Source: Albidovulum inexpectatum (GTDB lineage: Bacteria > Pseudomonadota > Alphaproteobacteria > Rhodobacterales > Rhodobacteraceae). Taken from it: 64,000 nt of DNA. How positions within the stretch are numbered: the first letter of the stretch is position 1; every line of letters starts with the position of its first letter. Under the pieces are notes generated by a model. It saw only the letters and a list, made by a program, of their open reading frames with translations, was not told where the DNA came from and made no database searches. Positions 1-64,000 of the stretch are shown piece by piece. The stretch spans positions 1 through 64,000 of the forward strand of contig NZ_PRDS01000005.1 in NCBI RefSeq assembly GCF_002927635.1, given 5' to 3'. Both the position numbers and the translations under genes were made by a program.

Positions 1-417
<417 letters not shown>

Positions 418-431
418 GAGACAGGTTCGAA

Positions 432-458
432 GCAGGCCGGGCATGAGGCCCGGTCTGC
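432..458 (+). terminator. GC-rich hairpin between tuf and rpsJ
   Basis: CCGGGC (437-442) pairs with GCCCGG (448-453) around a 5-nt loop, and outer GCAG (432-435) pairs with CTGC (455-458) after one mismatch. No T-run follows, so this may be an attenuator, a processing site or a weak terminator separating str from S10. Confidence 0.4.
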
Positions 459-492
459 CTCTCAACCCGATAGTCCGCGAGAGGCGAGACAA

Positions 493-804
493 ATGACTGG
501 TCAAAACATCCGCATCAGGCTGAAGGCCTTCGATTACCGCGTGCTGGACGCCAGCACGCAGGAAATCGTGAACACGGCCAAGCGCACTGGTGCCCAGGTC
601 CGCGGTCCGATTCCGCTGCCCAACAAGATCGAGAAATTCACCGTTCTGCGCGGTCCACACATCGACAAGAAGTCGCGCGACCAGTGGGAAATTCGCACCC
701 ACAAGCGCCTGCTGGACATTGTTGACCCGACGCCGCAGACGGTTGACGCGCTGATGAAGCTCGACCTCGCCGCTGGCGTTGATGTCGAAATCAAGCTGAA
801 CTGA
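493..804 (+). CDS. rpsJ: 30S ribosomal protein S10
   Basis: 103 residues, the usual S10 length. S10 sits in the 30S head and also pairs with NusB in antitermination. The sequence carries the expected [13 protein letters not shown] start, the [27 protein letters not shown] loop region and the RTHKRLLDI segment. It starts at ATG 493 and is the first gene of the S10 cluster, followed after 13 bp by rplC. The position right after tuf fits alphaproteobacteria. Confidence 0.98.
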
Positions 805-817
805 GGAGGGCAGTAGA

Positions 818-1555
818 ATGTTGCGCTCCGGAGTGATCGCCAAGAAGCTGGGCATGACCCGGCTCTTTCTCGAGGATGGCCGGCAGGTGCCGGTGACTGT
901 CCTCCAACTGGACAAGGTTCAGGTCGTTGCCCAGCGGACGCTGGAGCGTGACGGCTATACCGCGGTGCAGCTGGGCGCGGGTACCGCCAAGGCCAAGCGT
1001 GTTTCGGCCCCGATGCGGGGTCATTTCGCCAAGGCCAAGGTCGAGCCCAAGCGCAAGCTGGCCGAATTCCGCGTGAGCCCCGAAAACCTGATCGAGGTCG
1101 GCGCCGAGATCTCGGCCGACCACTACGTGCCCGGTCAGTACGTCGATGTCGCCGGCACCTCGATCGGTAAGGGTTTTGCCGGTGCCATGAAGCGGCACAA
1201 TTTCGGCGGCCTGCGCGCCTCGCACGGTGTGTCGATCAGCCACCGCAGCCACGGCTCGACCGGTCAGTGTCAGGATCCGGGCAAGGTGTTCAAGGGCAAG
1301 AAGATGGCCGGCCACATGGGTGCGGTTCGTGTCACCACGCAGAACCTGCAGGTCGTCAAGACCGACCCCGAGCGTGGCCTGATCATGGTCAAGGGCTCGG
1401 TCCCCGGTTCGAAGGGCGGTTGGGTCACGATCAAGGACGCGGTGAAAAAGCCGCTGCCCGAGAACGTTGCCCTTCCGGCTGCCGTGAAGGCCAATGCTGA
1501 CGCCGCCGTCAAGGCCGAAGAGGCCGCTGCCGAAGCGCCCGAAGGAGAGAACTGA
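818..1555 (+). CDS. rplC: 50S ribosomal protein L3
   Basis: 245 residues. L3 is an early-assembly 23S rRNA-binding protein near the peptidyl-transferase centre. The [17 protein letters not shown] start and the [25 protein letters not shown] loop, which in other bacteria carries the methylated Gln, are present. It is about 35 residues longer than the E. coli protein because of an Ala/Glu-rich C-terminal tail, as is common in alphaproteobacteria. A GGAGG-type Shine-Dalgarno (SD) lies upstream. Its TGA overlaps the rplD ATG (TGATG), which suggests translational coupling. Confidence 0.98.
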
Positions 1556-2175
1556 TGAAATTCGACGTGATCAAGCTCGACGCCACGAAGGCTGGCTCGA
1601 TCGATCTCTCCGATGAGATCTTCGGGCTCGAGCCGCGCGCCGACATCCTGCATCGGGTCGTCCGCTGGCAGCGCGCCAAGGCCCAGGCCGGCACGCACAG
1701 CGCCAAGACCCGCTCGACGGTCAGCTATTCGACCAAGAAGATCTATCGCCAGAAGGGCACCGGCGGCGCACGCCACGGTGACCGCAAGGCGCCGATCTTC
1801 CGTCACGGCGGCAAGTACAAGGTTCCCGTGCCGCGCAGCCATGCTCATGACCTGCCCAAGAAGGTGCGGGCCCTGGGTCTGAAGCACGCGCTGTCGGCCA
1901 AGGCCGGTGCGGGCCAGCTGGTCATTCTTGACTCGCTCGACATGCAGGAGCCCAAGACCAAGGCGCTGGCCAAGGCGGCCAAGGAGCTGGGCTGGAAAAA
2001 GGTGCTGATCATCGACGGTTCCGAGGTGAACGAGAACTTCGCTCGTGCCGCGGCCAATATCGAGGGCATCGACGTCCTGCCGTCGATGGGCGCCAATGTC
2101 TATGACATCCTCAAGCGTGAGACGCTGGTTCTCACCAAGGCGGGTGTCGAAGCTCTGGAGGCTCGTCTGAAATGA
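1555..2175 (+). CDS. rplD: 50S ribosomal protein L4
   Basis: 206 residues, normal for L4. L4 binds 23S rRNA and lines the peptide exit tunnel with its extended loop. The conserved tunnel-loop region ([21 protein letters not shown]) lies around residues 60-85. In E. coli L4 autoregulates the S10 operon; no equivalent leader was recognised upstream of rpsJ here. The start overlaps the rplC stop and the end overlaps the rplW start (ATGA). Confidence 0.98.
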
Positions 2176-2468
2176 GCGTGAAGCCCGAACATTATGACGT
2201 GATCATCAAGCCGGTGATCACCGAGAAGTCGACGCTGGCCTCGGAAGCGGGGGCGGTGGTCTTCCAGGTTGCCAAGGACGCGACCAAGCCGCAGATCAAG
2301 GAGGCGGTCGAAGCGGTCTTTGGTGTCAAGGTGAAGGCGGTGAATACCACCATCATCAAGGGAAAGACCAAGCGTTTCCGCGGCCGCCCCGGCGTACGCA
2401 GTGACATCAAGAAAGCCTATGTGACCCTCGAGGAGGGGAACACTATCGACGTGACCTCGGGTCTCTGA
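2172..2468 (+). CDS. rplW: 50S ribosomal protein L23
   Basis: 98 residues. L23 lies at the tunnel exit and docks SRP and trigger factor. The [15 protein letters not shown]-terminus, the [20 protein letters not shown] core and the RFRG basic loop are typical. ATG 2172 overlaps the rplD stop. The operon is interrupted after this gene by a 120-bp spacer with a strong hairpin before rplB, whereas rplW and rplB are usually adjacent. Confidence 0.98.
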
Positions 2469-2486
2469 TAGAAGGCGCGCGAATCT

Positions 2487-2512
2487 AGCGGCCCCGGCCT
2501 GCCGGGGCCGCT
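2487..2512 (+). terminator. Perfect 11-bp hairpin inside the S10 operon (rplW/rplB)
   Basis: AGCGGCCCCGG (2487-2497) and CCGGGGCCGCT (2502-2512) pair perfectly around a CCTG loop, followed after GGAC by TTTT (2517-2520). A smaller stem, GGACC-GACA-GGTCC, follows at 2553-2566. It has the shape of an intrinsic terminator, but rplB directly downstream must be expressed, so partial termination, attenuation or mRNA processing is more likely. Confidence 0.5.
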
Positions 2513-2588
2513 GGACTTTTCAACCGGGGACCTTCGGGGCCCTTAATCCAACGGACCGACAGGTCCAAAGCTACGGAAGACAGAGAGC

Positions 2589-3425
2589 ATGGCACTCAAG
2601 TCGTACAAGCCGACGACGCCGGGCCAGCGTGGGCTGGTTCTGATCGACCGTTCGGAGCTTTGGAAAGGTCGCCCGGTCAAGGCTCTCACCGAGGGTCTGA
2701 CCAAGAAGGGCGGCCGGAACAATACCGGGCGGATCACGGTGCGCCACCAGGGCGGTGGTGCGAAGCGTCTTTACCGGATCGTGGATTTCAAGCGTCGCAA
2801 GTTCGACGTTCCCGCGACCGTCGAGCGGATCGAATACGATCCCAACCGAACCGCGTTCATCGCGCTGATCCGCTATGAAGATGGCGAACAGGCCTATATC
2901 CTGGCGCCGCAGCGTCTGGCGGTTGGCGACACGGTGATTTCGGGCGCCAAGACCGACGTGAAGCCGGGTAACGCGATGCCGTTCTCGGGCATGCCGATCG
3001 GCACGATCGTCCACAATGTCGAGCTGAAGCCCGGCAAGGGCGGTCAGCTGGCGCGCGCCGCGGGCACCTACGCCCAGTTTGTTGGCCGTGACGGCGGCTA
3101 TGCACAGATCCGCCTGTCTTCCGGTGAGCTGCGCATGGTTCGTCAGGAATGCATGGCGACGGTTGGTGCGGTGTCGAACGCCGATCATTCGAACCAGAAC
3201 CTGGGCAAGGCAGGCCGCAAGCGGCACATGGGCATTCGCCCGACCGTCCGCGGTGTCGCCATGAACCCGATCGACCACCCGCATGGCGGTGGTGAGGGCC
3301 GTACCTCGGGTGGCCGTCACCCTGTTACCCCGTGGGGTAAGGGCACCAAGGGTACCCGTACCCGCAAGAACAAGACCACGGACAAGTACATCGTCCGGTC
3401 CCGCCACGCGAAGAAAGGGCGTTAA
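2589..3425 (+). CDS. rplB: 50S ribosomal protein L2
   Basis: 278 residues, standard length. L2 is a highly conserved 23S rRNA-binding protein needed for subunit association and peptidyl-transferase activity. The diagnostic [14 protein letters not shown] motif with its essential His, and the basic C-terminus ending [13 protein letters not shown], are present. ATG 2589 follows a purine-rich AGACAGAGAGC leader. rpsS begins 3 bp after the stop. Confidence 0.98.
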
Positions 3426-3428
3426 TCC

Positions 3429-3707
3429 ATGCCGCGTTCAGTCTGGAAAGGCCCCTTCGTCGATTCCTACCTTCTGAAGAAGGCGGAAAAGGCGCATGCT
3501 TCGGGCAAGTCGGAAGTCATCAAGATCTGGTCGCGTCGTTCGACCATCCTGCCGCAATTCGTCGGTCTGACCTTTGGTGTCTATAACGGTCAGAAGCATA
3601 TCCCGGTCACCGTGACCGAGGAGATGATCGGCCAGAAGTTCGGTGAATATTCGCCGACCCGCACCTATTATGGCCACGCCGCCGACAAGAAAGCCAAGAG
3701 GAAGTAA
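3429..3707 (+). CDS. rpsS: 30S ribosomal protein S19
   Basis: 92 residues. S19 is a 30S head protein that contacts the decoding site and intersubunit bridges. The [12 protein letters not shown] start, the [24 protein letters not shown] core and the [13 protein letters not shown]-terminal region are all typical. It lies between rplB and rplV with 3-bp gaps on each side, within one transcript. Confidence 0.98.
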
Positions 3708-3710
3708 GCC

Positions 3711-4091
3711 ATGAGCAAGGAAAAGAATCCGCGCCGCGTGGCTGACAACGAGGCGATGGCCAAGGCCCGCATGCTGCGTGTCAGCCCGCAGAAGCTGAAC
3801 CTGGTCGCTGCCATGATCCGTGGCAAGAAGGTCGAGAAGGCGCTGGCCGACCTTACCTTCTCGAAGAAGCGCATCGCGCAGGACGTTCGGAAGTGCCTGC
3901 AATCGGCGATCGCGAACGCCGAGAACAACCATGGTCTGGACGTCGACAACCTGATCGTCGCCGAGGCCTGGGTGGGCAAGAATCTGGTTCTGAAGCGGGG
4001 CCGTCCGCGGGCCCGTGGCCGCTTTGGCCGGATCATGAAACCGTTCAGCGAGCTGACCATCAAGGTGCGGCAAGTCGAGGAGTCTGCTTAA
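3711..4091 (+). CDS. rplV: 50S ribosomal protein L22
   Basis: 126 residues. L22 is a tunnel-wall protein whose beta-hairpin contributes to macrolide sensitivity. The [23 protein letters not shown] helix region and the hairpin [12 protein letters not shown] near the C-terminus are recognisable. Its TAA stop (4089-4091) shares one base with the rpsC ATG at 4091, a tight coupling arrangement. Confidence 0.98.
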
Positions 4092-4792
4092 TGGGACAGA
4101 AGGTCAACCCGATCGGCATGCGCCTCCAGGTCAACCGCACCTGGGACAGCCGCTGGTACGCCGATGACAAGGATTACGGCAATCTCCTGCTGGAAGACAT
4201 CCGGATGCGCGAGTTCATCCGGAAGGAATGCAGCCAGGCGGGCGTGTCGCGTGTCATCATCGAGCGGCCGCACAAGAAGTGCCGCGTCACCATCCACACC
4301 GCGCGTCCGGGCGTGATCATCGGCAAGAAGGGCGCCGATATCGAAACCCTGCGCAAGAAGCTGGCAAAGTTCACCGACAGCGAGCTGCATCTCAACATCG
4401 TTGAAGTGCGCAAGCCGGAGGTGGATGCGCAGCTGGTGGCGGACTCGATCGCGCAGCAGCTCGAGCGCCGGGTGTCGTTCCGTCGCGCGATGAAGCGCGC
4501 GGTGCAGAACGCCATGCGGATGGGTGCCCTTGGCATCCGGGTCAATGTCGCGGGTCGTCTTGGCGGCGCCGAGATTGCCCGGACGGAATGGTACCGCGAA
4601 GGCCGCGTGCCGCTGCACACGCTGCGTGCCGACATCGACTATGCCCTGTCGGAGGCCAAGACTCCCTATGGGATCATCGGGGTCAAGGTCTGGATCTTCA
4701 AGGGCGAGATCATGGAACACGATCCGCAGGCCCATGACCGTCGACTGACCGAGGCCCAGGACGGCCCGTCGTCGCGCGGTCAGCGCCGCTGA
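4091..4792 (+). CDS. rpsC: 30S ribosomal protein S3
   Basis: 233 residues. S3 lies at the mRNA entry channel and has mRNA helicase activity with S4 and S5. ATG 4091 was chosen because it gives the canonical [12 protein letters not shown] start and overlaps the rplV stop by one base; the frame is open further upstream but with out-of-family sequence. The KH-type loop [12 protein letters not shown] and the C-terminal [15 protein letters not shown] segment are clear. The C-terminal tail is short. Confidence 0.98.
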
Positions 4793-4815
4793 GCCTAGCT
4801 CGAGGAGACAGATAG

Positions 4816-5229
4816 ATGCTGCAACCGAAACGGACAAAGTTCCGCAAACAGCACAAGGGCCGGATCCACGGGCTGGCGAAGGGCGGCTATGAGCTGAACT
4901 TCGGCCATTACGGCCTGAAGGCAACGCAGCCCGAGCGCATCACCGCGCGTCAGATCGAGGCGGCTCGCCGCGCGATCACACGCCACATGAAGCGTCAGGG
5001 CCGGGTCTGGATCCGGATCTTCCCGGACGTTCCCGTGACGTCGAAGCCCACCGAGGTTCGTATGGGTAAGGGCAAGGGCTCGGTCGATTTCTGGGCCGCC
5101 CGCGTCCATCCCGGCCGGATCATGTTCGAGATCGACGGCGTTTCGGAGGAAGTCGCCCGCGAGGCCCTGCGCCTTGGTGCGATGAAGCTGCCGATCAAGA
5201 CCCGGATCGTGGTCCGCGAGGACTGGTAA
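4816..5229 (+). CDS. rplP: 50S ribosomal protein L16
   Basis: 137 residues. L16 organises the tRNA A-site region of the 50S. The [15 protein letters not shown] start, the [17 protein letters not shown] block and the [15 protein letters not shown] loop are conserved. It starts at ATG 4816 after a GGAG-type SD. Unusually, it is followed by a perfect terminator-like hairpin and about 370 bp without a convincing gene before rpmC, whereas rplP and rpmC are normally adjacent. Confidence 0.98.
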
Positions 5230-5246
5230 CCGGAATACAAGTTTGG

Positions 5247-5277
5247 CAAGGGGCGCGTCATCACGGCGCGCCCCTTG
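5247..5277 (+). terminator. Terminator-like hairpin after rplP
   Basis: CAAGGGGCGCG (5247-5257) and CGCGCCCCTTG (5267-5277) form a perfect 11-bp stem with a 9-nt loop, followed by TCATTTGT. It lies 17 bp past the rplP stop. Confidence 0.6.
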
Positions 5278-5456
5278 TCATTTGTCGGGCATGTCGAGCC
5301 TGTCGCGGCTATGTCAGGAAGCCGTCTGGGGCCGGTCGGCCCGTTCATGTCGTCGGGATCGCCGAATTTGATACGGCTCCGCGCGCCTGGGACTGGCCAT
5401 GGGGCAGGCTGCAAGACGGGCGGTCCGAACAAATCCGCATTGATCCGATCAGACCC

Positions 5457-5485
5457 TTGCCATCCTGCTCGGTCTCACTTATAGG
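5457..5485 (+). promoter_or_regulatory. Candidate sigma-70 promoter for rpmC and downstream genes
   Basis: TTGCCA (5457-5462), a 17-bp spacer, then TATAGG (5480-5485), in a GC-rich gap where such a match stands out. Initiation near 5492 would give a leader of about 107 nt before rpmC at 5599. It fits a restart of transcription after the rplP hairpin. Confidence 0.4.
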
Positions 5486-5598
5486 AACGCATCCTGCGAT
5501 TCCGGGTCACCGGATTCGCATGTCCATCATTGACTCCACCGGGACCAGGGTCACCCTCGCGGGGCTCTCCGGTGATGTTGAGAAAAGGGAAAAGGCGA

Positions 5599-5799
5599 AT
5601 GAACGCCCAGGAACTGAGAGCGAAGACGCCGGACCAGCTCCGTGACGAGCTCGTCCAGCTCAAGAAGGAGGCTTTCAACCTCCGCTTCCAGCAGGCCACC
5701 GGCCAGCTCGAGAATACGGCCCGGATGCGCGCCGTTCGTCGCGATGTCGCGCGCATCATGACGGTTCTGAACGAAAAAGCCCGCGAAGCGGCGAAGTAA
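5599..5799 (+). CDS. rpmC: 50S ribosomal protein L29
   Basis: 66 residues. L29 is a small two-helix 50S protein beside L23 at the tunnel exit. ATG 5599 gives the family-typical [24 protein letters not shown] start and has AAAGG just upstream; earlier in-frame ATGs add sequence without resemblance to L29. The [13 protein letters not shown] motif is diagnostic. rpsQ follows after 12 bp. Confidence 0.97.
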
Positions 5800-5811
5800 G
5801 GGGAACGGAAC

Positions 5812-6045
5812 ATGCCCAGACGCATCCTGCAAGGCGTGGTGACCTCGGACAAGAACGAGCAGACCGTCACCGTCCTCGTCGAACGCCGCTTCAAGCATCC
5901 GCTGCTTCAGAAGACCGTTCGGAAGTCGAAGAAGTACCGGGCCCATGACCCGGAGAACAAGTACAAGGTTGGCGACGTCGTCCGCATCATCGAATGCGCG
6001 CCGATTTCGAAGACCAAGCGTTGGACGGTCGTGACCGAGGCCTGA
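5812..6045 (+). CDS. rpsQ: 30S ribosomal protein S17
   Basis: 77 residues, an OB-fold protein and primary 16S rRNA binder in the 30S body. [31 protein letters not shown] and the C-terminal [14 protein letters not shown] are typical. A GGGGAACGGAAC SD region lies between rpmC and this ATG. A 67-bp spacer separates it from rplN. Confidence 0.98.
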
Positions 6046-6112
6046 GGCCTTACCTCACGATCCCCTTCAAGCGAAACCCTGGGACGCGTTCCCAAAGGTC
6101 GGGAGAAACCAA

Positions 6113-6481
6113 ATGATCCAGATGCAGACCAATCTGGATGTCGCTGACAACTCCGGCGCTCGCCGGGTGCAGTGCATCAAGGTCCTGGGTGGTTCCCACC
6201 GCCGCTATGCCAGCGTCGGCGACATCATCGTGGTGTCGGTCAAGGAAGCCATCCCGCGTGGCCGTGTGAAGAAGGGCGATGTGCGCAAGGCCGTCGTCGT
6301 TCGCACCGCCAAGGAAGTCCGTCGTGAAGACGGCACCGCCATCCGTTTTGACCGCAACGCCGCTGTCATCCTGAACAATCAGGGTGAGCCGATCGGCACG
6401 CGTATCTTCGGACCGGTTGTTCGCGAACTGCGCGCGAAGAACTTCATGAAGATCATCTCGCTTGCGCCGGAGGTGCTGTGA
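6113..6481 (+). CDS. rplN: 50S ribosomal protein L14
   Basis: 122 residues, the standard length. L14 forms part of intersubunit bridges and the translational-GTPase and RsfS docking region. [27 protein letters not shown] and the [12 protein letters not shown]-terminal block are diagnostic. Its TGA (6479-6481) overlaps the rplX ATG at 6481. Confidence 0.98.
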
Positions 6482-6786
6482 TGGCTGCGAAACTGCGCAA
6501 GGGTGACAAGGTCATCGTCCTGACCGGCAAGGACAAGGGCAAGACCGGAGAGATCGAAGCCGTGTTCCCGAAAGAGGGCAAGGCCATTGTCGGCGGTATC
6601 AACATTGCGATCCGCCATCAGCGCCAGAGCGCGACGAGCCAGGGTGGCCGCATCCCGAAGGCGATGCCGATCCACCTGTCGAATCTCGCGCTTCTCGACA
6701 AGAACGGCAAGGCGACCCGCGTGGGCTTCCGTTTCGAAGACGGCAAGAAGGTGCGCTATGCCAAGACCACGGGGGACGTGATCTGA
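6481..6786 (+). CDS. rplX: 50S ribosomal protein L24
   Basis: 101 residues. L24 is an assembly-initiating KOW-domain protein. ATG 6481 gives [23 protein letters not shown], the usual KOW start; a GTG one codon earlier (6478) is possible but adds nothing family-specific. The gene overlaps rplN upstream, and its TGA overlaps the rplE ATG downstream. Confidence 0.97.
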
Positions 6787-7346
6787 TGCTCGACCAAGCC
6801 ACCTATACGCCGCGCCTCAAGGCGCTTTACGATTCGAAGATCCGGGCGGCCCTCAAGGAGGAGTTCGGGTACAGGAACGACATGCAGATCCCGCGGCTCG
6901 ACAAGATCGTGCTGAACATGGGGGTCGGCGAGGCCGTCAAGGACACCAAGAAGGTCAAGCAGGCCGCCGAGGAGCTGTCGCTGATCGCCGGTCAGAAGGC
7001 TGTCATCACGACCGCGAAGAAGTCGATCGCCGGCTTCCGCGTGCGTGAAGGCATGCCGCTGGGCGCCAAGGTCACGCTGCGCCGCGAGCGGATGTATGAA
7101 TTCCTGGACCGCCTGATCAACGTCGCCATGCCGCGCATCCGCGACTTCCGCGGTGTCAAGGGCACGGCCTTCGACGGTCGGGGCAACTACGCGATGGGCC
7201 TGAAGGAGCACATCGTGTTCCCCGAGATCGACTTCGACAAGGTCGATGAAGTTCTCGGCATGGACATCATCATCTGCACCACCGCGAAGACTGACGCGGA
7301 AGCGAAAGCGCTGTTGAAGCATTTCAACATGCCGTTCAACAGCTGA
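6786..7346 (+). CDS. rplE: 50S ribosomal protein L5
   Basis: 186 residues. L5 binds 5S rRNA and the P-site tRNA in the central protuberance. The [36 protein letters not shown] and [10 protein letters not shown] segments are canonical. It starts within the rplX stop (TGATG) and is followed after 19 bp by rpsN. Confidence 0.98.
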
Positions 7347-7365
7347 GATCGCGGAGGAAAGAGAA

Positions 7366-7671
7366 ATGGCCAAGAAATCCATGGTGAACCGCGAGCTGAA
7401 GCGTCAGCGCATGGTCCAGAAATACGCCACCAAGCGCGCCGCGCTGAAGGCGATCGTCGAAGACCAGTCGCTGCCGATGGAAGAGCGCTTCAAGGCATCG
7501 CTGAAGCTGGCGAAACTGCCGCGCAACTCGTCGGCAACCCGCCTGCACAATCGCTGCGAGCTGACAGGTCGTCCGCACGCCTATTACCGCAAACTCAAGC
7601 TCAGCCGTATCATGCTGCGTGAACTGGCCTCGTTCGGCCAGATCCCGGGCATGGTCAAGTCCAGCTGGTAA
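7366..7671 (+). CDS. rpsN: 30S ribosomal protein S14, zinc-free long form
   Basis: 101 residues, the long type of S14. The CxxC pairs of zinc-binding S14 are absent; only one Cys is present, in [20 protein letters not shown], so this is the C-minus form typical of Proteobacteria. S14 lies in the 30S head. GGAGG-type SDs precede both this gene and rpsH, which starts 13 bp after the stop. Confidence 0.98.
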
Positions 7672-7684
7672 GGAGGACAGGATC

Positions 7685-8083
7685 ATGTCGATGAACGATC
7701 CTCTCGGCGATATGCTGACCCGCATCCGGAATGCCCAGATGCGCGGCAAGTCGACCGTCCGCACGCCGGCCTCCAAGCTGCGCGCCTGGGTTCTGGACGT
7801 GCTGAAGGACGAAGGCTACATCCGCGGCTACGAGACCGTGACTGGCCCCAACGGCCTGCCGGAACTGGAAATCAGCCTGAAATACCACGACGGCACGCCC
7901 GTGATCCGCGAGATCAAGCGCGTCTCCAAGCCGGGCCGTCGCGTGTATGCGGGCGTGAAGGAATTGCCGACGGTCCGTGAGGGCCTGGGTGTTTCCATCG
8001 TTTCGACGCCCAAGGGTGTCATGTCGGATGCAGCCGCACGTGCCGCCAAGGTTGGTGGCGAAGTGCTCTGCACCGTATTCTAA
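7685..8083 (+). CDS. rpsH: 30S ribosomal protein S8
   Basis: 132 residues. S8 is a primary 16S rRNA binder, and in E. coli it is the autoregulator of the spc operon. ATG 7685 was chosen for its AAGGAGGAC SD and the canonical [18 protein letters not shown] start; the frame extends further upstream without family resemblance. The C-terminal [20 protein letters not shown] segment is diagnostic. Confidence 0.98.
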
Positions 8084-8093
8084 GGAGGGTTCG

Positions 8094-8627
8094 ATGTCCC
8101 GTATCGGCAAGAAACCCGTCACCATCCCTGCCGGCGTCACCGCGACGGTCTCGGGCCAGAAGGTCGAGGTCAAGGGCCCCAAGGGCACCCTGTCCTTTAC
8201 CGCTACTGACGATGTGACCATCGCCATCAACGAGAACGAGATCACGGTCACCCCGCGTGGCCAGTCGAAACGTGCGCGCCAGCAATGGGGCATGACGCGG
8301 TCGATGATCGCCAATCTCGTGAAGGGCGTCACCGAAGGGTTCCGCAAGGAGCTGGAAATCAACGGCGTCGGTTACCGCGCGCAGATGCAGGGCAATGTCC
8401 TGAAGCTGTCGCTGGGCTACAGCCACGAAGTGAACTTCCAGGTTCCGCAGGGCGTCACGGTCACGACGCCCAAGCAGACCGAAATCGTCGTGGAAGGTAT
8501 CGATCCCCAGCTTGTTGGCGAAGTCGCGGCGAAAATCCGCGAATGGCGCCGTCCCGAGCCCTACAAGGGCAAGGGCATCAAGTACAAGGACGAGTACATC
8601 TTCCGCAAGGAAGGCAAGAAGAAGTAA
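8094..8627 (+). CDS. rplF: 50S ribosomal protein L6
   Basis: 177 residues. L6 lies at the base of the L7/L12 stalk near the GTPase centre. ATG 8094 follows a strong TAAGGAGG, which overlaps the rpsH stop, and gives [19 protein letters not shown]. The [25 protein letters not shown]-terminus is canonical. Spacing to rplR is 12 bp. Confidence 0.98.
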
Positions 8628-8639
8628 GGACGTAGGGAT

Positions 8640-8999
8640 ATGGCAAACAGCAAACGGGAACTGTTCCTCAAGCGCCGCCTGCGCGTCCGGAACAAGCTTC
8701 GCAAGGTTGCCGATGGGCGTGCTCGTCTTTCGGTTCACCGTTCCAACAAGAACCTCAGCGTTCAGCTGATCGACGATCTGCGTGGCGTGACGATTGCCGC
8801 TGCATCGACCCTGGAAAAGGATCTGGGCGTCGTGGGCAAGAACAACGTCGAGGCGGCAAGGAAGATTGGCGCCGTGATCGCCGAGCGCGCAAAGAAGGCC
8901 GGTGTCGAGGAATGCTATTTCGACCGTGGCGGCTTCCTGTTCCACGGGAAGATCAAGGCGCTGGCCGACGCTGCTCGTGAAGGCGGGCTGAAGTTCTGA
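8640..8999 (+). CDS. rplR: 50S ribosomal protein L18
   Basis: 119 residues. L18 binds 5S rRNA with L5. The [27 protein letters not shown] region and the terminal [22 protein letters not shown] motif are typical. It is followed by a 108-bp spacer with two tandem hairpins before rpsE, where these genes are often almost contiguous. Confidence 0.98.
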
Positions 9000-9005
9000 A
9001 GGTGC

Positions 9006-9053
9006 GGGTGGCGGTAACGCCACCCCGATGATCCGGGTCCCGGTCGCCGGGAC
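9006..9053 (+). terminator. Two tandem hairpins between rplR and rpsE
   Basis: GGGTGGCG (9006-9013) pairs with CGCCACCC (9018-9025) around GTAA, a stable tetraloop length. GTCCCGG (9037-9043) pairs with CCGGGAC (9047-9053) around TCG. Neither is followed by a T-run, so mRNA processing, stabilisation or attenuation is more plausible than full termination. Confidence 0.45.
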
Positions 9054-9107
9054 ACCTGGATTGGACCAATCGGCGCGTTTGCCGCGCCACCAGTCAAGGG
9101 ATGCCAG

Positions 9108-9674
9108 ATGGCTCAGAGAGAAAATCGCCGGGACCGCCGCGATCGCGACGAGAACCCGGAATTCGCCGATCGCCTGGTTGCGATCAATCGTGTGTCGAAG
9201 ACGGTGAAGGGCGGCAAGCGCTTCGGGTTTGCTGCGCTCGTGGTGGTCGGTGACCAGCGCGGCCGCGTCGGCTTTGGCAAGGGCAAGGCCAAGGAGGTGC
9301 CGGAAGCGATCCGCAAGGCCACCGAGCAGGCCAAACGGAACCTGATCCGTGTTCCGCTGCGTGACGGCCGCACCCTGCACCACGACATGGAAGGCCGTCA
9401 TGGGGCTGGCAAGGTCGTGATGCGCACCGCGCCCGAAGGTACCGGTATCATCGCCGGTGGTCCGATGCGCGCCGTGTTCGAGATGCTGGGCATCAAGGAC
9501 GTCGTTGCCAAGTCGCTTGGGTCGCAGAACCCCTACAACATGATCCGCGCCACGCTTGACGGCCTGAAGAAGCAGTCGAGCCCGCGGATGGTTGCTCAGC
9601 GGCGCGGCAAGAAGGTCGCCGAGATCCTGCGCAAGCCGGAAACCGAGGCAGCGGCCCAGCCGGCCGAAGCGTAA
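9108..9674 (+). CDS. rpsE: 30S ribosomal protein S5
   Basis: 188 residues. S5 is needed for decoding accuracy and mRNA unwinding. The [26 protein letters not shown] dsRBD-like region, the [22 protein letters not shown] stretch and the [29 protein letters not shown] domain are clear. A charged N-terminal extension ([18 protein letters not shown]) and an Ala-rich tail make it longer than the E. coli protein. Confidence 0.98.
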
Positions 9675-9686
9675 GGAGTGCTGACC

Positions 9687-9878
9687 ATGGCCAAGAAAAC
9701 CATCGTCGTGAAGCAGATCGCATCGCCCATCCGGCGTCCGGCCATCCAGGCCAAGACGCTGAAGGGCCTGGGTCTTGGCAAGCTCAACCGCACCCGCGAG
9801 CTGGAGGATACTCCCGCGATCCGTGGTATGGTTGCCAAGATCCCGCACCTGGTTCAGATCATCGAAGAACGCGGCTGA
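9687..9878 (+). CDS. rpmD: 50S ribosomal protein L30
   Basis: 63 residues. ATG 9687 gives [30 protein letters not shown], the normal L30 start, with TAAGGAG 14 bp upstream; an ATG three codons earlier is less likely. The end, [16 protein letters not shown], is canonical. A terminator-like hairpin with six Ts follows, then a gap of about 425 bp before rplO. Confidence 0.97.
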
Positions 9879-9901
9879 GTCGCGTCACGAATTCTTGTGC
9901 G

Positions 9902-9935
9902 CACCCCGGCAGTTTGTCGGGGTGTCCGCTTTTTT
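9902..9935 (+). terminator. Intrinsic-type terminator after rpmD
   Basis: CACCCCG (9902-9908) and CGGGGTG (9918-9924) form a 7-bp stem with a 9-nt loop, followed by TCCGC and six Ts (9930-9935). Confidence 0.6.
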
Positions 9936-10181
9936 GGCCGCCGTCGAACAAATGGCCGAAATACGTCTTTTCCGGCGGTGCGCGCCGCGTGCCGTCCAGT
10001 TGTTCATCAAGTGATGTTGTCAGCATGACCATCTTCAGGACCTTCCTGGAAACTGCCCGGGCCATTCGGCAGACCGTCTGCTATCTGACGCTTGCCGACA
10101 TTCCGGGCGCTGAGGCGCGCCAGAACGCGCGCAGGGGGCGGGCCAGCCCGCGCTGACCGGTGATGATGTTCCGTTGAAGGC

Positions 10182-10210
10182 TTGCGCTGGGGCCACGGTG
10201 CGTCTATACG
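10182..10210 (+). promoter_or_regulatory. Candidate promoter for rplO-secY
   Basis: TTGCGC (10182-10187), 17 bp, TATACG (10205-10210). Initiation near 10217 would give a leader of about 87 nt before rplO at 10304. It lies downstream of the rpmD terminator, which supports a separate transcript for rplO onwards. Confidence 0.45.
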
Positions 10211-10303
10211 GGCGCGCGTGGCTCGCAGGGGCCGACTCGAAATCAATCTATGCCGTGTCCGCCCAATTCGCTTCGTGGGCGGTTCCGGCCAAGGAGAAGC
10301 GAC

Positions 10304-10777
10304 ATGAAACTTCACGAACTTCGCGACAATCCCGGCGCGACGAAAAAGCGCACCCGTGTCGGTCGTGGCCCCGGCTCGGGCAAGGGCAAGACGGGCGGCC
10401 GTGGTATCAAGGGTCAGAAATCCCGATCGGGTGTGGCCATCGGGGGCTATGAAGGCGGCCAGATGCCGCTTTACCGGCGCCTTCCCAAGCGTGGCTTCAA
10501 CAAGCCGAACCGCAAGCAGTTCGCCATCGTGAACCTGGGCCAGATCCAGGCGTTCATCGATGCTGGCAAGCTTGACGCGAAGGCCGAGATCACCGAAGAC
10601 GTTCTGGTCGCGTCCGGCCTTGTCCGTCGCAAGCTTGACGGTATCCGCGTTCTGGCCAAGGGCGATCTGAAGGCCAAGCTGAAACTGGCCGTGACGGGCG
10701 CGTCGAAGGCAGCGATCGAGGCCGTCGAAAAGGCCGGCGGTGCGCTGTCGGTCACGGGTGCGGCCGCAGCCGAATAA
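10304..10777 (+). CDS. rplO: 50S ribosomal protein L15
   Basis: 157 residues. L15 is a late-assembly 50S protein. ATG 10304 follows AAGGAGAAGCGAC and gives [43 protein letters not shown], the Gly/Arg-rich N-terminal extension typical of L15. The in-frame extension to 10250 has no family resemblance. It is separated from secY by a strong hairpin. Confidence 0.97.
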
Positions 10778-10826
10778 GCTGTTGTGGGCGGCCCGAGCGG
10801 CGCTTACATAGGATCTGAGTTTTCCA

Positions 10827-10862
10827 AAGCGCCGCCGACCGGAAAACGGTTTGGCGGCGCTT
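10827..10862 (+). terminator. Hairpin abutting the secY start
   Basis: AAGCGCCGCC (10827-10836) and GGCGGCGCTT (10853-10862) form a 10-bp stem, extended inside by ACCG (10838-10841) with CGGT (10847-10850). It ends 4 nt before the first possible secY ATG (10867) and 19 nt before the preferred ATG (10882), so it could control readthrough or translation of secY. Confidence 0.5.
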
Positions 10863-10881
10863 CCACATGAGAGAGACCGGA

Positions 10882-12243
10882 ATGGCATCTGCGGCAGAGC
10901 AAATGGCGGCGAACCTCAGCTGGGGTACGCTGGGCAAGGCGACCGAGCTTCGCCAACGCATCTTCTTTACGCTTGGGCTTTTGATCGTTTACCGGATCGG
11001 CACCTATATCCCGGTGCCCGGTATCGATGCGGTGGCCCTGCGTGAATTCATGCAGAACGCTTCGCAGGGCATCGGCGGCATGCTGCAGATGTTCACCGGC
11101 GGCGCGCTGGGGCGGATGGGCATTTTTGCCCTTGGTATCATGCCGTACATTTCGGCCTCGATCATCGTTCAGCTGCTGACGGCGATGGTGCCGTCGCTCG
11201 AGCAGCTGAAGAAGGAAGGCGAACAGGGGCGCAAGAAGATTAACCAGTACACCCGCTATGCGACGGTGGCTCTGGCGACCTTCCAGGCCTATGGACTTGC
11301 CCGCAGTCTCGAGGCCGGCGACCTGGCCCATGATCCGGGGCTGTTCTTCCAGGCGGCCTGCGTCATCACGCTGGTTGGCGGTACGATGTTCCTGATGTGG
11401 CTGGGCGAGCAGATCACCGCGCGCGGTGTCGGCAATGGCGTGTCGCTCATCATCTTCGTCGGCATTGTGGCCGAGATTCCCGGCGCCCTGGCGCGCTTCT
11501 TCGAGCAGGGCCGCATCGGTGCGATCTCGGCTCCGGTGATCATCGGCGTGATCGTGATGGTCATTGCCGTGATCGCCTTCGTCGTCTTCATGGAGCGCGC
11601 GCTGCGCAAGATCCATATCCAGTATCCGCGCCGCCAGGTCGGGATGAAGGTCTTTGACGGATCGTCAAGCCACCTGCCGATCAAGGTCAACCCGGCCGGC
11701 GTCATCCCCGCGATCTTCGCCTCGTCGCTGTTGTTGCTGCCGACGACGATCTCGACCTTCTCGGGGGCGCAGACGGGGCCGATCATGTCGACGATCCTGG
11801 CCTATTTCGGGCCCGGCCAGCCGCTTTACCTGCTGTTCTTCGCCGGCATGGTCGTCTTCTTCAGCTACTTCTACACGGCCAACGTGGCCTTCAAGTCCGA
11901 CGATGTGGCCGAAAACCTGAAGAATCAGGGCGGGTTCATTCCGGGCATCCGCCCCGGCAAGAAGACCGAGGAGTATCTGGACTATGTCGTGTCCCGCATC
12001 CTTGTCGTGGGTTCGGCCTATCTGGCGGCGGTCTGCCTCTTGCCCGAAATTCTGCGGTCTCAGTTCTCGGTTCCCTTCTATTTCGGCGGCACGTCTGTTC
12101 TGATCGTGGTTTCGGTGACGATGGACACGATCAACCAGATCCAGTCGCACCTCTTGGCGCATCAGTATGAAGGGCTTATTGAAAAGTCCCAGCTGAGAGG
12201 CAAGAAACGTGGCGGTGCGCGCAAGGCGCCGGCGCGTCGATAA
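10882..12243 (+). CDS. secY: Preprotein translocase subunit SecY
   Basis: 453 residues with ten hydrophobic segments, the channel of the Sec translocon in the inner membrane. ATG 10882 gives [27 protein letters not shown] and has GAGAGACCGG upstream; ATG 10867, 5 codons earlier, is an alternative directly behind a hairpin. The [12 protein letters not shown] first-helix region, the [15 protein letters not shown] plug/TM2 region and the cytosolic loop ending [11 protein letters not shown] are diagnostic. adk follows after 10 bp. Confidence 0.97.
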
Positions 12244-12253
12244 CGGGGGACCC

Positions 12254-12913
12254 ATGACAAACATCATCCTGCTGGGGCCGCCGGGGGCGGGCAAGGGAAC
12301 TCAGGCTCGGCGCTTGGTCGAGGAGCGCGGCCTGGTCCAGCTCTCGACCGGCGACATGCTGCGCGAGGCCAAGAGTTCGGGCACCGAAATGGGCCGCAAG
12401 GTTGCCGAGGTGATGGATGCCGGCGGGCTGGTCACCGACGAGATCGTGATCGGCTTGATCGAAGAGAAGCTGAAGACCGAAAAGGGCAAGGGCTTCATCT
12501 TCGACGGATTTCCCCGCACCCTGCCGCAGGCAGATGCCTTGGGCGAACTGCTGCAGAAGGCGGGCCAGAAGATCGACGCGGTGATCGAGCTGCGGGTCGA
12601 TGATGAAGCGCTGATCGACCGGATCTCGGGCCGTTACACCTGCGGCAATTGCGGAGAAGTCTATCACGACCGCAGCAAGCCCACGAAGGTTTCGGGTGTC
12701 TGCGATGTCTGCGGTTCGACCGATCTTCGCCGACGCGCTGATGACAATGCCGAAAGCCTCAAGCAGCGGCTTATGGAATACTACAAGAAGACGTCGCCGC
12801 TGATCGGTTATTACTACGCCCTGCGCATGCTCCGCACGGTGGATGGGCTGCAGGATATCGAAACCGTCGCCCGCGAAATCGCCGCGATCCTGGACGGCCT
12901 GCAATCCTCTTGA
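12254..12913 (+). CDS. adk: Adenylate kinase with zinc-binding LID
   Basis: 219 residues. It interconverts ATP + AMP and 2 ADP in the cytosol. P-loop [10 protein letters not shown] lies at residues 7-16, the AMP-binding region [11 protein letters not shown] around 84-95, and the LID contains C130, C133, C150 and C153, a structural zinc site of the Cys4 type. ATG 12254 was preferred over an upstream in-frame extension because [11 protein letters not shown] is the family start. Placement after secY is standard. Confidence 0.97.
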
Positions 12914-13101
12914 CGCGAGTGTCGTTTCCTTCTAGGTGACGACGTCTCGAAAGAGAATCGACAGGATTTGCCGGGATCATCGCGGCGAATCGGTCGGGAT
13001 TAACCGGCCCGACGGAACCGGCGGAAGTCGCGCCGGTCTTCGGGCCATAGTTGTGAAAAAAGGTTCTGGAGTTACGGAACCGCAACGGAAGGAAGCTACG
13101 C

Positions 13102-13470
13102 GTGGCACGTATTGCTGGCGTCAACATCCCGACGGGGAAGCGCGTCCCCATCGCCCTGACCTATATCCACGGCATCGGCCCCTACTCGGCCAAGAAGATC
13201 TGCGAGGCCGTGAACATCGACGAATCGCGCCGTGTGAACGAACTGACCGACGCCGAGGTGCTGGCCATTCGTGAATACATCGACCAGAACTTCACGGTCG
13301 AAGGCGACCTGCGCCGCGAAGTGCAGATGAACATCAAGCGTCTGATGGACCTGGGCTGCTATCGCGGTCTGCGCCATCGCCGCAACCTGCCCGTCCGCGG
13401 TCAGCGGACCCATACGAACGCCCGTACCCGCAAGGGCCCGGCGAAGCCGATTGCCGGCAAGAAGAAGTAA
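13102..13470 (+). CDS. rpsM: 30S ribosomal protein S13
   Basis: 122 residues. S13 is a 30S head protein contacting the P-site tRNA. The start is GTG 13102 with AAGGAAG upstream, giving [26 protein letters not shown]. The C-terminal [25 protein letters not shown] motif is canonical. The 188-bp spacer after adk holds a 6-bp stem (GTCGGG 12993-12998 with CCCGAC 13008-13013) and no gene. No rpmJ precedes it. Confidence 0.97.
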
Positions 13471-13485
13471 GAGGGGGCAGGACAG

Positions 13486-13875
13486 ATGGCTCGTGAAAAG
13501 ACTCGCGTCAAGCGCAAGGAACGCAAGAACATCGCCGCCGGCGTGGCGCATGTGAATTCGTCGTTCAACAACACCAAGATCCTGATTTCCGACGTTCAGG
13601 GCAACGCGATCGCGTGGTCCTCGGCCGGCACGATGGGGTTCAAGGGGTCGCGGAAATCGACCCCCTATGCGGCCCAGCTGGCTGCCGAGGATGCCGGTCG
13701 CAAGGCCATGGAGCACGGCGTCAAGACGCTCGAGGTCGAGGTCCAGGGCCCCGGTTCCGGTCGTGAAAGCGCGCTGCGCGCTCTGGCCGCCTGCGGCTTC
13801 AACATCACGTCGATCCGTGACGTGACGCCGATTCCGCACAATGGCTGCCGGCCGCCCAAGCGCCGCCGCGTCTGA
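13486..13875 (+). CDS. rpsK: 30S ribosomal protein S11
   Basis: 129 residues. S11 forms the platform near the E-site and Shine-Dalgarno helix. [28 protein letters not shown] and the terminal [18 protein letters not shown] are diagnostic. A GAGGGGGCAGGAC SD region separates it from rpsM. A long perfect hairpin follows, then rpoA after 115 bp; rpsD is not in this cluster. Confidence 0.98.
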
Positions 13876-13888
13876 CAGGCATACAGGC

Positions 13889-13919
13889 AGCCGGGCCGCG
13901 CAGATTGCGCGGCCCGGCT
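13889..13919 (+). terminator. Strong hairpin after rpsK
   Basis: AGCCGGGCCGCGCA (13889-13902) and TGCGCGGCCCGGCT (13906-13919) pair over 14 bp around a GAT loop, the longest perfect stem in the ribosomal cluster. TGCATTCATTTT follows, so the T-tract is broken. Confidence 0.6.
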
Positions 13920-13990
13920 TGCATTCATTTTGATCCTCGGGCGTTCCCAGGCTTTGGACATGGGCCGGGAACAGGTATGGAGGTTTCCGC

Positions 13991-15007
13991 ATGATCCACA
14001 AGAACTGGTCAGAGCTGATCAAGCCGCAGCAGCTCGAAATCCGTCCCGGCAACGACCCCATGCGCCAGGCGACCATCATCGCCGAACCGTTGGAGCGTGG
14101 CTTTGGCCTGACGCTGGGCAATGCCTTGCGTCGGGTGCTGTTGTCTTCGCTGCAGGGCGCGGCGATCACCAGCGTCCAGATCGACAATGTGCTGCACGAA
14201 TTCTCCTCGGTCGCCGGTGTGCGCGAGGACGTCACCGACATCGTGCTGAACCTCAAGGGCGTCGCGATCCGCATGGAGGTCGAAGGCCCCAAGCGCCTGA
14301 CGCTGTCGGCAAAGGGTCCGGGTGTTGTGACCGCGGGCGACATCTCTGAATCCAACGGCGTCGAGATCCTGAACAAGGATCACGTGATCTGCCACCTGGA
14401 CCAGGATGCGGAACTGTTCATGGAGCTGACCGTGAACACCGGCAAGGGCTATGTCAGCGCTGACAAGAACCGCCCGGACGATGCGCCGATCGGCCTGATT
14501 CCGATCGATGCGATCTTCTCGCCGGTCCGTCGCGTCTCGTACGAGGTTACCCCGACGCGCGAAGGCCAGGTCCTGGACTATGACAAGCTGACGATGAAGG
14601 TGGAAACCGACGGATCGGTCACGCCCGAGGATGCGGTGGCCTATGCCGCCCGGATCCTTCAGGATCAGCTGGGCACTTTCGTCAATTTCGAGGAGCCGGA
14701 GAGCGCCTCGAAACAGGACACGGACGACGGGCTGGAGTTCAACCCGCTTCTGCTGAAGAAGGTGGACGAGCTGGAGCTGTCGGTGCGTTCGGCCAACTGC
14801 CTGAAAAACGACAACATCGTCTATATCGGCGACCTGATCCAGAAGACCGAAGCCGAGATGCTGCGCACCCCGAACTTCGGCCGCAAGTCGCTGAACGAGA
14901 TCAAGGAAGTCCTGTCCAGCATGGGTCTGCACCTGGGCATGGAAGTCGAGAACTGGCCGCCGGAAAACATCGAAGAGCTGGCGAAGCGCTACGAAGACCA
15001 GTTCTGA
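13991..15007 (+). CDS. rpoA: RNA polymerase alpha subunit
   Basis: 338 residues. The N-terminal domain (about 1-235) dimerises and assembles beta and beta' ([33 protein letters not shown]). The C-terminal domain (about 255-325) binds UP elements and activators ([31 protein letters not shown]). ATG 13991 follows a strong ATGGAGG SD. The strong hairpin upstream suggests expression is partly uncoupled from rpsM-rpsK. Confidence 0.98.
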
Positions 15008-15039
15008 TCCGCATACGGCCGCGATATGGCCGGAACGGG

Positions 15040-15074
15040 TTGACAGGTTTCGGGGGCGGGTTTATTCGCCCCCG
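15040..15074 (+). promoter_or_regulatory. Candidate promoter with overlapping hairpin before rplQ
   Basis: Consensus -35 TTGACA (15040-15045), 17 bp, weak -10 TATTCG (15063-15068). A stem of CGGGGGCG (15051-15058) with CGCCCCCG (15067-15074) overlaps the spacer and -10. It could be an rpoA terminator, an rplQ promoter, or both. Confidence 0.35.
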
Positions 15075-15177
15075 CAATGCCCGGACATGCCGGGGACGAT
15101 CGGGCGGGATGCCCCAAGGAGAGCGGAGCGAAACGGACGCCCGCCGGACAAAGCAGAACCGATAAGGAGATCGAAAG

Positions 15178-15597
15178 ATGCGTCACGCACGTGGCTATCG
15201 CCGTCTGAACCGGACCCATGAACACCGCAAGGCGCTGTTCGCAAACATGGCCGGTTCGCTCATCGAACACGAACAGATCAAGACGACCCTGCCGAAGGCA
15301 AAGGAACTGCGCCCGATCGTCGAAAAGCTGATTACGCTGGCAAAGCGCGGTGATCTGCATGCCCGTCGTCTGGCCGCGGCTCAGCTGCGCGAAGAGCGTC
15401 ACGTCAAGCGCCTTTTCGAGGTGCTGGGCCCGCGCTTCAAGGACCGTCAGGGCGGGTATGTTCGCATCCTGAAGGCCGGCTTCCGGTATGGTGACATGGC
15501 GCCCATGGCGATCATCGAATTCGTCGAGCGCGATCCCAGCGCGAAGGGCGCGGCAGACCGGGCCCGCATGGAGGCCGAGGAAGCCGACGAATCCTGA
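15178..15597 (+). CDS. rplQ: 50S ribosomal protein L17
   Basis: 139 residues. L17 lies near the tunnel exit. [29 protein letters not shown] is canonical, followed by [24 protein letters not shown] and the terminal [26 protein letters not shown] precedes ATG 15178. It ends the ribosomal cluster and is followed by a perfect 12-bp hairpin. Confidence 0.98.
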
Positions 15598-15632
15598 CCT
15601 AGCGTCAAGATCGAAAGTGTTGAAACATGGAT

Positions 15633-15661
15633 CAACCCCGCCGATACTGTCGGCGGGGTTG
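15633..15661. terminator. Bidirectional hairpin after rplQ
   Basis: CAACCCCGCCGA (15633-15644) and TCGGCGGGGTTG (15650-15661) form a perfect 12-bp stem with a 5-nt loop. It lies between the convergent rplQ and the small minus-strand ORF. No T-run on either side. Confidence 0.55.
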
Positions 15662-15698
15662 TCGCTTGTATGGAGAAGAATAAGCCGGGGAAAGGGGA

Positions 15699-15881
15699 TC
15701 AGTTCGCGGCAGGCTGAACGGCAAGGTCCGTGGGCCCGAACTTGCCAAGAATGTCATCGATCATGTTCGCCAGCTGTCTTTCGCTGACGGGTGTTGCGCC
15801 GATGAATTCCAGCACATCTGCCCGAACCGCATCCGGCAGCTTCATGATCTGGGCGAACAATCCTGGATGGATGGTGTACAC
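15699..15881 (-). CDS. Hypothetical 60-residue protein divergent from luxR
   Basis: I do not recognise this protein. The frame starts at GTG 15881 with AAAGGTG about 6 nt upstream and ends at TGA 15699; ATG 15845 is an alternative start. It is predicted cytosolic, with no signal peptide or membrane segment, and has an acidic helical middle (AVRADVLEFIGA, ANMIDDILGKFG). It reads away from luxR, and its start region overlaps a 30-bp inverted repeat shared with the luxR promoter side. It could be a small modulator of the quorum-sensing locus, or not a gene. Confidence 0.4.
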   Translation of the reverse strand: MYTIHPGLFAQIMKLPDAVRADVLEFIGATPVSERQLANMIDDILGKFGPTDLAVQPAAN

Positions 15882-15882
15882 G

Positions 15883-15912
15883 ACGGCACCTTTTACATGA
15901 CGCTGGTGCCGT
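15883..15912. promoter_or_regulatory. 8-bp inverted repeat in the luxR upstream region
   Basis: ACGGCACC (15883-15890) and GGTGCCGT (15905-15912), perfect arms with 14 bp between. It lies 12 bp upstream of the luxR -35 candidate and just before the divergent small ORF, a position suited to a regulator acting on both. It does not match a classical 18-20 bp lux box. Confidence 0.45.
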
Positions 15913-15923
15913 TCAATTTACGG

Positions 15924-15952
15924 TTGACCGATAACAATACAACTTGTCTAAA
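15924..15952 (+). promoter_or_regulatory. Candidate luxR promoter
   Basis: TTGACC (15924-15929), 17 bp, TCTAAA (15947-15952). The expected start point would fall at about 15958, on the first luxR ATG, implying a leaderless message or use of the internal ATG at 15973. Confidence 0.4.
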
Positions 15953-15957
15953 GGGAC

Positions 15958-16569
15958 ATGTCCAAAGTGCCAATGCTAGACCCGATCCTGAAGAGCCTCG
16001 GCCAACTTGCGCCGGCGGGGTATTTTATCGGGCTTCACATTCGCTATGCATCGCCCCTGATGCAGTTTTCGACATACAATCAGGCCTGGCTGGACCACTA
16101 TACCGAGAAGGCCTATGCGCTGCGGGACCCGACGATTGCGTGGGGCTTCAGCACCGAGGGCGCCAGCCGCTGGAAGGATATCGATGTCCCCGATCCGTTC
16201 GGACTGTTCGAAGACGCCAGGAAGTTCGGGCTGACCTATGGGGTGACCGTTTCGTGCGGGCCATTACGCTCACGCACGATTTCAAGTTTCGCGCGCGCAG
16301 ACCGCGATTTCACGGATTCCGAGATCGAGGCGATCTCGGAACTTGTCCGACGGCTTCATGACCTTACCGAGCCGCCGGAAGCCCTGACCACCGCACAGAT
16401 CGAAGCCCTGAGACTCATCGCGGCGGGAGATCGGCATGCAGCCGCAGCAGCGAAGTTGAATATTTCGGAAAGTGCGCTCAAGGCCCGTTTGGCGTCTGCC
16501 CGGCAAAGACTTCTCGCCCGAACGACGGCCGAGGCCATCCAGCGCGCCAAAGACTACAAGCTGATGTAG
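15958..16569 (+). CDS. LuxR-family acyl-homoserine-lactone-responsive regulator
   Basis: 203 residues, a little short for the family. Residues about 5-140 form an autoinducer-binding domain with the W-x3-Y-x8-D-P pattern (AWLDHYTEKAYALRDP) used to bind N-acyl-homoserine lactones. Residues about 140-203 form a LuxR-type HTH (LTTAQIEALRLIAAGDRHAAAAAKLNISESALKARLASAR). It probably senses the product of the luxI gene 62 bp downstream and acts on its own and luxI promoters. ATG 15958 has a poor SD and may be leaderless; ATG 15973 is the alternative. Confidence 0.9.
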   Translation: MSKVPMLDPILKSLGQLAPAGYFIGLHIRYASPLMQFSTYNQAWLDHYTEKAYALRDPTIAWGFSTEGASRWKDIDVPDPFGLFEDARKFGLTYGVTVSCGPLRSRTISSFARADRDFTDSEIEAISELVRRLHDLTEPPEALTTAQIEALRLIAAGDRHAAAAAKLNISESALKARLASARQRLLARTTAEAIQRAKDYKLM

Positions 16570-16600
16570 CATGATGCAGATCTTTCGTTTGCATGCAGGG

Positions 16601-16624
16601 CTTCTGATCACCAACCATCAGGAG
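16601..16624 (+). promoter_or_regulatory. Inverted repeat covering the luxI Shine-Dalgarno
   Basis: CTGAT (16604-16608) and ATCAG (16617-16621) around 8 nt, extended by T-G wobble, T-A and C-G to 8 bp. The right arm contains the AGGAG SD (16620-16624) of luxI. In DNA it could be an operator; in mRNA it would hide the ribosome-binding site. Confidence 0.5.
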
Positions 16625-16631
16625 ACCACTC

Positions 16632-17222
16632 ATGCAAACCACCGTCCTTTCGTTCGAAAACCTGCACAACCACGGTGAGCTCTTCGCCAATCTGTTCCGT
16701 GCCCGCCGCCAGTCCTTCATCGTCGAAAAGCGCTGGGATCTGCCCGAGGCCTTGGGCATGGAATACGACCAGTACGACACGCCGGCGAGCCGCTGGATTG
16801 CCATCCACGATGAGGGCGGTCAGGTCTATGCCGGAATTCGGCTGACGCCGACGACCGCACGCTGCGGGATCTACAGCTACATGATCCGCGATGCGCAGCG
16901 GGGGCTTCTGGGCTCGCTGCCGACAGACCTTCTGTATGAAGAGGCGCCGGTCGATCCCCAGATCTGGGAATGTACGCGCGTCTTTGTCCTGAACTCGACG
17001 CCCCAGAGCATTCGCCGCCGCGTCCATGCCTACATGGTCGATGCAATGGTCCGGTCCGCACGGGATCAGGGTGCGACCCAACTGGTTGCAATCACGCCTG
17101 CCAACTGGCCGCGCTGGTATGGGCGCTGCGGCTTGACGGCCAAGGCGATCGGTCCCGTCATGTTCATCGATGACGGCGATTATCAGTGCGTCCAGATCGA
17201 CCTGACCGAAAAGATGCACTGA
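16632..17222 (+). CDS. LuxI-family acyl-homoserine-lactone synthase
   Basis: 196 residues, typical of LuxI. It makes N-acyl-homoserine lactone from S-adenosylmethionine and acyl-ACP. The conserved N-terminal signature is present (R-x2-F-x5-W in RRQSFIVEKRWDLP, then EYDQYD for the two Asp, then AGIRL for the Arg), as are the WECTRVFVL Glu-Arg pair and the C-terminal half shaping the acyl pocket. Acyl length cannot be read from sequence; Paracoccus relatives make long-chain signals. AGGAG lies 7 nt before ATG 16632 and is sequestered in an inverted repeat. Confidence 0.93.
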   Translation: MQTTVLSFENLHNHGELFANLFRARRQSFIVEKRWDLPEALGMEYDQYDTPASRWIAIHDEGGQVYAGIRLTPTTARCGIYSYMIRDAQRGLLGSLPTDLLYEEAPVDPQIWECTRVFVLNSTPQSIRRRVHAYMVDAMVRSARDQGATQLVAITPANWPRWYGRCGLTAKAIGPVMFIDDGDYQCVQIDLTEKMH

Positions 17223-17229
17223 CATGAGC

Positions 17230-17270
17230 CGCGCGGCGGGAACCGGGCCCATCGACCCTTCCGCCGCGCG
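17230..17270 (+). terminator. Hairpin after luxI
   Basis: CGCGCGGCGG (17230-17239) and CCGCCGCGCG (17261-17270) form a 10-bp stem with a long loop, extended by AA/TT after a bulge. It sits between luxI and rarA and has no T-run. Confidence 0.45.
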
Positions 17271-17293
17271 CCGCCGAAGCGTAGAACGGGCGC

Positions 17294-18613
17294 ATGAGCG
17301 ATCTGTTCGACAATGCGGGCAAGTCCGCCCCGGCCCCGTCACGCATCAGGCACCAGCCGCTGGCCGATCGGCTGCGGCCGAAAACCCTGTCCGAGGTCGT
17401 GGGGCAGGAAAAGATCCTGGGCCCGGATGGGCCGTTGGGCGCAATGCTGGCGGCAGGCCAGTTGGGGTCGTTGATCCTGTGGGGGCCGCCGGGCGTGGGA
17501 AAGACCACGATCGCGCGGCTGCTGGCCGATGCGACAGACCTGACCTTCGTTCAGATCAGCGCGATCTTCACCGGCGTTACCGAGCTGCGCAAGGTGTTCG
17601 AGGCCGCCCGACTGCGCCGCGACCAGGGTGGCGGCACGCTTCTGTTCGTGGACGAGATTCACCGATTCAACAAGGCCCAGCAGGACGGATTCCTGCCGCA
17701 TATGGAGGACGGGACGATCGTTCTGGTCGGAGCAACGACGGAAAACCCGTCCTTCGAGCTTAACGCCGCTTTGGTCAGCCGTGCGCAGGTGCTCGTGCTC
17801 GAGCGCCTGACTCCCGCCGATCTGGAGCGCCTGATCCAACGGGCCGAGGCCGATCGGGGGCGCCCCTTGCCGCTTGATCCCGATGCCCGCGAGGCGCTGA
17901 TCGCCATGGCCGACGGCGACGGGCGGGCGTTGCTCAACCTGGTCGAACAGGTCGCCGGGTGGAAGCCGGAAGGCAGGCTCGACACCGAAGCGCTGTCCAG
18001 GCGCCTGATGCGCCGTGCGGCGAAATACGACAAGACCGGCGACGAGCATTACAACCTGATCTCGGCGCTGCACAAATCGGTGCGCGGATCAGATCCCGAC
18101 GCCGCCCTGTACTGGCTGGCCCGCATGCTGGAGGGGGGCGAGGACCCGCGCTATCTGGCGCGCCGGATCACCCGGATGGCGATCGAGGATATCGGCCTGG
18201 CCGATCCGCAGGCCCAAGGCATCTGCCTGCAGGCCTGGGAGATACAGGAGCGGCTGGGCTCTCCCGAGGGCGAGCTGGCGCTGGCGCAGGCCGTGATCTA
18301 TCTCGCGCTGGCCCCGAAATCGAATGCGGGCTATGTCGCCTACAAGGCGGCCCGTGTCGAGGCGCGGCGAACGGGCTCACAGCCGCCGCCCAGACATATC
18401 CTGAACGCGCCGACGCGGCTGATGCGCGAACAGGGCTATGGCGCGGGCTATGCCTATGACCACGACGCAGAGGATGCGTTTTCAGGCCAGAACTACTTTC
18501 CCGAAGGCATGCGCCGCCCGGTTCTGTATCAGCCGGTCGAGCGTGGCTTCGAGCGCGAGTTGAAGAAGCGGCTGGACTGGTTCACGCGCCTGCGCCAGCG
18601 GCGGAATGGTTGA
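17294..18613 (+). CDS. rarA: Replication-associated recombination protein A (AAA+ ATPase)
   Basis: 439 residues, the usual RarA/MgsA length. RarA is related to clamp-loader ATPases and acts at stalled forks with SSB. RPKTLSEVVGQEKIL is the family start. Walker A GPPGVGKT is at residues 64-71 and Walker B LLFVDEIHRFNKAQQD around 115-130. The C-terminal YDKTGDEHYNLISALHKSVRGSDPDAALYWLARML block is diagnostic. It is the first gene of a tightly packed operon with crcB, the rluC-type gene, the HAD gene and ATP12. Confidence 0.96.
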   Translation: MSDLFDNAGKSAPAPSRIRHQPLADRLRPKTLSEVVGQEKILGPDGPLGAMLAAGQLGSLILWGPPGVGKTTIARLLADATDLTFVQISAIFTGVTELRKVFEAARLRRDQGGGTLLFVDEIHRFNKAQQDGFLPHMEDGTIVLVGATTENPSFELNAALVSRAQVLVLERLTPADLERLIQRAEADRGRPLPLDPDAREALIAMADGDGRALLNLVEQVAGWKPEGRLDTEALSRRLMRRAAKYDKTGDEHYNLISALHKSVRGSDPDAALYWLARMLEGGEDPRYLARRITRMAIEDIGLADPQAQGICLQAWEIQERLGSPEGELALAQAVIYLALAPKSNAGYVAYKAARVEARRTGSQPPPRHILNAPTRLMREQGYGAGYAYDHDAEDAFSGQNYFPEGMRRPVLYQPVERGFERELKKRLDWFTRLRQRRNG

Positions 18614-18645
18614 CTTTGCCGCTGTCGCAGCACAGGAAGACGCGC

Positions 18646-19023
18646 ATGATATACACGCTGTTCCAGGTCGCCCTTGGGGGCGCGATAGGCGCCTCGGCGC
18701 GCTATCTGACGAATGTCGCGGCGATGCGGCTGATCGGATCGGGATTCCCATGGGCGACCGCCACGGTCAATGTCGTGGGATCCTTCCTGATGGGCGTCAT
18801 CGTCGTGGTGCTGGCACACAAGGATGCCACCCGGCTTGCCCCCTTTCTGATGACCGGACTTCTGGGCGGGTTCACGACGTTTTCGGCCTTTTCGCTGGAC
18901 GCGCTGACGCTGTGGGAACGGGGCGAGGCCGCGCTCGCGCTGATCTATGTCGCCGGATCGGTGGTCGTCTCGCTGACCGCCATCGTGGCGGGAATGAGCC
19001 TTGCGCGAGGGGTATTCGCATGA
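18646..19023 (+). CDS. crcB: Fluoride exporter CrcB/Fluc
   Basis: 125 residues with four hydrophobic helices, the size of a dual-topology Fluc fluoride channel in the inner membrane. GGAIGASARYLTN at the N-terminus and GLLGGFTTFSAFSLDAL in TM3 are the characteristic motifs with the Phe-box and Na+-site Thr/Ser. ATG 18646 was chosen for the AGGAAG SD. No fluoride riboswitch was recognised; the gene appears to be transcribed with rarA. Its TGA overlaps the next ATG. Confidence 0.95.
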   Translation: MIYTLFQVALGGAIGASARYLTNVAAMRLIGSGFPWATATVNVVGSFLMGVIVVVLAHKDATRLAPFLMTGLLGGFTTFSAFSLDALTLWERGEAALALIYVAGSVVVSLTAIVAGMSLARGVFA

Positions 19024-20069
19024 GCGGCGTGCGCATCCTGACGGTCGGCCAGGACGAAGGCGACAGCCGTCTTGACCGATGGCTGAAACGCAGGATCGGA
19101 CACATTACCCAGGGGCAGATCGAAAAGTTGTGCCGGACCGGCCAGATCCGGGTGGATGGCGCGCGTGCCAAGGCTTCGACGCGTGTCGTTCCGGGTCAGC
19201 AGATCCGCGTGCCCCCCATTCCCGAACCCGCCGCTCCGGCACGGCCGCGTGCGGCGCCGGGCATCTCGGACGCCGATGCGCGGATGATCCAGGCCGCGGT
19301 GCTGTGGAAGGACGAACATGTGATTGCCCTGAACAAGCCCCCCGGATTGCCATCGCAGGGCGGCTCGGGGCAGGGGAACCGGCATGTGGACGGTCTGACC
19401 GAGGCGCTGAAATTCGGCTACAAGGACCGGCCGAAACTGGTGCATCGGCTGGACAAGGATACTTCGGGCGTGCTGCTTCTGGCGCGGACCGATCGGGTTG
19501 CGCGCGCGCTGGGCGCGGCATTCCGGGCGCGCACGACGCGCAAGATCTACTGGGCCGCTGTCGCGGGTGTCCCGAGTCCCGAGATGGGCACGATCCGCTA
19601 TGGGCTGGTCAAGGCGCCGGGCCATGGGCGCCATGGCGAGGGCGAGCGCATGGTCGCCATCCACCCCGCCCGGATCGAACAGACCGAGGGCGCCAAGCGT
19701 GCCACCACAGATTATGCCGTGATCGAGGGGCTTGGCAATCGCGTCGCCTGGGTGGCCCTGGTGCCGATCACCGGGCGCACGCATCAGCTGCGCGTGCATA
19801 TGGCGGAACTCGGCCACCCGATCGTAGGCGACGGCAAATATGGTGGGTCCGGGCAGGACAATCCCGGCGATGGCTGGGGGGCGCAGCTTGGGGGCGAGGT
19901 CAGCCGCAAGCTGCATCTGCATGCGCGTTCGATCAGCTTCGATCACCCGATCACGGGCCGTCGCATTACCGTCACCGCGCCGCTGCCAGAGCACATGAAG
20001 CGGACCTGGAAACTGTTTGGCTGGGATGAACAGGCAGCCCCGGCCGATCCTTTCGAGGATCTTGCCTGA
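19020..20069 (+). CDS. rluC: RluA-family 23S rRNA pseudouridine synthase (RluC-like)
   Basis: 349 residues. An N-terminal S4 RNA-binding domain (about 10-75, GDSRLDRWLKRRIGHITQGQIEKLCR) precedes the RluA catalytic domain. The catalytic Asp is D145 in HRLDKDTSGVLLLART. The GRTHQLRVHMAELGHPIVGDGKYGG segment is also canonical. The protein modifies 23S rRNA uridines; RluC is favoured over RluD by genomic context only. ATG 19020 overlaps the crcB stop (ATGA), and its TGA overlaps the HAD gene start. Confidence 0.9.
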   Translation: MSGVRILTVGQDEGDSRLDRWLKRRIGHITQGQIEKLCRTGQIRVDGARAKASTRVVPGQQIRVPPIPEPAAPARPRAAPGISDADARMIQAAVLWKDEHVIALNKPPGLPSQGGSGQGNRHVDGLTEALKFGYKDRPKLVHRLDKDTSGVLLLARTDRVARALGAAFRARTTRKIYWAAVAGVPSPEMGTIRYGLVKAPGHGRHGEGERMVAIHPARIEQTEGAKRATTDYAVIEGLGNRVAWVALVPITGRTHQLRVHMAELGHPIVGDGKYGGSGQDNPGDGWGAQLGGEVSRKLHLHARSISFDHPITGRRITVTAPLPEHMKRTWKLFGWDEQAAPADPFEDLA

Positions 20070-20731
20070 TGCGTCTGATCGTCTTCGACGTGGACGGCAC
20101 GCTGGTTGACAGCCAGAACCATATCGTTGCCGCGATGGTTGCGGCCTTTGGCGCCGTCGATCTGCCCGCGCCCGATCGCCAGGCGATCCTGTCGATCGTC
20201 GGATTGTCCCTGCCGCAGGCTGTCTGGCGCCTTGCGCCGGACCTGTCCGAACAGACCCGCGCGGCGATCGTGATGGCCTATCGCAACCACTTCGCACAGG
20301 GTCACGCGTGTCATCTGTCGCCTCTTTTTGCCGGTGCGCGCGAGGCGCTGGATTCGCTTGCCGCGCGCGATGATGTCTTTCTGGGCATTGCCACGGGCAA
20401 GTCGCGCCGCGGGCTCGACCGGCTTTTGGACGCCTATGATCTGCGCGGGTATTTCGTGACCGCTCAGGTGGCCGACGATCACCCGTCCAAGCCGCATCCC
20501 TCTATGCTGCGCGCCGCCCTGGCCGAGACTGGCGTTGATGCGCAGGCGGCCGTCATGGTCGGTGATACGACCTATGACGTCGAGATGGCGCGGAACGCCG
20601 GCATTGCGGCGATCGGTGTCTCGTGGGGCTACCACGCGGCCGATGCCCTGCGTGAGGCCGGTGCGTCCGCTGTGCTCGACGATTTCAACGGCCTGGTTCA
20701 GGCCGTCGAGCAGATATGGGAGAGTGCATGA
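20069..20731 (+). CDS. HAD-IA family phosphatase (phosphoglycolate phosphatase-like)
   Basis: 220 residues. Motif I FDVDGTLVDS has the Asp nucleophile D7 and acid/base D9. The GIATGKSRRGLDRLL region corresponds to motif II, the Lys of KPHP to motif III, and GDTTYDVEMARNAG to motif IV. The helical cap inserts after motif I. The family hydrolyses small phosphates such as 2-phosphoglycolate; the actual substrate cannot be read from sequence. It starts on TGATG within the rluC-like stop and overlaps the ATP12 gene by 4 bp. Confidence 0.9.
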   Translation: MRLIVFDVDGTLVDSQNHIVAAMVAAFGAVDLPAPDRQAILSIVGLSLPQAVWRLAPDLSEQTRAAIVMAYRNHFAQGHACHLSPLFAGAREALDSLAARDDVFLGIATGKSRRGLDRLLDAYDLRGYFVTAQVADDHPSKPHPSMLRAALAETGVDAQAAVMVGDTTYDVEMARNAGIAAIGVSWGYHAADALREAGASAVLDDFNGLVQAVEQIWESA

Positions 20732-21438
20732 GCGTCTGGCGTCCGAAACGTTTCTGGAAATCGGTCTCGGTCCAGCCGGCCGAAGAGGGGTTCGGCGTCG
20801 CGCTGGACGGCCGGCCCGTTCGCACCCCCGCCAAGGCCGCCCTGGTCCTGCCAACACGCGCCCTGGCCGAAGCTGTTGCCGAGGAGTGGCAACGTGTCGA
20901 GGATGAAATCCGCCCCGAAACCATGCCGGTGACGCGCCGTGCCAATGCGGCGATCGACAAGGTCGCCCCGCAATTCGACGAGGTTGCCGAGATGATCGCC
21001 GCGTATGGTGGCTCGGATCTTCTGTGTTACCGTGCCGAAGGCCCGCGGGAACTGACCGATGCCCAGGCGCGCGGTTGGGACCCGCTTCTGGACTGGGCCG
21101 AGGCGACATTTGGCGCGCGTCTGGCCGTAACGCAGGGCGTGGTGCCCGTCGCTCAGGCCGAAACCGCGCTGGAGCGGCTACGCGCCGAAGTCCGTGCCTG
21201 TTCCGCCTTTCAGCTGACCGCGCTGCATGATCTGGTCGCGCTGACGGGATCTCTGGTTCTTGGGCTGGCGGCGACACGTCCCGAATTCGACCCCGAGGAA
21301 TTGTGGGCCCTGTCGCGCATCGACGAGGAATGGCAGATTGCCCAGTGGGGCGAGGACGAAGAAGCCGCGCAGGCCGCCGCCCTGCGCAAGGCGGATTTTC
21401 TGTCGGCGCGCAAGTTCTGGGGCATGTGCGGCCAATGA
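20728..21438 (+). CDS. ATP12-family chaperone for F1-ATPase assembly
   Basis: 236 residues. It matches the ATP12 family (WRPKRFWKSVSVQPAEEGFGVALDGRPVRTPAKAAL; AIDKVAPQFDEVAEMIAAYGGSDLLCYRA; WDPLLDWAEATFGA), which in mitochondria binds the F1 alpha subunit. In alphaproteobacteria the gene usually lies in this HAD-ATP12 arrangement, away from the atp operon. ATG 20728 overlaps the HAD stop (ATGA) with GGGAGAG upstream; an ATG four codons earlier is less likely. Confidence 0.93.
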   Translation: MSVWRPKRFWKSVSVQPAEEGFGVALDGRPVRTPAKAALVLPTRALAEAVAEEWQRVEDEIRPETMPVTRRANAAIDKVAPQFDEVAEMIAAYGGSDLLCYRAEGPRELTDAQARGWDPLLDWAEATFGARLAVTQGVVPVAQAETALERLRAEVRACSAFQLTALHDLVALTGSLVLGLAATRPEFDPEELWALSRIDEEWQIAQWGEDEEAAQAAALRKADFLSARKFWGMCGQ

Positions 21439-21464
21439 TCGCAAGAAAATTGCTTATTCGACGC

Positions 21465-21493
21465 GTGACATGGCGGCCTTGATTCGCTATTTC
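21465..21493 (+). promoter_or_regulatory. Candidate bzt operon promoter
   Basis: GTGACA (21465-21470), 17 bp, TATTTC (21488-21493). The leader to bztA would be about 145 nt; it includes a TGGGG/CCCCA partial stem near 21564-21580. No NtrC or sigma-54 element was recognised. Confidence 0.35.
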
Positions 21494-21644
21494 CCCTGCC
21501 ACTTGGGGGGAGTTCCATTGTATTCTTGACGATCACCGGCATCTGGCGAAGACTGCCAATGCTGGGGGGCGATCCCCAATAACAGGGGCGGGAAGCCGTC
21601 TCGATAAACATGCCCAACAGGGCGGAACTCAGGAAGAGGTAAGT

Positions 21645-22661
21645 ATGAAGAAATCGGTATTCCTTGGCACGCTGGCGGCAACGGCTCTTCTGGCCGGCTT
21701 TGCTTCGGCGGGCACGCTGGAAGACGTGAAGGCGCGCGGCGAACTGATCTGCGGCGTCAACACGGGTCTTGTCGGATTTGCGGCGCCGGATGCGAACGGC
21801 AACTGGCAGGGCTTTGACGTCGATGTCTGCCGCGCGGTCGCGGCCGCGGTTCTGGGCGATGCCTCCAAGGTGAAATATGTCCCGACCACGGGCGAAACCC
21901 GCTTCACCGCGCTGGCCTCGGGCGAAATCGACCTGCTGTCGCGCAACACGACGTGGACCTTCTCGCGCGATGTCGAGCTGAAGTTCACCTTTGTCGGCGT
22001 CAACTACTATGACGGTCAGGGCTTCATGGTCAAAAAGGATCTGGGCGTGACCTCGGCCAAGGAGCTGGACGGCGCGACGATCTGCATCCAGACCGGCACG
22101 ACGACCGAGCTGAACCTGGCGGACTTCTTCAAGTCGAACAACATGTCCTATCAGCCGGTCGCCATCCAGACCAATGCCGAGGGCGAACAGCAGTACCTGG
22201 CCGGTGCCTGTGATGCCTACACGACCGACGCGTCGGGCCTGGCAGCGACGCGCGCGGCCTTTGCCGACCCGGAAAACCACGTGATCCTGCCCGAGATCAT
22301 CTCGAAGGAGCCGCTGGGCCCCGTCGTGCGTCAGGGTGACGATCAGTGGGCCGACATCGTTCGCTGGACGCTCAATGCGCTGATCGCTGCCGAGGAATAC
22401 GGCGTGACTTCGGCCAATGTCGATGAGCTGGCCAAGGGCACCCAGAACCCGGAAATCAACCGTCTGCTGGGCGCCGAGGGCAACCTGGGCGAGATGCTGG
22501 GTCTGGACAAGGACTGGGCGCACCGCGCGATCAAGGCTGTCGGAAACTACGGCGAGATCTTTGCGGCGCATATCGGCGAATCGACCCCGATCGGCCTGGC
22601 CCGCGGTCTGAACGCGCAGTGGACGCAGGGCGGCCTGATGTACTCGCCGCCGTTCCGCTGA
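21645..22661 (+). CDS. bztA: Polar amino-acid ABC transporter, substrate-binding protein
   Basis: 338 residues with a signal peptide (about 1-22, MKKSVFLGTLAATALLAGFASA). It is the periplasmic receptor of a Bzt/Aap-type general amino-acid importer for Glu, Gln, Asp and Asn. GTLEDVKARGELICGVNTGLVGFAAPD, GFDVDVCRAVAAAVLGD and RNTTWTFSRD are family hallmarks. Strong AGGAAGAGG SD. A perfect 11-bp hairpin after the stop probably allows more of this component than of the permeases. Confidence 0.95.
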   Translation: MKKSVFLGTLAATALLAGFASAGTLEDVKARGELICGVNTGLVGFAAPDANGNWQGFDVDVCRAVAAAVLGDASKVKYVPTTGETRFTALASGEIDLLSRNTTWTFSRDVELKFTFVGVNYYDGQGFMVKKDLGVTSAKELDGATICIQTGTTTELNLADFFKSNNMSYQPVAIQTNAEGEQQYLAGACDAYTTDASGLAATRAAFADPENHVILPEIISKEPLGPVVRQGDDQWADIVRWTLNALIAAEEYGVTSANVDELAKGTQNPEINRLLGAEGNLGEMLGLDKDWAHRAIKAVGNYGEIFAAHIGESTPIGLARGLNAQWTQGGLMYSPPFR

Positions 22662-22675
22662 TCGGCACGAAATCC

Positions 22676-22700
22676 GGGCGCGCGGTCTGACCGCGCGCCC
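22676..22700 (+). terminator. Intercistronic hairpin bztA/bztB
   Basis: GGGCGCGCGGT (22676-22686) and ACCGCGCGCCC (22690-22700), a perfect 11-bp stem with a CTG loop, then CTTCTGCATT. It is probably a partial terminator or 3'-end stabiliser of bztA mRNA, as is common after binding-protein genes. Confidence 0.55.
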
Positions 22701-22780
22701 CTTCTGCATTCAAGACGACCGAAGGCTAACTGCAGAACGGCCAAAGATGCCGCCCGGCCTTCGGCAGCGGGGATAACATC

Positions 22781-24058
22781 ATGACAATGGTCTCTGACAC
22801 GCCGAAACAGCGCTTTCGGCTCGGGATGCTCGTCTATGACACCCGGTACCGGTCGATCACGATCCAGACGGTCGTGGGTATCCTGTTCATGGCCGGCGCC
22901 TGGTGGCTTATCGACAACCTTCTCAGCAACCTTGCCCAGCTGGGCAAGTCGCCAAGCTTTGCCTTTCTGTGGAATCGCGCCGGCTATGACATAGACCAGA
23001 CGCTTATTCCCTATACCAATGACGACACGCATTTCCGTGCAATGCTTGTCGGCCTGGCGAACACGATCCTTGTATCCGTGCTGGGCTGTATCGCGGCGAC
23101 GGTGCTGGGGGTCGTCGTCGGCGTCCTGCGCCTGTCGAAGAACTGGTTGATCGGGCGTCTGATGACCGTCTATGTCGAGATGTTCCGCAACGTGCCCGTG
23201 CTGTTGTGGATCCTTGTCGTCTTTGCGGTCTTCACGGATGTGACGCCGTCACCGAACGAATTCCGGGTGACCGAATCGATGCTGGCCGAAGGGATCGAGC
23301 CCAAGGCGTCGAAGATCGTCTTTGATTCGGTCGCCATCACCAATCGCGGTACATACATTCCCAAGCCGCTGTTCGAACGTTCGCTTGGGGCCATCCATAT
23401 CGGTTTCATGCCGATCAGCCTGAACACGCTGGCAATCCTGGCCGTGGTTCTGGCCAGCTTCCTGGGCTGGCGGGCGCTTCTGCGCCACGCGACCCGGGTC
23501 CAGGAGGAAACCGGCGAACGCCCGACGACGTGGTGGAAGAGCCTGTTGGTCCTGTTCGCCCCGATCACGCTGTTGCTTATGGCGCTGGGCTTCCACCTGG
23601 AAATCCCGGAACTGGCCGGCTTCAACTTCAAGGGCGGCATTCGTGTTTCCAACGCCTTCATGGCGCTGTGGCTGGGTCTGACGCTTTATACCGCGGCCTT
23701 CATCGCCGAGATCGTTCGCGCCGGCATCCTTGCGGTTCCGAAGGGCCAGACCGAGGCCGCCTATGCGCTGGGCTTCCGCCCCACGCTGACGATGCGGCTG
23801 GTGATCCTGCCGCAGGCGCTGCGGGTGATCATCCCGCCGCTGATCTCGCAATTCCTGAACCTGACGAAGAACTCCTCGCTGGCCATCGCCGTCAGCTACA
23901 TGGATCTGCGCGGCACTCTGGGTGGGATCACGCTGAACCAGACCGGTCGCGAGCTGGAATGCATGTTGCTGCTGATGCTGATCTACCTGGCGCTCAGCCT
24001 GCTGATCTCGTCGGTGATGAACGTCTACAACAGCTTCGTGAAGCTGAAGGAGCGGTAG
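22781..24058 (+). CDS. bztB: Amino-acid ABC transporter permease BztB
   Basis: 425 residues, inner-membrane permease. After an N-terminal hydrophobic segment (about 22-45) it has the HisM-type permease helices, with an inserted soluble region between TM segments as in AapQ/BztB. The EAA loop lies near the C-terminus ([42 protein letters not shown]), the site that contacts the ATPase. It pairs with BztC, whose ATG begins 1 bp after the TAG. Confidence 0.95.
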   Translation: MTMVSDTPKQRFRLGMLVYDTRYRSITIQTVVGILFMAGAWWLIDNLLSNLAQLGKSPSFAFLWNRAGYDIDQTLIPYTNDDTHFRAMLVGLANTILVSVLGCIAATVLGVVVGVLRLSKNWLIGRLMTVYVEMFRNVPVLLWILVVFAVFTDVTPSPNEFRVTESMLAEGIEPKASKIVFDSVAITNRGTYIPKPLFERSLGAIHIGFMPISLNTLAILAVVLASFLGWRALLRHATRVQEETGERPTTWWKSLLVLFAPITLLLMALGFHLEIPELAGFNFKGGIRVSNAFMALWLGLTLYTAAFIAEIVRAGILAVPKGQTEAAYALGFRPTLTMRLVILPQALRVIIPPLISQFLNLTKNSSLAIAVSYMDLRGTLGGITLNQTGRELECMLLLMLIYLALSLLISSVMNVYNSFVKLKER

Positions 24059-24059
24059 G

Positions 24060-25535
24060 ATGTCCGATACGCACGCTCAAACCGAGTTGTTCGTCCGCCA
24101 CGAGATGATCCCGCCCTCCGAGCCGCCGGCGCTGGAGACGGGTGCAATCAAGTGGCTGCGCGAAAACCTGTTTTCCGGTTGGCTGAACACGATCCTGACG
24201 ATCCTTGGTCTTCTGGTCGTGTTCGGCCTGGCAAGGCTGTTCTTGCCGTGGTTCCTTCATGGGGTCTGGAACGCCAATTCTCTTGGCGAATGCCGCGAGA
24301 TCATCGCCCAGACCTGGGGGCCGGATGCAAGCGGCGCCTGCTGGGCCATGATCCGCGAGCGCTGGAACCAGTTCATGTTCGGGTTCTATCCGCGGGAACT
24401 GTACTGGCGCCCGGTTCTGGCATTGCTGTTCCTGCTGGTCGGCCTTGCGCCGGTGCTTTACTCGGAACTGTCGTCCAAGCTTGTCGCGGCGGGTGCGGTG
24501 ATTGCCGCGCTGATCGTGGTGCTGGCCTACAATTACGGCGTCTGGCTGCCGGTCGGCATGCTGGTGACCATCGCGGCGGTCAGCGCCATCCTTGACGCGC
24601 GCGGGGCGAAATGGCCGCGCAACCTTCTGTGGTTCTCGGCGCTCTATCCCGCGGTGGCCTTCTGGCTGCTCTGGGGCGGATCGGTCTGGCTTCCCTTCGT
24701 GGCGGTGCTGGGCTTTGTCCTGGGCTTCATCGTCATGCGGCTGGTCAGCGCGCAGCTTGGAGCGATCCTGGGGGCCTCGGCGGGTGCGGTGGCGGCCGTC
24801 CTGTGGTGGAGTTTCGGCGCAGGCCCGCTTGACGAGGCCCTGATCGGCATGACCGGGACGGCCAGACCATTCTGGCTTCAGACCGTGACGTCCGACCAGT
24901 TCGGAGGTTTCGTCCTGGCCTTCACGATCGGCGTGACGGGCATCGCGGCCTCGCTGCCGCTGGGCATCCTGCTGGCCCTGGGGCGGCGCTCGGACATGCC
25001 GCTGGTCAAGGTGATCAGCGTCGGTTTCATCGAGTTCATCCGTGGTGTGCCGCTGATCACGCTGCTGTTCGTGGCTTCGCTGCTGCTGAACTATTTCCTG
25101 CCGCCGGGGACGAATTTCGACATCATCCTGCGGGTCATCATCATGGTGACGCTGTTCGCAGCCGCCTATATCGCCGAGGTCATCCGTGGCGGTCTGGCTG
25201 CCCTGCCGCGCGGCCAGTACGAGGCCGCGGCCGCCCTGGGCCTCGACTACTGGAAGTCGATGCGACTGGTCATCCTGCCGCAGGCGCTCAAGATCTCGAT
25301 CCCCGGGATTGTCTCGACCTTCATCGGATTGTTCAAGGATACGACGCTGGTCGTGTTCGTCGGACTGCTGGACCCGCTAAAGGGCATCACCGACGCCGTT
25401 CGGGCTGCGATCGAATGGAAGGGTATCTACTGGGAACCCTACCTGTTCGTCGGCTCAATCTTCTTCATCGTCTGCTTCAGCATGTCCCGGTACTCGATGT
25501 ACCTGGAAAACAAGCTGAAGCGCGAACATCGTTAA
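24060..25535 (+). CDS. bztC: Amino-acid ABC transporter permease BztC
   Basis: 491 residues. A long N-terminal half with extra hydrophobic helices (about 35-65, 115-245) precedes the canonical permease domain. The EAA loop [43 protein letters not shown] lies near the C-terminus. The size difference from BztB matches AapM/BztC. It forms the heterodimeric channel with BztB and is followed by bztD after 10 bp with an AAGGAG SD. Confidence 0.95.
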
Positions 25536-25545
25536 GGAGTTTCCC

Positions 25546-26340
25546 ATGTCGGATCCTCACGCCATCACGCGCGAAATCGACCGCAGCCACATGACGGTCA
25601 GCGACGAGGTCGCGATCCAGATCACCAACATGAACAAGTGGTATGGCGCGTTCCACGTGCTGCGCGACATCAACATGACCGTCTATCGCGGTGAACGGAT
25701 CGTCATCTGCGGCCCGTCCGGTTCGGGCAAGTCCACGCTGATCCGCTGCATCAACCGGCTGGAGGAACACCAGCAGGGCCAGATCATCGTCGACGGAATC
25801 GAACTGACCTCGGACCTGAAGAACATCGACAAGGTGCGATCCGAGGTCGGGATGGTGTTCCAGCACTTCAACCTGTTCCCGCATCTGACCATCCTGGAAA
25901 ACTGCACCCTGGCCCCGATCTGGGTTCGCAAGATCCCCAAGAAAGAGGCCGAGGAAATCGCAATGCACTTCCTCGAGAAGGTCAAGATTCCCGAACAGGC
26001 GCACAAGTATCCGGGGCAGCTCTCGGGCGGGCAGCAGCAGCGGGTCGCAATTGCCCGCGCGCTGTGCATGAAGCCCCGCATCATGCTGTTCGACGAGCCG
26101 ACCTCGGCTCTGGACCCCGAGATGATCAAGGAAGTCCTGGACACCATGATCGAGCTGGCCGAAGAGGGCATGACGATGCTGTGCGTGACCCACGAGATGG
26201 GCTTTGCCCAGGCCGTGGCGAACCGCGTCGTCTTCATGGACCAGGGCCAGATCGTCGAGCAGAACGAGCCGAAGGAATTCTTCAACAATCCGCAAAGCGA
26301 TCGGACGAAGCTGTTCCTGAGCCAGATTCTGGGTCACTGA
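25546..26340 (+). CDS. bztD: Amino-acid ABC transporter ATP-binding protein BztD
   Basis: 264 residues. It is the cytosolic ATPase of the importer. Walker [10 protein letters not shown] is near residue 56-64, the Q-loop is [13 protein letters not shown], the signature is LSGGQQQR, Walker B is [15 protein letters not shown], and the switch His is in VTHEMGFA. An N-terminal extension of about 20 residues precedes the [16 protein letters not shown] fold start. It is the last gene of the operon, followed by an intrinsic terminator. Confidence 0.96.
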
Positions 26341-26349
26341 AACAAGCGA

Positions 26350-26380
26350 GCGGCCCCGGGGTTCACGGGGCCGCCTTTTT
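26350..26380. terminator. Intrinsic terminator of bzt operon
   Basis: GCGGCCCCG (26350-26358) and CGGGGCCGC (26366-26374) with a 7-nt loop, followed by C and TTTTT. It lies between convergent bztD and the SixA-like gene and can serve both directions, though the minus side has no clean T-run. Confidence 0.75.
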
Positions 26381-26412
26381 CCTTTGTTTTCTTTTTGTCC
26401 GAAGGCGAACGT

Positions 26413-26931
26413 TCAGCCCCGGTTCGCGGGAACGAAGAAATCCCGCGCAGCGCCCGCACCCGGTGCGACGTCGTTCCAGTCATCGATCAGGAAATCGACA
26501 ACCAGCGTCGCGGCGGTCGGATAGCGGCGAAAATCGGGGTGCGCGGGCGGGGTTGCGGGCAGAAGGCCGGCAAGCTCGGCAATACCGGGATTGTGCCCGA
26601 TCAGCATCACGCTGTCGCCTGTCGCAGACCGCAGGGCGGCCAGCATCTGTTCGGGCCCGGCCATGTAGAGTTCCTGCATGAAGCGAATCGTGGGCATGAT
26701 CTGCAGCGGGGCAGCCATGACATGCGCCCAGGTCTCACGCGTTCGCCGCGCAGCCGAGCAAAGAACCTCATCCGGCTCGTAGCCGCGCGAGTCCAGCCAT
26801 TCGCCAAGTTCAAGAGCCGCGATGCGCCCACGTGTATTCAGGGGACGATCGAAGTCCGCGGTGGCGGGATCGTCCCACGAGGATTTTGCGTGTCGCGTGA
26901 GGATGAGGCGTTTCTGGCCGGGGGGCATCAT
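26413..26931 (-). CDS. SixA-like histidine phosphatase
   Basis: 172 residues. Histidine-phosphatase superfamily: LILTRHAKSSWDD carries the catalytic RH (H14), and MLIGHNPGIAEL carries the second His. The small size fits the SixA branch, which dephosphorylates phosphohistidine in HPt proteins, but the true substrate is unknown. ATG 26931 overlaps the ferredoxin-like gene's TGA (ATGA), so the two are probably translationally coupled; an ATG immediately after is an alternative. Confidence 0.85.
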   Translation of the reverse strand: MMPPGQKRLILTRHAKSSWDDPATADFDRPLNTRGRIAALELGEWLDSRGYEPDEVLCSAARRTRETWAHVMAAPLQIMPTIRFMQELYMAGPEQMLAALRSATGDSVMLIGHNPGIAELAGLLPATPPAHPDFRRYPTAATLVVDFLIDDWNDVAPGAGAARDFFVPANRG

Positions 26932-27581
26932 GGATGAAAGAGCCTCATGTGATAGGCGGATTGTTCGGGCAGCCTGCCATAGGCAGCCGATAGCGGGCAA
27001 GCCCTGCGTGTGGCGCAACCAAGGTTCATGCAGCCTTCGCCCGCGGGCTGGTCAAGTAATGCGTGGCATTCGGAAAGGTCATAGCCGTGATCGTTCAGCG
27101 CGCCGACCGGGCAGGCCGTCAGACAGGGCTTGTCCGGGCAGGCGGCGCAGGGATGGGCACAAGACGGCGCCGGCAGCTCCAGCTTCTCACGCAGGCCAAG
27201 CGCGCCGCGATAAGACACCATCAACCCTGCGCGGTCGTGTACCAGAAGCTGCACCGGCGATGCCCAGGCCCGACCGCTGCGCAATGCCCAGCGATAGAAC
27301 GGATGCCTTGGTGGCCCGCCGAATGGCAGAAAGATGCGCGCTTCCAGCGGCTCGGCAAGTTCTCGCAGGGCGCGTGCCGACCAGCGGTCGATGGGATCGG
27401 GCTGGCCGTCCAGCCATTCCGGCTGCGCCTTCAGATGCGCCCAGAAGCCCGGCTCGCGCGGCCCCAGAAGGACAAGGGTGCCGATGTCGGGAAGATCGTC
27501 GTCCGGGCCGGGGTTGAAGGCGCCAAAGACCTCCAGCGCGTGATGCGCTGCTCGCGCGGCCAGCGAGGCGAGGATCGCCAT
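26928..27581 (-). CDS. Ferredoxin-like iron-sulfur protein
   Basis: 217 residues. Soluble, with a Cys-rich C-terminal half (SCAHPCAACPDKPCLTACPVGAL, then CMNLGCATRRACP) suited to [4Fe-4S] binding; the N-terminal half has no motif I recognise. The Cys pattern recalls the C-terminal domain of QueG-like proteins, but the cobalamin-binding part is missing. ATG 27581 was chosen because it starts 4 bp after the argB TAG; upstream in-frame sequence overlaps argB. Its role is unknown; an electron-transfer or sensing function is only an inference. Confidence 0.8.
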   Translation of the reverse strand: MAILASLAARAAHHALEVFGAFNPGPDDDLPDIGTLVLLGPREPGFWAHLKAQPEWLDGQPDPIDRWSARALRELAEPLEARIFLPFGGPPRHPFYRWALRSGRAWASPVQLLVHDRAGLMVSYRGALGLREKLELPAPSCAHPCAACPDKPCLTACPVGALNDHGYDLSECHALLDQPAGEGCMNLGCATRRACPLSAAYGRLPEQSAYHMRLFHP

Positions 27582-27585
27582 TGCA

Positions 27586-28464
27586 CTATTGGTCGCGCGG
27601 CCTGACCCGCGGCGGGCTGGAGCGAATGATCGATCCCGCGCCATGATCCGTGAACAGCTCCAGCAGGCAGGCATTCGGCTGCCGGCCATCCAGTATCACG
27701 GCGGCGCGAACGCCATTTTCGACCGCCTGCAGCGCGGTTTCCACCTTGGGGATCATTCCGCCCGATATGGTGCCATCCGCGATCATCGCACGCACTTCCT
27801 CGGGGCTGAGCTGGGTGACGACCTCTCCATCCTTGTTCTTGACGCCGGGCACGTCGGTCAACAGCAGAAGTCGGTCGGCTTTCAGCGCCGCGGCTATGGC
27901 GCCGGCGGCCGTGTCACCATTGACGTTGTAGGTTTCGTTGGCGTTCATCCCCGTGGCGACCGGGGCAACGACGGGGATGATGCCGGCTGCGAACAGGTCA
28001 CGCAGGACCTGCACGTTCATTTCGACCGGCCGGCCGACGAAGCCAAGATCGGGATCATCGGCGACGCAGACCATCAGGTCGTCATCCTTCCCGGACAGAC
28101 CCACCGCGCGGCCGCCTTCATCCATGATCGCCTGAACGATCCGCTTGTTCACCAGCCCGGTCAGCACCATCTCGACAACCTCGACGGTCGCCTTGTCTGT
28201 GATGCGCTTGCCGTTCAGGAATTCCGACTTGATTCCCAGCCGTTTCAGAAGGTCGTTGATCATCGGGCCGCCGCCATGGACGACGACCGGGTTCACACCA
28301 ACCTGTCGCATCAGCACGATGTCGCGCGCAAATTCCGCCATGGCCTTTTCATCACCCATGGCGTTTCCGCCGAACTTCACGACGACAATGGCGCCGGCAT
28401 AGCGTTGCAGATAGGGCAGGGCCTCGGACAGGGTCTTGGCGGTGGCAATCCAGTCACGATTCAT
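27586..28464 (-). CDS. argB: N-acetylglutamate kinase
   Basis: 292 residues from ATG 28464. It phosphorylates N-acetyl-L-glutamate in arginine biosynthesis. [12 protein letters not shown] is the amino-acid-kinase K-G-G motif, VVHGGGPMI the substrate loop, and [44 protein letters not shown] the nucleotide-binding and control region. ATG 28479 (five codons earlier) is equally possible; neither has a clear SD. The gene sits between engB and the ferredoxin-like gene. Confidence 0.95.
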
Positions 28465-28545
28465 GTCTTGGGTTCTCATGTGCGGACCAGGGATTGATGG
28501 CTGGAGCACAGTCGTAACCGCTACCGCCCGCGCTGGAAAGGGCCT

Positions 28546-29196
28546 TCAGGCCATTCCGGCGATGATCGCGCGCAAAGTGGGGATGCCGATTCCCTTCTCG
28601 GACGAGGTCACGACGATCTCGGGATAGGCGGCGGGGTGCTTCTGCAATGCGACGCGAACCTGCTCCAGGATCCGGGCCTGATCGGCGGCCTTCACCTTGT
28701 CGGCCTTGGTCATCACGATCTGGAACGTGACGGCCGACTTGTCCAGAAGGGACAGGATCTCTTCGTCCGCCTTCTTGATCCCGTGGCGCATGTCGATCAG
28801 CACGAAGGCTCGCCGCAGCGTCTGGCGCCCGGCCAGATAGGCGCGCAAGAGCGCCTGCCAGCGCGCAACGACGGCGGGCGGCGCCTCGGCATAGCCATAG
28901 CCGGGAAGGTCGACGATATAGTGACTGTCGCCGGCAGTGAAATAGTTGATCTCTTGCGTGCGTCCGGGCGTATTCGATGCCCGCGCAAGCGATTTCCGTC
29001 CGGTCAGCGCGTTGATGAGACTTGATTTCCCGACATTCGACCGGCCGGCGAAACACACCTCGACACGATCGGCCGGTGGCAGGCCGTCCATCGCGACCAC
29101 GCCTTTCAGGAACTCGACGGGCCCCGCGAACAGAAGGCGTCCGCGCTCACGCGCCAGATCGTCCGGCTCGGGGGCAACGGGAAAGGGAATGGTCAT
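28546..29196 (-). CDS. engB: Ribosome-biogenesis GTPase YihA/EngB (YsxC)
   Basis: 216 residues. P-loop [21 protein letters not shown]2 Thr in the [10 protein letters not shown] switch, G3 DLPGYGYA, G4 TKAD. The protein is an essential TRAFAC GTPase for 50S assembly. ATG 29196 overlaps the MOSC gene's TGA (ATGA); longer in-frame sequence upstream lies inside that gene and is not used. The string yidC-MOSC-engB-argB is typical of Rhodobacteraceae. Confidence 0.95.
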
Positions 29197-29948
29197 GCCA
29201 GTATCTCGACCTTGTCTCGGACGCGGATTTCGCCGCTTTCGATCACCTTGGCATAAAGGCCGAAAACGGCTTCGCCATGCAATGCCTTCAGCCCGCCCAG
29301 CGTGTCCAGATCGCGCTGCCCGGTGTGCGGATTGGCAGCCGTCGCCAGACAACGCACGATCGGCTCGACGATCTGCAGCACGGCATCCCCGATGCGGAGG
29401 TGGCGCCCGATCCAGTCGCGCTCGGCCCAGGGCGTGGGCGCGTCCAGCCACAGATTGGCGCGCCAGCGCAGCGGCGAGATCTCGGCCCCAAAGTGATCGC
29501 CCAGGGCCCGATTGGATGCCAGCGAAATGATCGAGACAGAAGGGTAATCGGTATCCGTCACGCCTCTTCCGGGCAGGGCATGCACCCCGACTGGCCTTGC
29601 CCGGTCCGCCGGACAGAGCGGAAGAACCCAGTCGATGAAACGGGCAACATCGCGTTCATCCTCGGGGGCGAAGGTGATGGCGGGCCGTTCGGGATGGGTC
29701 AGGGTCAGCTGGCCGCGTGGTTCGTCCAGGCTTGCCTCGATGGCCATGAGCGCGGGGGCCTTGGCCCCGCGCGAGAAGTTCGAACAGGCGGCCCATTCCC
29801 CCGGCCGCAGCCGCGCGGCTTCGTGCGCGACGGCCCATCGACGGTCCCAGGGCATGGCCTGTCCCTGCAGCAGCTGGACGCGAGGCAATGCCTCGCGTCC
29901 ATGGGACTTGAGCGGGTAGCGATGGATCTCGGCAAGGACCGCCGTCAT
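29193..29948 (-). CDS. MOSC-domain protein
   Basis: 251 residues. An N-terminal beta-barrel domain (about 1-100, [18 protein letters not shown]) is followed by a MOSC domain (about 115-251) with the conserved Cys in [21 protein letters not shown] proteins are predicted to carry sulfur or bind molybdenum cofactor, as in molybdenum-cofactor sulfurase and YcbX, which reduces N-hydroxylated bases. No closer assignment is possible. The start overlaps the yidC stop and the end overlaps the engB start, a continuous ATGA chain. Confidence 0.88.
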
Positions 29949-31771
29949 TTCGATGCCGGTTTGCCGCGCGACCGCCCACTGCGGATATTGCCAAACAGAT
30001 CAGGCCGTTTCCCGTGCATGGTCATGATCGCGTATTGCTGGATAAAGGTGATCACGTTGTTCGTGATCCAGTACAGGACCAGCCCGGACGCAAAACCGCC
30101 CAGCATGAACATGAACACCCATGGCATCCAGGCAAAGATCATCTGCTGCGCGGGGTCGGTGGGCGCCGGGTTCAGCTTTTGCTGCAGCCACATGCTGATG
30201 CCCAGAAGGATTGGCAGGATGCCAAGCGAGAAGATGAACAGGATCGACCCCGGTTCGGGCGTACCCCATGGCAGCAGGCCGAACAGGTTCAGGATCGAGC
30301 TGGGATCAGGCGCGGACAGGTCCTTGATCCAGCCGATCCACGGCGCGTGATACAGTTCGATCGTGACGTAGATGACCTTGTACAGCGAGAAGAAGATCGG
30401 GATCTGCAACAGGATCGGCAAGCAGCCCGAGGCCGGGTTGACCTTGTGCTTGCGATACAGCTCCATGATGCCCTGCTGAAGCTTCTGGCGGTCGTCGCCG
30501 GCTGCTTCCTTCAGCTTCTCCATCTCGGGCTGGAGTTCCTTCATCTTTGCCATGGACACGTAGGATTTCCGTGCCAGCGGGAACAGCAGCGCCTTGATGA
30601 TGAAGGTCAGCGCGATGATCGCCCAGCCCATGTTGCCGATCGTGGCATGCAGCCAGTGCAGCAAGCGGAAGATCGGCTTGGTCAGGAAGAAGAACCAGCC
30701 CCAGTCGATCGAGTCCTCGAAGCCGGCAATACCCAGATTGTCCTGATAGGCCTTGATGACCTCCCATTCCTTGGCGCCGGCAAAAATGCGCATCGAGGTC
30801 CGGGCCGTTTCGCCCGCCGCGATCTGCATCGGGGGCTGGCGGGCCTCGGTCTGGTAGATGTCGGCGGTGGGGACATATTTGACAACGGCCGTGAATGGCT
30901 GGCCCGGCTCGGGGATCAGCGTCGTCATCCAGTATTTGTCGGTAAAGCCGATCCAGCCTTCTTCGTTGACCGTGATCTTTTCGGTTGGCCCGCCTTCGCG
31001 CGGATCCACGTCCAGATCGGGGATCTTGTCGTATTTGATTTCGGTCAGCTTCCCATCGGCATGTCCGACGACGCCTTCGTGCAGGACATAGATGCGCTGG
31101 CTGTCGGGAATGCCGTGGCGCGCGACGATGTTGTAGGGTGCCAGGCTGACCGTGACGTCGCCGCGGTTTTCGACCGTCTGGGTGATGGTGAACATGTAAT
31201 TCTCATCGACCGAGATCACGCGGCGGAAGATCAGGCCCTGACCATTGTCCCAGACCAGGGTCACGGGGCTGGCGGGGGTCAGCTTGTCGCCGGATTCCAC
31301 CGACCAGAGTGTGCGCGGGTCTGGAACGGCCATGTCGGGGGCGTCGACGGGCAGCCAGCCCTGGACGACATAGTAAGGCCTGTCGGCGTTCAGATCGCCC
31401 GAACCAACCGGGGCAAGCAGGCGGACATTCGGCGCGTCTTCGTCCAGCGACACCTTGTAGTCGTCCAGCAGCAGGTCATCGATCCGTCCGCCACGCAACG
31501 AGATCGAGCCGGTCAGCCGCGGCGTGTCGATCTCGACGCGCGGGGCGATCTCGGCCACGGGCTGTTCGGTCTGAGCCGCGGCGGGCTGGGTCGCTGGCGC
31601 ATCGGTGGCCAGCGTCGGCACCGTCGGGGTGCTTGCGCCCTCTGTCTGCGCCGCAACCGGTGCATTCGGATCGACCGCCGTTTCGGGTGGCGGGAAAAGG
31701 GTGAACCACAAAAGGATCACCAGAAACGACAAGACCGTCGCCAGGATGAGATTCTTGTTCTGATCGTCCAT
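29945..31771 (-). CDS. yidC: Membrane protein insertase YidC
   Basis: 608 residues. The N-terminal TM (LILATVLSFLVILLWFTLF) anchors a Pro/Ala/Thr-rich linker (about 30-75) and the large periplasmic P1 domain (about 85-350), followed by the five-helix insertase core (GWAIIALTFIIKALLFPLARKSYVSMAKMKELQPEMEKLKE). It inserts and folds inner-membrane proteins alone or with SecYEG. Within the rpmH-rnpA-yidD group it normally follows yidD, but here ttcA lies in between. Confidence 0.96.
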   Translation of the reverse strand: MDDQNKNLILATVLSFLVILLWFTLFPPPETAVDPNAPVAAQTEGASTPTVPTLATDAPATQPAAAQTEQPVAEIAPRVEIDTPRLTGSISLRGGRIDDLLLDDYKVSLDEDAPNVRLLAPVGSGDLNADRPYYVVQGWLPVDAPDMAVPDPRTLWSVESGDKLTPASPVTLVWDNGQGLIFRRVISVDENYMFTITQTVENRGDVTVSLAPYNIVARHGIPDSQRIYVLHEGVVGHADGKLTEIKYDKIPDLDVDPREGGPTEKITVNEEGWIGFTDKYWMTTLIPEPGQPFTAVVKYVPTADIYQTEARQPPMQIAAGETARTSMRIFAGAKEWEVIKAYQDNLGIAGFEDSIDWGWFFFLTKPIFRLLHWLHATIGNMGWAIIALTFIIKALLFPLARKSYVSMAKMKELQPEMEKLKEAAGDDRQKLQQGIMELYRKHKVNPASGCLPILLQIPIFFSLYKVIYVTIELYHAPWIGWIKDLSAPDPSSILNLFGLLPWGTPEPGSILFIFSLGILPILLGISMWLQQKLNPAPTDPAQQMIFAWMPWVFMFMLGGFASGLVLYWITNNVITFIQQYAIMTMHGKRPDLFGNIRSGRSRGKPASK

Positions 31772-32041
31772 GATCGCGCCACCATTCTCGCTGTCCGAGA
31801 TGACGGTGGTTCAACAGAACGGGCACCGAAAGGTCAAGCGCTTTTCCCCGATGGCCAATGATGCGTGGCGTAGCCGTGCGGCCCGTTCGCGACCTGGGCC
31901 CTGGCTGGTGGCGCGCTTTCAGGGGGTGTTTCGGCGCTCTGTCCCCGAGGGGCATGGCGGCCCCATAGTGCAAGGGGCAACGCTTCGTGCGTCGGCGCAA
32001 GTCCGAAACAGGGAGGAACCCGCCGCCGAAGCGGGCAGGGG

Positions 32042-32926
32042 TCAGTCCAGCGTGTCGCGCAGGCGCGGGGGCTGAATTGCACCCATATCGTCCGCGCAAG
32101 CCGGGCGTGGCGTGAGCCCGGCAAAGTCGAACAGACGGGGGTCCAGAAGGTGCGAAGGGCGCGCGTTCATCAGCGCGCGGAACATCACCTGACGGCGGCC
32201 CGGGCTGCGGGCCTCCCACTGGTCCAGGATCTGCTTGACCTGCTGGCGCTGCAGGCCCTCCTGGCTGCCGCACAGGTCGCAGGGGATGATCGGGTAATCC
32301 ATCGCGCGGGCAAAGCGTTCGCAATCGGCCTCGGCCACAAAGGCCAATGGTCGCAGGACCAGCAAGTCGCCATCTTCGTTCAGCAGTTTCGGCGGCATCG
32401 TCGCCAGCCGCCCGCCGTGGAAGAGGTTCATGAAGAAGGTTTCAAGTATGTCGTCGCGATGGTGGCCAAGCACGACCGCCGAGCAGCCCTCTTCGCGCGC
32501 AATGCGGTACAGGTTGCCCCGACGCAGGCGCGAACACAGGCTGCAATAGGTCCGGCCCTGCGGGATCTTTTCGGTCACGATGGAATAGGTGTCGGCATAT
32601 TCGATGCGATGCGGCACGCCCATCCGCGACAGGAATTCCGGCAGGACGGTAGCGGGAAAGCCGGGCTGACCCTGGTCCAGATTGCAGGCCAGCAGATCGA
32701 CCGGCAGCAGGCCGCGCCATTTCAGCTCGTGCAGGATGGCCAGAAGCGTGTAGCTGTCCTTGCCGCCAGACAGACAGACCAGCCAGCGCGCGCCGGGTTC
32801 GACCATGCCATAGGTTTCGATCGCCTCGCGCGTCTGACGCACGATCCGCTTGCGGAGCTTGCGAAACTCTGTCGTCGTGGGCGCACCCTGGAACAGCGGG
32901 TGGATCTCTTCGGCGTCATCCAGCAT
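32042..32926 (-). CDS. ttcA: tRNA 2-thiocytidine(32) synthetase TtcA
   Basis: 294 residues. PP-loop [10 protein letters not shown] activates C32 with [13 protein letters not shown] and [14 protein letters not shown] supply the Cys pairs for the [4Fe-4S] cluster typical of Ttc[20 protein letters not shown] is also diagnostic. ATG 32926 gives [12 protein letters not shown], close to the usual family start; a GTG at 32959 is possible, and neither has a good SD. The 270 bp after it, before yidC, hold no gene; a CCCGC/GCGGG stem lies near its 3' end. Confidence 0.93.
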
Positions 32927-32971
32927 GAGGCTGCGATACCTGATACTTGGCGCTCTCACAAGCGCGGGGGG

Positions 32972-33223
32972 TTAGCGATGATCGGTCCGGGTCGCGCCGG
33001 GGCGCGGCGGCACCGGGTCGTGGCCCGATCCGCCCCAGGGATGGCAGCGCAGGATGCGCCGCGCGGCAAGCCACGATCCACGGATCGCGCCATGTTTTTC
33101 CAGCGCCTCCAGCGCGTAGGCCGAGCAGGTCGGCTGGTACCGGCAGCCATGCCCGACCCAGGGGCTGAGGATGAGGCGATAGGCGCGCACGGGCAGGGCG
33201 AGCAGGTGGGCAAGCGGGCTCAT
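32972..33223 (-). CDS. yidD: Membrane protein insertion efficiency factor YidD
   Basis: 83 residues. The family core [56 protein letters not shown] contains the conserved Cys residues and HPW motif. It aids YidC-dependent insertion at the inner membrane. ATG 33223 overlaps the rnpA TGA (ATGA), the usual rnpA-yidD coupling. Confidence 0.95.
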
Positions 33224-33642
33224 TGCGGGGACTCATGAATGCGGCGCAGGGCCCGGATCAGGTCCTCGCGCATGGCCGCGAAGTCGCGCGTGACGGTCGC
33301 ACCGGGGCGGCCGACAAGGACGTAATCCCAGCCCGGGCGCCCAAGCTGGGGCAGGATCTCGCGCGCCAGGGCCCGAAGGCGGCGTTTCGCGCGGTTGCGG
33401 GTGACGGCGTTTCCCACCTTGCGCGAACATGTGAATCCCACGCGGATCGCGGATGGGTCAGGCTCGTCCGATGCGCGCCGTCGCGCCTGAAGCAGGAAAC
33501 CTGGCATCCCGCGGCGCTGGGCCCGCGCGGCCTTCAGGAAATCCGAACGCCGCTTGATGACCTCGAGGCGAACGGAAACCGCCGGGGGCATGTCCGTGCC
33601 CCGGCCATTCTGGCCTTGCACGGGTGCCTCCGGCGGTGTCAT
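33220..33642 (-). CDS. rnpA: Ribonuclease P protein component
   Basis: 140 residues. The RnpA core carries the RNR motif [28 protein letters not shown] that binds RNase P RNA, and processes tRNA 5' ends with rnpB RNA, which is not seen in this window. An N-terminal extension precedes [18 protein letters not shown]; start ATG 33642 or ATG 33591 cannot be decided from the weak SDs. It follows rpmH by 22 bp. Confidence 0.94.
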
Positions 33643-33664
33643 TCCGTAACGTGTGCGGTCGGGA

Positions 33665-33799
33665 TCAGGCCGACAGACGCTTGCGGCCCCGGGCGCGGCG
33701 AGCGTTCAGGATCTTGCGGCCGGCCTTGGTCGCCATGCGCGCACGGAATCCGTGCCGGCGGGCACGCACGAGGTTCGACGGTTGAAAGGTGCGCTTCAT
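33665..33799 (-). CDS. rpmH: 50S ribosomal protein L34
   Basis: 44 residues: [20 protein letters not shown] and on to the RKRLSA end, the full canonical L34. A short frame read directly from the sequence. It heads the rpmH-rnpA-yidD transcript with a convincing promoter about 70 bp upstream. dnaA is not adjacent, as is usual in alphaproteobacteria. Confidence 0.97.
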
Positions 33800-33868
33800 C
33801 GCATCAACTCCGGTACTGCGGCCCGAAACCTGCCTTGGATTCGAAGGCCGTCCTTATTCGAAGCCCGG

Positions 33869-33897
33869 CTATTAGACGCGTGCGGGCCGCAAGTCAA
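33869..33897 (-). promoter_or_regulatory. rpmH operon promoter
   Basis: On the minus strand: -35 TTGACT (33897-33892), 17-bp spacer, -10 TAATAG (33874-33869). One of the best matches to a housekeeping promoter in the window. The leader is about 63 nt. Confidence 0.6.
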
Positions 33898-33951
33898 CCA
33901 ACCGGCGCCATTTTTTGCCGGGCATGGCGCATGTCACGGTCGCGGCGCGGT

Positions 33952-33979
33952 TTGAACCGGCGGCGCGAATGTCTATCTT
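33952..33979 (+). promoter_or_regulatory. Candidate histidine-kinase promoter
   Basis: TTGAAC (33952-33957), 16 bp, TATCTT (33974-33979), back to back with the rpmH promoter. The start point would fall about 30 nt before the kinase. Confidence 0.4.
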
Positions 33980-34018
33980 GGGCAGGCGCACGAGGCAGCG
34001 GTGGCAGGGAGTATCCGT

Positions 34019-35431
34019 GTGAAACTGTTTGGAGTCAGCTTTTTCAGGACCTTGTCGGGCCGGTTCCTTGTGCTGACGGTGGTGTTCGTGATGCTGGCCG
34101 AGGTGATGATCTTCGTGCCTTCGGTCGCGCGGTTCCGGCAGGATTACATCATGTCCCGGCTCGAGCGGGCGCAGATCGCCTCGCTGGCCCTGCTGGCCAC
34201 CGATGGGATGATCGATCCCCAGCTGGAAAGCGAGCTTCTGGCCAATGCCGAGGTCTATAACGTCGTGCTGCGGCGTGACGAGGTTCGCCAGCTTGTCCTG
34301 TCATCGCCGATTCCCGCGCCGATCCATCGCACATATGACATGCGAGACCCGTCGGCCTGGGAATTGATTCGCGATGCGATCGCGTGCCTTCTGGACCCGC
34401 AGGAGCGGATCATTCGGGTGATCGGCGCGCCGGTCCGAGAGGCGGGGCTGCTGATCGAGATCACGATGAGCACCGCGCCCCTGCGCGCGGCGATGATCGA
34501 ATACGGTCTGCGGATCCTTGCCCTCTCGGCCCTGATCTCGGTCGTGACGGCGGCGCTGCTGTTTCTTGCGGTGCGCAGGTTGCTGGTCGCGCCCATCCGC
34601 CGCGTCGTCGCCCACATGACGGCCTATGCCGAAGCACCGGAAGACGTCCGTCGCGTGATCGAGCCCAGATCCGACATCCTTGAGGTGCGCGAGGCCGAGG
34701 AAGCCTTGCGCAGCCTGCAGCAACAGCTGACCGCGGCGCTGCGACAGCGCGAGCGTCTGGCCCAGCTGGGCGGCGCGGTGGCGCGTATCAGCCACGATCT
34801 GCGCAATATCCTGACCAGCGCCCAGCTTTTCGCGGACCGGATGGAGGCCAGCGCCGACCCCGCCGTTCAACGTGCCGCGCCAAAGCTCGTCTCGTCGATC
34901 AGCCGTGCCGTCACCCTGTGCGAATCCACGCTGGCCTTTGGCAAGGCCGAAGAGCCGCCCCCCCGCCTGACGCGGTTCCTGCTTGCCCCATTGATCGCCG
35001 AAGTGGTGGAAAGCGAGCAGATGGCAGCGGGGCAGAACGTGAGATTCGTCATCGATGTGCCTAAGACACTGTCGATTCGGGCCGACCACGAACAGTTGCA
35101 TCGGGTTCTGACGAATCTGGTGCGCAACGCCCGTCAGGCGATCGAGGCGACCGGGCGCGCGGGAACCATCACGATCAGCGCGGGGGAAGAGGATGAAGGC
35201 TGGTGGATCCGCATCCAGGACACCGGACCCGGCCTGCCCATGCGCGTGCGCGAGCACCTGTTCGAGCCGTTCCAGTCCGGTTCGCGCAAGGGCGGCGCGG
35301 GCCTGGGGCTGGCGATCGCGGCCGAGCTGGTCCGGGGCCATGGCGGGCGGCTGGAACTGGCACGCAGTGACGAAAGCGGCACCGAGTTCGTTCTGCACCT
35401 GCCGCGCGATCTGGGGGCGGGAGACGGCTGA
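34019..35431 (+). CDS. Orphan membrane sensor histidine kinase
   Basis: 470 residues from GTG 34019, chosen for GGGAG 7 nt upstream; GTG 34001 is possible. Two TM helices (about 10-35 and 160-190) flank a periplasmic sensor region. Then come a linker or coiled coil (about 225-250), the H-box VARISHDLRN with H259, N-box NLVRNARQAIEA, G1 DTGPGLP and G2 GGAGLGLAIAAELV. The S-H-D-L-R-N phospho-acceptor box is of the atypical type. No response regulator lies next to it, so its partner and signal are unknown. Confidence 0.92.
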   Translation: MKLFGVSFFRTLSGRFLVLTVVFVMLAEVMIFVPSVARFRQDYIMSRLERAQIASLALLATDGMIDPQLESELLANAEVYNVVLRRDEVRQLVLSSPIPAPIHRTYDMRDPSAWELIRDAIACLLDPQERIIRVIGAPVREAGLLIEITMSTAPLRAAMIEYGLRILALSALISVVTAALLFLAVRRLLVAPIRRVVAHMTAYAEAPEDVRRVIEPRSDILEVREAEEALRSLQQQLTAALRQRERLAQLGGAVARISHDLRNILTSAQLFADRMEASADPAVQRAAPKLVSSISRAVTLCESTLAFGKAEEPPPRLTRFLLAPLIAEVVESEQMAAGQNVRFVIDVPKTLSIRADHEQLHRVLTNLVRNARQAIEATGRAGTITISAGEEDEGWWIRIQDTGPGLPMRVREHLFEPFQSGSRKGGAGLGLAIAAELVRGHGGRLELARSDESGTEFVLHLPRDLGAGDG

Positions 35432-35472
35432 CGCCGGCGCGGGCGATGACGAAAAAATCTGCAGATTGGCTC

Positions 35473-35501
35473 TTGCATCCCCCGGCGCGTGAAGCTAAAT
35501 G
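35473..35501 (+). promoter_or_regulatory. tRNA-Arg promoter
   Basis: TTGCAT (35473-35478), 17 bp, TAAATG (35496-35501). The expected start is about 3 nt before the mature tRNA 5' end. Confidence 0.5.
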
Positions 35502-35510
35502 CCACCGCAC

Positions 35511-35587
35511 GCACCCGTAGCTCAGCTGGATAGAGCACCAGACTACGAATCTGGGGGTCGGGAGTTCGAATCTTCCCGGGTGCGCCA
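35511..35587 (+). tRNA. tRNA-Arg (anticodon ACG)
   Basis: 77 nt with encoded CCA. Acceptor GCACCCG (35511-35517) pairs with CGGGTGC. The D-arm has AGCTCAGCTGGATAGAGC, the anticodon stem CCAGA/TCTGG encloses loop CTACGAA with anticodon ACG (35545-35547), and the T-arm has the GTTCGAATC loop. A34 is expected to be edited to inosine by TadA to read CGN. It lies after the orphan kinase gene, with no integrase or att-like repeat seen beside it. Confidence 0.97.
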
Positions 35588-35760
35588 TTCCCCCCTTGAT
35601 TTTGCAAGCTGGCCAGAACAGGCGGTTCGTTTGTCCTCCTGTGCCCGATCATGTGCCGTCAGGCCGTTTTTGCGCGGCTTCCTTGTGGCAGCTGTCTGAC
35701 ACCGATCAAGGCCGACTTCCCGATCATGCGTCATCGTGCCCTTCGGAAGGGGCGGCACGC

Positions 35761-38370
35761 ATGCAAGACGACAAGCGATTGAGACCTGATTCCCGGAGCC
35801 AGGGGGACGGCCTTGAGCCGGACGAGGTGCGTCGGCGTCTTGCGCGCTTTGGGCCCAACGAGATCGGCCAAACCGTTTCGGTTGCTCCGCACCGCGTACT
35901 GGCGCGGCAATTCGCAAGCCCGCTTGTTCTGCTTCTGCTTGGCGCGGCCGTGATTGCGGGATTGCTGGGCGAGATCGTGGACATGGCCGCGATCCTGCTG
36001 GTCGTCGGGCTGAACGCCATTCTGGGTTTCGTGCAGGAATGGCGGGCCGAGACGGCGATTGCCGCGCTGCGCGGCATGCTGGCGCCCCGGGCGCGGGTGC
36101 GGCGTGCCGGTCAGGAAGCTGTCGTACCAGCCCGCGATCTGGTGCCCGGGGACGTGGTGCTGGTCGAGGCCGGAGATCGCGTTCCGGCCGATCTGCGTCT
36201 GATCCTGGCCTCTGGTTTGCGCATCGACGAAAGCGTTCTGACCGGAGAATCGGTTGCTGTCGACAAGTCGCTCGACCCGGGAGAGGAGCACCTCTTCATG
36301 GGAACGCTGGTGGTCGCGGGTCGTGGCGAGGCCGTGGTCGAGGCCACCGGCGCCCGGACGCGGCTGGGCCAGATCGCGGGTATGACGCAGGCCGTTGCGG
36401 GGCGTTCCACGGTTCTGAGCCAGCGACTTGCCCGACTTGCGCGCCAGATCGGGCTGGTTGCTGTCATGGTTGCATGCGCGGTTGTGCTGCTTGGGCTCTG
36501 GAGGGGCGAATCCCTGACGGTCATGGGGATCACGGCGCTGTCTTTGGCGGTCGCCGCCGTGCCCGAGGGGCTGCCTGCTGTCGTGACCGTGACTCTTGCC
36601 TTGGGCGCATCGGCCATGGCGCGGCGCAAGGCGCTGGTCCGCAGGTTGCAGGCGGTCGAGACGCTGGGGTCGGCCTCGGTCATCTGTACCGACAAGACCG
36701 GAACGCTGACCGAAAACCGCATGACCGCGCGGATCATCCGCACGCCCGAGGCGCTGTACGAGGTCACGGGAAGCGGCCATGACCCCGCCGGACATATCGC
36801 CCGCGCCGGTCGGCGCGTGCGCGCATCGGATGATCCGGGATTGGCCGCGCTTCTTGAGGCCGCGATCGGCTGCAACAATGCGCGGCTGGTGCGACAGGGC
36901 GACGATTGGCAAATGGTCGGCGAGCCGACCGAAGGCGCCCTGGTCGTCCTTGCCTACAAGGGTTGGGTCGCTCCGGACGCGCCCGGCCCGCGGGAGCTGG
37001 AAATTCCCTTCGACAGCGACCGCAAGATGATGAGCGTCATTGTCCGCGTGGCGACCGGGCGCAGGCTGCTGACCAAGGGGGCGCCGGAATCCGTCATTCC
37101 GCGCTGCGACAGGCTGCGCCACGGCGCCAGGGTCCTGCCGATGGATCGGGATGCGCGGGACGACATTGCGCGCCAGTATGACGATATGGCTGCTCAGGGT
37201 CTGCGCGTTCTTGCCCTGGCCGAGCGCGATCTGCCGGGCCTGACCGATGACCCCGAGCAGAACCTGACTTTCCTGGGACTTGTCGGCCTGATCGACCCAC
37301 CGCGTCCGGAAGTGCCTGCCGCCATTTCCGAGGCTCGCGGGGCGGGAATCGGCATCGTGATGATCACGGGGGATGCGCCAAATACCGCCCGTGCGATCGC
37401 GCGGGCCGTGGGCCTGAGCGCCAAGCCGGTCATTACCGGTGCCGAACTCGAGAATATGGACGATTCCGCGCTGCGCGTTGCGCTGGGCGGGGAGCCGGTT
37501 TTCGCCCGCACGGCGCCCGAGCAGAAGATGCGGATCGTCGCTGTCCTGCAGGCGATGGGACATGTCGTGGCAATGACCGGCGACGGGGTGAACGACGCCC
37601 CGGCGCTGAAAGCGGCCGATATTGGTATTGCGATGGGGCAGAGGGGAACGGATGTTGCCCGGGAAGCGGCGGATCTGGTGCTGCTGGACGACAACTTCGC
37701 CACGATCGTGGCCGCGATCGAGGAAGGTCGCCGTCAATTCGCGAACCTGCGCAAGTTTGTCCTGTACCTGTTTTCGGCCAATCTGGGCGAGGTTCTTGCA
37801 ATCATGGGAAATCTCGCGATCGGCGCGCCGCTGATGCTGTTGGCGACACAGATCCTGTGGATGAATCTTGTGACCGATGGCGCAGTTGCCCTGGCGCTGG
37901 GCGCGGAAAGGGCCGAGCCCGGCCAGATGCGGCAAAAGCCCCGCCCGCGCGATGCGGCCCTGATCGGACGCGAGGGATTCGTGATCCTTGTCCTGTTCGG
38001 CCTGTATGTTGCTGCAGCCGGCATGGCGGCGTTCCAGATTGGTCTGCAGCAAGGCCTGGAACATGCCCGTGGCATGGCATTCGGTGCCATCGTAATGGTC
38101 CAGGTTCTGGGCGTGTTTGGTTTCCGATCCCTGGCCGTTCCTTGCACGCGGCTTGGCTGGCTGTCGAACCCGGCCTTGGTCGTGGCCGTACTGGCCACGC
38201 TGGCCGTGCAGGCCATGGCCTTTCATTGGGCCCCGCTTTCGGCGCTTTTGCATGCCCGGGCGCTGGGCGTGGGGGATTGGGCCATTCTCGTGGCCTTGGC
38301 CCTGCCGGGGCTGTTCCTTCCCGAAATGGCCAAGACGCTGTGGCGTGAAAGGCACCTTGGGGCGGCTTGA
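35761..38370 (+). CDS. P-type cation-transporting ATPase (P2A/P2B-like, calcium type)
   Basis: 869 residues. N-terminal cation-ATPase domain (DEVRRRLARFGPNEIGQ), A-domain TGES (VLTGESVAVDK), phosphorylation motif ICTDKTGTLTENRMT with D311, nucleotide-binding KGAPE, and hinge TGDGVNDAPALK, then six C-terminal helices. The domain order matches bacterial Ca2+/Mn2+-type pumps (PacL/PMR1-like) rather than heavy-metal P1B pumps, because N-terminal CxxC and the CPx motif are absent. The ion is inferred. ATG 35761 replaces a frame that extends back towards the tRNA. Confidence 0.92.
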   Translation: MQDDKRLRPDSRSQGDGLEPDEVRRRLARFGPNEIGQTVSVAPHRVLARQFASPLVLLLLGAAVIAGLLGEIVDMAAILLVVGLNAILGFVQEWRAETAIAALRGMLAPRARVRRAGQEAVVPARDLVPGDVVLVEAGDRVPADLRLILASGLRIDESVLTGESVAVDKSLDPGEEHLFMGTLVVAGRGEAVVEATGARTRLGQIAGMTQAVAGRSTVLSQRLARLARQIGLVAVMVACAVVLLGLWRGESLTVMGITALSLAVAAVPEGLPAVVTVTLALGASAMARRKALVRRLQAVETLGSASVICTDKTGTLTENRMTARIIRTPEALYEVTGSGHDPAGHIARAGRRVRASDDPGLAALLEAAIGCNNARLVRQGDDWQMVGEPTEGALVVLAYKGWVAPDAPGPRELEIPFDSDRKMMSVIVRVATGRRLLTKGAPESVIPRCDRLRHGARVLPMDRDARDDIARQYDDMAAQGLRVLALAERDLPGLTDDPEQNLTFLGLVGLIDPPRPEVPAAISEARGAGIGIVMITGDAPNTARAIARAVGLSAKPVITGAELENMDDSALRVALGGEPVFARTAPEQKMRIVAVLQAMGHVVAMTGDGVNDAPALKAADIGIAMGQRGTDVAREAADLVLLDDNFATIVAAIEEGRRQFANLRKFVLYLFSANLGEVLAIMGNLAIGAPLMLLATQILWMNLVTDGAVALALGAERAEPGQMRQKPRPRDAALIGREGFVILVLFGLYVAAAGMAAFQIGLQQGLEHARGMAFGAIVMVQVLGVFGFRSLAVPCTRLGWLSNPALVVAVLATLAVQAMAFHWAPLSALLHARALGVGDWAILVALALPGLFLPEMAKTLWRERHLGAA

Positions 38371-38407
38371 TGCAGATTTCCGGTCATGGGTCTTGCAATG
38401 CGATTAA

Positions 38408-38427
38408 ATATTCATAAGTGCGAATAT
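38408..38427. promoter_or_regulatory. Inverted repeat ATATTC-N8-GAATAT (SqrR/BigR-type operator candidate)
   Basis: ATATTC (38408-38413), 8 bp, GAATAT (38422-38427), perfect 6-bp arms in a locally AT-rich stretch. TTGCAA at 38393-38398 could be a -35, placing the repeat over the -10 region, 21 bp before the DUF2892 gene. The ATTC-N8-GAAT form is what I recall for the persulfide-responsive ArsR-type repressor SqrR of Rhodobacter; the equation is inferred. Confidence 0.6.
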
Positions 38428-38447
38428 GTCTGCAGAAGGAGGCTACG

Positions 38448-38648
38448 ATGACCCTTGATAAAGCGATTCTGGCATTTGCCGGTCTGATGGTTCTTCTGTC
38501 GGTCGTGCTGACCGTCTGGGTGTCGCCGCTTTTCGTTTGGTTCACCGTCTTCATCGGCCTGAACCTGTTGCAATCCGCGTCCACCGGCCTGTGTCCGGCG
38601 GCCTTCGTGCTGCGCAAGCTGGGCTTCCGTCCCGGCCCGGCTTTCTGA
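38448..38648 (+). CDS. DUF2892 (YgaP-like) small membrane protein
   Basis: 66 residues with two hydrophobic helices (about 5-25, 27-45) and a short conserved tail TGLCPAAFVLRKLGF containing the single conserved Cys. The C-P motif resembles the membrane part of YgaP-type rhodaneses, and free-standing DUF2892 proteins are common in sulfide and persulfide-stress operons. AGAAGGAGG precedes ATG 38448. It is followed 14 bp later by the RND adaptor gene, so the three genes probably form one transcript. Confidence 0.85.
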   Translation: MTLDKAILAFAGLMVLLSVVLTVWVSPLFVWFTVFIGLNLLQSASTGLCPAAFVLRKLGFRPGPAF

Positions 38649-38662
38649 GAAGGAGATTCGAC

Positions 38663-39628
38663 ATGATGCGTGCGACTTTGCTGGGCCTCGGGCTCTTGCT
38701 GGCGGCGCCCGCCCTGGCCGACAGCATGACCGTGGCGCCGCAGGTGATCACGGAATGGAAGTCGGTCTTTGGCCGGATCGAGCCGAAAGAGACGATCCCC
38801 GCCCGCGCCCGTATCGGTGGCACGATCGTCGAGCTGACGGTTGCCGAAGGCGATACGGTTGCCGAAGGCCAGCAGATCGCGCGCATAAAGGACGACAAGA
38901 TCGACTTTCAGATCGCCGCGCTGGATGCCCAGATCGAGGCGCTGCGCGCCCAGCTCGACGTGGCCGAAACGGAACTGCGCCGCGGCGAGACGCTTGTCGA
39001 ACGCGGTGTCGCGACCGTCCAGCGACTGGATCAGTTGCGTAGCGCGGTCGATGTCCTGCGCAACCAGATCGATTCGACCGAGGCGCAGCGCGCCGTCGCC
39101 GTTCAGCAGGCCGAGGAGGGCAGGGTGCTTGCTCCCGCCTCGGGGCGTGTCCTGACGGTGCCGGTCACGCGTGGCGGTGTGATCCAGCCCGGAGAGCCGG
39201 TTGCAACGATCGGGGTTGGCGGGTTCTACCTGCGCCTGTCGGTGCCCGAACGTCACGCTCCGGCGCTGGCCGAAGGGGACACGATCCGGATCGCGCTTCC
39301 CGAAGGTGAGGCGGCCGGCCAGATCGTCAAGCTGTATCCCCTGATCGATGGCGGACGGGTGACGGCCGATGTCGAGGTCGAGGGGCTGGACACCGATTTC
39401 GTGAATTCGCGCGTCCTGGTCCAGCTGCCGGTGGGCAGCCGCCAGGCGATACTGGTGCCGGAAAGCGCCGTCGTCACCCGCTCGGGGATCGACTTCGTGA
39501 CCGTTGCCGAGGGCGGCGCCAAGGTCGATCGGGCCGTCATTCCCGGCGAACGCCTGATCCGCGACGGGCAGAATCTGGTCGAGATCCTGACCGGCCTGCA
39601 ACCTGGTGAAGAGGTCATTGTGCCATGA
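38663..39628 (+). CDS. RND efflux periplasmic adaptor (membrane-fusion protein)
   Basis: 321 residues. Signal peptide (about 1-20, MMRATLLGLGLLLAAPALA), barrel-sandwich hybrid halves (PARARIGGTIVELTVAEGDTVAEGQ and GRVLTVPVTRGGVIQPGEPV) and a helical hairpin between them (about 75-145), then beta-barrel and membrane-proximal domains. It bridges the RND pump to an outer-membrane channel; no outer-membrane factor gene is nearby. The substrate is unknown. A strong GAGAAGGAG SD. Its TGA overlaps the pump ATG (39625). Confidence 0.92.
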   Translation: MMRATLLGLGLLLAAPALADSMTVAPQVITEWKSVFGRIEPKETIPARARIGGTIVELTVAEGDTVAEGQQIARIKDDKIDFQIAALDAQIEALRAQLDVAETELRRGETLVERGVATVQRLDQLRSAVDVLRNQIDSTEAQRAVAVQQAEEGRVLAPASGRVLTVPVTRGGVIQPGEPVATIGVGGFYLRLSVPERHAPALAEGDTIRIALPEGEAAGQIVKLYPLIDGGRVTADVEVEGLDTDFVNSRVLVQLPVGSRQAILVPESAVVTRSGIDFVTVAEGGAKVDRAVIPGERLIRDGQNLVEILTGLQPGEEVIVP

Positions 39629-42600
39629 GCGAACATGAACACGCCCTTGGCATCGCGGGCCGCCTGACGCGCGGCTTCATCACGTCGCCTCTATCGCCGC
39701 TGATGCTGCTTGCGGCCTTTGTCTTCGGGATGGTCGCGCTCGTATCGCTGCCGCGCGAGGAAGAGCCCCAGATCTCGGTCCCGATGGTCGACATCATCGT
39801 GCGCGCCGACGGGTTGCGCGCCGAGGATGCCGTCAAGCTGATCACCGAGCCGCTGGAGACGATCGTCAAGGGCATCAACGAGGTCGAACACGTCTATTCG
39901 CAGACTGCGGATGACGTCGTGATGGTCACGGCGCGGTTCCTGGTGGGTACGTCGTCGGACGCGGCGATCCTGCGGGTTCACGAAAAGCTGCGCGCCAACA
40001 TGGATCGCATTCCTGTCGGCATTCCCGAACCCATGATCGTCGCGCGTGGGATCGACGATGTGGCGATCCTGTCCCTGACGCTGTCGCCCCGGCCCGAAGC
40101 CGCCGATCGAATCTCGGCCAATGACCTGACACGGATTGCCCGCGAATTGCGCAGCGAAGTGGCGAAGATCCCCGATGTCGGCCTGACCTACATCGTGGGA
40201 GAGACGGCAGAACGGATCCGGATCGCGCCCGATCCGCGCCGCCTGGCGCTGTATGGCGTCACGCTGCAGCAGCTTGCCGCCAAGGTGCAGGGCGCCAACC
40301 GTGCCGTTCCCTTGGGAGACCTGCGCGATGACGGAGAGCAGATTGAATTGGTCGCGGGTGAGACGCTGCCCTCGCCAGCCGAGATCGGTAACCTGCTGCT
40401 GACCACGCGCGACGGGCGCCCGGTCTATGTCCGCGATGTGGCCGATGTATCGTTGACCTGGGGCGCCGAGGAACACCGCGTATCCCAAGTCACGCGCGAA
40501 GGCGACGCGCTGTCCCGTCGCCCGGCCGTCACGCTTGCGGTGGCCAAGCGTGCGGGCGCGAACGCTGTTACCGTGGCCGAAGAAATCCTGCACCGGGTTC
40601 ATCTGCTGGAAGGCAAGCTGATCCCCGACGATGTCGCGATCGAGGTCACGCGCGATTATGGCGAAAGCGCCAATGAAAAGGCCAATGAGCTGTTGTTCCA
40701 CCTCGCTCTGGCCACGGTTTCGATCGTCTTGCTTGTCTGGGCGGCAATCGGTTGGCGCGAGGCGGTCGTCGTGGCGATCGTCATCCCGGTCACGATCCTG
40801 CTGACGCTGTTTGCCTCTTGGCTGATGGGCTACACGCTGAACCGGGTGTCGCTGTTCGCGCTGATCTTCTCGATCGGGATCCTGGTTGATGATGCGATCG
40901 TGGTGATCGAGAACATCGCGCGTCACTGGGCCATGCGCGACGGGCGCAGCCGCATTCAGGCCGCGATCGACGCCGTGGCCGAGGTTGGCAACCCGACGAT
41001 CGTCGCCACGCTGACCGTTGTTGCGGCGCTTCTGCCGATGTTGTTCGTGTCTGGTCTGATGGGCCCCTATATGAGCCCGATTCCGGCGAATGCCTCGGCC
41101 GCGATGATCTTTTCGTTCTTCGTCGCGGTGATGGTCACGCCATGGCTGATGGTCAAGGTGGCCGGTCGTGCCGACATGTCCGCACATGCCCACGATGACA
41201 GCTATGGCGGCCATCCGGGTGGCGCGCTTGGCCGCGCCTATGCGCGGGTTGCCGCGCCATTGCTGAAATCAAAGGGGCGTAGCTGGCTGTTCCTTGCCGT
41301 TGTCACGGTGCTGACGCTTGGGTCGCTGTCGCTGTTCTACACCAGGCACGTGACCGTCAAGCTTCTGCCCTTCGACAACAAGTCGGAACTGTCGGTGATG
41401 ATCGACCTTCCCGAAGGGGCTTCGGTCGAGGCAACCGATGCGGTGGCGCAGGCCGTCGCCCGTGCGGTTCTGGAACTGCCCGAGGTCGTCTCGGCCCAGA
41501 CCCATGCGGGGACATCCGCGCCGTTCAACTTCAACGGTCTTGTGCGCCACTATTACCTGCGCAGCAGCCCGGAAATGGGCGAGGTTGCCATCAACCTGGC
41601 GCCCAAGGCCGAACGCGACCGCACCAGCCACGAGATCGCGCTGGAAATCCGCAACCGGATCGCCACGATTCCCGTTCCGGAAGGGACCGTGCTCAAGACG
41701 GTCGAGCCGCCTCCGGGCCCGCCGGTCCTGTCCACGCTGCTGGCCGAGATCTATGGCCCTGACGCCGAAACCCGGCGCGCCGTCGCCCAGCGTGTCGAGG
41801 CCGCGTTCCGGTCCGTGCCCTTCATCGTCGATGTGGACAATTCCTATGGCGATCCCGCGCGGCGGCTTCGGCTGACGGTTTCGACCGACAATGCGGAGTT
41901 CTTCCAGGTTCAGGAATCGGACGTGTTCGACACGGTTGCCCTGCTGAATGGTGGCACGACGGTGGGCTATTCGCACCGCGGTGGTGGCCGCCAGCCGATC
42001 CCGATCCGCATCGAGCGGCCGAAATCCGAACGGCGCCTGGACGAAACCTTTCTGTCCACGCCGATACCGGCCAATGTGTTGCCGGGTGCGCGCGGCGTGG
42101 TCGAACTGGGCGACGTCGTCGAATTGCGCGAGGAGCGCGCATCATTCCCGATCTTCCGCCACAATGGACGTGCCGCCGAAATGGTCACGGCCGAACTGGC
42201 CGGGGACTTCGAGGCACCGCTTTATGGCATGATCGCCGTGCAGAAGGCTCTGGACGCGCAGGATTGGGGAGATCTGCCCAAGCCGGTGATCCGGCTTCAC
42301 GGCCAGCCCGAGGATGAAGGTCAGCCAACGCTTTTGTGGGACGGCGAGTGGGAGGTCACCTGGGTGACGTTCCGCGACATGGGCGCGGCCTTTGGCGTCG
42401 CCTTGCTGGGTATCTATATCCTGGTCGTCGCGCAATTCGGCTCGTTCCGGGTGCCCCTGGTGATCCTGACGCCGGTTCCACTGACCTTCATCGGCATTCT
42501 GTTGGGCCACTGGGCCTTTGGTGCGCCCTTTTCGGCGACGTCGATGATCGGCTTCATCGCGCTGGCCGGGATCATCGTTCGCAACTCGATCCTGCTGGTG

Positions 42601-42840
42601 GATTTCATCCGTCATGCCAGGGCGCCGGGACGGCCGCTGACCGAGGTGCTGATCGAGGCTGGCTCGATCCGGTTCAAGCCGATCCTGCTGACGGCGCTGG
42701 CGGCCATGATCGGCGCGGCGGTGATCCTGTTCGACCCGATCTTCCAGGGGCTAGCGATTTCGCTGCTCTTCGGGCTTGCCTCGTCCACGCTGTTGACCGT
42801 TCTGGTCATTCCGGCCCTCTATCGCGTGCTGCGAAGCTGA
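39625..42840 (+). CDS. RND efflux transporter permease
   Basis: 1071 residues, full length for an AcrB/CusA-class pump. Twelve TM helices with two large periplasmic loops. TM4 carries the D-D proton-relay signature in FSIGILVDDAIVVIENIARH, and the C-terminal GIIVRNSILLVDFI corresponds to TM10. The loop sequence is closer to the HAE1-like branch of proteobacteria without CusA Met triads, so drug, lipid or sulfur-compound export is more likely than copper. It overlaps the adaptor by 4 bp and is closed by a hairpin. Confidence 0.93.
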   Translation: MSEHEHALGIAGRLTRGFITSPLSPLMLLAAFVFGMVALVSLPREEEPQISVPMVDIIVRADGLRAEDAVKLITEPLETIVKGINEVEHVYSQTADDVVMVTARFLVGTSSDAAILRVHEKLRANMDRIPVGIPEPMIVARGIDDVAILSLTLSPRPEAADRISANDLTRIARELRSEVAKIPDVGLTYIVGETAERIRIAPDPRRLALYGVTLQQLAAKVQGANRAVPLGDLRDDGEQIELVAGETLPSPAEIGNLLLTTRDGRPVYVRDVADVSLTWGAEEHRVSQVTREGDALSRRPAVTLAVAKRAGANAVTVAEEILHRVHLLEGKLIPDDVAIEVTRDYGESANEKANELLFHLALATVSIVLLVWAAIGWREAVVVAIVIPVTILLTLFASWLMGYTLNRVSLFALIFSIGILVDDAIVVIENIARHWAMRDGRSRIQAAIDAVAEVGNPTIVATLTVVAALLPMLFVSGLMGPYMSPIPANASAAMIFSFFVAVMVTPWLMVKVAGRADMSAHAHDDSYGGHPGGALGRAYARVAAPLLKSKGRSWLFLAVVTVLTLGSLSLFYTRHVTVKLLPFDNKSELSVMIDLPEGASVEATDAVAQAVARAVLELPEVVSAQTHAGTSAPFNFNGLVRHYYLRSSPEMGEVAINLAPKAERDRTSHEIALEIRNRIATIPVPEGTVLKTVEPPPGPPVLSTLLAEIYGPDAETRRAVAQRVEAAFRSVPFIVDVDNSYGDPARRLRLTVSTDNAEFFQVQESDVFDTVALLNGGTTVGYSHRGGGRQPIPIRIERPKSERRLDETFLSTPIPANVLPGARGVVELGDVVELREERASFPIFRHNGRAAEMVTAELAGDFEAPLYGMIAVQKALDAQDWGDLPKPVIRLHGQPEDEGQPTLLWDGEWEVTWVTFRDMGAAFGVALLGIYILVVAQFGSFRVPLVILTPVPLTFIGILLGHWAFGAPFSATSMIGFIALAGIIVRNSILLVDFIRHARAPGRPLTEVLIEAGSIRFKPILLTALAAMIGAAVILFDPIFQGLAISLLFGLASSTLLTVLVIPALYRVLRS

Positions 42841-42860
42841 GGTTTCGTGTCAATTGTCAA

Positions 42861-42888
42861 CGGGCGGCGCGGGAAACTGCGCCGCCCG
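42861..42888 (+). terminator. Terminator-like hairpin after RND pump
   Basis: CGGGCGGCGC (42861-42870) and GCGCCGCCCG (42879-42888), perfect 10-bp stem with an 8-nt loop, followed by CTTTCATTT. Confidence 0.6.
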
Positions 42889-43029
42889 CTTTCATTTGCC
42901 TGCGGGCGTGATCAATCCCCGGATTTTTCGCGATGAAGCCCCGAAGCCTGCACCTCAATGCCTCTTTTCCGCCACGGGGCCGGGGCACCGTGACAACCAT
43001 AGGGAGCACAGAAACGCGTCGAGGGGAGC

Positions 43030-43194
43030 ATGAAGATGTTTTTCACCGCCATCCGCCGGATCTTTGACCGCCATGCCGCCCGCAAGGACGCATTCGAATG
43101 CAGGCTGCAGACCCTGGGGGCCGAAATGGGCCGCGCCATGCGCCGCCGTCAGGCCCTGTTCATTCGTCCACAGCGTCGGCACCGGCCCATCTGA
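43030..43194 (+). CDS. Short basic hypothetical protein (54 residues)
   Basis: Not recognised. ATG 43030 lies 2 nt after GAGGGGAG, an excellent SD. It reads MKMFFTAIRRIFDRHAARKD and continues to a very basic end with many Arg (MRRRQALF, RRHRPI). No signal peptide, one short hydrophobic start, pI clearly high. It stands alone between the RND terminator and convergent mipZ. It may be a real small protein or a chance frame; the SD is the main argument. Confidence 0.4.
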   Translation: MKMFFTAIRRIFDRHAARKDAFECRLQTLGAEMGRAMRRRQALFIRPQRRHRPI

Positions 43195-43241
43195 CCATGA
43201 CTTGCCGTGATCGCGGCGGGTGACGGCGTGCCATCCCGCCG

Positions 43242-44051
43242 TCAGAAATCCACGGTGACGCCCGGCAGTTTCAATTCGGCCATAAGGTCGCGCAGCTCCT
43301 GACGCGCCGCGATGTTCGACAGGTTCAGCCGTTCGACCCCCAGATCGCGCAGGTCAAGCAGGGTCAGCCCGCGCGGAAAGAGTTCGCGAAAGATAACCCG
43401 TTCCGAGAATCCCGGCGCGACACGGAAACCGATTCGTTTCGACAATTGCACCAGCGCGCCGCCGACCTTGCGCTTGTTGTGCATCTGCTGGCTGCCCAGG
43501 CGGTTGCGCAAGACCAGCCAGTCGATCGGCGGCAGGTTCGCGCGTGCGCGGGCCTGACGGGCATTCCACACCATTTCCGAATAGATCGAGGGGCCGGTAA
43601 CGCGACCCGACTCGGGATCGATCCGGGCCAGCAGGTCGAAATCGATGAAGCTGTCATTCATCGGCGTGATCAGCGTATCCGCCAGCGAATGCGCCATCTG
43701 GCTGAGCCGCGTATGCGAACCGGGGCAATCGATGATGATGAAATCGCTGTTCGGCTCGATCTCGGCCATGGCGGCGGCCAGGCGGCGATCCATGACGTTC
43801 TCGCCCTCGGCCAGTGTTGCCGGATCGATCTCGGGCAGTTCGCGATATTCGGGTGTCGGCAGATCCAGCCCCTTGCGCCGCGCATAGGCGCGGCGATTCT
43901 CGATGTAGCGGCCAAAGCTGCGCTGGCGCAGATCCAGGTCCAGCGCGCCCACACGATGCCCCATCCGCGCCAGAGCGGTCGCTACATGCATGCAGGTCGT
44001 CGATTTTCCCGACCCGCCCTTTTCGTTCCCCACAACGATGATATGCGCCAC
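43242..44051 (-). CDS. mipZ: Division-plane positioning ATPase MipZ
   Basis: 269 residues from GTG 44051. A ParA-type ATPase with deviant Walker A GNEKGGSGKSTT, switch I DLDLRQRSFGRYIENR and Walker B DFIIIDCPGSHTRLSQMAHSLADTLITPMNDSFIDFDLL, the signature of MipZ. In alphaproteobacteria MipZ forms bipolar gradients from ParB at oriC and blocks FtsZ assembly away from midcell. It lies downstream of rpmE but beyond a terminator, so it is probably transcribed separately. Confidence 0.95.
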   Translation of the reverse strand: MAHIIVVGNEKGGSGKSTTCMHVATALARMGHRVGALDLDLRQRSFGRYIENRRAYARRKGLDLPTPEYRELPEIDPATLAEGENVMDRRLAAAMAEIEPNSDFIIIDCPGSHTRLSQMAHSLADTLITPMNDSFIDFDLLARIDPESGRVTGPSIYSEMVWNARQARARANLPPIDWLVLRNRLGSQQMHNKRKVGGALVQLSKRIGFRVAPGFSERVIFRELFPRGLTLLDLRDLGVERLNLSNIAARQELRDLMAELKLPGVTVDF

Positions 44052-44101
44052 GTCCCGTCCCCGTCGTTCCGTCCCCAGGTTTCGTTCCGTTGACCGGAAT
44101 C

Positions 44102-44127
44102 AAAAGGCGCGCCGTCGCCGGCGCGCC
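44102..44127 (-). terminator. Intrinsic terminator after rpmE
   Basis: On the minus strand GGCGCGCC (44127-44120), loop GGCGAC, GGCGCGCC (44113-44106), then TTTT (44105-44102). Each arm is itself palindromic. It separates rplS-rpmE from mipZ. Confidence 0.7.
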
Positions 44128-44168
44128 CCGCTTGCATTTGTGCGCCTTCCATTCGAAAGCGCAAGAGA

Positions 44169-44390
44169 TCAGAAGCCAAGACCGGAATATTTGCTCTTGA
44201 ACTTCGACACGCGGCCGCCGGTGTCCATCAGCTTGGCCGAGCCGCCGGTCCAGGCGGGATGCGAGTTCGGGTCGATTTCCAGCGACAGCGTGTCGCCTTC
44301 CTTGCCCCAGGTCGACCGGGTCCGATAGGTCGTCCCGTCGGTCATCTTGACCTCGATGAAGTGATAATCGGGATGGATGCCCTTTTTCAT
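44169..44390 (-). CDS. rpmE: 50S ribosomal protein L31, zinc-free form
   Basis: 73 residues. L31 bridges the two subunits at the head. [29 protein letters not shown] and [22 protein letters not shown] are family features, but no Cys is present, so the zinc site of E. coli L31 is missing. This C-minus form with an insertion around residues 30-40 is usual in alphaproteobacteria. It is 12 bp downstream of rplS and probably co-transcribed. Confidence 0.95.
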
Positions 44391-44402
44391 GGCCCCGGCT
44401 CC

Positions 44403-44777
44403 TTATTCGGCTTTTTCTTTGTAGTTGCTGTCCTCGGCGATCCGGGCCGACTTGCCGCGGCGCGAACGCAGGTAGTACAGCTTGGCGCGGCGGACGCGGC
44501 CACGGCGGACGACCTCGATCGAATCGATGTTCGTCGAATACAGCGGGAACACACGCTCCACGCCTTCGCCGAAGGAGATCTTGCGCACGGTGAACGAAGC
44601 GCCGATGCCGTTGCCGCCCTTGCGCGAGATGCAGACGCCTTCGTAGTACTGCACCCGGCTGCGGTTGCCTTCGGTCACCTTGTAGCCGACACGCACGGTG
44701 TCGCCCGCCTTGAAATCCGGAATGTTCTTGCCGAGCTCGGCGATCTGCTCGGCCTCCAGTTGCGCGATCAGGTTCAT
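44403..44777 (-). CDS. rplS: 50S ribosomal protein L19
   Basis: 124 residues. L19 lies at the subunit interface. [83 protein letters not shown] is the complete family signature, with a short C-terminal tail. The SD AGGAAAGG precedes ATG 44777. It is preceded by a long leader with its own promoter and a small in-frame upstream ORF whose stop overlaps the ATG. Confidence 0.97.
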
Positions 44778-44899
44778 CGCGTGATCCTTTCCTCTGCTCG
44801 CGGTGGGCCCGCGAAGGTGTGCTGCGCCTCAGAGCTCCATGTCTTCATCGGGTCCGCATGATGCGCCCGCCGGAGGTTCAGGTCGCCGTTTCCTGTCAT
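44774..44899 (-). CDS. Possible 41-codon upstream ORF in the rplS leader
   Basis: ATG 44899 to TGA 44774-44776, the stop overlapping the rplS ATG (44777) as ATGA. It starts [20 protein letters not shown] and is hydrophilic. The SD is poor and the third-position GC (about 73 percent by eye) is lower than in neighbouring genes. It may be a regulatory upstream ORF coupled to L19, or chance. The leader around it also has short stems such as GACTC/GAGTC. Confidence 0.3.
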
Positions 44900-45010
44900 G
44901 CCGGTGATCCCGTCACCCGGCCGAAGAAGACCGGGCCATGGGCCGATCCGGATCGACCCCGCGGAACAGACCGACAGTCCGGCAGACTCGGACGAGTCCC
45001 GGACGCGCGG

Positions 45011-45039
45011 GGTATAGTGCGAGACGGTTCGCCTTGCAA
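45011..45039 (-). promoter_or_regulatory. rplS-rpmE promoter
   Basis: On the minus strand: -35 TTGCAA (45039-45034), 17-bp spacer, -10 TATACC (45016-45011). The start near 45004 would give a leader of about 227 nt before rplS. Confidence 0.55.
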
Positions 45040-45053
45040 GAGTGCGCGGGGTT

Positions 45054-45872
45054 TCAGCCGCCCTTGCCGTCCCTTTTGCGCAGGTAACGTTCCCACAGGT
45101 CGGGGCGGCGTTCGCGGGTCAGGGCTTCGGACTGCGCGCGCCGCCATTCCGCGATCTCGCCATGGTGCCCCGACATCAGGACCGGCGGAATCTCATGTCC
45201 CTCCCAGACCGCCGGGCGGGTATATTGCGGATGCTCCAACAGACCCGCTGAGTGACTTTCATCACGCGTGGATTCGGCATTTCCCAACACGCCCGGCAGC
45301 AGGCGCACGGTGGCGTCGATCATGGCCTGGGCCGCGATCTCGCCGCCCGTCAGGACAAAGTCGCCCAGGCTGACTTCCTCGACCGCGTGATGGTCCAGGA
45401 CACGCTGGTCGACCCCTTCGAACCGCCCGCACAGAATCGTTATGCCCTCGGCCGCCGCCCAGCGGCGCGCCATGGCCTGGTCGAAGACCCGCCCACGGGG
45501 CGAAAGATACACGACGGGCCAGCGTGCGCGATCGGGCGGTGTGCCGATCGCCGCCTGGTCCAGCGCGGCCCCCACGACATCGGGGCGCAGCACCATGCCC
45601 GCGCCGCCGCCAGCCGGGGTGTCATCGACGTTGCGATGCTTGCCGATGCCGAAATCGCGCAGATGGATCGTCTGCAATTGCCAAAGCCCGTGCTTCAGCG
45701 CCCGCCCCGTCAGGCTGAGGCCAAGGGTGCCGGGAAAGGCCTCGGGGAACAGGGTGATGATCCGCGCGACCCACGCGCCGCGAAGGCGATCGTTGCCGGC
45801 CATCAATTCCCGCGGGCGCAGGCTGGCCGTGATGGACAACCGCCCATGGGATCGGGGACGATCCTCGGTCAT
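45054..45872 (-). CDS. trmD: tRNA (guanine-37-N1)-methyltransferase TrmD
   Basis: 272 residues. SPOUT-class enzyme methylating G37 of tRNAs to prevent frameshifting, using S-adenosylmethionine in a trefoil knot. [60 protein letters not shown] and LLPGVLGN are diagnostic. An N-terminal extension of about 35 residues precedes [16 protein letters not shown], so the true start may be further in; ATG 45872 overlaps the rimM stop. Confidence 0.95.
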
Positions 45873-46378
45873 CACTCGATCTCTTCGGGCGGGTCGGCGA
45901 TGATGCGGCCTGCGGTCAGGTCCACGGTCGGCACGATCTGTCGGGTAAATGGCAGCAGCAGCGCCTGACGCCGGCCAGGCGCGGTGATCTCGAGAATATC
46001 GCCGGCGCCGTGATTGTGAATGGCGCGAACGGTTCCCAGCGGCGCGCCGCCCGTATCAAAGACCGGCAGGCCCAGCAGATCGGCGTGATAGAATTCGTCA
46101 TCCGGCAGGTTTGGCAGTTTCGACCTGTCGGCGTACAGCTTCAGGCCGCGCAGCGCATCGGCCTGTTCCTTGGTCTCGACACCCGACAGCCGTGCGGCAA
46201 AACCATTCTTGACCGTGCGCGTGATGCGCAGGGTGAAGCTGCGCGTTCCGTCCTCGGAATACAGCGGGGCATAGGCCATGATGGCCTCGGGCTGCGCACA
46301 GAAGCTTTTCAGGCGCACTTCCCCGCGCACACCGAAAGCACCACCGATGGCGCCCACGCAGATGCGATCAGCTGCCAT
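45872..46378 (-). CDS. rimM: 16S rRNA maturation factor RimM
   Basis: 168 residues. RimM binds S19 and helps 30S head maturation. The N-terminal RimM domain [21 protein letters not shown] and the C-terminal PRC-barrel ([39 protein letters not shown]) are complete. ATG 46378 gives MAADRICVG; the frame runs upstream to 46411 with no family resemblance. It sits between rpsP and trmD as expected. Confidence 0.94.
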
Positions 46379-46474
46379 GTCCTTGCGCCTCATCTTCAGG
46401 CCGGTCCGCATGGGCCGGCCGGGATCGTCCGGCCGAAGGGCGTAGCAAGGCGCCTCCGGCCGGACGGGTCGCGA

Positions 46475-46831
46475 TCACTCTTCGGCCGAGGCTTCGGCGG
46501 CCTTGGCGGCCTTTTCTTCGGCGCGCTGCTTGGCCTTGGCGCCGGGCTCGCCCTTCTTCAGGTTCTTGCGCTCGACCTTCGGCTTCAGGCCGGCGGCTTC
46601 CAGGAAGCGCGCGACACGCTCGGTCGGCTGGGCGCCAAGGTTCAGCCAGTGCTGGACGCGCTCGATGTTCATGCGCACGCGGTCCTCGCTGTCCTTGGGC
46701 AGCAGCGGGTTGTAGGTGCCCAGCTTCTCGATGAAGCGGCCGTCGCGCGGCATGCGCGAATCGGCGGCGACGATCGAGTAGAACGGACGCTTCTTCGAGC
46801 CCCCACGGGCAAGGCGGATCTTCGTTGCCAT
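46475..46831 (-). CDS. rpsP: 30S ribosomal protein S16
   Basis: 118 residues. S16 is a 30S body protein. [44 protein letters not shown] is canonical; a Lys/Ala/Glu-rich tail extends the C-terminus, as in other alphaproteobacteria. ATG 46831 with GGAGATATCG upstream was chosen over an in-frame ATG nine codons earlier. Confidence 0.97.
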
Positions 46832-46886
46832 ATCGATATCTCCTGTCTTGGCAATCAATGTCCAGGCAAAGCCTGTCAGTCCTTCT

Positions 46887-47195
46887 TCATTTCTGAAGCT
46901 TCTCGTGATGCCTGATGACTTCGCTGATGACGAAGTTCAGGAACTTCTTCGCAAAGACCGGGTCCAGGTCGGCCTCCTCGGCCAGCCGTTCCAGGCGGGC
47001 AATCTGCTGGGCCTCGCGCACCGGGTCCGAAGGCGGCAGGTTGTGTTCGGCCTTCAGCCGTCCCACGGCCTGGGTGTGCTTGAAGCGCTCGGCCAGGGTG
47101 AAGACCAGGATCGCGTCCAGCCGATCGATCGACTCGCGATGGTTTCGCAACAATTCGGCGGCGCGGGTAGCGGTGTCGGTCATGGCGCGGCTCAT
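46887..47195 (-). CDS. Chorismate mutase (AroQ type)
   Basis: 102 residues, all-helical AroQ-class monofunctional chorismate mutase. [81 protein letters not shown] contains the expected Arg/Lys/Glu active-site pattern (chorismate to prephenate, Phe/Tyr synthesis). No secretion signal, so cytosolic. ATG 47195 overlaps the ffh stop (ATGA). It stands between ffh and rpsP, a placement typical of this group. Confidence 0.9.
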
Positions 47196-48709
47196 TTCTT
47201 GCGGACCAGGCCCGACAGGCCGCCCGGCAGCTTCATCCCACCAAGGCCACCGGGCAATCCGCCCGGCATCTTGCCTCCGCCCAGCCCTTCCTTCATGCCC
47301 TTGGCCATGGCTTCCAGCTCGGCGGGGCTCATCTTCGATGGATCGGGCATGCCGCCGCCGAGACCTTTGCCGCCCATCATCTGGCGGATGGCCTGTTTCA
47401 GCATGCCGCCCTTGCCCATCTTCTTCATCATGTCCGCCATCTGGCGGTGCATCTTCAGAAGCTGGTTCAGATCGCTGACCTGCAGCCCGGCGCCCGCGGC
47501 GATGCGACGCTTGCGGCTGGCCTGAAGGATGGCGGGATTGGCCCGTTCCTTCTTGGTCATCGAATTGATCAGGGCGATCTGGCGACGCAGGACGGAATCG
47601 TCAAATCCCGCGGCCTCCATCTGCTTCGCGGCCTTGCCCATGCCCGGCAGCATGCCCATAAGACCCTGCATCCCGCCCATCTTCAGCATCTGCTCGAGCT
47701 GGGTCTTGAGGTCGTTCATGTTGAACAGACCCTTGGCAAAGCGCTTGGCCATGCGTTCGGCCTGTTCGGCCTCCAGCGTCGCCTGCGCCTTCTCGACCAG
47801 CGCGACGATGTCGCCCATGCCAAGGATACGCCCCGCGATCCGCTCAGGCTCGAAGGTTTCCAGCGCGTCCAGCTTTTCGCCCGTGCCGACGAAACGGATC
47901 GGCTTGCCCGTGACGGCCCGCATGGACAGGGCCGCGCCGCCGCGACCGTCGCCATCCATCCGCGTCAGCACGACACCGGTGATGCCGACCTTGGCATCGA
48001 ATTCCTGCGCGACCTCGACCGCGACCTGGCCGGTCAGACCGTCGACGACCAGCAGGGTTTCGCGCGGATGCACGACGTCGCGCACCTCGGCAACCTCGGC
48101 CATCAGCACTTCGTCGATCTGCAGCCGGCCAGCGGTGTCGAGCAGATAGACGTCATAGCCGCCCAGCGTCGCCTGGCTCTTGGCGCGCCTGGCGATCTGC
48201 ACGGCGCTTTCGCCCTTCACGATCGGCAGCACGTCGACGCCGATCTGCTGGCCAAGGATGGCCAGCTGCTCCATCGCGGCGGGGCGGTTGGTGTCGAGGC
48301 TGGCCATCAGGACGCGCTTCTTCTCGCGCTCCTTCAGGCGTTTGGCAATCTTGGCCGTCGTCGTGGTCTTGCCGCCGCCCTGCAGGCCGACCATCAGGAT
48401 CGGCGCGGGCGGATTGTCGATCTTCAATGCGCCGGGATCGCCTTCGCCGCGCAGCACGGCGACCAGCTCGTCATGCACGATCTTGACGACCTGCTGGCCG
48501 GGCGTGACCGATTTCGTCACCGCAGCCCCGGTCGCCTTGGTCTCGACCCGCTTGATGAAGTCGCGCGCAACGGGCAGGGAAACGTCGGCCTCAAGCAGGG
48601 CCACACGCACTTCGCGCAATGCGCTGCGGACGTCCTCTTCAGAGAGCGCGCCCTGTTTCGTCAGCCGGTCGAAGACGCCGCCAAGGCGCTCTGACAGGTT
48701 CTCGAACAT
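47192..48709 (-). CDS. ffh: Signal recognition particle protein Ffh (SRP54)
   Basis: 505 residues. N-domain, then GTPase G-domain with P-loop GLQGGGKTTTT, DTNRPAA, DTAGRLQ and TRMDGDGRGG motifs, and a Met-rich M-domain (about 300-505) that binds SRP RNA and signal sequences, ending in a long Gly/Met/Pro tail. ATG 48709 follows GGGAGGG and gives MFENLSERLGGVF; upstream in-frame sequence is not used. It heads the ffh-rpsP-rimM-trmD transcript. Confidence 0.96.
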   Translation of the reverse strand: MFENLSERLGGVFDRLTKQGALSEEDVRSALREVRVALLEADVSLPVARDFIKRVETKATGAAVTKSVTPGQQVVKIVHDELVAVLRGEGDPGALKIDNPPAPILMVGLQGGGKTTTTAKIAKRLKEREKKRVLMASLDTNRPAAMEQLAILGQQIGVDVLPIVKGESAVQIARRAKSQATLGGYDVYLLDTAGRLQIDEVLMAEVAEVRDVVHPRETLLVVDGLTGQVAVEVAQEFDAKVGITGVVLTRMDGDGRGGAALSMRAVTGKPIRFVGTGEKLDALETFEPERIAGRILGMGDIVALVEKAQATLEAEQAERMAKRFAKGLFNMNDLKTQLEQMLKMGGMQGLMGMLPGMGKAAKQMEAAGFDDSVLRRQIALINSMTKKERANPAILQASRKRRIAAGAGLQVSDLNQLLKMHRQMADMMKKMGKGGMLKQAIRQMMGGKGLGGGMPDPSKMSPAELEAMAKGMKEGLGGGKMPGGLPGGLGGMKLPGGLSGLVRKK

Positions 48710-48861
48710 CTGGCCCTCCCTGGCCGTTGCATTACATGCCTTGGACATGGGTCCGCGGCGCTCAAACACCAAGCGCACCAGTGGGCGCAACGCGCTGACT
48801 GGTGGCGATCCCGCACGATGGGCGGGACCGGAAGCGGTGTCACTCCCGGAAGATCCCGACC

Positions 48862-48890
48862 CCATTATGCAAGCCAGGCGGATGAGTCAA
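48862..48890 (-). promoter_or_regulatory. ffh operon promoter
   Basis: On the minus strand: -35 TTGACT (48890-48885), 17-bp spacer, -10 TAATGG (48867-48862). It gives a leader of about 145 nt before ffh. Confidence 0.55.
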
Positions 48891-48993
48891 GGCGCGACGT
48901 GGCACCGTCGGCGTCATGCGCGCGCGTCGGACCGGTCGCCCTTGCCCGTGATGTCGGTTTCCGTGCAACATCGACCGCAAGGGAGGATGTGTC

Positions 48994-49590
48994 ATGATAC
49001 GTCTATATGCGCTTGCCTGCGCCATGCTTGCATTTTTCGCTCTGCCGACCTTGGCGCAGGAGCCGCTCGTGAAGATCACCGCCGAAATTGCCACGGTCAC
49101 GGTCCAGACTCCGAATGGCCCGGTCGAGATCGGCCGCGAGCAGAACCCCGATGCCCGGCTGGAGGGCGACTGGGCGCGGGTCGCGCGCGATTGTCCGCCT
49201 TTCTGCATTCAGCCCATGACGCCGGCCCCGGGTGTCACGACGATCGGCGAACTGGAGCTTCTGGAACTTCTGACCGATCCCGCGGCGATGGTGATCGACA
49301 GCCGGACACGGGACTGGTTCGAAGGTGGCACGATCCCGGGTTCGGTCAATATCCCCTACAACGAGATCGGCGACCGTCTGGCAGAACTTGGCTGCGAGGC
49401 GGATTTCGATGGCTGGGATTGCTCGAATGCGAGAAAGGTGGCGCTGTTCTGCAATGGCCTGTGGTGCGGCCAGTCGCCCTCGGCCATTCGGGTGATGCTG
49501 TCGCTCGGCTATCCGGCCGACAAGATCCACTATTACCGTGGCGGCATGCAGGTCTGGCGCCTGCTTGGGTTGACCGTGGTTCAGCCCTGA
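48994..49590 (+). CDS. Secreted rhodanese-like protein
   Basis: 198 residues. Signal peptide (about 1-21, MIRLYALACAMLAFFALPTLA) followed by a rhodanese domain (about 85-198). VIDSRTRDWFEGGTIPGSVNIPYNEIGDRL is the N-terminal half, and the active-site Cys is in CNGLWCGQSPSAIRVML, here with a second Cys four residues later. It is probably periplasmic, unlike most rhodaneses, with a role in sulfur transfer or oxidative folding that cannot be named from sequence. Strong AAGGGAGG SD. It runs divergently from ffh. Confidence 0.9.
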   Translation: MIRLYALACAMLAFFALPTLAQEPLVKITAEIATVTVQTPNGPVEIGREQNPDARLEGDWARVARDCPPFCIQPMTPAPGVTTIGELELLELLTDPAAMVIDSRTRDWFEGGTIPGSVNIPYNEIGDRLAELGCEADFDGWDCSNARKVALFCNGLWCGQSPSAIRVMLSLGYPADKIHYYRGGMQVWRLLGLTVVQP

Positions 49591-49598
49591 AGGTGGAT

Positions 49599-49621
49599 GC
49601 GGCGCGGATCGCCCGCGCCGC
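49599..49621. terminator. Bidirectional hairpin rhodanese/azoR
   Basis: GCGGCGCG (49599-49606) and CGCGCCGC (49614-49621), 8-bp stem, 7-nt loop, between the convergent gene ends. Confidence 0.5.
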
Positions 49622-49633
49622 AGGCCGGCCGTG

Positions 49634-50224
49634 TCAGGCCGCGATGCGTTCGACCTCCTGCTCGGCGCGCTTCAGCGTTGCCTCGGGGTCGAAGACCATC
49701 TGGTCGGCCGCAACGAATGTCACGTCGGTGATGCCAAGGAAGCCCAGCATGTGCCGCAGATAGGGCGAGGCGAAATCGACCTCGGACCCCATCCGGGTTC
49801 CGTCAGATGACAGGGCGACGATCGCGCGCTTGCCCTTCAACAGGCCTTCCGGCCCGTTTTCGGTATAGACGAAGGACTCGCCCCGCCGGGTGATCTGGTC
49901 GATCCAGTTCTTCAGCTGCGCGGGCACCCCGAAATTGTAGACCGGCAGGCCGATCACCAGGATATCGGCGGCGCGGACCTCTTCCAGCAACCTGTCCGAA
50001 AAAGCGGCGATCTGGGCCTGCTCGGCGTTGCGCTGATCGGCCGGGATATAGACGGCGCCCAGCCAGGCCCCGTCGATCGCCGGGATTCCGTTCGTCACGT
50101 CGCGCTCGGTGACGATTGCATCGGGATGCGCGGCTTTCAGCCGTTCGACAATGCGACCGGTCAGACGGCGGGAAACGGAATCGGCGCCCTTGATCGAGGA
50201 ATCGATGCGAAGGATATGCGTCAT
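49634..50224 (-). CDS. azoR: FMN-dependent NADH-azoreductase
   Basis: 196 residues, flavodoxin-like fold. THILRIDSSIKGADSVSRRLTGRIVERL, LVIGLPVYNFGVPAQLKNWIDQITRRGESFVYTENGPEGLLKGKRAIVALSS and the C-terminal LGFLGITDVTFVAAD match AzoR. It reduces azo dyes and quinones with NADH and FMN, probably for quinone and thiol stress. It is transcribed divergently from a LysR gene with 224 bp between, a typical regulator-target pair. Confidence 0.92.
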   Translation of the reverse strand: MTHILRIDSSIKGADSVSRRLTGRIVERLKAAHPDAIVTERDVTNGIPAIDGAWLGAVYIPADQRNAEQAQIAAFSDRLLEEVRAADILVIGLPVYNFGVPAQLKNWIDQITRRGESFVYTENGPEGLLKGKRAIVALSSDGTRMGSEVDFASPYLRHMLGFLGITDVTFVAADQMVFDPEATLKRAEQEVERIAA

Positions 50225-50307
50225 GGTCTTTGTCCTTTCAAAACGGCTTCTGAATGATACCTAGTCCTGCGCGTCTGGCACATGAAGTCGCGCTGCGACA
50301 TATCCTG

Positions 50308-50323
50308 TGTGCGCCAATGCACA
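50308..50323. promoter_or_regulatory. Dyad TGTGC-N6-GCACA between azoR and lysR
   Basis: Perfect 5-bp arms at 50308-50312 and 50319-50323, 84 bp from the azoR start and 126 bp from the LysR gene start. It is the best candidate operator in the shared control region; a strict T-N11-A core is not obvious. Confidence 0.4.
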
Positions 50324-50448
50324 ATAGTGACCGTTGGAAATCTGCCATTTCGCCCCCCAGCCAACTGGCTTGAATGCCCGCGGGCAAAGGTGTTCAGATG
50401 CGCCAAGATCGAAGGCCGCCGGTCCGGAATGCGAAGCAAAGGGGTGTC

Positions 50449-51330
50449 ATGGACAATTGGGATGAAATCCGGACGGCCTATCATGTGGCGCGCATTGGAA
50501 CGGTTTCGGGCGCCGCCGAGGTGCTGGGCGTTCACCACGCCACGGTGATCCGCCATATCGACGCGCTGGAGGCCCGGCTGGGCGTCAAGCTGTTCCAGCG
50601 CCATGCCCGCGGTTATACGGCGACCGAGGCCGGGCGCGAATTGATGAAGGTCGCGCAGGCGACCGAGGATCAGTTCTCGCATCTTGCCGCCCGCTTGCGG
50701 GGCACGGCCAATGACATTTCGGGCGAACTTGTCGTCACCTCGCTGCCGGGCCTGGTCGAGCAGGTGGCGCCGACGCTGAACAGGCTGCAGCGCGAACATC
50801 CCGAGCTGCGCGTGCGCTATGTATCCGATGTGCGGCTGTTCCGGCTGGAATACGGCGAAGCCCATGTGGCGATCCGCGCGGGCGGCAAGCCGCAGGAGCC
50901 GGACAATGTCGTGCAATCCTTCTGCATCCATCGGCGCGGACTTTATGCCAGCCCGGACTATGTCGAGCGTCACGGTCTGCCGGAAAGCGAGGATGATCTG
51001 GCCCGCCACCGTTTCGTCGGACCGGTCGATCCCGAAAACCGCGCCCCTTTCTATCGCTGGCTGACGGCACGCGTGCCCGATTCGGCGTTCGTCGTGCGTA
51101 CGAACGAAGACCGGATGGTGCTGGAAACCGTTCGGGGCGGTGTTGCCATCGGCTTTCTGTCAGCCCGACTGGCAGGCTTCTTTCCCGAACTGGTCGAGGT
51201 CATGCCGCAGCGGCCGGAATGGGACACGCCCCTGTGGCTGGTGACTCATGTCGATCTGCATCGCACGCCGCGCATACAGCTGTTCCTCAAGGCGCTGAAA
51301 GAGGATGCGCAGAAATACGATCATGCCTGA
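50449..51330 (+). CDS. LysR-family transcriptional regulator
   Basis: 293 residues from ATG 50449 (AAGGGG upstream, MDNWDEIRTAYHVARIG). N-terminal winged HTH (about 2-62, GTVSGAAEVLGVHHATVIRHIDALEARLGVKLFQRHARGYTATEAGRELM), then a substrate-binding domain (about 90-290). The divergent position makes azoR its likely target and a small aromatic or quinone-like compound its likely inducer. It overlaps the EamA gene by 8 bp. Confidence 0.92.
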   Translation: MDNWDEIRTAYHVARIGTVSGAAEVLGVHHATVIRHIDALEARLGVKLFQRHARGYTATEAGRELMKVAQATEDQFSHLAARLRGTANDISGELVVTSLPGLVEQVAPTLNRLQREHPELRVRYVSDVRLFRLEYGEAHVAIRAGGKPQEPDNVVQSFCIHRRGLYASPDYVERHGLPESEDDLARHRFVGPVDPENRAPFYRWLTARVPDSAFVVRTNEDRMVLETVRGGVAIGFLSARLAGFFPELVEVMPQRPEWDTPLWLVTHVDLHRTPRIQLFLKALKEDAQKYDHA

Positions 51331-52255
51331 GCCGGGCCGAACGGGAACCTTGCGGCCGACCATGCAGGGCCATGCGGCGATGCTGGTTTTTTCGTCGCTC
51401 GTTGCCGGGTCATTCCCCCTGGGGGCGATGGTCGCGAACGCGATCTCTCCCAGTGCCTTCACGGCCCTGCGGTTCATTCTCGCGGCAGCCCTGATCGGGC
51501 TGGCTGTCGCCATGGGCCCCGGTCTGCCGCGGGCGGCGCTGAGGGCTCCGTGGCGCTACATGGTGCTGGGGGGCATCTTTGCCAGCTATTTCATCCTGAT
51601 GTTCGAGGGGCTCAAGACCGCGAATCCCGTCTCTGCCGCTGCTGTGTTCACGCTGACGCCGATCATGTCGGCCGGATTCGGCTGGCTGCTGCTGCGCCAG
51701 ATGTTGACGGCCCGCGTGGCGATGGCGCTGGCCCTTGGAGGCGTAGGGGCGCTTTGGGTGATATTCCGCGGAGACCTGGCCGCTGCCGCGCGGCTCGAAC
51801 TGGGGCGGGGCGAGGCGGTCTACATGCTGGGCTGCGCGGCGCATGCCTTCTATACGCCGCTTGTGCGCCGTCTGAATCGCGGCGAAAGCCCGCTGGTCTT
51901 TACCTTTGGCACGTTGCTTGGGGGCAGTGTCGTGACGACGATCTATGCCTGGGGTGACATCCGCGCGACCGAATGGCTGTCCCTGCCGTCGATCGTCTGG
52001 GTGACGCTTGCCTATACCACGGTCTTTGCCAGCGCCGTGACTTTCGTCCTGCTTCAGTTCGCAACGCTGCGGCTGCCTTCGGCCAAGGTGATGGCCTATA
52101 CCTATCTGGTGCCCGGCTGGGTGCTGGTCTGGCAGATGGGGCTGGGGCAGCCGTTCCCGGGCCTTGTCGTCGCGCCGGGCCTGGCGCTGACGCTGGGTGC
52201 CTTGGCGCTGTTGTTGAGGGACGACACCTCGGTGCCGATTGCGGCTGAAACCTAG
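51323..52255 (+). CDS. EamA/DMT-family transporter (RhaT-like)
   Basis: 310 residues with ten hydrophobic helices in two EamA repeats (about 15-145 and 160-300), the drug/metabolite-transporter fold of the inner membrane. SPSAFTALRFILAAALIGLAVAM and AVFTLTPIMSAGFGWLLLRQML are typical of the first repeat. The substrate is unknown. It begins inside the LysR gene (ATG 51323, or ATG 51362) and may be co-transcribed with it. Its TAG lies in a CTAG shared with the convergent ArsR gene. Confidence 0.9.
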   Translation: MPEPGRTGTLRPTMQGHAAMLVFSSLVAGSFPLGAMVANAISPSAFTALRFILAAALIGLAVAMGPGLPRAALRAPWRYMVLGGIFASYFILMFEGLKTANPVSAAAVFTLTPIMSAGFGWLLLRQMLTARVAMALALGGVGALWVIFRGDLAAAARLELGRGEAVYMLGCAAHAFYTPLVRRLNRGESPLVFTFGTLLGGSVVTTIYAWGDIRATEWLSLPSIVWVTLAYTTVFASAVTFVLLQFATLRLPSAKVMAYTYLVPGWVLVWQMGLGQPFPGLVVAPGLALTLGALALLLRDDTSVPIAAET

Positions 52256-52599
52256 TCCGACTCGGGCAGGGTTTCGGGCAGTTCACTTCGCAGGAACAGC
52301 TCGAATGCATCGAGATCGAGCGGATCGAACAGGCCGAAACCCTGGATCCAGACCGAGGCCGCGCGCATCGCGTCGGGCTCCAGCTTGCACCACTTGACCC
52401 TTCCCCGCCGCTCCTGGCTGATCAGGCCCGCCTCGGCCAGGACGGCCAGGTGCTTCGAGATCGCCGCAAGCGACATCTCGAACGGCGCGGCGACATCGGT
52501 CACGGCCATGTCGTCCTCAAGCAGCATCATCAGGATCTGCCGTCGGGTTGGATCGGCAAGGGCGGCAAAGATGGCGTCCAGATCGGCGGGCTTTTTCAT
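52252..52599 (-). CDS. ArsR-family winged-helix regulator
   Basis: 115 residues. LDAIFAALADPTRRQILMMLLEDDMAVTDVAAPFEMSLAAISKHLAVLAEAGLISQERRGRVKWCKL is the ArsR HTH with alpha5-wing. The Cys-based metal motif (ELCVCDL) is absent, so this belongs to the non-metal group that often sits next to SRPBCC-domain genes. No such gene is adjacent here: downstream it meets the convergent EamA gene with a 4-bp overlap. A near-perfect palindrome overlaps its own -35, suggesting autorepression. Confidence 0.93.
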   Translation of the reverse strand: MKKPADLDAIFAALADPTRRQILMMLLEDDMAVTDVAAPFEMSLAAISKHLAVLAEAGLISQERRGRVKWCKLEPDAMRAASVWIQGFGLFDPLDLDAFELFLRSELPETLPESD

Positions 52600-52628
52600 G
52601 GCCGCACTCTAGCCGTTCCCGTGTGCCG

Positions 52629-52672
52629 TCTAAAAGGGGGACAAGTCGATATTCAACCGCATGGTTGAACAT
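52629..52672 (-). promoter_or_regulatory. ArsR gene promoter with overlapping palindromic operator
   Basis: Minus-strand -35 TTGAAT (52656-52651), 16 bp, -10 TTTAGA (52634-52629). The palindrome TTCAACC-GCAT-GGTTGAA (52652-52669), extended by two more outer pairs to 52649-52672 with one mismatch, covers the -35. CAACC/GGTTG half-sites fit ArsR-family operators of the SRPBCC-linked group as I recall them. Confidence 0.6.
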
Positions 52673-52791
52673 GCAATTGACCGCGGGATCGGGCCTTGGG
52701 CTGTTGCGCGAAAGCCGCGCCGCGACGGGTAGATTCTTAAAATCAAGCAAATACAATGGCTTGTCCGAGGTGTCTGGCGGTCGCTTCCAGA

Positions 52792-52820
52792 TTGACTCGG
52801 CGGGCGCAAGCCACTAGCAA
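52792..52820 (+). promoter_or_regulatory. F0 operon promoter
   Basis: TTGACT (52792-52797), 17 bp, TAGCAA (52815-52820). The start near 52827 leaves a 23-nt leader with ACGGGGGAC before atpI. Confidence 0.5.
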
Positions 52821-52849
52821 AGCCGCAACTGTTCACGGGGGACAACGCG

Positions 52850-53179
52850 ATGTCCGACGAGCCCGATCCAGAGCGTCTGAAGGCGCTTGAGGAACGCCTC
52901 GAACGGCTGAAGGGCGAAAAGGGCCGCAAGCCCCATGTGGACGACAAGGTTTCCGCCGCCAGCGATGGCTGGCGGATGGTGATCGAGCTGGTGAGCGGTC
53001 TGGCCATCGGCTTCAGCATCGGGTTCGGACTCGACACCCTGTTGGGGACGATGCCGTTCATGATGGTGCTGTTCACATTGCTGGGTTTCGCCGCCGGCGT
53101 GAAGGTCATGCTGGGCACGGCGCGCGAGATGCAGAACCGGAATGCGGCGGAAGGTTCCGCCAGGGACGAAGGGGAATAG
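52850..53179 (+). CDS. atpI: ATP synthase assembly protein AtpI
   Basis: 109 residues. Charged N-terminal half (about 1-40, with [18 protein letters not shown], a short coiled coil) and two TM helices (about 45-65, 70-92: [40 protein letters not shown]), the AtpI/Atp1 form of alphaproteobacteria. It aids c-ring assembly and possibly Mg2+ supply. The atpB GTG lies 3 bp after the stop. Confidence 0.92.
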
Positions 53180-53181
53180 AC

Positions 53182-53952
53182 GTGGCGACGGAAGATCACA
53201 GCGAAGGCCTGGTGTTCCATCCGATGGACCAGTTCATGGTCAAGCCGCTGTTCGGCGGCGACACGGTCGGCATGCTGACACCCACGAACGTGACGCTGTG
53301 GATGGCGATCACCGTCCTGTGCATCGCGGGATTGTTCGTCTTTGGCACGCGCGGCCGCGCGATCGTGCCCTCGCGCACGCAGTCGATTGCCGAGCTGGCC
53401 TACGGCTTTGTCCACAAGATGGTCGAAGACGTCGCGGGCAAGGACGCGCTGAAATTCTTCCCCTACATCTTCACGCTGTTCTGCTTCATCGTCTTCTCGA
53501 ACATGCTGGGCCTTCTGCCGAAGGCATTCACCACGACCAGCCACATCGCCGTTACGGGCGTCCTGGCCCTGGCCGTCTTCATCACGGTCACCGCGATCGG
53601 CTTCATCAAGAACGGGGCCAGCTTCCTGTCGCTGTTCTGGGTAAGCTCGGCGCCGCTGGCCCTGCGGCCCGTCCTGGCGGTGATCGAGATCATCTCGTAT
53701 TTCGTCCGCCCGGTCAGCCACTCGATCCGACTTGCGGGCAACATGATGGCCGGTCACGCCGTCATCAAGGTCTTCGCAGCCTTCGCGCCGCTCGTGCTGT
53801 TCTCGGCCGTCGGTGTTGTCGTGACGCCGCTGTCGATCCTGGCGATCACCGCGATGTACGGGCTGGAAGTCGTCGTAGCCTTCATCCAGGCCTATGTGTT
53901 CACCATCCTCACCTGCGTCTATCTGAAGGATGCGCTGCATCCGCACCACTGA
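53182..53952 (+). CDS. atpB: ATP synthase F0 subunit a
   Basis: 256 residues from GTG 53182. Inner-membrane subunit forming the two proton half-channels with the c-ring. [22 protein letters not shown] carries the essential Arg (in SIRLAGN), and the last helix [25 protein letters not shown] contains the conserved Glu and Gln. The alphaproteobacterial [12 protein letters not shown]-terminal region is present. The F1 genes are not in this window. Confidence 0.96.
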
Positions 53953-54000
53953 CGCCGGCTGAACCATCAACCAGTCAAACCAAACCGTAAGGAGAGAATC

Positions 54001-54240
54001 ATGGAACTCGCAGCAGCAGCAGCTCTCGGCAAGTATATCGGCGTCGGCCTGTCGTGCCTCGGCATGGGCGGTGCGGCGATGGGCGTGGGCAACGTCGCGG
54101 CCAACTACCTGTCCGGCGCCCTGCGCAACCCCTCGGCCGCGGCCAGCCAGACGGCCACGCTGTTCATCGGCATGGCCTTTGCCGAAGCGCTGGGGATCTT
54201 CTCGTTCCTCGTCGCGCTTCTGCTGATGTTCGCCGTCTGA
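54001..54240 (+). CDS. atpE: ATP synthase F0 subunit c
   Basis: 79 residues, two-helix hairpin of the rotor ring. [70 protein letters not shown]. The proton-carrying Glu is in AFAEALG of TM2. An AAGGAGAG SD precedes ATG 54001. The following 80 bp hold no gene. Confidence 0.97.
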
Positions 54241-54321
54241 TCCGCGGGCTTGTTTCCTTACGGCCGGATGGGCGCCAATGCGCCCATCCGGGTTGTATAA
54301 CGGGCATCGACGGGGGCCGAG

Positions 54322-54897
54322 ATGGCAAATACCACGCATGATACGGCCGCGACGCTCGGCCATGGGGCAGATCATGCCGCCCAGGCGGCAGGGCACGCGG
54401 CGCAGTCCGCGGGCATGCCGCAACTGGATCTTTCGACTTTCGCGAACCAGATCTTCTGGCTCGTGGTGGCCCTGATCGCGATCTACTTTATCCTGTCGCG
54501 CATCGCGCTGCCCCGGATCTCGGGCATTCTGGCCGATCGCCAGGGCAAGATCACCAGCGATCTGGCCGCGGCCGAGGAATTGAAGGCCAAGGCCGTCGAG
54601 GCCGAGAAGGCCTATAACGAGGCCTTGGCCAATGCGCGCGCCCAGGCCGCGAAGATCATCGCCGAGGCCCGCGCCGAGATTCAGGCGGATCTCGACAAGG
54701 CGATGGCCAAGGCAGACGCCGAAATCGCCGCCAAGGCCGCCGAATCCGCAAAGCGGATCGAGGAAATTCGGGCCAATGCCGCCAAGACGGTGGCCGAGGT
54801 CGCACGCGAGGCCGCGGTCGAGATCGTCGCGATGTTCGGTGCGCAGGCCGATGAACAGGCCGTTGCGGCGGCAGTCGAAGCACGACTGAAAGGATAA
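54322..54897 (+). CDS. atpX: ATP synthase F0 subunit b'
   Basis: 191 residues. After a His/Ala-rich N-terminal extension (about 1-40) comes one TM helix (about 42-65, [28 protein letters not shown]) and a long Ala/Lys/Glu coiled coil. It is the b' version of the peripheral stalk that pairs with b (next gene), as in phototrophs and alphaproteobacteria. The atpF ATG follows 4 bp after the stop. Confidence 0.92.
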
Positions 54898-54901
54898 GGC
54901 C

Positions 54902-55456
54902 ATGAAGAAGTTTCTGCCCATCCTGACGCTTGTCGCTTCGCCGGCCATGGCGGCAACGGGACCCTTCCTGTCGCTGCGGAACACCGACTTCGTGGTGACG
55001 ATCGCGTTTCTTGTCTTCGTCGGCGTATTGCTGTGGTTCAAGGTCCCCGCGCTGATCGCGGGAATGCTGGACAAGCGCGCCGCGGCCATCAAGGCCGAGC
55101 TGGACGAAGCGCGTGCCCTGCATGACGAAGCGCGTTCGATCCTCGCCTCTTACGAGCGCAAGCAGAAAGAGGTTCAGGAGCAGGCCAACCAGATCGTCGA
55201 GACGGCCCGCAAGGAGGCCGTGGCGGCCGCGGAGAAGGCCAAGGAAGATCTGAAGGAATCCGTCGCGCGCCGTCTGGCCGCCGCGGAAGAGCAGATCAAG
55301 TCGGCCGAGGCCGCCGCCGTTCGCGAAGTCCGCAATCAGGCAGTCAGCGTGGCTGTCGCCGCTGCGGGTGAGATCATCGCCAAGCAGATGGATGCGTCGC
55401 GCAAAAACAAGCTGATCGAGGAATCGATCGAAGAGGTCGCGCGGCGTCTTCACTGA
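54902..55456 (+). CDS. atpF: ATP synthase F0 subunit b
   Basis: 184 residues. Starts with a short hydrophobic signal-like stretch (MKKFLPILTLVASPAMA, possibly processed), then the TM helix (about 33-52, TDFVVTIAFLVFVGVLLWFKVPALI) and a charged coiled coil to the end. It forms the stator stalk with b' and holds the F1 head via subunit delta. It ends the F0 operon, with a terminator 20 bp after the stop. Confidence 0.95.
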   Translation: MKKFLPILTLVASPAMAATGPFLSLRNTDFVVTIAFLVFVGVLLWFKVPALIAGMLDKRAAAIKAELDEARALHDEARSILASYERKQKEVQEQANQIVETARKEAVAAAEKAKEDLKESVARRLAAAEEQIKSAEAAAVREVRNQAVSVAVAAAGEIIAKQMDASRKNKLIEESIEEVARRLH

Positions 55457-55475
55457 AGGCGTACCATGGAATGCC

Positions 55476-55504
55476 AAGGGCCGGGCTTGATGCCCGGCCT
55501 TTTC
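55476..55504 (+). terminator. Intrinsic terminator of F0 operon
   Basis: GGCCGGGC (55479-55486) and GCCCGGCC (55492-55499) around TTGAT, followed by TTTTCATTT; the AAG before the stem adds pairs with the T-run. Confidence 0.75.
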
Positions 55505-55538
55505 ATTTGGTCAATCCTTCAGGGCAAGGCCCGCGGTT

Positions 55539-56309
55539 TCACTTGCGCTTGCTTTCATGTTCCAGGCGAAGCTGTGCCAGACGCGCATTGCGCGCGGCTT
55601 TCCGGTCGTCCTCGAGTGCCTTGCGCACGAAGTCCAGGTGCGTCTCGACGGCCGAGCGCGCCGCGGCAGGGTCGCGGGCCTGCAGCGCGGCGTTGATCGC
55701 GCGGTGCTGGTCCAGCAGCGTGGCGCGGGTCGCCTTCTGACGGAACATGACCTGACGGTTGTAGAACACCCCCTGCCGCAGAAGGTCGAACATCGACCGC
55801 ATCATGTGCAGCATGACCACGTTGTGGCTGGCCTCCAGGATAGCAAGGTGGAACTCGGCATCCAGCCGGGCCTCGTCGGACGGATCGCGCTTGCCATGCG
55901 CGACCTCCATCCGGCGGTATATGCTGTCCACCACCTGAAGATCGGCATCCGAAGCAAGGCGTGCGGCGCGCTCTGCGGCAAGCGCCTCGAGATCGCGCCG
56001 GAAATCCAGATAGTCGAAGACGGCCTCGTCGTGCCGCGCGAAAAGGTCGATCAATGCCGGAGAGAAGGCCGAGCCCAGCACCTCGGCCACGTAGATCCCC
56101 GAGCCCGGACGCGCAACCAGCAGGCCGGCCTGCTGCAGCTCGGCAATGGCTTCGCGCAGCGACGGGCGGGAGACGCCCATCCTCTCGGCCAGTTCGCGTT
56201 CGGCCGGCAGCCGGTCGCCCGGACGCAGGATACCCTGCAGGATCAGGCTTTCGATCTGGCGGACGACGGATGTGGCCAGCTTTTCGGGTTCGATCCGGCG
56301 AAACGGCAT
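55539..56309 (-). CDS. GntR-family (FadR subfamily) transcriptional regulator
   Basis: 256 residues. N-terminal winged HTH (about 8-75: RPGDRLPAERELAERMGVSRPSLREAIAELQQAGLLVARPGSGIYVA) and an all-helical FCD ligand domain (about 100-235) with Asp/His positions for a metal (DAEFHLAILEASHN). It resembles PdhR/LldR/GlcC-type regulators of organic-acid metabolism, but no target gene is adjacent. ATG 56309 has AGGGGG upstream; a longer frame to 56366 is not used. Confidence 0.92.
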   Translation of the reverse strand: MPFRRIEPEKLATSVVRQIESLILQGILRPGDRLPAERELAERMGVSRPSLREAIAELQQAGLLVARPGSGIYVAEVLGSAFSPALIDLFARHDEAVFDYLDFRRDLEALAAERAARLASDADLQVVDSIYRRMEVAHGKRDPSDEARLDAEFHLAILEASHNVVMLHMMRSMFDLLRQGVFYNRQVMFRQKATRATLLDQHRAINAALQARDPAAARSAVETHLDFVRKALEDDRKAARNARLAQLRLEHESKRK

Positions 56310-56364
56310 TTGGACCCCCTGCAATTGGCAAAGTCTTATGACCGGATCGGGCCGCCTGCAATGC

Positions 56365-56393
56365 AAAAGGGGCCGGACGCTGGGCCCGGCCCC
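56365..56393 (-). terminator. Intrinsic terminator after OmpA-like lipoprotein gene
   Basis: On the minus strand GGGGCCGG (56393-56386), 9-nt loop, CCGGCCCC (56376-56369), then TTTT (56368-56365). Confidence 0.7.
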
Positions 56394-56413
56394 GAGAAGG
56401 AAGCACTGACCGA

Positions 56414-57073
56414 TCAGCGCGTGGGAATGATCAGGATCTCGACCCGACGGTTCAGCTGACGTCCCTGGGGCGTCAGGTTCGAGGCAACCGGCTGATCCTC
56501 GCCACGGCCATAGGCGACGATGCGGCTGGGCGAGACGCCCGCATTGCGAAGGATCGCCGCGACGGCCTGAGCGCGCCTCTGCGACAGGTCCTGGTTGTAG
56601 GCGGCCGAGCCCGTATTGTCGGTGTGGCCGACGACCTCGATCCGCGAATTCGGATAGCGGTTCAGGTGCGCCGCCACTTCGTACAGATCGCCCTGGATCG
56701 ACGGCTGGACCGCCGCGCTGTCAACCGGGAACAGGATGCCTTCCGGCAGCACGACACGCAGCTGGTTGCCTTCGTTGATGACCCGGATCCGGCTGTCCAG
56801 ACGGGCCTGCAATTCGGCCGCCTGCTTGTCCAGGTTGTTGCCGACCACGCCGCCAATCAGGCCGCCGACCGCGGCACCGACGAGGGCGCGGTCACGCTTG
56901 TCCTTGCTACCTTCGCCGGTCAGGATGCCCAGCCCCGCGCCGATTGCCGCACCGGTCAGCGCGCCTTCCTTGGTGCGCTTGTTCGGGTCGGGGGTGTATT
57001 GATCGACAGGCGTACAGGCCGACAGGGCCAGGGCGGCCGCCGCGCCGATGGAAAGGATGTATTTCAACTTCAT
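56414..57073 (-). CDS. OmpA-family peptidoglycan-associated lipoprotein
   Basis: 219 residues. Lipoprotein signal with lipobox LALSAC (Cys about 20). Then a Gly-rich zone (about 40-85, GALTGAAIGAGLGILTGEG... GAAVGGLIGGVVGN) of the YMGG/glycine-zipper kind, and a C-terminal OmpA domain (about 110-219) with GHTDNTGSAAYNQDLSQRRAQAV and NRRVEI for binding peptidoglycan. It resembles YiaD-type outer-membrane lipoproteins. ATG 57073 follows GGAGAA. Confidence 0.93.
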   Translation of the reverse strand: MKLKYILSIGAAAALALSACTPVDQYTPDPNKRTKEGALTGAAIGAGLGILTGEGSKDKRDRALVGAAVGGLIGGVVGNNLDKQAAELQARLDSRIRVINEGNQLRVVLPEGILFPVDSAAVQPSIQGDLYEVAAHLNRYPNSRIEVVGHTDNTGSAAYNQDLSQRRAQAVAAILRNAGVSPSRIVAYGRGEDQPVASNLTPQGRQLNRRVEILIIPTR

Positions 57074-57194
57074 GCGTGATTCTCCGCGTTTGAATGCGCT
57101 GTTGCACCACTTGGTCGCGCATGGCGCAATGTTAGGCAATAACGCGGCCGCATGACAGGGGTTCCGGGGCGAGGAACTTCTGGATGCCCGTGCC

Positions 57195-58064
57195 TTAAGT
57201 CAGATCCGGGCTCGCCTCGGCGCGGGCTGTTTCCCATGCAAGCATCGCGCGCTTCACGGGCAGGCCCCAATGATAGCCACCCAGGGCACCCGACTTGCGG
57301 ATCGCGCGATGACACGGAATTGCCCATGCAACCGGATTGCGTCCGACGGCCGTGCCCACCGCGCGCACGGCGCGTGGGGAACCTACGGACTGCGCCAGGT
57401 CGGAATAGGTCGCAACATATCCCGGCGGCACGCGCAGCAATGCCTCCCAAACCTTGATCTGGAAGGGCGCGCCGATCAGGTGCAGACGCGTCTCGCCGCG
57501 CCCGCCGAACGCGGCCTGCACCCAGTCGCGCAGGGCGGACGCATCGGGAACGAAGCGGGCCATCGGCCAGCGCGCTGCCAGGTCGGCAAAGGCGGCCTCG
57601 CGCCCGATCTCGGCCGCAAATGCCATTCCGCAGAGGCCGCGTTCGGTCCCCATGGCCAGAACCTCGCCAAAGGGCGAATCGAACCAGCCATGCCGGATGG
57701 TCACGCCGCTTCCCGCGCGCGCAAATTCCCCGGGCGTCATCGCCTCCCAACGCACGAACAGGTCATGCAACCGACCGGTGCCCGACAGGCCGGCTTCCTG
57801 CGCGGCGTCCAGCAGGCAGCGTCTCTCGTGCAGCAGACGCCGGGCCAGCTCCAGCGTCAGGTACTGTTGGTACCGCTTGGGCGACACCCCCACCCAGGCG
57901 GAAAAGACGCGCTGGAAATGCGCCGGGCTCATGCCCAGACGCTGCGCAAGGTCTTCGAGGCTCATCTCCCTGCCGCCCGCGCTCTCGATCAGCGCGAGCG
58001 CACGGGCGATGACCCGGTAATGATAGGCGTGATCGACGGTGTCGTTCGGTGCAATCTGGCTCAT
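57195..58064 (-). CDS. Methylated-DNA-protein-cysteine methyltransferase with AraC domain (Ada-like)
   Basis: 289 residues. N-terminal AraC-type HTH (about 15-110: SLEDLAQRLGMSPAHFQRVFSAWVGVSPKRYQQYL) fused to an alkyltransferase domain (about 120-289) with acceptor C251 in AIPCHRAIRKSGALGGYHWGLPVKRAML. The zinc-binding N-Ada domain that senses methyl phosphotriesters is missing, so it can repair O6-methylguanine but its induction mode must differ from E. coli Ada. ATG 58064 gives MSQIAPNDTVDH. Confidence 0.93.
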   Translation of the reverse strand: MSQIAPNDTVDHAYHYRVIARALALIESAGGREMSLEDLAQRLGMSPAHFQRVFSAWVGVSPKRYQQYLTLELARRLLHERRCLLDAAQEAGLSGTGRLHDLFVRWEAMTPGEFARAGSGVTIRHGWFDSPFGEVLAMGTERGLCGMAFAAEIGREAAFADLAARWPMARFVPDASALRDWVQAAFGGRGETRLHLIGAPFQIKVWEALLRVPPGYVATYSDLAQSVGSPRAVRAVGTAVGRNPVAWAIPCHRAIRKSGALGGYHWGLPVKRAMLAWETARAEASPDLT

Positions 58065-58143
58065 GTGCCACAGGATAGGGCAGTGCAACCGGCCGCGCGA
58101 CCCGGTTCTTGCGCATCCGCCGCCATGGGGGCATACCCGCCGC

Positions 58144-58788
58144 ATGTCCGCACAGCTCGACTACAAGACGATCAAGGAAATCTTCGGCCGCCTTCATGCG
58201 CTCAACCCCGAGCCAAAGGGCGAGCTGGAGCATGTCAACGCCTATACCTTGCTGGTGGCGGTGGTCCTGTCCGCCCAGGCGACCGATGCCGGGGTGAACC
58301 GCGCCACGCGCGCCCTGTTCCAGATTGCCGACACGCCGCGAAAGATGCTGGACCTGGGCGAGGAAGGGTTGATCGAACACATCAAGACGATCGGCCTGTT
58401 CCGGCAGAAGGCGAAGAACGTGATCCGGCTGTCGCAGATATTGGAGGAAACCTATGACGGGCAGGTTCCATCCTCGCGCGCGGCGCTGCAGGCCCTGCCC
58501 GGTGTCGGACGCAAGACCGCCAATGTCGTTCTCAACATGTGGTTTCATCAGCCTGCAATGGCGGTCGACACGCATGTCTTTCGGGTGGCGAACCGCACGG
58601 GAATCGCGCCGGGCAAGACGGTCGAAGCCGTCGAACGAAACCTTGAAGATCAGGTTCCGGCCGAATATGCCCTGCACGCCCATCACTGGCTGATCCTGCA
58701 TGGGCGTTATATCTGCGTCGCACGACGCCCGAAATGCGGCATCTGCCCGATCAGGGATCTTTGCCCCAGCGAGGAGAAGACCGAGTGA
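58144..58788 (+). CDS. nth: Endonuclease III (bifunctional DNA glycosylase/AP lyase)
   Basis: 214 residues. HhH motif LPGVGRKTANVV with catalytic K124, Asp D142 in AVDTHVFRV, and the [4Fe-4S] ligands C191, C198, C201, C207 (C-X6-C-X2-C-X5-C). It removes oxidised pyrimidines in base excision repair. ATG 58144 matches the usual start after a short extension. Its TGA overlaps the kinase GTG (58785). Confidence 0.96.
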   Translation: MSAQLDYKTIKEIFGRLHALNPEPKGELEHVNAYTLLVAVVLSAQATDAGVNRATRALFQIADTPRKMLDLGEEGLIEHIKTIGLFRQKAKNVIRLSQILEETYDGQVPSSRAALQALPGVGRKTANVVLNMWFHQPAMAVDTHVFRVANRTGIAPGKTVEAVERNLEDQVPAEYALHAHHWLILHGRYICVARRPKCGICPIRDLCPSEEKTE

Positions 58789-59774
58789 AGAAGTACCAGG
58801 TGGTCGGCATCGGCAATGCGATCGTCGATGTCCTTACGCGTTGCGATGACGAATTCCTGTCCCGGATGGGAATCGAAAAGGGCATCATGCAGCTGGTCGA
58901 TCGCGAGCGGGGCGAGGCGCTCTATGCCGCGATGACCGACCGGACCGAGGCGCCCGGCGGATCGGTCGGGAACACGCTGGCGGGTCTGGGCAACCTTGGC
59001 CTGCGCACGGCATTCGTCGGACGGGTGCGCGATGACGCGCTGGGCCGGTTCTTTGCGCGCTCGCTCGAGCTTGAGGGCACGGACTTTCCCAATCCGCCGG
59101 TCAAGGATGCGGAGTTGCCGACTTCGCGGTCGATGATCTTCGTCACCCCGGATGGCGAGCGATCGATGAATACCTATCTTGGCGCGGGTGCGGATTTCGG
59201 GCCGCAAGACCTGGACGAGGCCATCGTCGAAGACACCGAATATCTGTTCCTCGAAGGCTATCTCTTCGACAAGGATCCGGGCAAGGCTGCGTTCCTTGCC
59301 GCGGCCGAAGCCTGCCATCGCGGCGGCGGCAAGGCGGGGATCTCTTTGTCGGACCCGTTCTGTGTCGACCGCCATCGTGCCGACTTCCGCCGTCTTGTGC
59401 GCGAGCAGATGGATTTCGTCATCGGCAACCAGCATGAATGGTGCGCCCTGTATGAAACCGAGGATCTCGAGCAGGCGCTGGCGCAGGCCAGGGACGAATG
59501 CGACCTGATCGTGTGCACGCGTTCAGGCGCGGATGTCGTCATCATCTCGGGCGATCGGCGGGTCGAGATCCCGGTGCACCGGGTCACTCCGGTGGATGCC
59601 ACGGGGGCGGGGGATCAATTCGCGGCGGGCTTCCTCTATGGTCTGGCCACGGGGCGGGATCTGGAGATCGCGGGCCGCATGGGTTGCGTCGCCGCGACCG
59701 AGGTCATCGGCCATGTCGGCGCTCGTCCCGAGACCGATGTCATGGCGCTGTTTCGCGCACATGGCTTGATCTAG
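58785..59774 (+). CDS. PfkB-family sugar/nucleoside kinase (adenosine-kinase-like)
   Basis: 329 residues from GTG 58785 (GTGA overlap with nth). Ribokinase fold: GNAIVDVLTR N-terminal motif, GGSVGNTLAGLGNLG substrate loop, and the second PfkB signature DATGAGDQFAAGFLYG with catalytic D277. The type resembles the adenosine or general nucleoside kinases of alphaproteobacteria. The exact substrate is not settled by the sequence. Confidence 0.92.
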   Translation: MKKYQVVGIGNAIVDVLTRCDDEFLSRMGIEKGIMQLVDRERGEALYAAMTDRTEAPGGSVGNTLAGLGNLGLRTAFVGRVRDDALGRFFARSLELEGTDFPNPPVKDAELPTSRSMIFVTPDGERSMNTYLGAGADFGPQDLDEAIVEDTEYLFLEGYLFDKDPGKAAFLAAAEACHRGGGKAGISLSDPFCVDRHRADFRRLVREQMDFVIGNQHEWCALYETEDLEQALAQARDECDLIVCTRSGADVVIISGDRRVEIPVHRVTPVDATGAGDQFAAGFLYGLATGRDLEIAGRMGCVAATEVIGHVGARPETDVMALFRAHGLI

Positions 59775-59790
59775 CCGGAAAGGGGCTGGG

Positions 59791-60534
59791 TCAGCCGGAC
59801 GCCCCATTCGCGGGCGGCTCGATCGCGCCACGTTGTGTCAATGCCCTTGCCAGTGCGGCGCATGCCAGCGCCCATGACGCGCCAGCCGCCCATCCGGCCA
59901 GGACATCCGTCGGCCAGTGCACGCCCAGGTAAACACGGCTGATGCCCACGGCGAGCGTCACGACCACGGCCAGTGAAACGACATAGAGCTTGAGGCTTTT
60001 CCGGGGAAAGCCGCGTGCAAGGATCAGCGCGAGCGTCAGCCAGGTGACGGCCGCCATCATCGAATGACCCGAGGGAAATGACGCCGTGTAGACATGGCTG
60101 CCATGCGGCACCAGATCGGGGCGCGGGCGATCGATCAGCGCCTTGGCAAGCGAGCTGAGCGCCAGACCCGATCCGACCGACAGAAGGATGAATCCCGCCG
60201 TCGCCCGACGGCCCTGAAGCCATGTCAGCCCCGCGCTGGCCAGGGTCACGAAGGCCAGAACCGCCACACCGCCCAGCGCGGTGACGTCGCGCGCCATTTC
60301 CTCGACCCATGCGGGGCCCAGGGGATCGGTCGGATCGCCCGGATTGCGCAGCGCCATGAGCAGCCGGCGGTCAAGCATGGCGGTTTCGCCCTCGATTACC
60401 TCGTCAAGAACCTCGCCAAAGATCCACAGGCCCAGGGCGGCAAGGGCAAGCAGCACTGCCACGGTCCCGGGATGCGTGCCCAGCCACCGCCGCAATCGGC
60501 GCAAGGGCGGGACCATCTGTTCCCTGGCTCGCAT
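59791..60534 (-). CDS. PAP2-family membrane phosphatase
   Basis: 247 residues, about six TM helices. The three lipid-phosphatase motifs are complete: KALIDRPRP (K-X6-R-P), SFPSGHS and SRVYLGVHWPTDV (S-R-X5-H-X3-D). It belongs to the phosphatidic-acid phosphatase type 2 group, including undecaprenyl-pyrophosphate and lipid phosphatases. ATG 60534 lies 1 bp after the sulfotransferase stop, so the two are probably co-transcribed. A role in recycling a lipid carrier during glycan synthesis is an inference. Confidence 0.92.
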   Translation of the reverse strand: MRAREQMVPPLRRLRRWLGTHPGTVAVLLALAALGLWIFGEVLDEVIEGETAMLDRRLLMALRNPGDPTDPLGPAWVEEMARDVTALGGVAVLAFVTLASAGLTWLQGRRATAGFILLSVGSGLALSSLAKALIDRPRPDLVPHGSHVYTASFPSGHSMMAAVTWLTLALILARGFPRKSLKLYVVSLAVVVTLAVGISRVYLGVHWPTDVLAGWAAGASWALACAALARALTQRGAIEPPANGASG

Positions 60535-60535
60535 G

Positions 60536-61354
60536 TCACTCGCCCAGCTTGGCGTGAACCTCGTCCAGGTCGATCTCGCCAATGGGCATCTTGTTGGCCG
60601 GGTCTTCGAAGTCGTACCGGAACAGATCGAAATCGCTCTTGTAGATCTCGTATACGAGGTGCATCGACAGATCGTCGAAATAATCCTCGACCGGATGGGC
60701 GCGTTTCGGCCCGTGGCCTTCGCTTTCGTTGAAGCGCGGGACCTTTGACAGGTCAACCTTGTGCGGAGTCTCGACATTGTCGAGGACGACCTGCATGCCC
60801 TCGTTGAATTTCTCTGTGAAGAAGATGTGGTCGTAGCGTCCGCCGTTGACGATGAAGGTCGAGATATGGCCCGACATCGACGACCAGTGGATGTCGGGGT
60901 CCATCGGCTTGCGGAACCGGATCGTGTCGCGCGCGAACAGCAGGAAGCGGCGGAAGCTCTTGATCTGGTCGAATTCGAAGCCGTTTTCGGGATCGCCGAC
61001 CTCGATCCCGTATTTCTGGATCACCATCGGCACCAGATTGCCGCGATAGCGTTTCCCGTTGCGCTGGATGCCGCAAATCTTGTCGAAGAACGACGACAGG
61101 ATGCGGGTATAGGGATTGCGCACACAGGTGAAGGCAAAGCTGCGATGCGCGCGCACATTCGCCTCGATCGCGGGCTGGCTGGACTCGATCCCCCACTTGT
61201 GCAGGCCCTGTTCCGCGTCGTGGATGTCGCCGTCGTAGAACCGCCCGTGGTCCGAATAATACATTATCTGCCCGATCGTCGAGCAGGCGCATTTGGGCAC
61301 CACGCGATAGACCATGCTTTCGCTTTCGGTCATCCACGTTCCCGGAAAGCCCAT
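60536..61354 (-). CDS. Sulfotransferase family 2 protein
   Basis: 272 residues. Carbohydrate-sulfotransferase fold: 5'-phosphosulfate loop VPKCACSTI (K21, S25, T26) and 3'-phosphate motif CVRNPYTRILSSFFDK. The sequence shape is that of the Sulfotransfer_2 (HNK1-type) family, which transfers sulfate from PAPS to sugars. No signal peptide, so cytosolic. A GGAGGATCG SD precedes ATG 61354. It is divergent from the glycosyltransferase, which points to a shared surface-glycan pathway. Confidence 0.9.
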   Translation of the reverse strand: MGFPGTWMTESESMVYRVVPKCACSTIGQIMYYSDHGRFYDGDIHDAEQGLHKWGIESSQPAIEANVRAHRSFAFTCVRNPYTRILSSFFDKICGIQRNGKRYRGNLVPMVIQKYGIEVGDPENGFEFDQIKSFRRFLLFARDTIRFRKPMDPDIHWSSMSGHISTFIVNGGRYDHIFFTEKFNEGMQVVLDNVETPHKVDLSKVPRFNESEGHGPKRAHPVEDYFDDLSMHLVYEIYKSDFDLFRYDFEDPANKMPIGEIDLDEVHAKLGE

Positions 61355-61495
61355 CCGATCCTCCGTTCCCCGCGATCGATGCAGGTGCAGATTGAAACAA
61401 CCTTTGGTTAAAGATCAAACAAACACTGTCTTTTCAACGTCCGTTCGCGTTATCAAGCCGAATCGGAACATTCAGCGTGGACAGCCTTCGCATTC

Positions 61496-63073
61496 ATGGC
61501 CCGGATCGCCTTCGTCCTGCTTTGTCACAAGGATCCAGACGCGATCATCCGGCAGGCGCGCCGCCTGACGGCGGCCGGCGATGCGATGGCCATTCATTTC
61601 GACGGCCGTGCCTCGGACGCCGATTATGCGCGTATCCGTTCGGCGCTTGCCGACAATCCCAACGTGACCTTCGCGCGCCGGCGCATCCGCTGCGGCTGGG
61701 GCGAATGGAGCCTGGTCGAGGCGACGCTTGGCGCCACGCGCGCGGCTGTCGAGGCCTTTCCCGATGCCACGCATTTCTACCTGTTGTCGGGCGATTGCAT
61801 GGCGATCAAGTCGGCCGAATACGCCCATGCCTTTCTGGATGCGGACGAGGCCGATTACATCGAATCCTTCGACTTCTTCGATTCCGACTGGATCAAGACC
61901 GGCATCCGGGAAGAGCGGCTGATCTACCGGCACTTCTTCAACGAACGCAAACACAAGCGTCTGTTCTATGCCTCGCTTGAATGGCAAAGGAAGCTGGGCC
62001 TGCGCCGCGAGATCCCCAAGGATCTGCGAATCATGATCGGGTCGCAATGGTGGTGCCTGCGCCGGCGCACGATCGAATCGATTCTCGATTTCATCGACGC
62101 GCGGCCGGACGTGATGCGCTTTTTCCGCACGACATGGATACCGGACGAAACCTTCTTCCAGACGCTGGTCAGCCATCTCGTGCCGCGGCGCGAGATCCGT
62201 TCGCGCACGCTGACGTTCCTGATCTTCACCGATTACGGGATCCCGGTCACCTTCTACAACGATCACTATGACCTGCTTCTGGGGCAGGATTCGCTGTTTG
62301 CGCGCAAGATCAGCCCCGAAGCGCACGAGCTGAAGCGGCGCCTTGGCGATCTCTATGCCGCGACGGGCGTCAACTTTCGCATCACCAACGAAGGACGGCG
62401 GCTGTATTCCTATCTTGCCAGCAGGGGCCGGGTCGGCCGGCGCTTTGCGCCGCGTTTCTGGGAGGACGGGGGGTCCCTTGGGCGCGATCGCGAACTGCTG
62501 ATCCTGACCTGCAAGAAATGGCATGTGGCCAAGCGCCTGGCCGCCCGCGCGACCGAGGTCACCGGCGTCCCGTCCGTCGAATACCTGTTCGACGAGGAAT
62601 CCGCGGCGCTGCCGGACCTGGGCGGGATCGAGCAGAAGATGGAAAAGCGCACCCGGCACCGCAGGGCCCTGCTTCGAATGCTGTTCGAGCATTTCCAGTC
62701 CGAGCGCCTGATCATCTGCATCGATCCGGCCCGTTTCGACCTGCTGCAGGACCTGTCGGGCGACAGGGCGCGCACCCGGATACTCGAGATCGAGTGCCTC
62801 TTCTCGGACGAATACCTGCAGGGTCATGCGATGCGGATCGGCCTTGCCAGCGACCAGACCCCACCGGATGCGATGGAACGCCTGCTGCCCACGATCCGCC
62901 AGGACATCCGCTATGAGAGCGAGCGCCTGCGGGATGCCGATTTCGCGCATTTCCATCGCATCCGCGAGACCGAGCCCGCCGAACGCAATGCCGCGCAGAT
63001 TGCGCAATTCCTTTCTATCGACGAATCCGCCGCGCTCGAGATCGCGCGGACCCACCACCTGTTCAGCGACTGA
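61496..63073 (+). CDS. GT14 (core-2/I-branching-like) glycosyltransferase with DUF5928-type C-terminus
   Basis: 525 residues. N-terminal about 290 residues match beta-1,6-N-acetylglucosaminyltransferase-like GT14 (MARIAFVLLCHKDP, HFYLLSGDCMAIKS, SQWWCLRRRTIE, WIPDETFFQTLV). The C-terminal about 235 residues form a separate domain I believe is DUF5928 (LLILTCKKWHVAKRLA, RLIICIDPARFDLLQD). Cytosolic, no TM. It may branch or modify a polysaccharide sulfated by the divergent enzyme. ATG 61496 lacks a good SD. The 141-bp region before it is unusually AT-rich. Confidence 0.85.
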   Translation: MARIAFVLLCHKDPDAIIRQARRLTAAGDAMAIHFDGRASDADYARIRSALADNPNVTFARRRIRCGWGEWSLVEATLGATRAAVEAFPDATHFYLLSGDCMAIKSAEYAHAFLDADEADYIESFDFFDSDWIKTGIREERLIYRHFFNERKHKRLFYASLEWQRKLGLRREIPKDLRIMIGSQWWCLRRRTIESILDFIDARPDVMRFFRTTWIPDETFFQTLVSHLVPRREIRSRTLTFLIFTDYGIPVTFYNDHYDLLLGQDSLFARKISPEAHELKRRLGDLYAATGVNFRITNEGRRLYSYLASRGRVGRRFAPRFWEDGGSLGRDRELLILTCKKWHVAKRLAARATEVTGVPSVEYLFDEESAALPDLGGIEQKMEKRTRHRRALLRMLFEHFQSERLIICIDPARFDLLQDLSGDRARTRILEIECLFSDEYLQGHAMRIGLASDQTPPDAMERLLPTIRQDIRYESERLRDADFAHFHRIRETEPAERNAAQIAQFLSIDESAALEIARTHHLFSD

Positions 63074-63081
63074 GGAGTGAC

Positions 63082-63465
63082 ATGGCCTATACCTATGACG
63101 ACACCAACGTCTTTGCCCGCATCCTGCGCGGCGAGATTCCCAACAAGACCGTCATCGAGACCGAACACACGCTGGCATTTCACGATATCAACCCGCAGGC
63201 GCCGGTCCACGTCCTGGTGATACCCAAGGGGCGCTATGTCAATTTCGACGATTTCGCGGCCAATGCCTCGGAGGCCGAGATCGTGGATTTCATGCGGACC
63301 GCGGCCCGGGTCTGCCGCATTATGGGCGTGTCCCCCGACGCGGCGGGTGCGGGGTATCGCACGATCTCGAATGCCGGGGCGAATGGCGTTCAGGAAGTGC
63401 CGCACTACCACGTACACATTCTTGGCGGCCGACCACTTGGACGCATGTTGCAGCGGGCGGACTGA
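63082..63465 (+). CDS. HIT-family (HINT-like) nucleotide hydrolase
   Basis: 127 residues. HINT-type protein with the His triad HYHVHILGG (H108, H110, H112), H110 the nucleophile, and the ILRGEIPNKTVIETEHTLAFHDINPQAPVHVLVIPK N-terminal part. It hydrolyses AMP-linked phosphoramidates such as lysyl-AMP in other organisms. It starts 8 bp after the glycosyltransferase stop with AGGAGTGAC upstream. Confidence 0.94.
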   Translation: MAYTYDDTNVFARILRGEIPNKTVIETEHTLAFHDINPQAPVHVLVIPKGRYVNFDDFAANASEAEIVDFMRTAARVCRIMGVSPDAAGAGYRTISNAGANGVQEVPHYHVHILGGRPLGRMLQRAD

Positions 63466-63553
63466 AATACGCCTTTCTTGACATGGGCGGCCGGGTTGTC
63501 CATTCCGACCCGGCCGCTATCATGCCGCCAGCCCTGTCTGATGGAGCAAACAC

Positions 63554-63739
63554 ATGTCGATTCCCGCCCCCGAAACGAAGGTTGTCACCACCTGGAAAGT
63601 GGCCTGCGACGGCGGTGAAGGCGCGCTGGGCCACCCGCGCGTCTGGCTGACCATCCCGCGCGACAAGGGTTACGTCGAATGCGGCTATTGTGATCGCCGG
63701 TTCGAGATCGACCGCGAACACGCCCACGACGACCACTGA
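63554..63739 (+). CDS. Zinc-finger protein (zf-CHCC, NDUFS6-like)
   Basis: 61 residues. Metal ligands C18, H27, C43 and C46 (VAC...GHP...[10 protein letters not shown]), the zf-CHCC pattern also found in the complex I accessory subunit NDUFS6. Free-standing versions are common in alphaproteobacteria, with no settled function. An SD (GGAGCAAAC) precedes ATG 63554. Confidence 0.9.
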
Positions 63740-63790
63740 CCCGGGCCGGCCAGGGCGCCGGTCCGGCATATCCAGAACGGGAGCGCGATC

Positions 63791-64000
63791 ATGACCTTTG
63801 GCAAGGGCAGTCACCTGCACCTGATCGACGGCTCGTCCTACATCTTCCGGGCCTATCACGCCCTGCCACCCCTGACGCGCAAGTCCGATGGCCTGCCGAT
63901 CGGCGCGGTCGCGGGCTTTTGCAACATGCTGTGGTCCGAGCTTCAGGCCGATCACGGCGACGATGCGCCGACCCATCTGGCCTGTGTGTTCGACTTCTCG
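63791..64000 (+). CDS. polA: DNA polymerase I, N-terminal part (3' end outside window)
   Basis: 70 codons to the window end, open. MTFGKGSHLHLIDGSSYIFRAYHALPPLTRKSDGLPIGAVAGFCNMLW is the start of the 5'-3' exonuclease domain of PolA (LIDGSSYIFRAYHALP). The rest lies beyond the window, so the polymerase domain cannot be checked. ATG 63791 follows GGGAGCGCGATC. Confidence 0.93.
   Translation, partial: MTFGKGSHLHLIDGSSYIFRAYHALPPLTRKSDGLPIGAVAGFCNMLWSELQADHGDDAPTHLACVFDFS

What the first reader, a model, noticed from the sequence alone, without database searches (positions are those of the whole stretch)
38400..39628. Possible persulfide-responsive control of a DUF2892-RND operon
A perfect ATATTC-N8-GAATAT dyad lies 21 bp before the DUF2892 gene, over the likely -10 region. 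The ATTC-N8-GAAT form matches the SqrR operator of Rhodobacter as I remember it. DUF2892 membrane proteins often travel with sulfide and persulfide functions. A three-gene set of DUF2892, RND adaptor and RND pump under such a site would be an efflux system for sulfur stress, which is not a standard role of RND pumps.
Basis: partly seen in the sequence, partly recalled or inferred. Interest (0 to 1): 0.62.

Follow-up and report, generated by a model that had tools for sequence, protein, structure and literature searches.

The report
Sulfide-responsive switch on efflux-pump operon
A short mirrored DNA site in front of a three-gene efflux-pump operon is, by genome-wide and cross-species evidence, very probably the docking site of a sulfur-sensing repressor (SqrR type), which ties a poorly studied family of efflux pumps to protection against sulfide and polysulfide; what the pump exports is still unknown.

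Summary
ATATTC-N8-GAATAT at 38408-38427 lies 20 nt before the ATG of a 66-aa YgaP-like_TM (former DUF2892) gene, followed by an RND adaptor and an RND pump. Only two perfect copies exist in the 3.0-Mb genome. The other precedes trxC, and the single one-mismatch copy precedes soxX; these are known targets of SqrR and SoxR. The genome encodes two ArsR repressors, each 64% identical to Rhodobacter capsulatus SqrR, with both sensor cysteines. In 39 family loci carrying the DUF2892 orthologue, 28 have at least 10/12 of the dyad within 150 bp (shuffles 0.3%); exact ATTC-N8-GAAT occurs in 25, other spacings in 1. The site is also found before adaptor-pump operons lacking DUF2892. Pump orthologues repeatedly sit beside two-cysteine ArsR genes and sulfide:quinone oxidoreductase (SQR), also beyond Alphaproteobacteria. 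Not shown: DNA binding, sulfide induction, the pump's substrate. Prior art limits novelty: RND pumps next to sulfane-sulfur ArsR genes (PMC12423496) and a sulfide-induced SQR-RND operon in Azospira (PMC5358917). New here: the conserved operator on this operon and the pump subfamily's wide sulfur linkage.

The parts
38408..38427 (.). operator dyad ATATTC-N8-GAATAT (SqrR-type)
   Evidence: conserved upstream of orthologues
38448..38648 (+). 66-aa YgaP-like transmembrane protein (PF11127, formerly DUF2892), conserved TG-x-CP cysteine motif
   Evidence: Pfam E 8.5e-11; TGxCP in 90 of 91 orthologues
38663..39628 (+). RND periplasmic adaptor (HlyD/MFP), 321 aa
   Evidence: TIGR01730 135 bits, above cut-off 94.9; Pfam HlyD domains
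39625..42840 (+). RND inner-membrane permease, 1071 aa; overlaps the adaptor stop by 4 nt
   Evidence: ACR_tran E 8e-148; below all NCBIfam RND subfamily cut-offs

Best explanation
The operon 38448-42840 is a member of the SqrR (persulfide-responsive ArsR repressor) regulon. When reduced, SqrR, and possibly its paralogue SoxR, binds the dyad at 38408-38427 just upstream of the start and blocks transcription. When sulfide is oxidised and polysulfides or persulfides rise, they bridge the two cysteines of the repressor, it leaves the DNA, and the operon is expressed together with trxC and the sox genes. The 66-aa YgaP-like membrane protein and the adaptor-RND pump then act in sulfide/sulfane-sulfur homeostasis. 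The most likely role of the pump is to remove sulfur compounds (polysulfide, zero-valent sulfur or persulfidated small thiols) from the periplasm or membrane through a TolC-type channel encoded elsewhere. Shown by computation: genes, site, regulators, conservation, linkage. Inferred: binding, induction, substrate (the substrate step about 0.45). The confidence given is for the regulatory part.
For: Best three sites in the genome precede trxC, sox and this operon. Two SqrR-family repressors, 64% identical to SqrR, both Cys, near-identical recognition helix. R. capsulatus trxC has the same 12-base dyad and is SqrR-controlled. Footprint: 28/39 loci with at least 10/12 against 0.3% of shuffles and 1.8% of other upstream regions; ATTC-N8-GAAT is by far the top dyad in an unbiased count, and spacing-specific; half-sites up to 2.0 bits, spacer 0.15-0.84. 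When DUF2892 is absent the site sits before the adaptor gene; 28/49 operons without adjacent ArsR have it, null 0.7%. 38 ArsR proteins beside the pump all have both Cys; SQR directly upstream in 10 of 80. P. denitrificans has sulfur genes, ArsR, DUF2892, adaptor, pump and type II SQR together. ArsR linkage in 18/29 class-wide loci and 10/20 loci outside the class; 4/11 with pump against 0/28 without. TolC-type genes elsewhere in the genome.
Against: No binding or expression data for this organism. The genome has no type I SQR. Some orthologous operons lack the exact dyad, several of them with a different adjacent ArsR and another AT-rich site. DUF2892 genes carry the dyad also without the pump (22/28), so the pump could be a passenger of a DUF2892 promoter. 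The upstream P-type ATPase gene, 77 bp away on the same strand, may contribute read-through. In Azospira, deleting a comparable SQR-RND operon did not change the sulfide oxidation rate.
Confidence: 0.85

Rival explanations
1. The dyad controls the operon but the bound repressor is SoxR (or both SoxR and SqrR), so the pump belongs to the thiosulfate-oxidation (Sox) regulon rather than to general persulfide stress.
For: soxR stands at the sox cluster and a one-mismatch site precedes soxX; SoxR and SqrR of this genome have near-identical recognition helices; in Hyphomicrobium, SoxR and sHdrR bind the same DNA fragments (PMC12423496).
Against: The two perfect sites are at trxC and this operon, and trxC is an SqrR target in R. 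capsulatus; the dyad is conserved on the operon in many genera.
Confidence: 0.35
2. The operator's real target is the DUF2892 membrane protein; adaptor and pump are a multidrug pump that happens to ride on its promoter and has no sulfur role.
For: The dyad precedes DUF2892 in 22/28 loci without the pump; DUF2892 travels with trxC and other genes.
Against: Many adaptor-pump operons without DUF2892 carry the dyad directly before the adaptor, some 12/12 (L122, L123, L131, L162); pump homologues are next to SQR and SqrR/BigR-family ArsR far outside the family.
Confidence: 0.12
3. The pump is induced by sulfide because it removes metal-sulfide or metal complexes (the explanation offered for Azospira RND genes), not sulfur species.
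For: Proposed in PMC5358917; adaptor has weak similarity to CzcB/CusB types.
Against: Permease scores far below the heavy-metal model cut-off (TIGR00914 259 against 701) and has the HAE-like GxxxDDAxVVxEN motif; neighbours are sulfide-oxidation genes, not metal genes.
Confidence: 0.12
4. The dyad is a chance palindrome in an AT-rich promoter.
For: ATTC-N8-GAAT alone occurs at chance frequency in the window.
Against: Spacing-specific conservation in 25/39 loci with diverged spacers; only 2 perfect 12-base sites per genome, the other at trxC.
Confidence: 0.02

Closest known systems
SqrR regulon of Rhodobacter capsulatus (sqr, trxC, rcc01557 rhodanese)
   Same: Same operator form; two SqrR-family repressors with both sensor cysteines; trxC carries the same 12-base dyad in both genomes.
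   Different: The target here is a YgaP-like membrane protein with an RND adaptor and pump; no RND target is mentioned in the SqrR papers that could be read (the 2017 PNAS paper was not held).
ygaVP of Escherichia coli (YgaV repressor, YgaP rhodanese with transmembrane domain)
   Same: SqrR/BigR homologue with an ATTC-N8-GAAT-like site controls a protein with the same transmembrane family (PF11127).
   Different: Here the transmembrane part is a stand-alone 66-aa protein without rhodanese domain, followed by an RND pump; the repressor gene is elsewhere.
Azospira suillum Dsui_3440-3443 (SQR, RND pump, adaptor, unknown protein)
   Same: RND pump and adaptor in a sulfide-induced operon, as in SQR-DUF2892-adaptor-pump operons of pump relatives.
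   Different: No operator or regulator was described in the passages read; homology of its pump to this one was not tested here; the operon was dispensable for the sulfide oxidation rate.
RND genes next to two-cysteine ArsR genes (survey in PMC12423496)
   Same: States that sulfane-sulfur ArsR regulators appear to act on RND pumps.
   Different: Based on neighbourhood; here the link is an operator at a distance from the regulator gene, conserved across genera.

Membership tests
SqrR/BigR/SoxR persulfide-sensing ArsR regulon | two-cysteine ArsR repressor of SqrR type in the genome | tested here: met
   Two genes on contig C9, 64% identical to SqrR over 90-98 residues, Cys pair aligned
SqrR/BigR/SoxR persulfide-sensing ArsR regulon | operator ATTC-N8-GAAT at the promoter | tested here: met
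   12/12 to ATATTC-N8-GAATAT, conserved in relatives
SqrR/BigR/SoxR persulfide-sensing ArsR regulon | repressor binds and is released by persulfide/polysulfide | not testable with these tools
   needs gel shift
SqrR/BigR/SoxR persulfide-sensing ArsR regulon | transcript induced by sulfide or by loss of the repressor | not testable with these tools
   needs RNA measurement
YgaP-like transmembrane (PF11127) | Pfam match above curated cut-off | tested here: met
   42.3 bits against 25.3
YgaP sulfurtransferase | fused rhodanese domain | tested here: not met
   66 aa, transmembrane domain only
RND permease, HAE1 (TIGR00915) or heavy-metal (TIGR00914) subfamily | score over curated cut-off | tested here: not met
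   275 against 940 and 259 against 701 bits; a general ACR_tran member only
RND tripartite pump | adaptor in operon and outer-membrane channel available | tested here: met
   adaptor 38663-39628; TolC-type OEP genes elsewhere in the genome

The most novel reading that the evidence does not exclude
This permease defines a distinct, unnamed RND subfamily, found across Pseudomonadota, that is dedicated to exporting zero-valent sulfur, polysulfide or persulfidated thiols produced by SQR/Sox, with the YgaP-like small membrane protein (near-invariant TG-x-CP cysteine) as its sulfur-handling partner, and controlled by SqrR-type repressors: a sulfur-efflux system not yet described experimentally.
Probability: 0.35. 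Interest if true: 0.8.

Novelty: new variant of a known kind. Interest (0 to 1): 0.56.

Why it matters
Bacterial sulfide and polysulfide defence is described mostly as enzymes (SQR, persulfide dioxygenase, rhodanese) plus small anion exporters. An RND pump of its own subfamily, under the same persulfide switch and beside SQR in many lineages, would add an efflux arm, give a physiological role to a family annotated only as 'multidrug', and offer a link between sulfide and drug tolerance that can be tested in harmless laboratory strains.

Tried and rejected
Cysteine-free pump as an adaptation: P0003 and 65 of 71 orthologues have no Cys, but unrelated RND paralogues in the same genome have 0-3, so it is not special. 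The ArsR gene in the window (52252-52599, minus) as the regulator: 29% identical to SqrR, no cysteine pair. Enrichment of ATTC-N8-GAAT in the whole genome: 22 sites is not above the shuffle rate of the window scaled up; only the 12-base form is informative. Consensus sigma-70 promoter at the site: none found. Heavy-metal RND class: not met. SQR in the operon or genome: no type I SQR here. The 2017 SqrR paper was not held, so whether R. capsulatus RND genes are in its regulon was not checked. The pump loci are one genome per species but related, so the footprint counts are not independent events; the diverged spacers argue against mere recent ancestry.

Full report
Observation. The dyad ATATTC-ATAAGTGC-GAATAT lies at 38408-38427, 20 nt before the ATG of a 66-aa gene with a good ribosome site. 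ATTC-N8-GAAT alone would be expected about once per window. The 12-base form is rare: in the 3.0-Mb genome there are two perfect sites and one with a single mismatch; the reversed control has 2 sites at up to two mismatches against 31.

Genes. The 66-aa protein is PF11127, YgaP-like transmembrane domain, formerly DUF2892; the next genes are an RND adaptor and an RND permease. The permease stays far below the curated cut-offs of all NCBIfam RND subfamilies. The operon is 38448-42840. A P-type ATPase gene (35761-38370) ends 77 bp upstream on the same strand.

The other sites in the genome. The second perfect site is directly upstream of trxC (thioredoxin 2, family). The one-mismatch site is between soxW and soxX, upstream of the sox genes (gene names from the translations, by recognition). 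Of the 19 remaining ATTC-N8-GAAT sites, 16 lie inside ORFs, and the other 3 match only 8-9 of the 12 bases. In R. capsulatus, trxC is up about 22-fold with sulfide and in the sqrR mutant, and a primer printed in that paper shows ATATTC-N8-GAATAT directly before its ATG (PMC10044876; the reading of the primer is mine). PMC9774250 gives ATTC-N8-GAAT as the SqrR site and a similar one at E. coli ygaV.

The regulators. An ArsR-family search followed by translation finds two repressors on contig C9. Each is 64% identical to R. capsulatus SqrR (PDB 6o8k-6o8o) and has both sensor cysteines. One is soxR next to the sox cluster; the other is about 6 kb away. The ArsR in the window at 52 kb is not of this type.

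Footprint. A P0001 search of 198 family genomes found 48 with a match. In the 39 best loci (window included) 28 have at least 10 of 12 dyad bases within 150 bp upstream, against 0.3% of dinucleotide shuffles and 1.8% of upstream regions of other genes. Exact ATTC-N8-GAAT occurs in 25 of 39; all other spacings from 2 to 16 together give 1. In an unbiased count of all 4-base dyads it is top with 25 loci, the next having 6. Half-site columns reach 2.0 bits; spacer columns 0.15-0.84. The sites were picked by their match to the dyad, so the bits of the half-sites are partly built in; the spacing control and the unbiased count are not.

The pump by itself. A scan of genome contigs with the pump alignment gave 80 loci. 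Where DUF2892 is absent, the dyad is found 45-134 bp before the adaptor gene, in four loci with 12/12. Among 49 operons without an adjacent ArsR gene, 28 have at least 10/12 (null 0.7%), and ATTC-N8-GAAT is again the top dyad. In 38 loci an ArsR gene is adjacent or near, and all 38 proteins have both cysteines. Ten operons read SQR-DUF2892-adaptor-pump, eight of them with a divergent ArsR gene; the SQR is type I (PDB 3sz0, E 4e-138). Paracoccus denitrificans PD1222 has, in one stretch, a metallo-beta-lactamase-fold protein, DUF2892, YeeE, DUF6691, a TIGR01244 sulfur transferase, ArsR, two cytochromes, DUF2892, adaptor, pump and a type II SQR.

How far the link reaches. In an even draw of 385 Alphaproteobacteria, 30 have the pump; ArsR of this family is within -5 to +7.5 kb in 18 of 29 loci and an SQR in 8. 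Outside the class, at about 42% identity, DUF2892 is adjacent in 15 of 20 loci, ArsR in 10, SQR in 4. Control: in 16-kb loci carrying DUF2892, ArsR occurs in 4 of 11 with the pump and 0 of 28 without it. DUF2892 counts are lower bounds because neighbouring hits were merged; the cysteine pair was checked only in the 80-locus set.

Mechanism. Best supported: reduced SqrR (or SoxR) sits on the dyad and represses; persulfide bridges its cysteines, as shown for relatives (PMC9995734, PMC5823870), and the operon is released. The function of the pump is inferred from company: SQR makes polysulfide or zero-valent sulfur at the membrane, RND pumps take substrates from membrane and periplasm (general knowledge of RND pumps), and TolC-type channels exist elsewhere in the genome. 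DUF2892 carries a near-invariant TG-x-CP cysteine (90 of 91), which could carry sulfur; that is a suggestion only.

Prior art. PMC12423496 states that sulfane-sulfur ArsR genes neighbour RND pumps. PMC5358917 reports an Azospira operon with SQR and RND genes up under sulfide oxidation, dispensable for the oxidation rate, and a DUF2892 transcript up about 10-fold. The idea of an RND pump under such control is therefore not new; the conserved operator on this operon, independent of where the regulator gene is, and the pump family's wide linkage are, as far as the held library shows.

Verdict. Observation confirmed; interpretation supported for regulation (0.85), open for transport (about 0.45).

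Noticed in passing
L061, L063, L064 (upstream of DUF2892): In three other genomes of the family trxC stands directly 5' of DUF2892, joining two targets that are separate in this genome into one apparent operon.
   Followed up: partly
L073:7691-8713 (-) and seven other loci: A ~340-aa protein with no Pfam or NCBIfam match follows DUF2892 and the dyad in eight genera: an unstudied candidate member of the persulfide response.
   Followed up: partly
L060, L078, L081: An L,D-transpeptidase-like (YkuD) gene follows the DUF2892 gene under the dyad in these three loci.
   Followed up: no
L229:441-719, 3437-3633, 4692-4800 (P. denitrificans plasmid 1): The locus with its own BigR-like ArsR shows a different AT-rich site (such as ATATACG / CGAATATA) before its operons, suggesting that operator and recognition helix changed together.
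   Followed up: no
48994-49590: Exported rhodanese-domain protein in the same window; its upstream region was not tested for the dyad beyond the window-wide search, which found none there.
   Followed up: no
35761-38370: Calcium-type P-type ATPase gene directly upstream on the same strand; read-through into the operon is possible.
   Followed up: no
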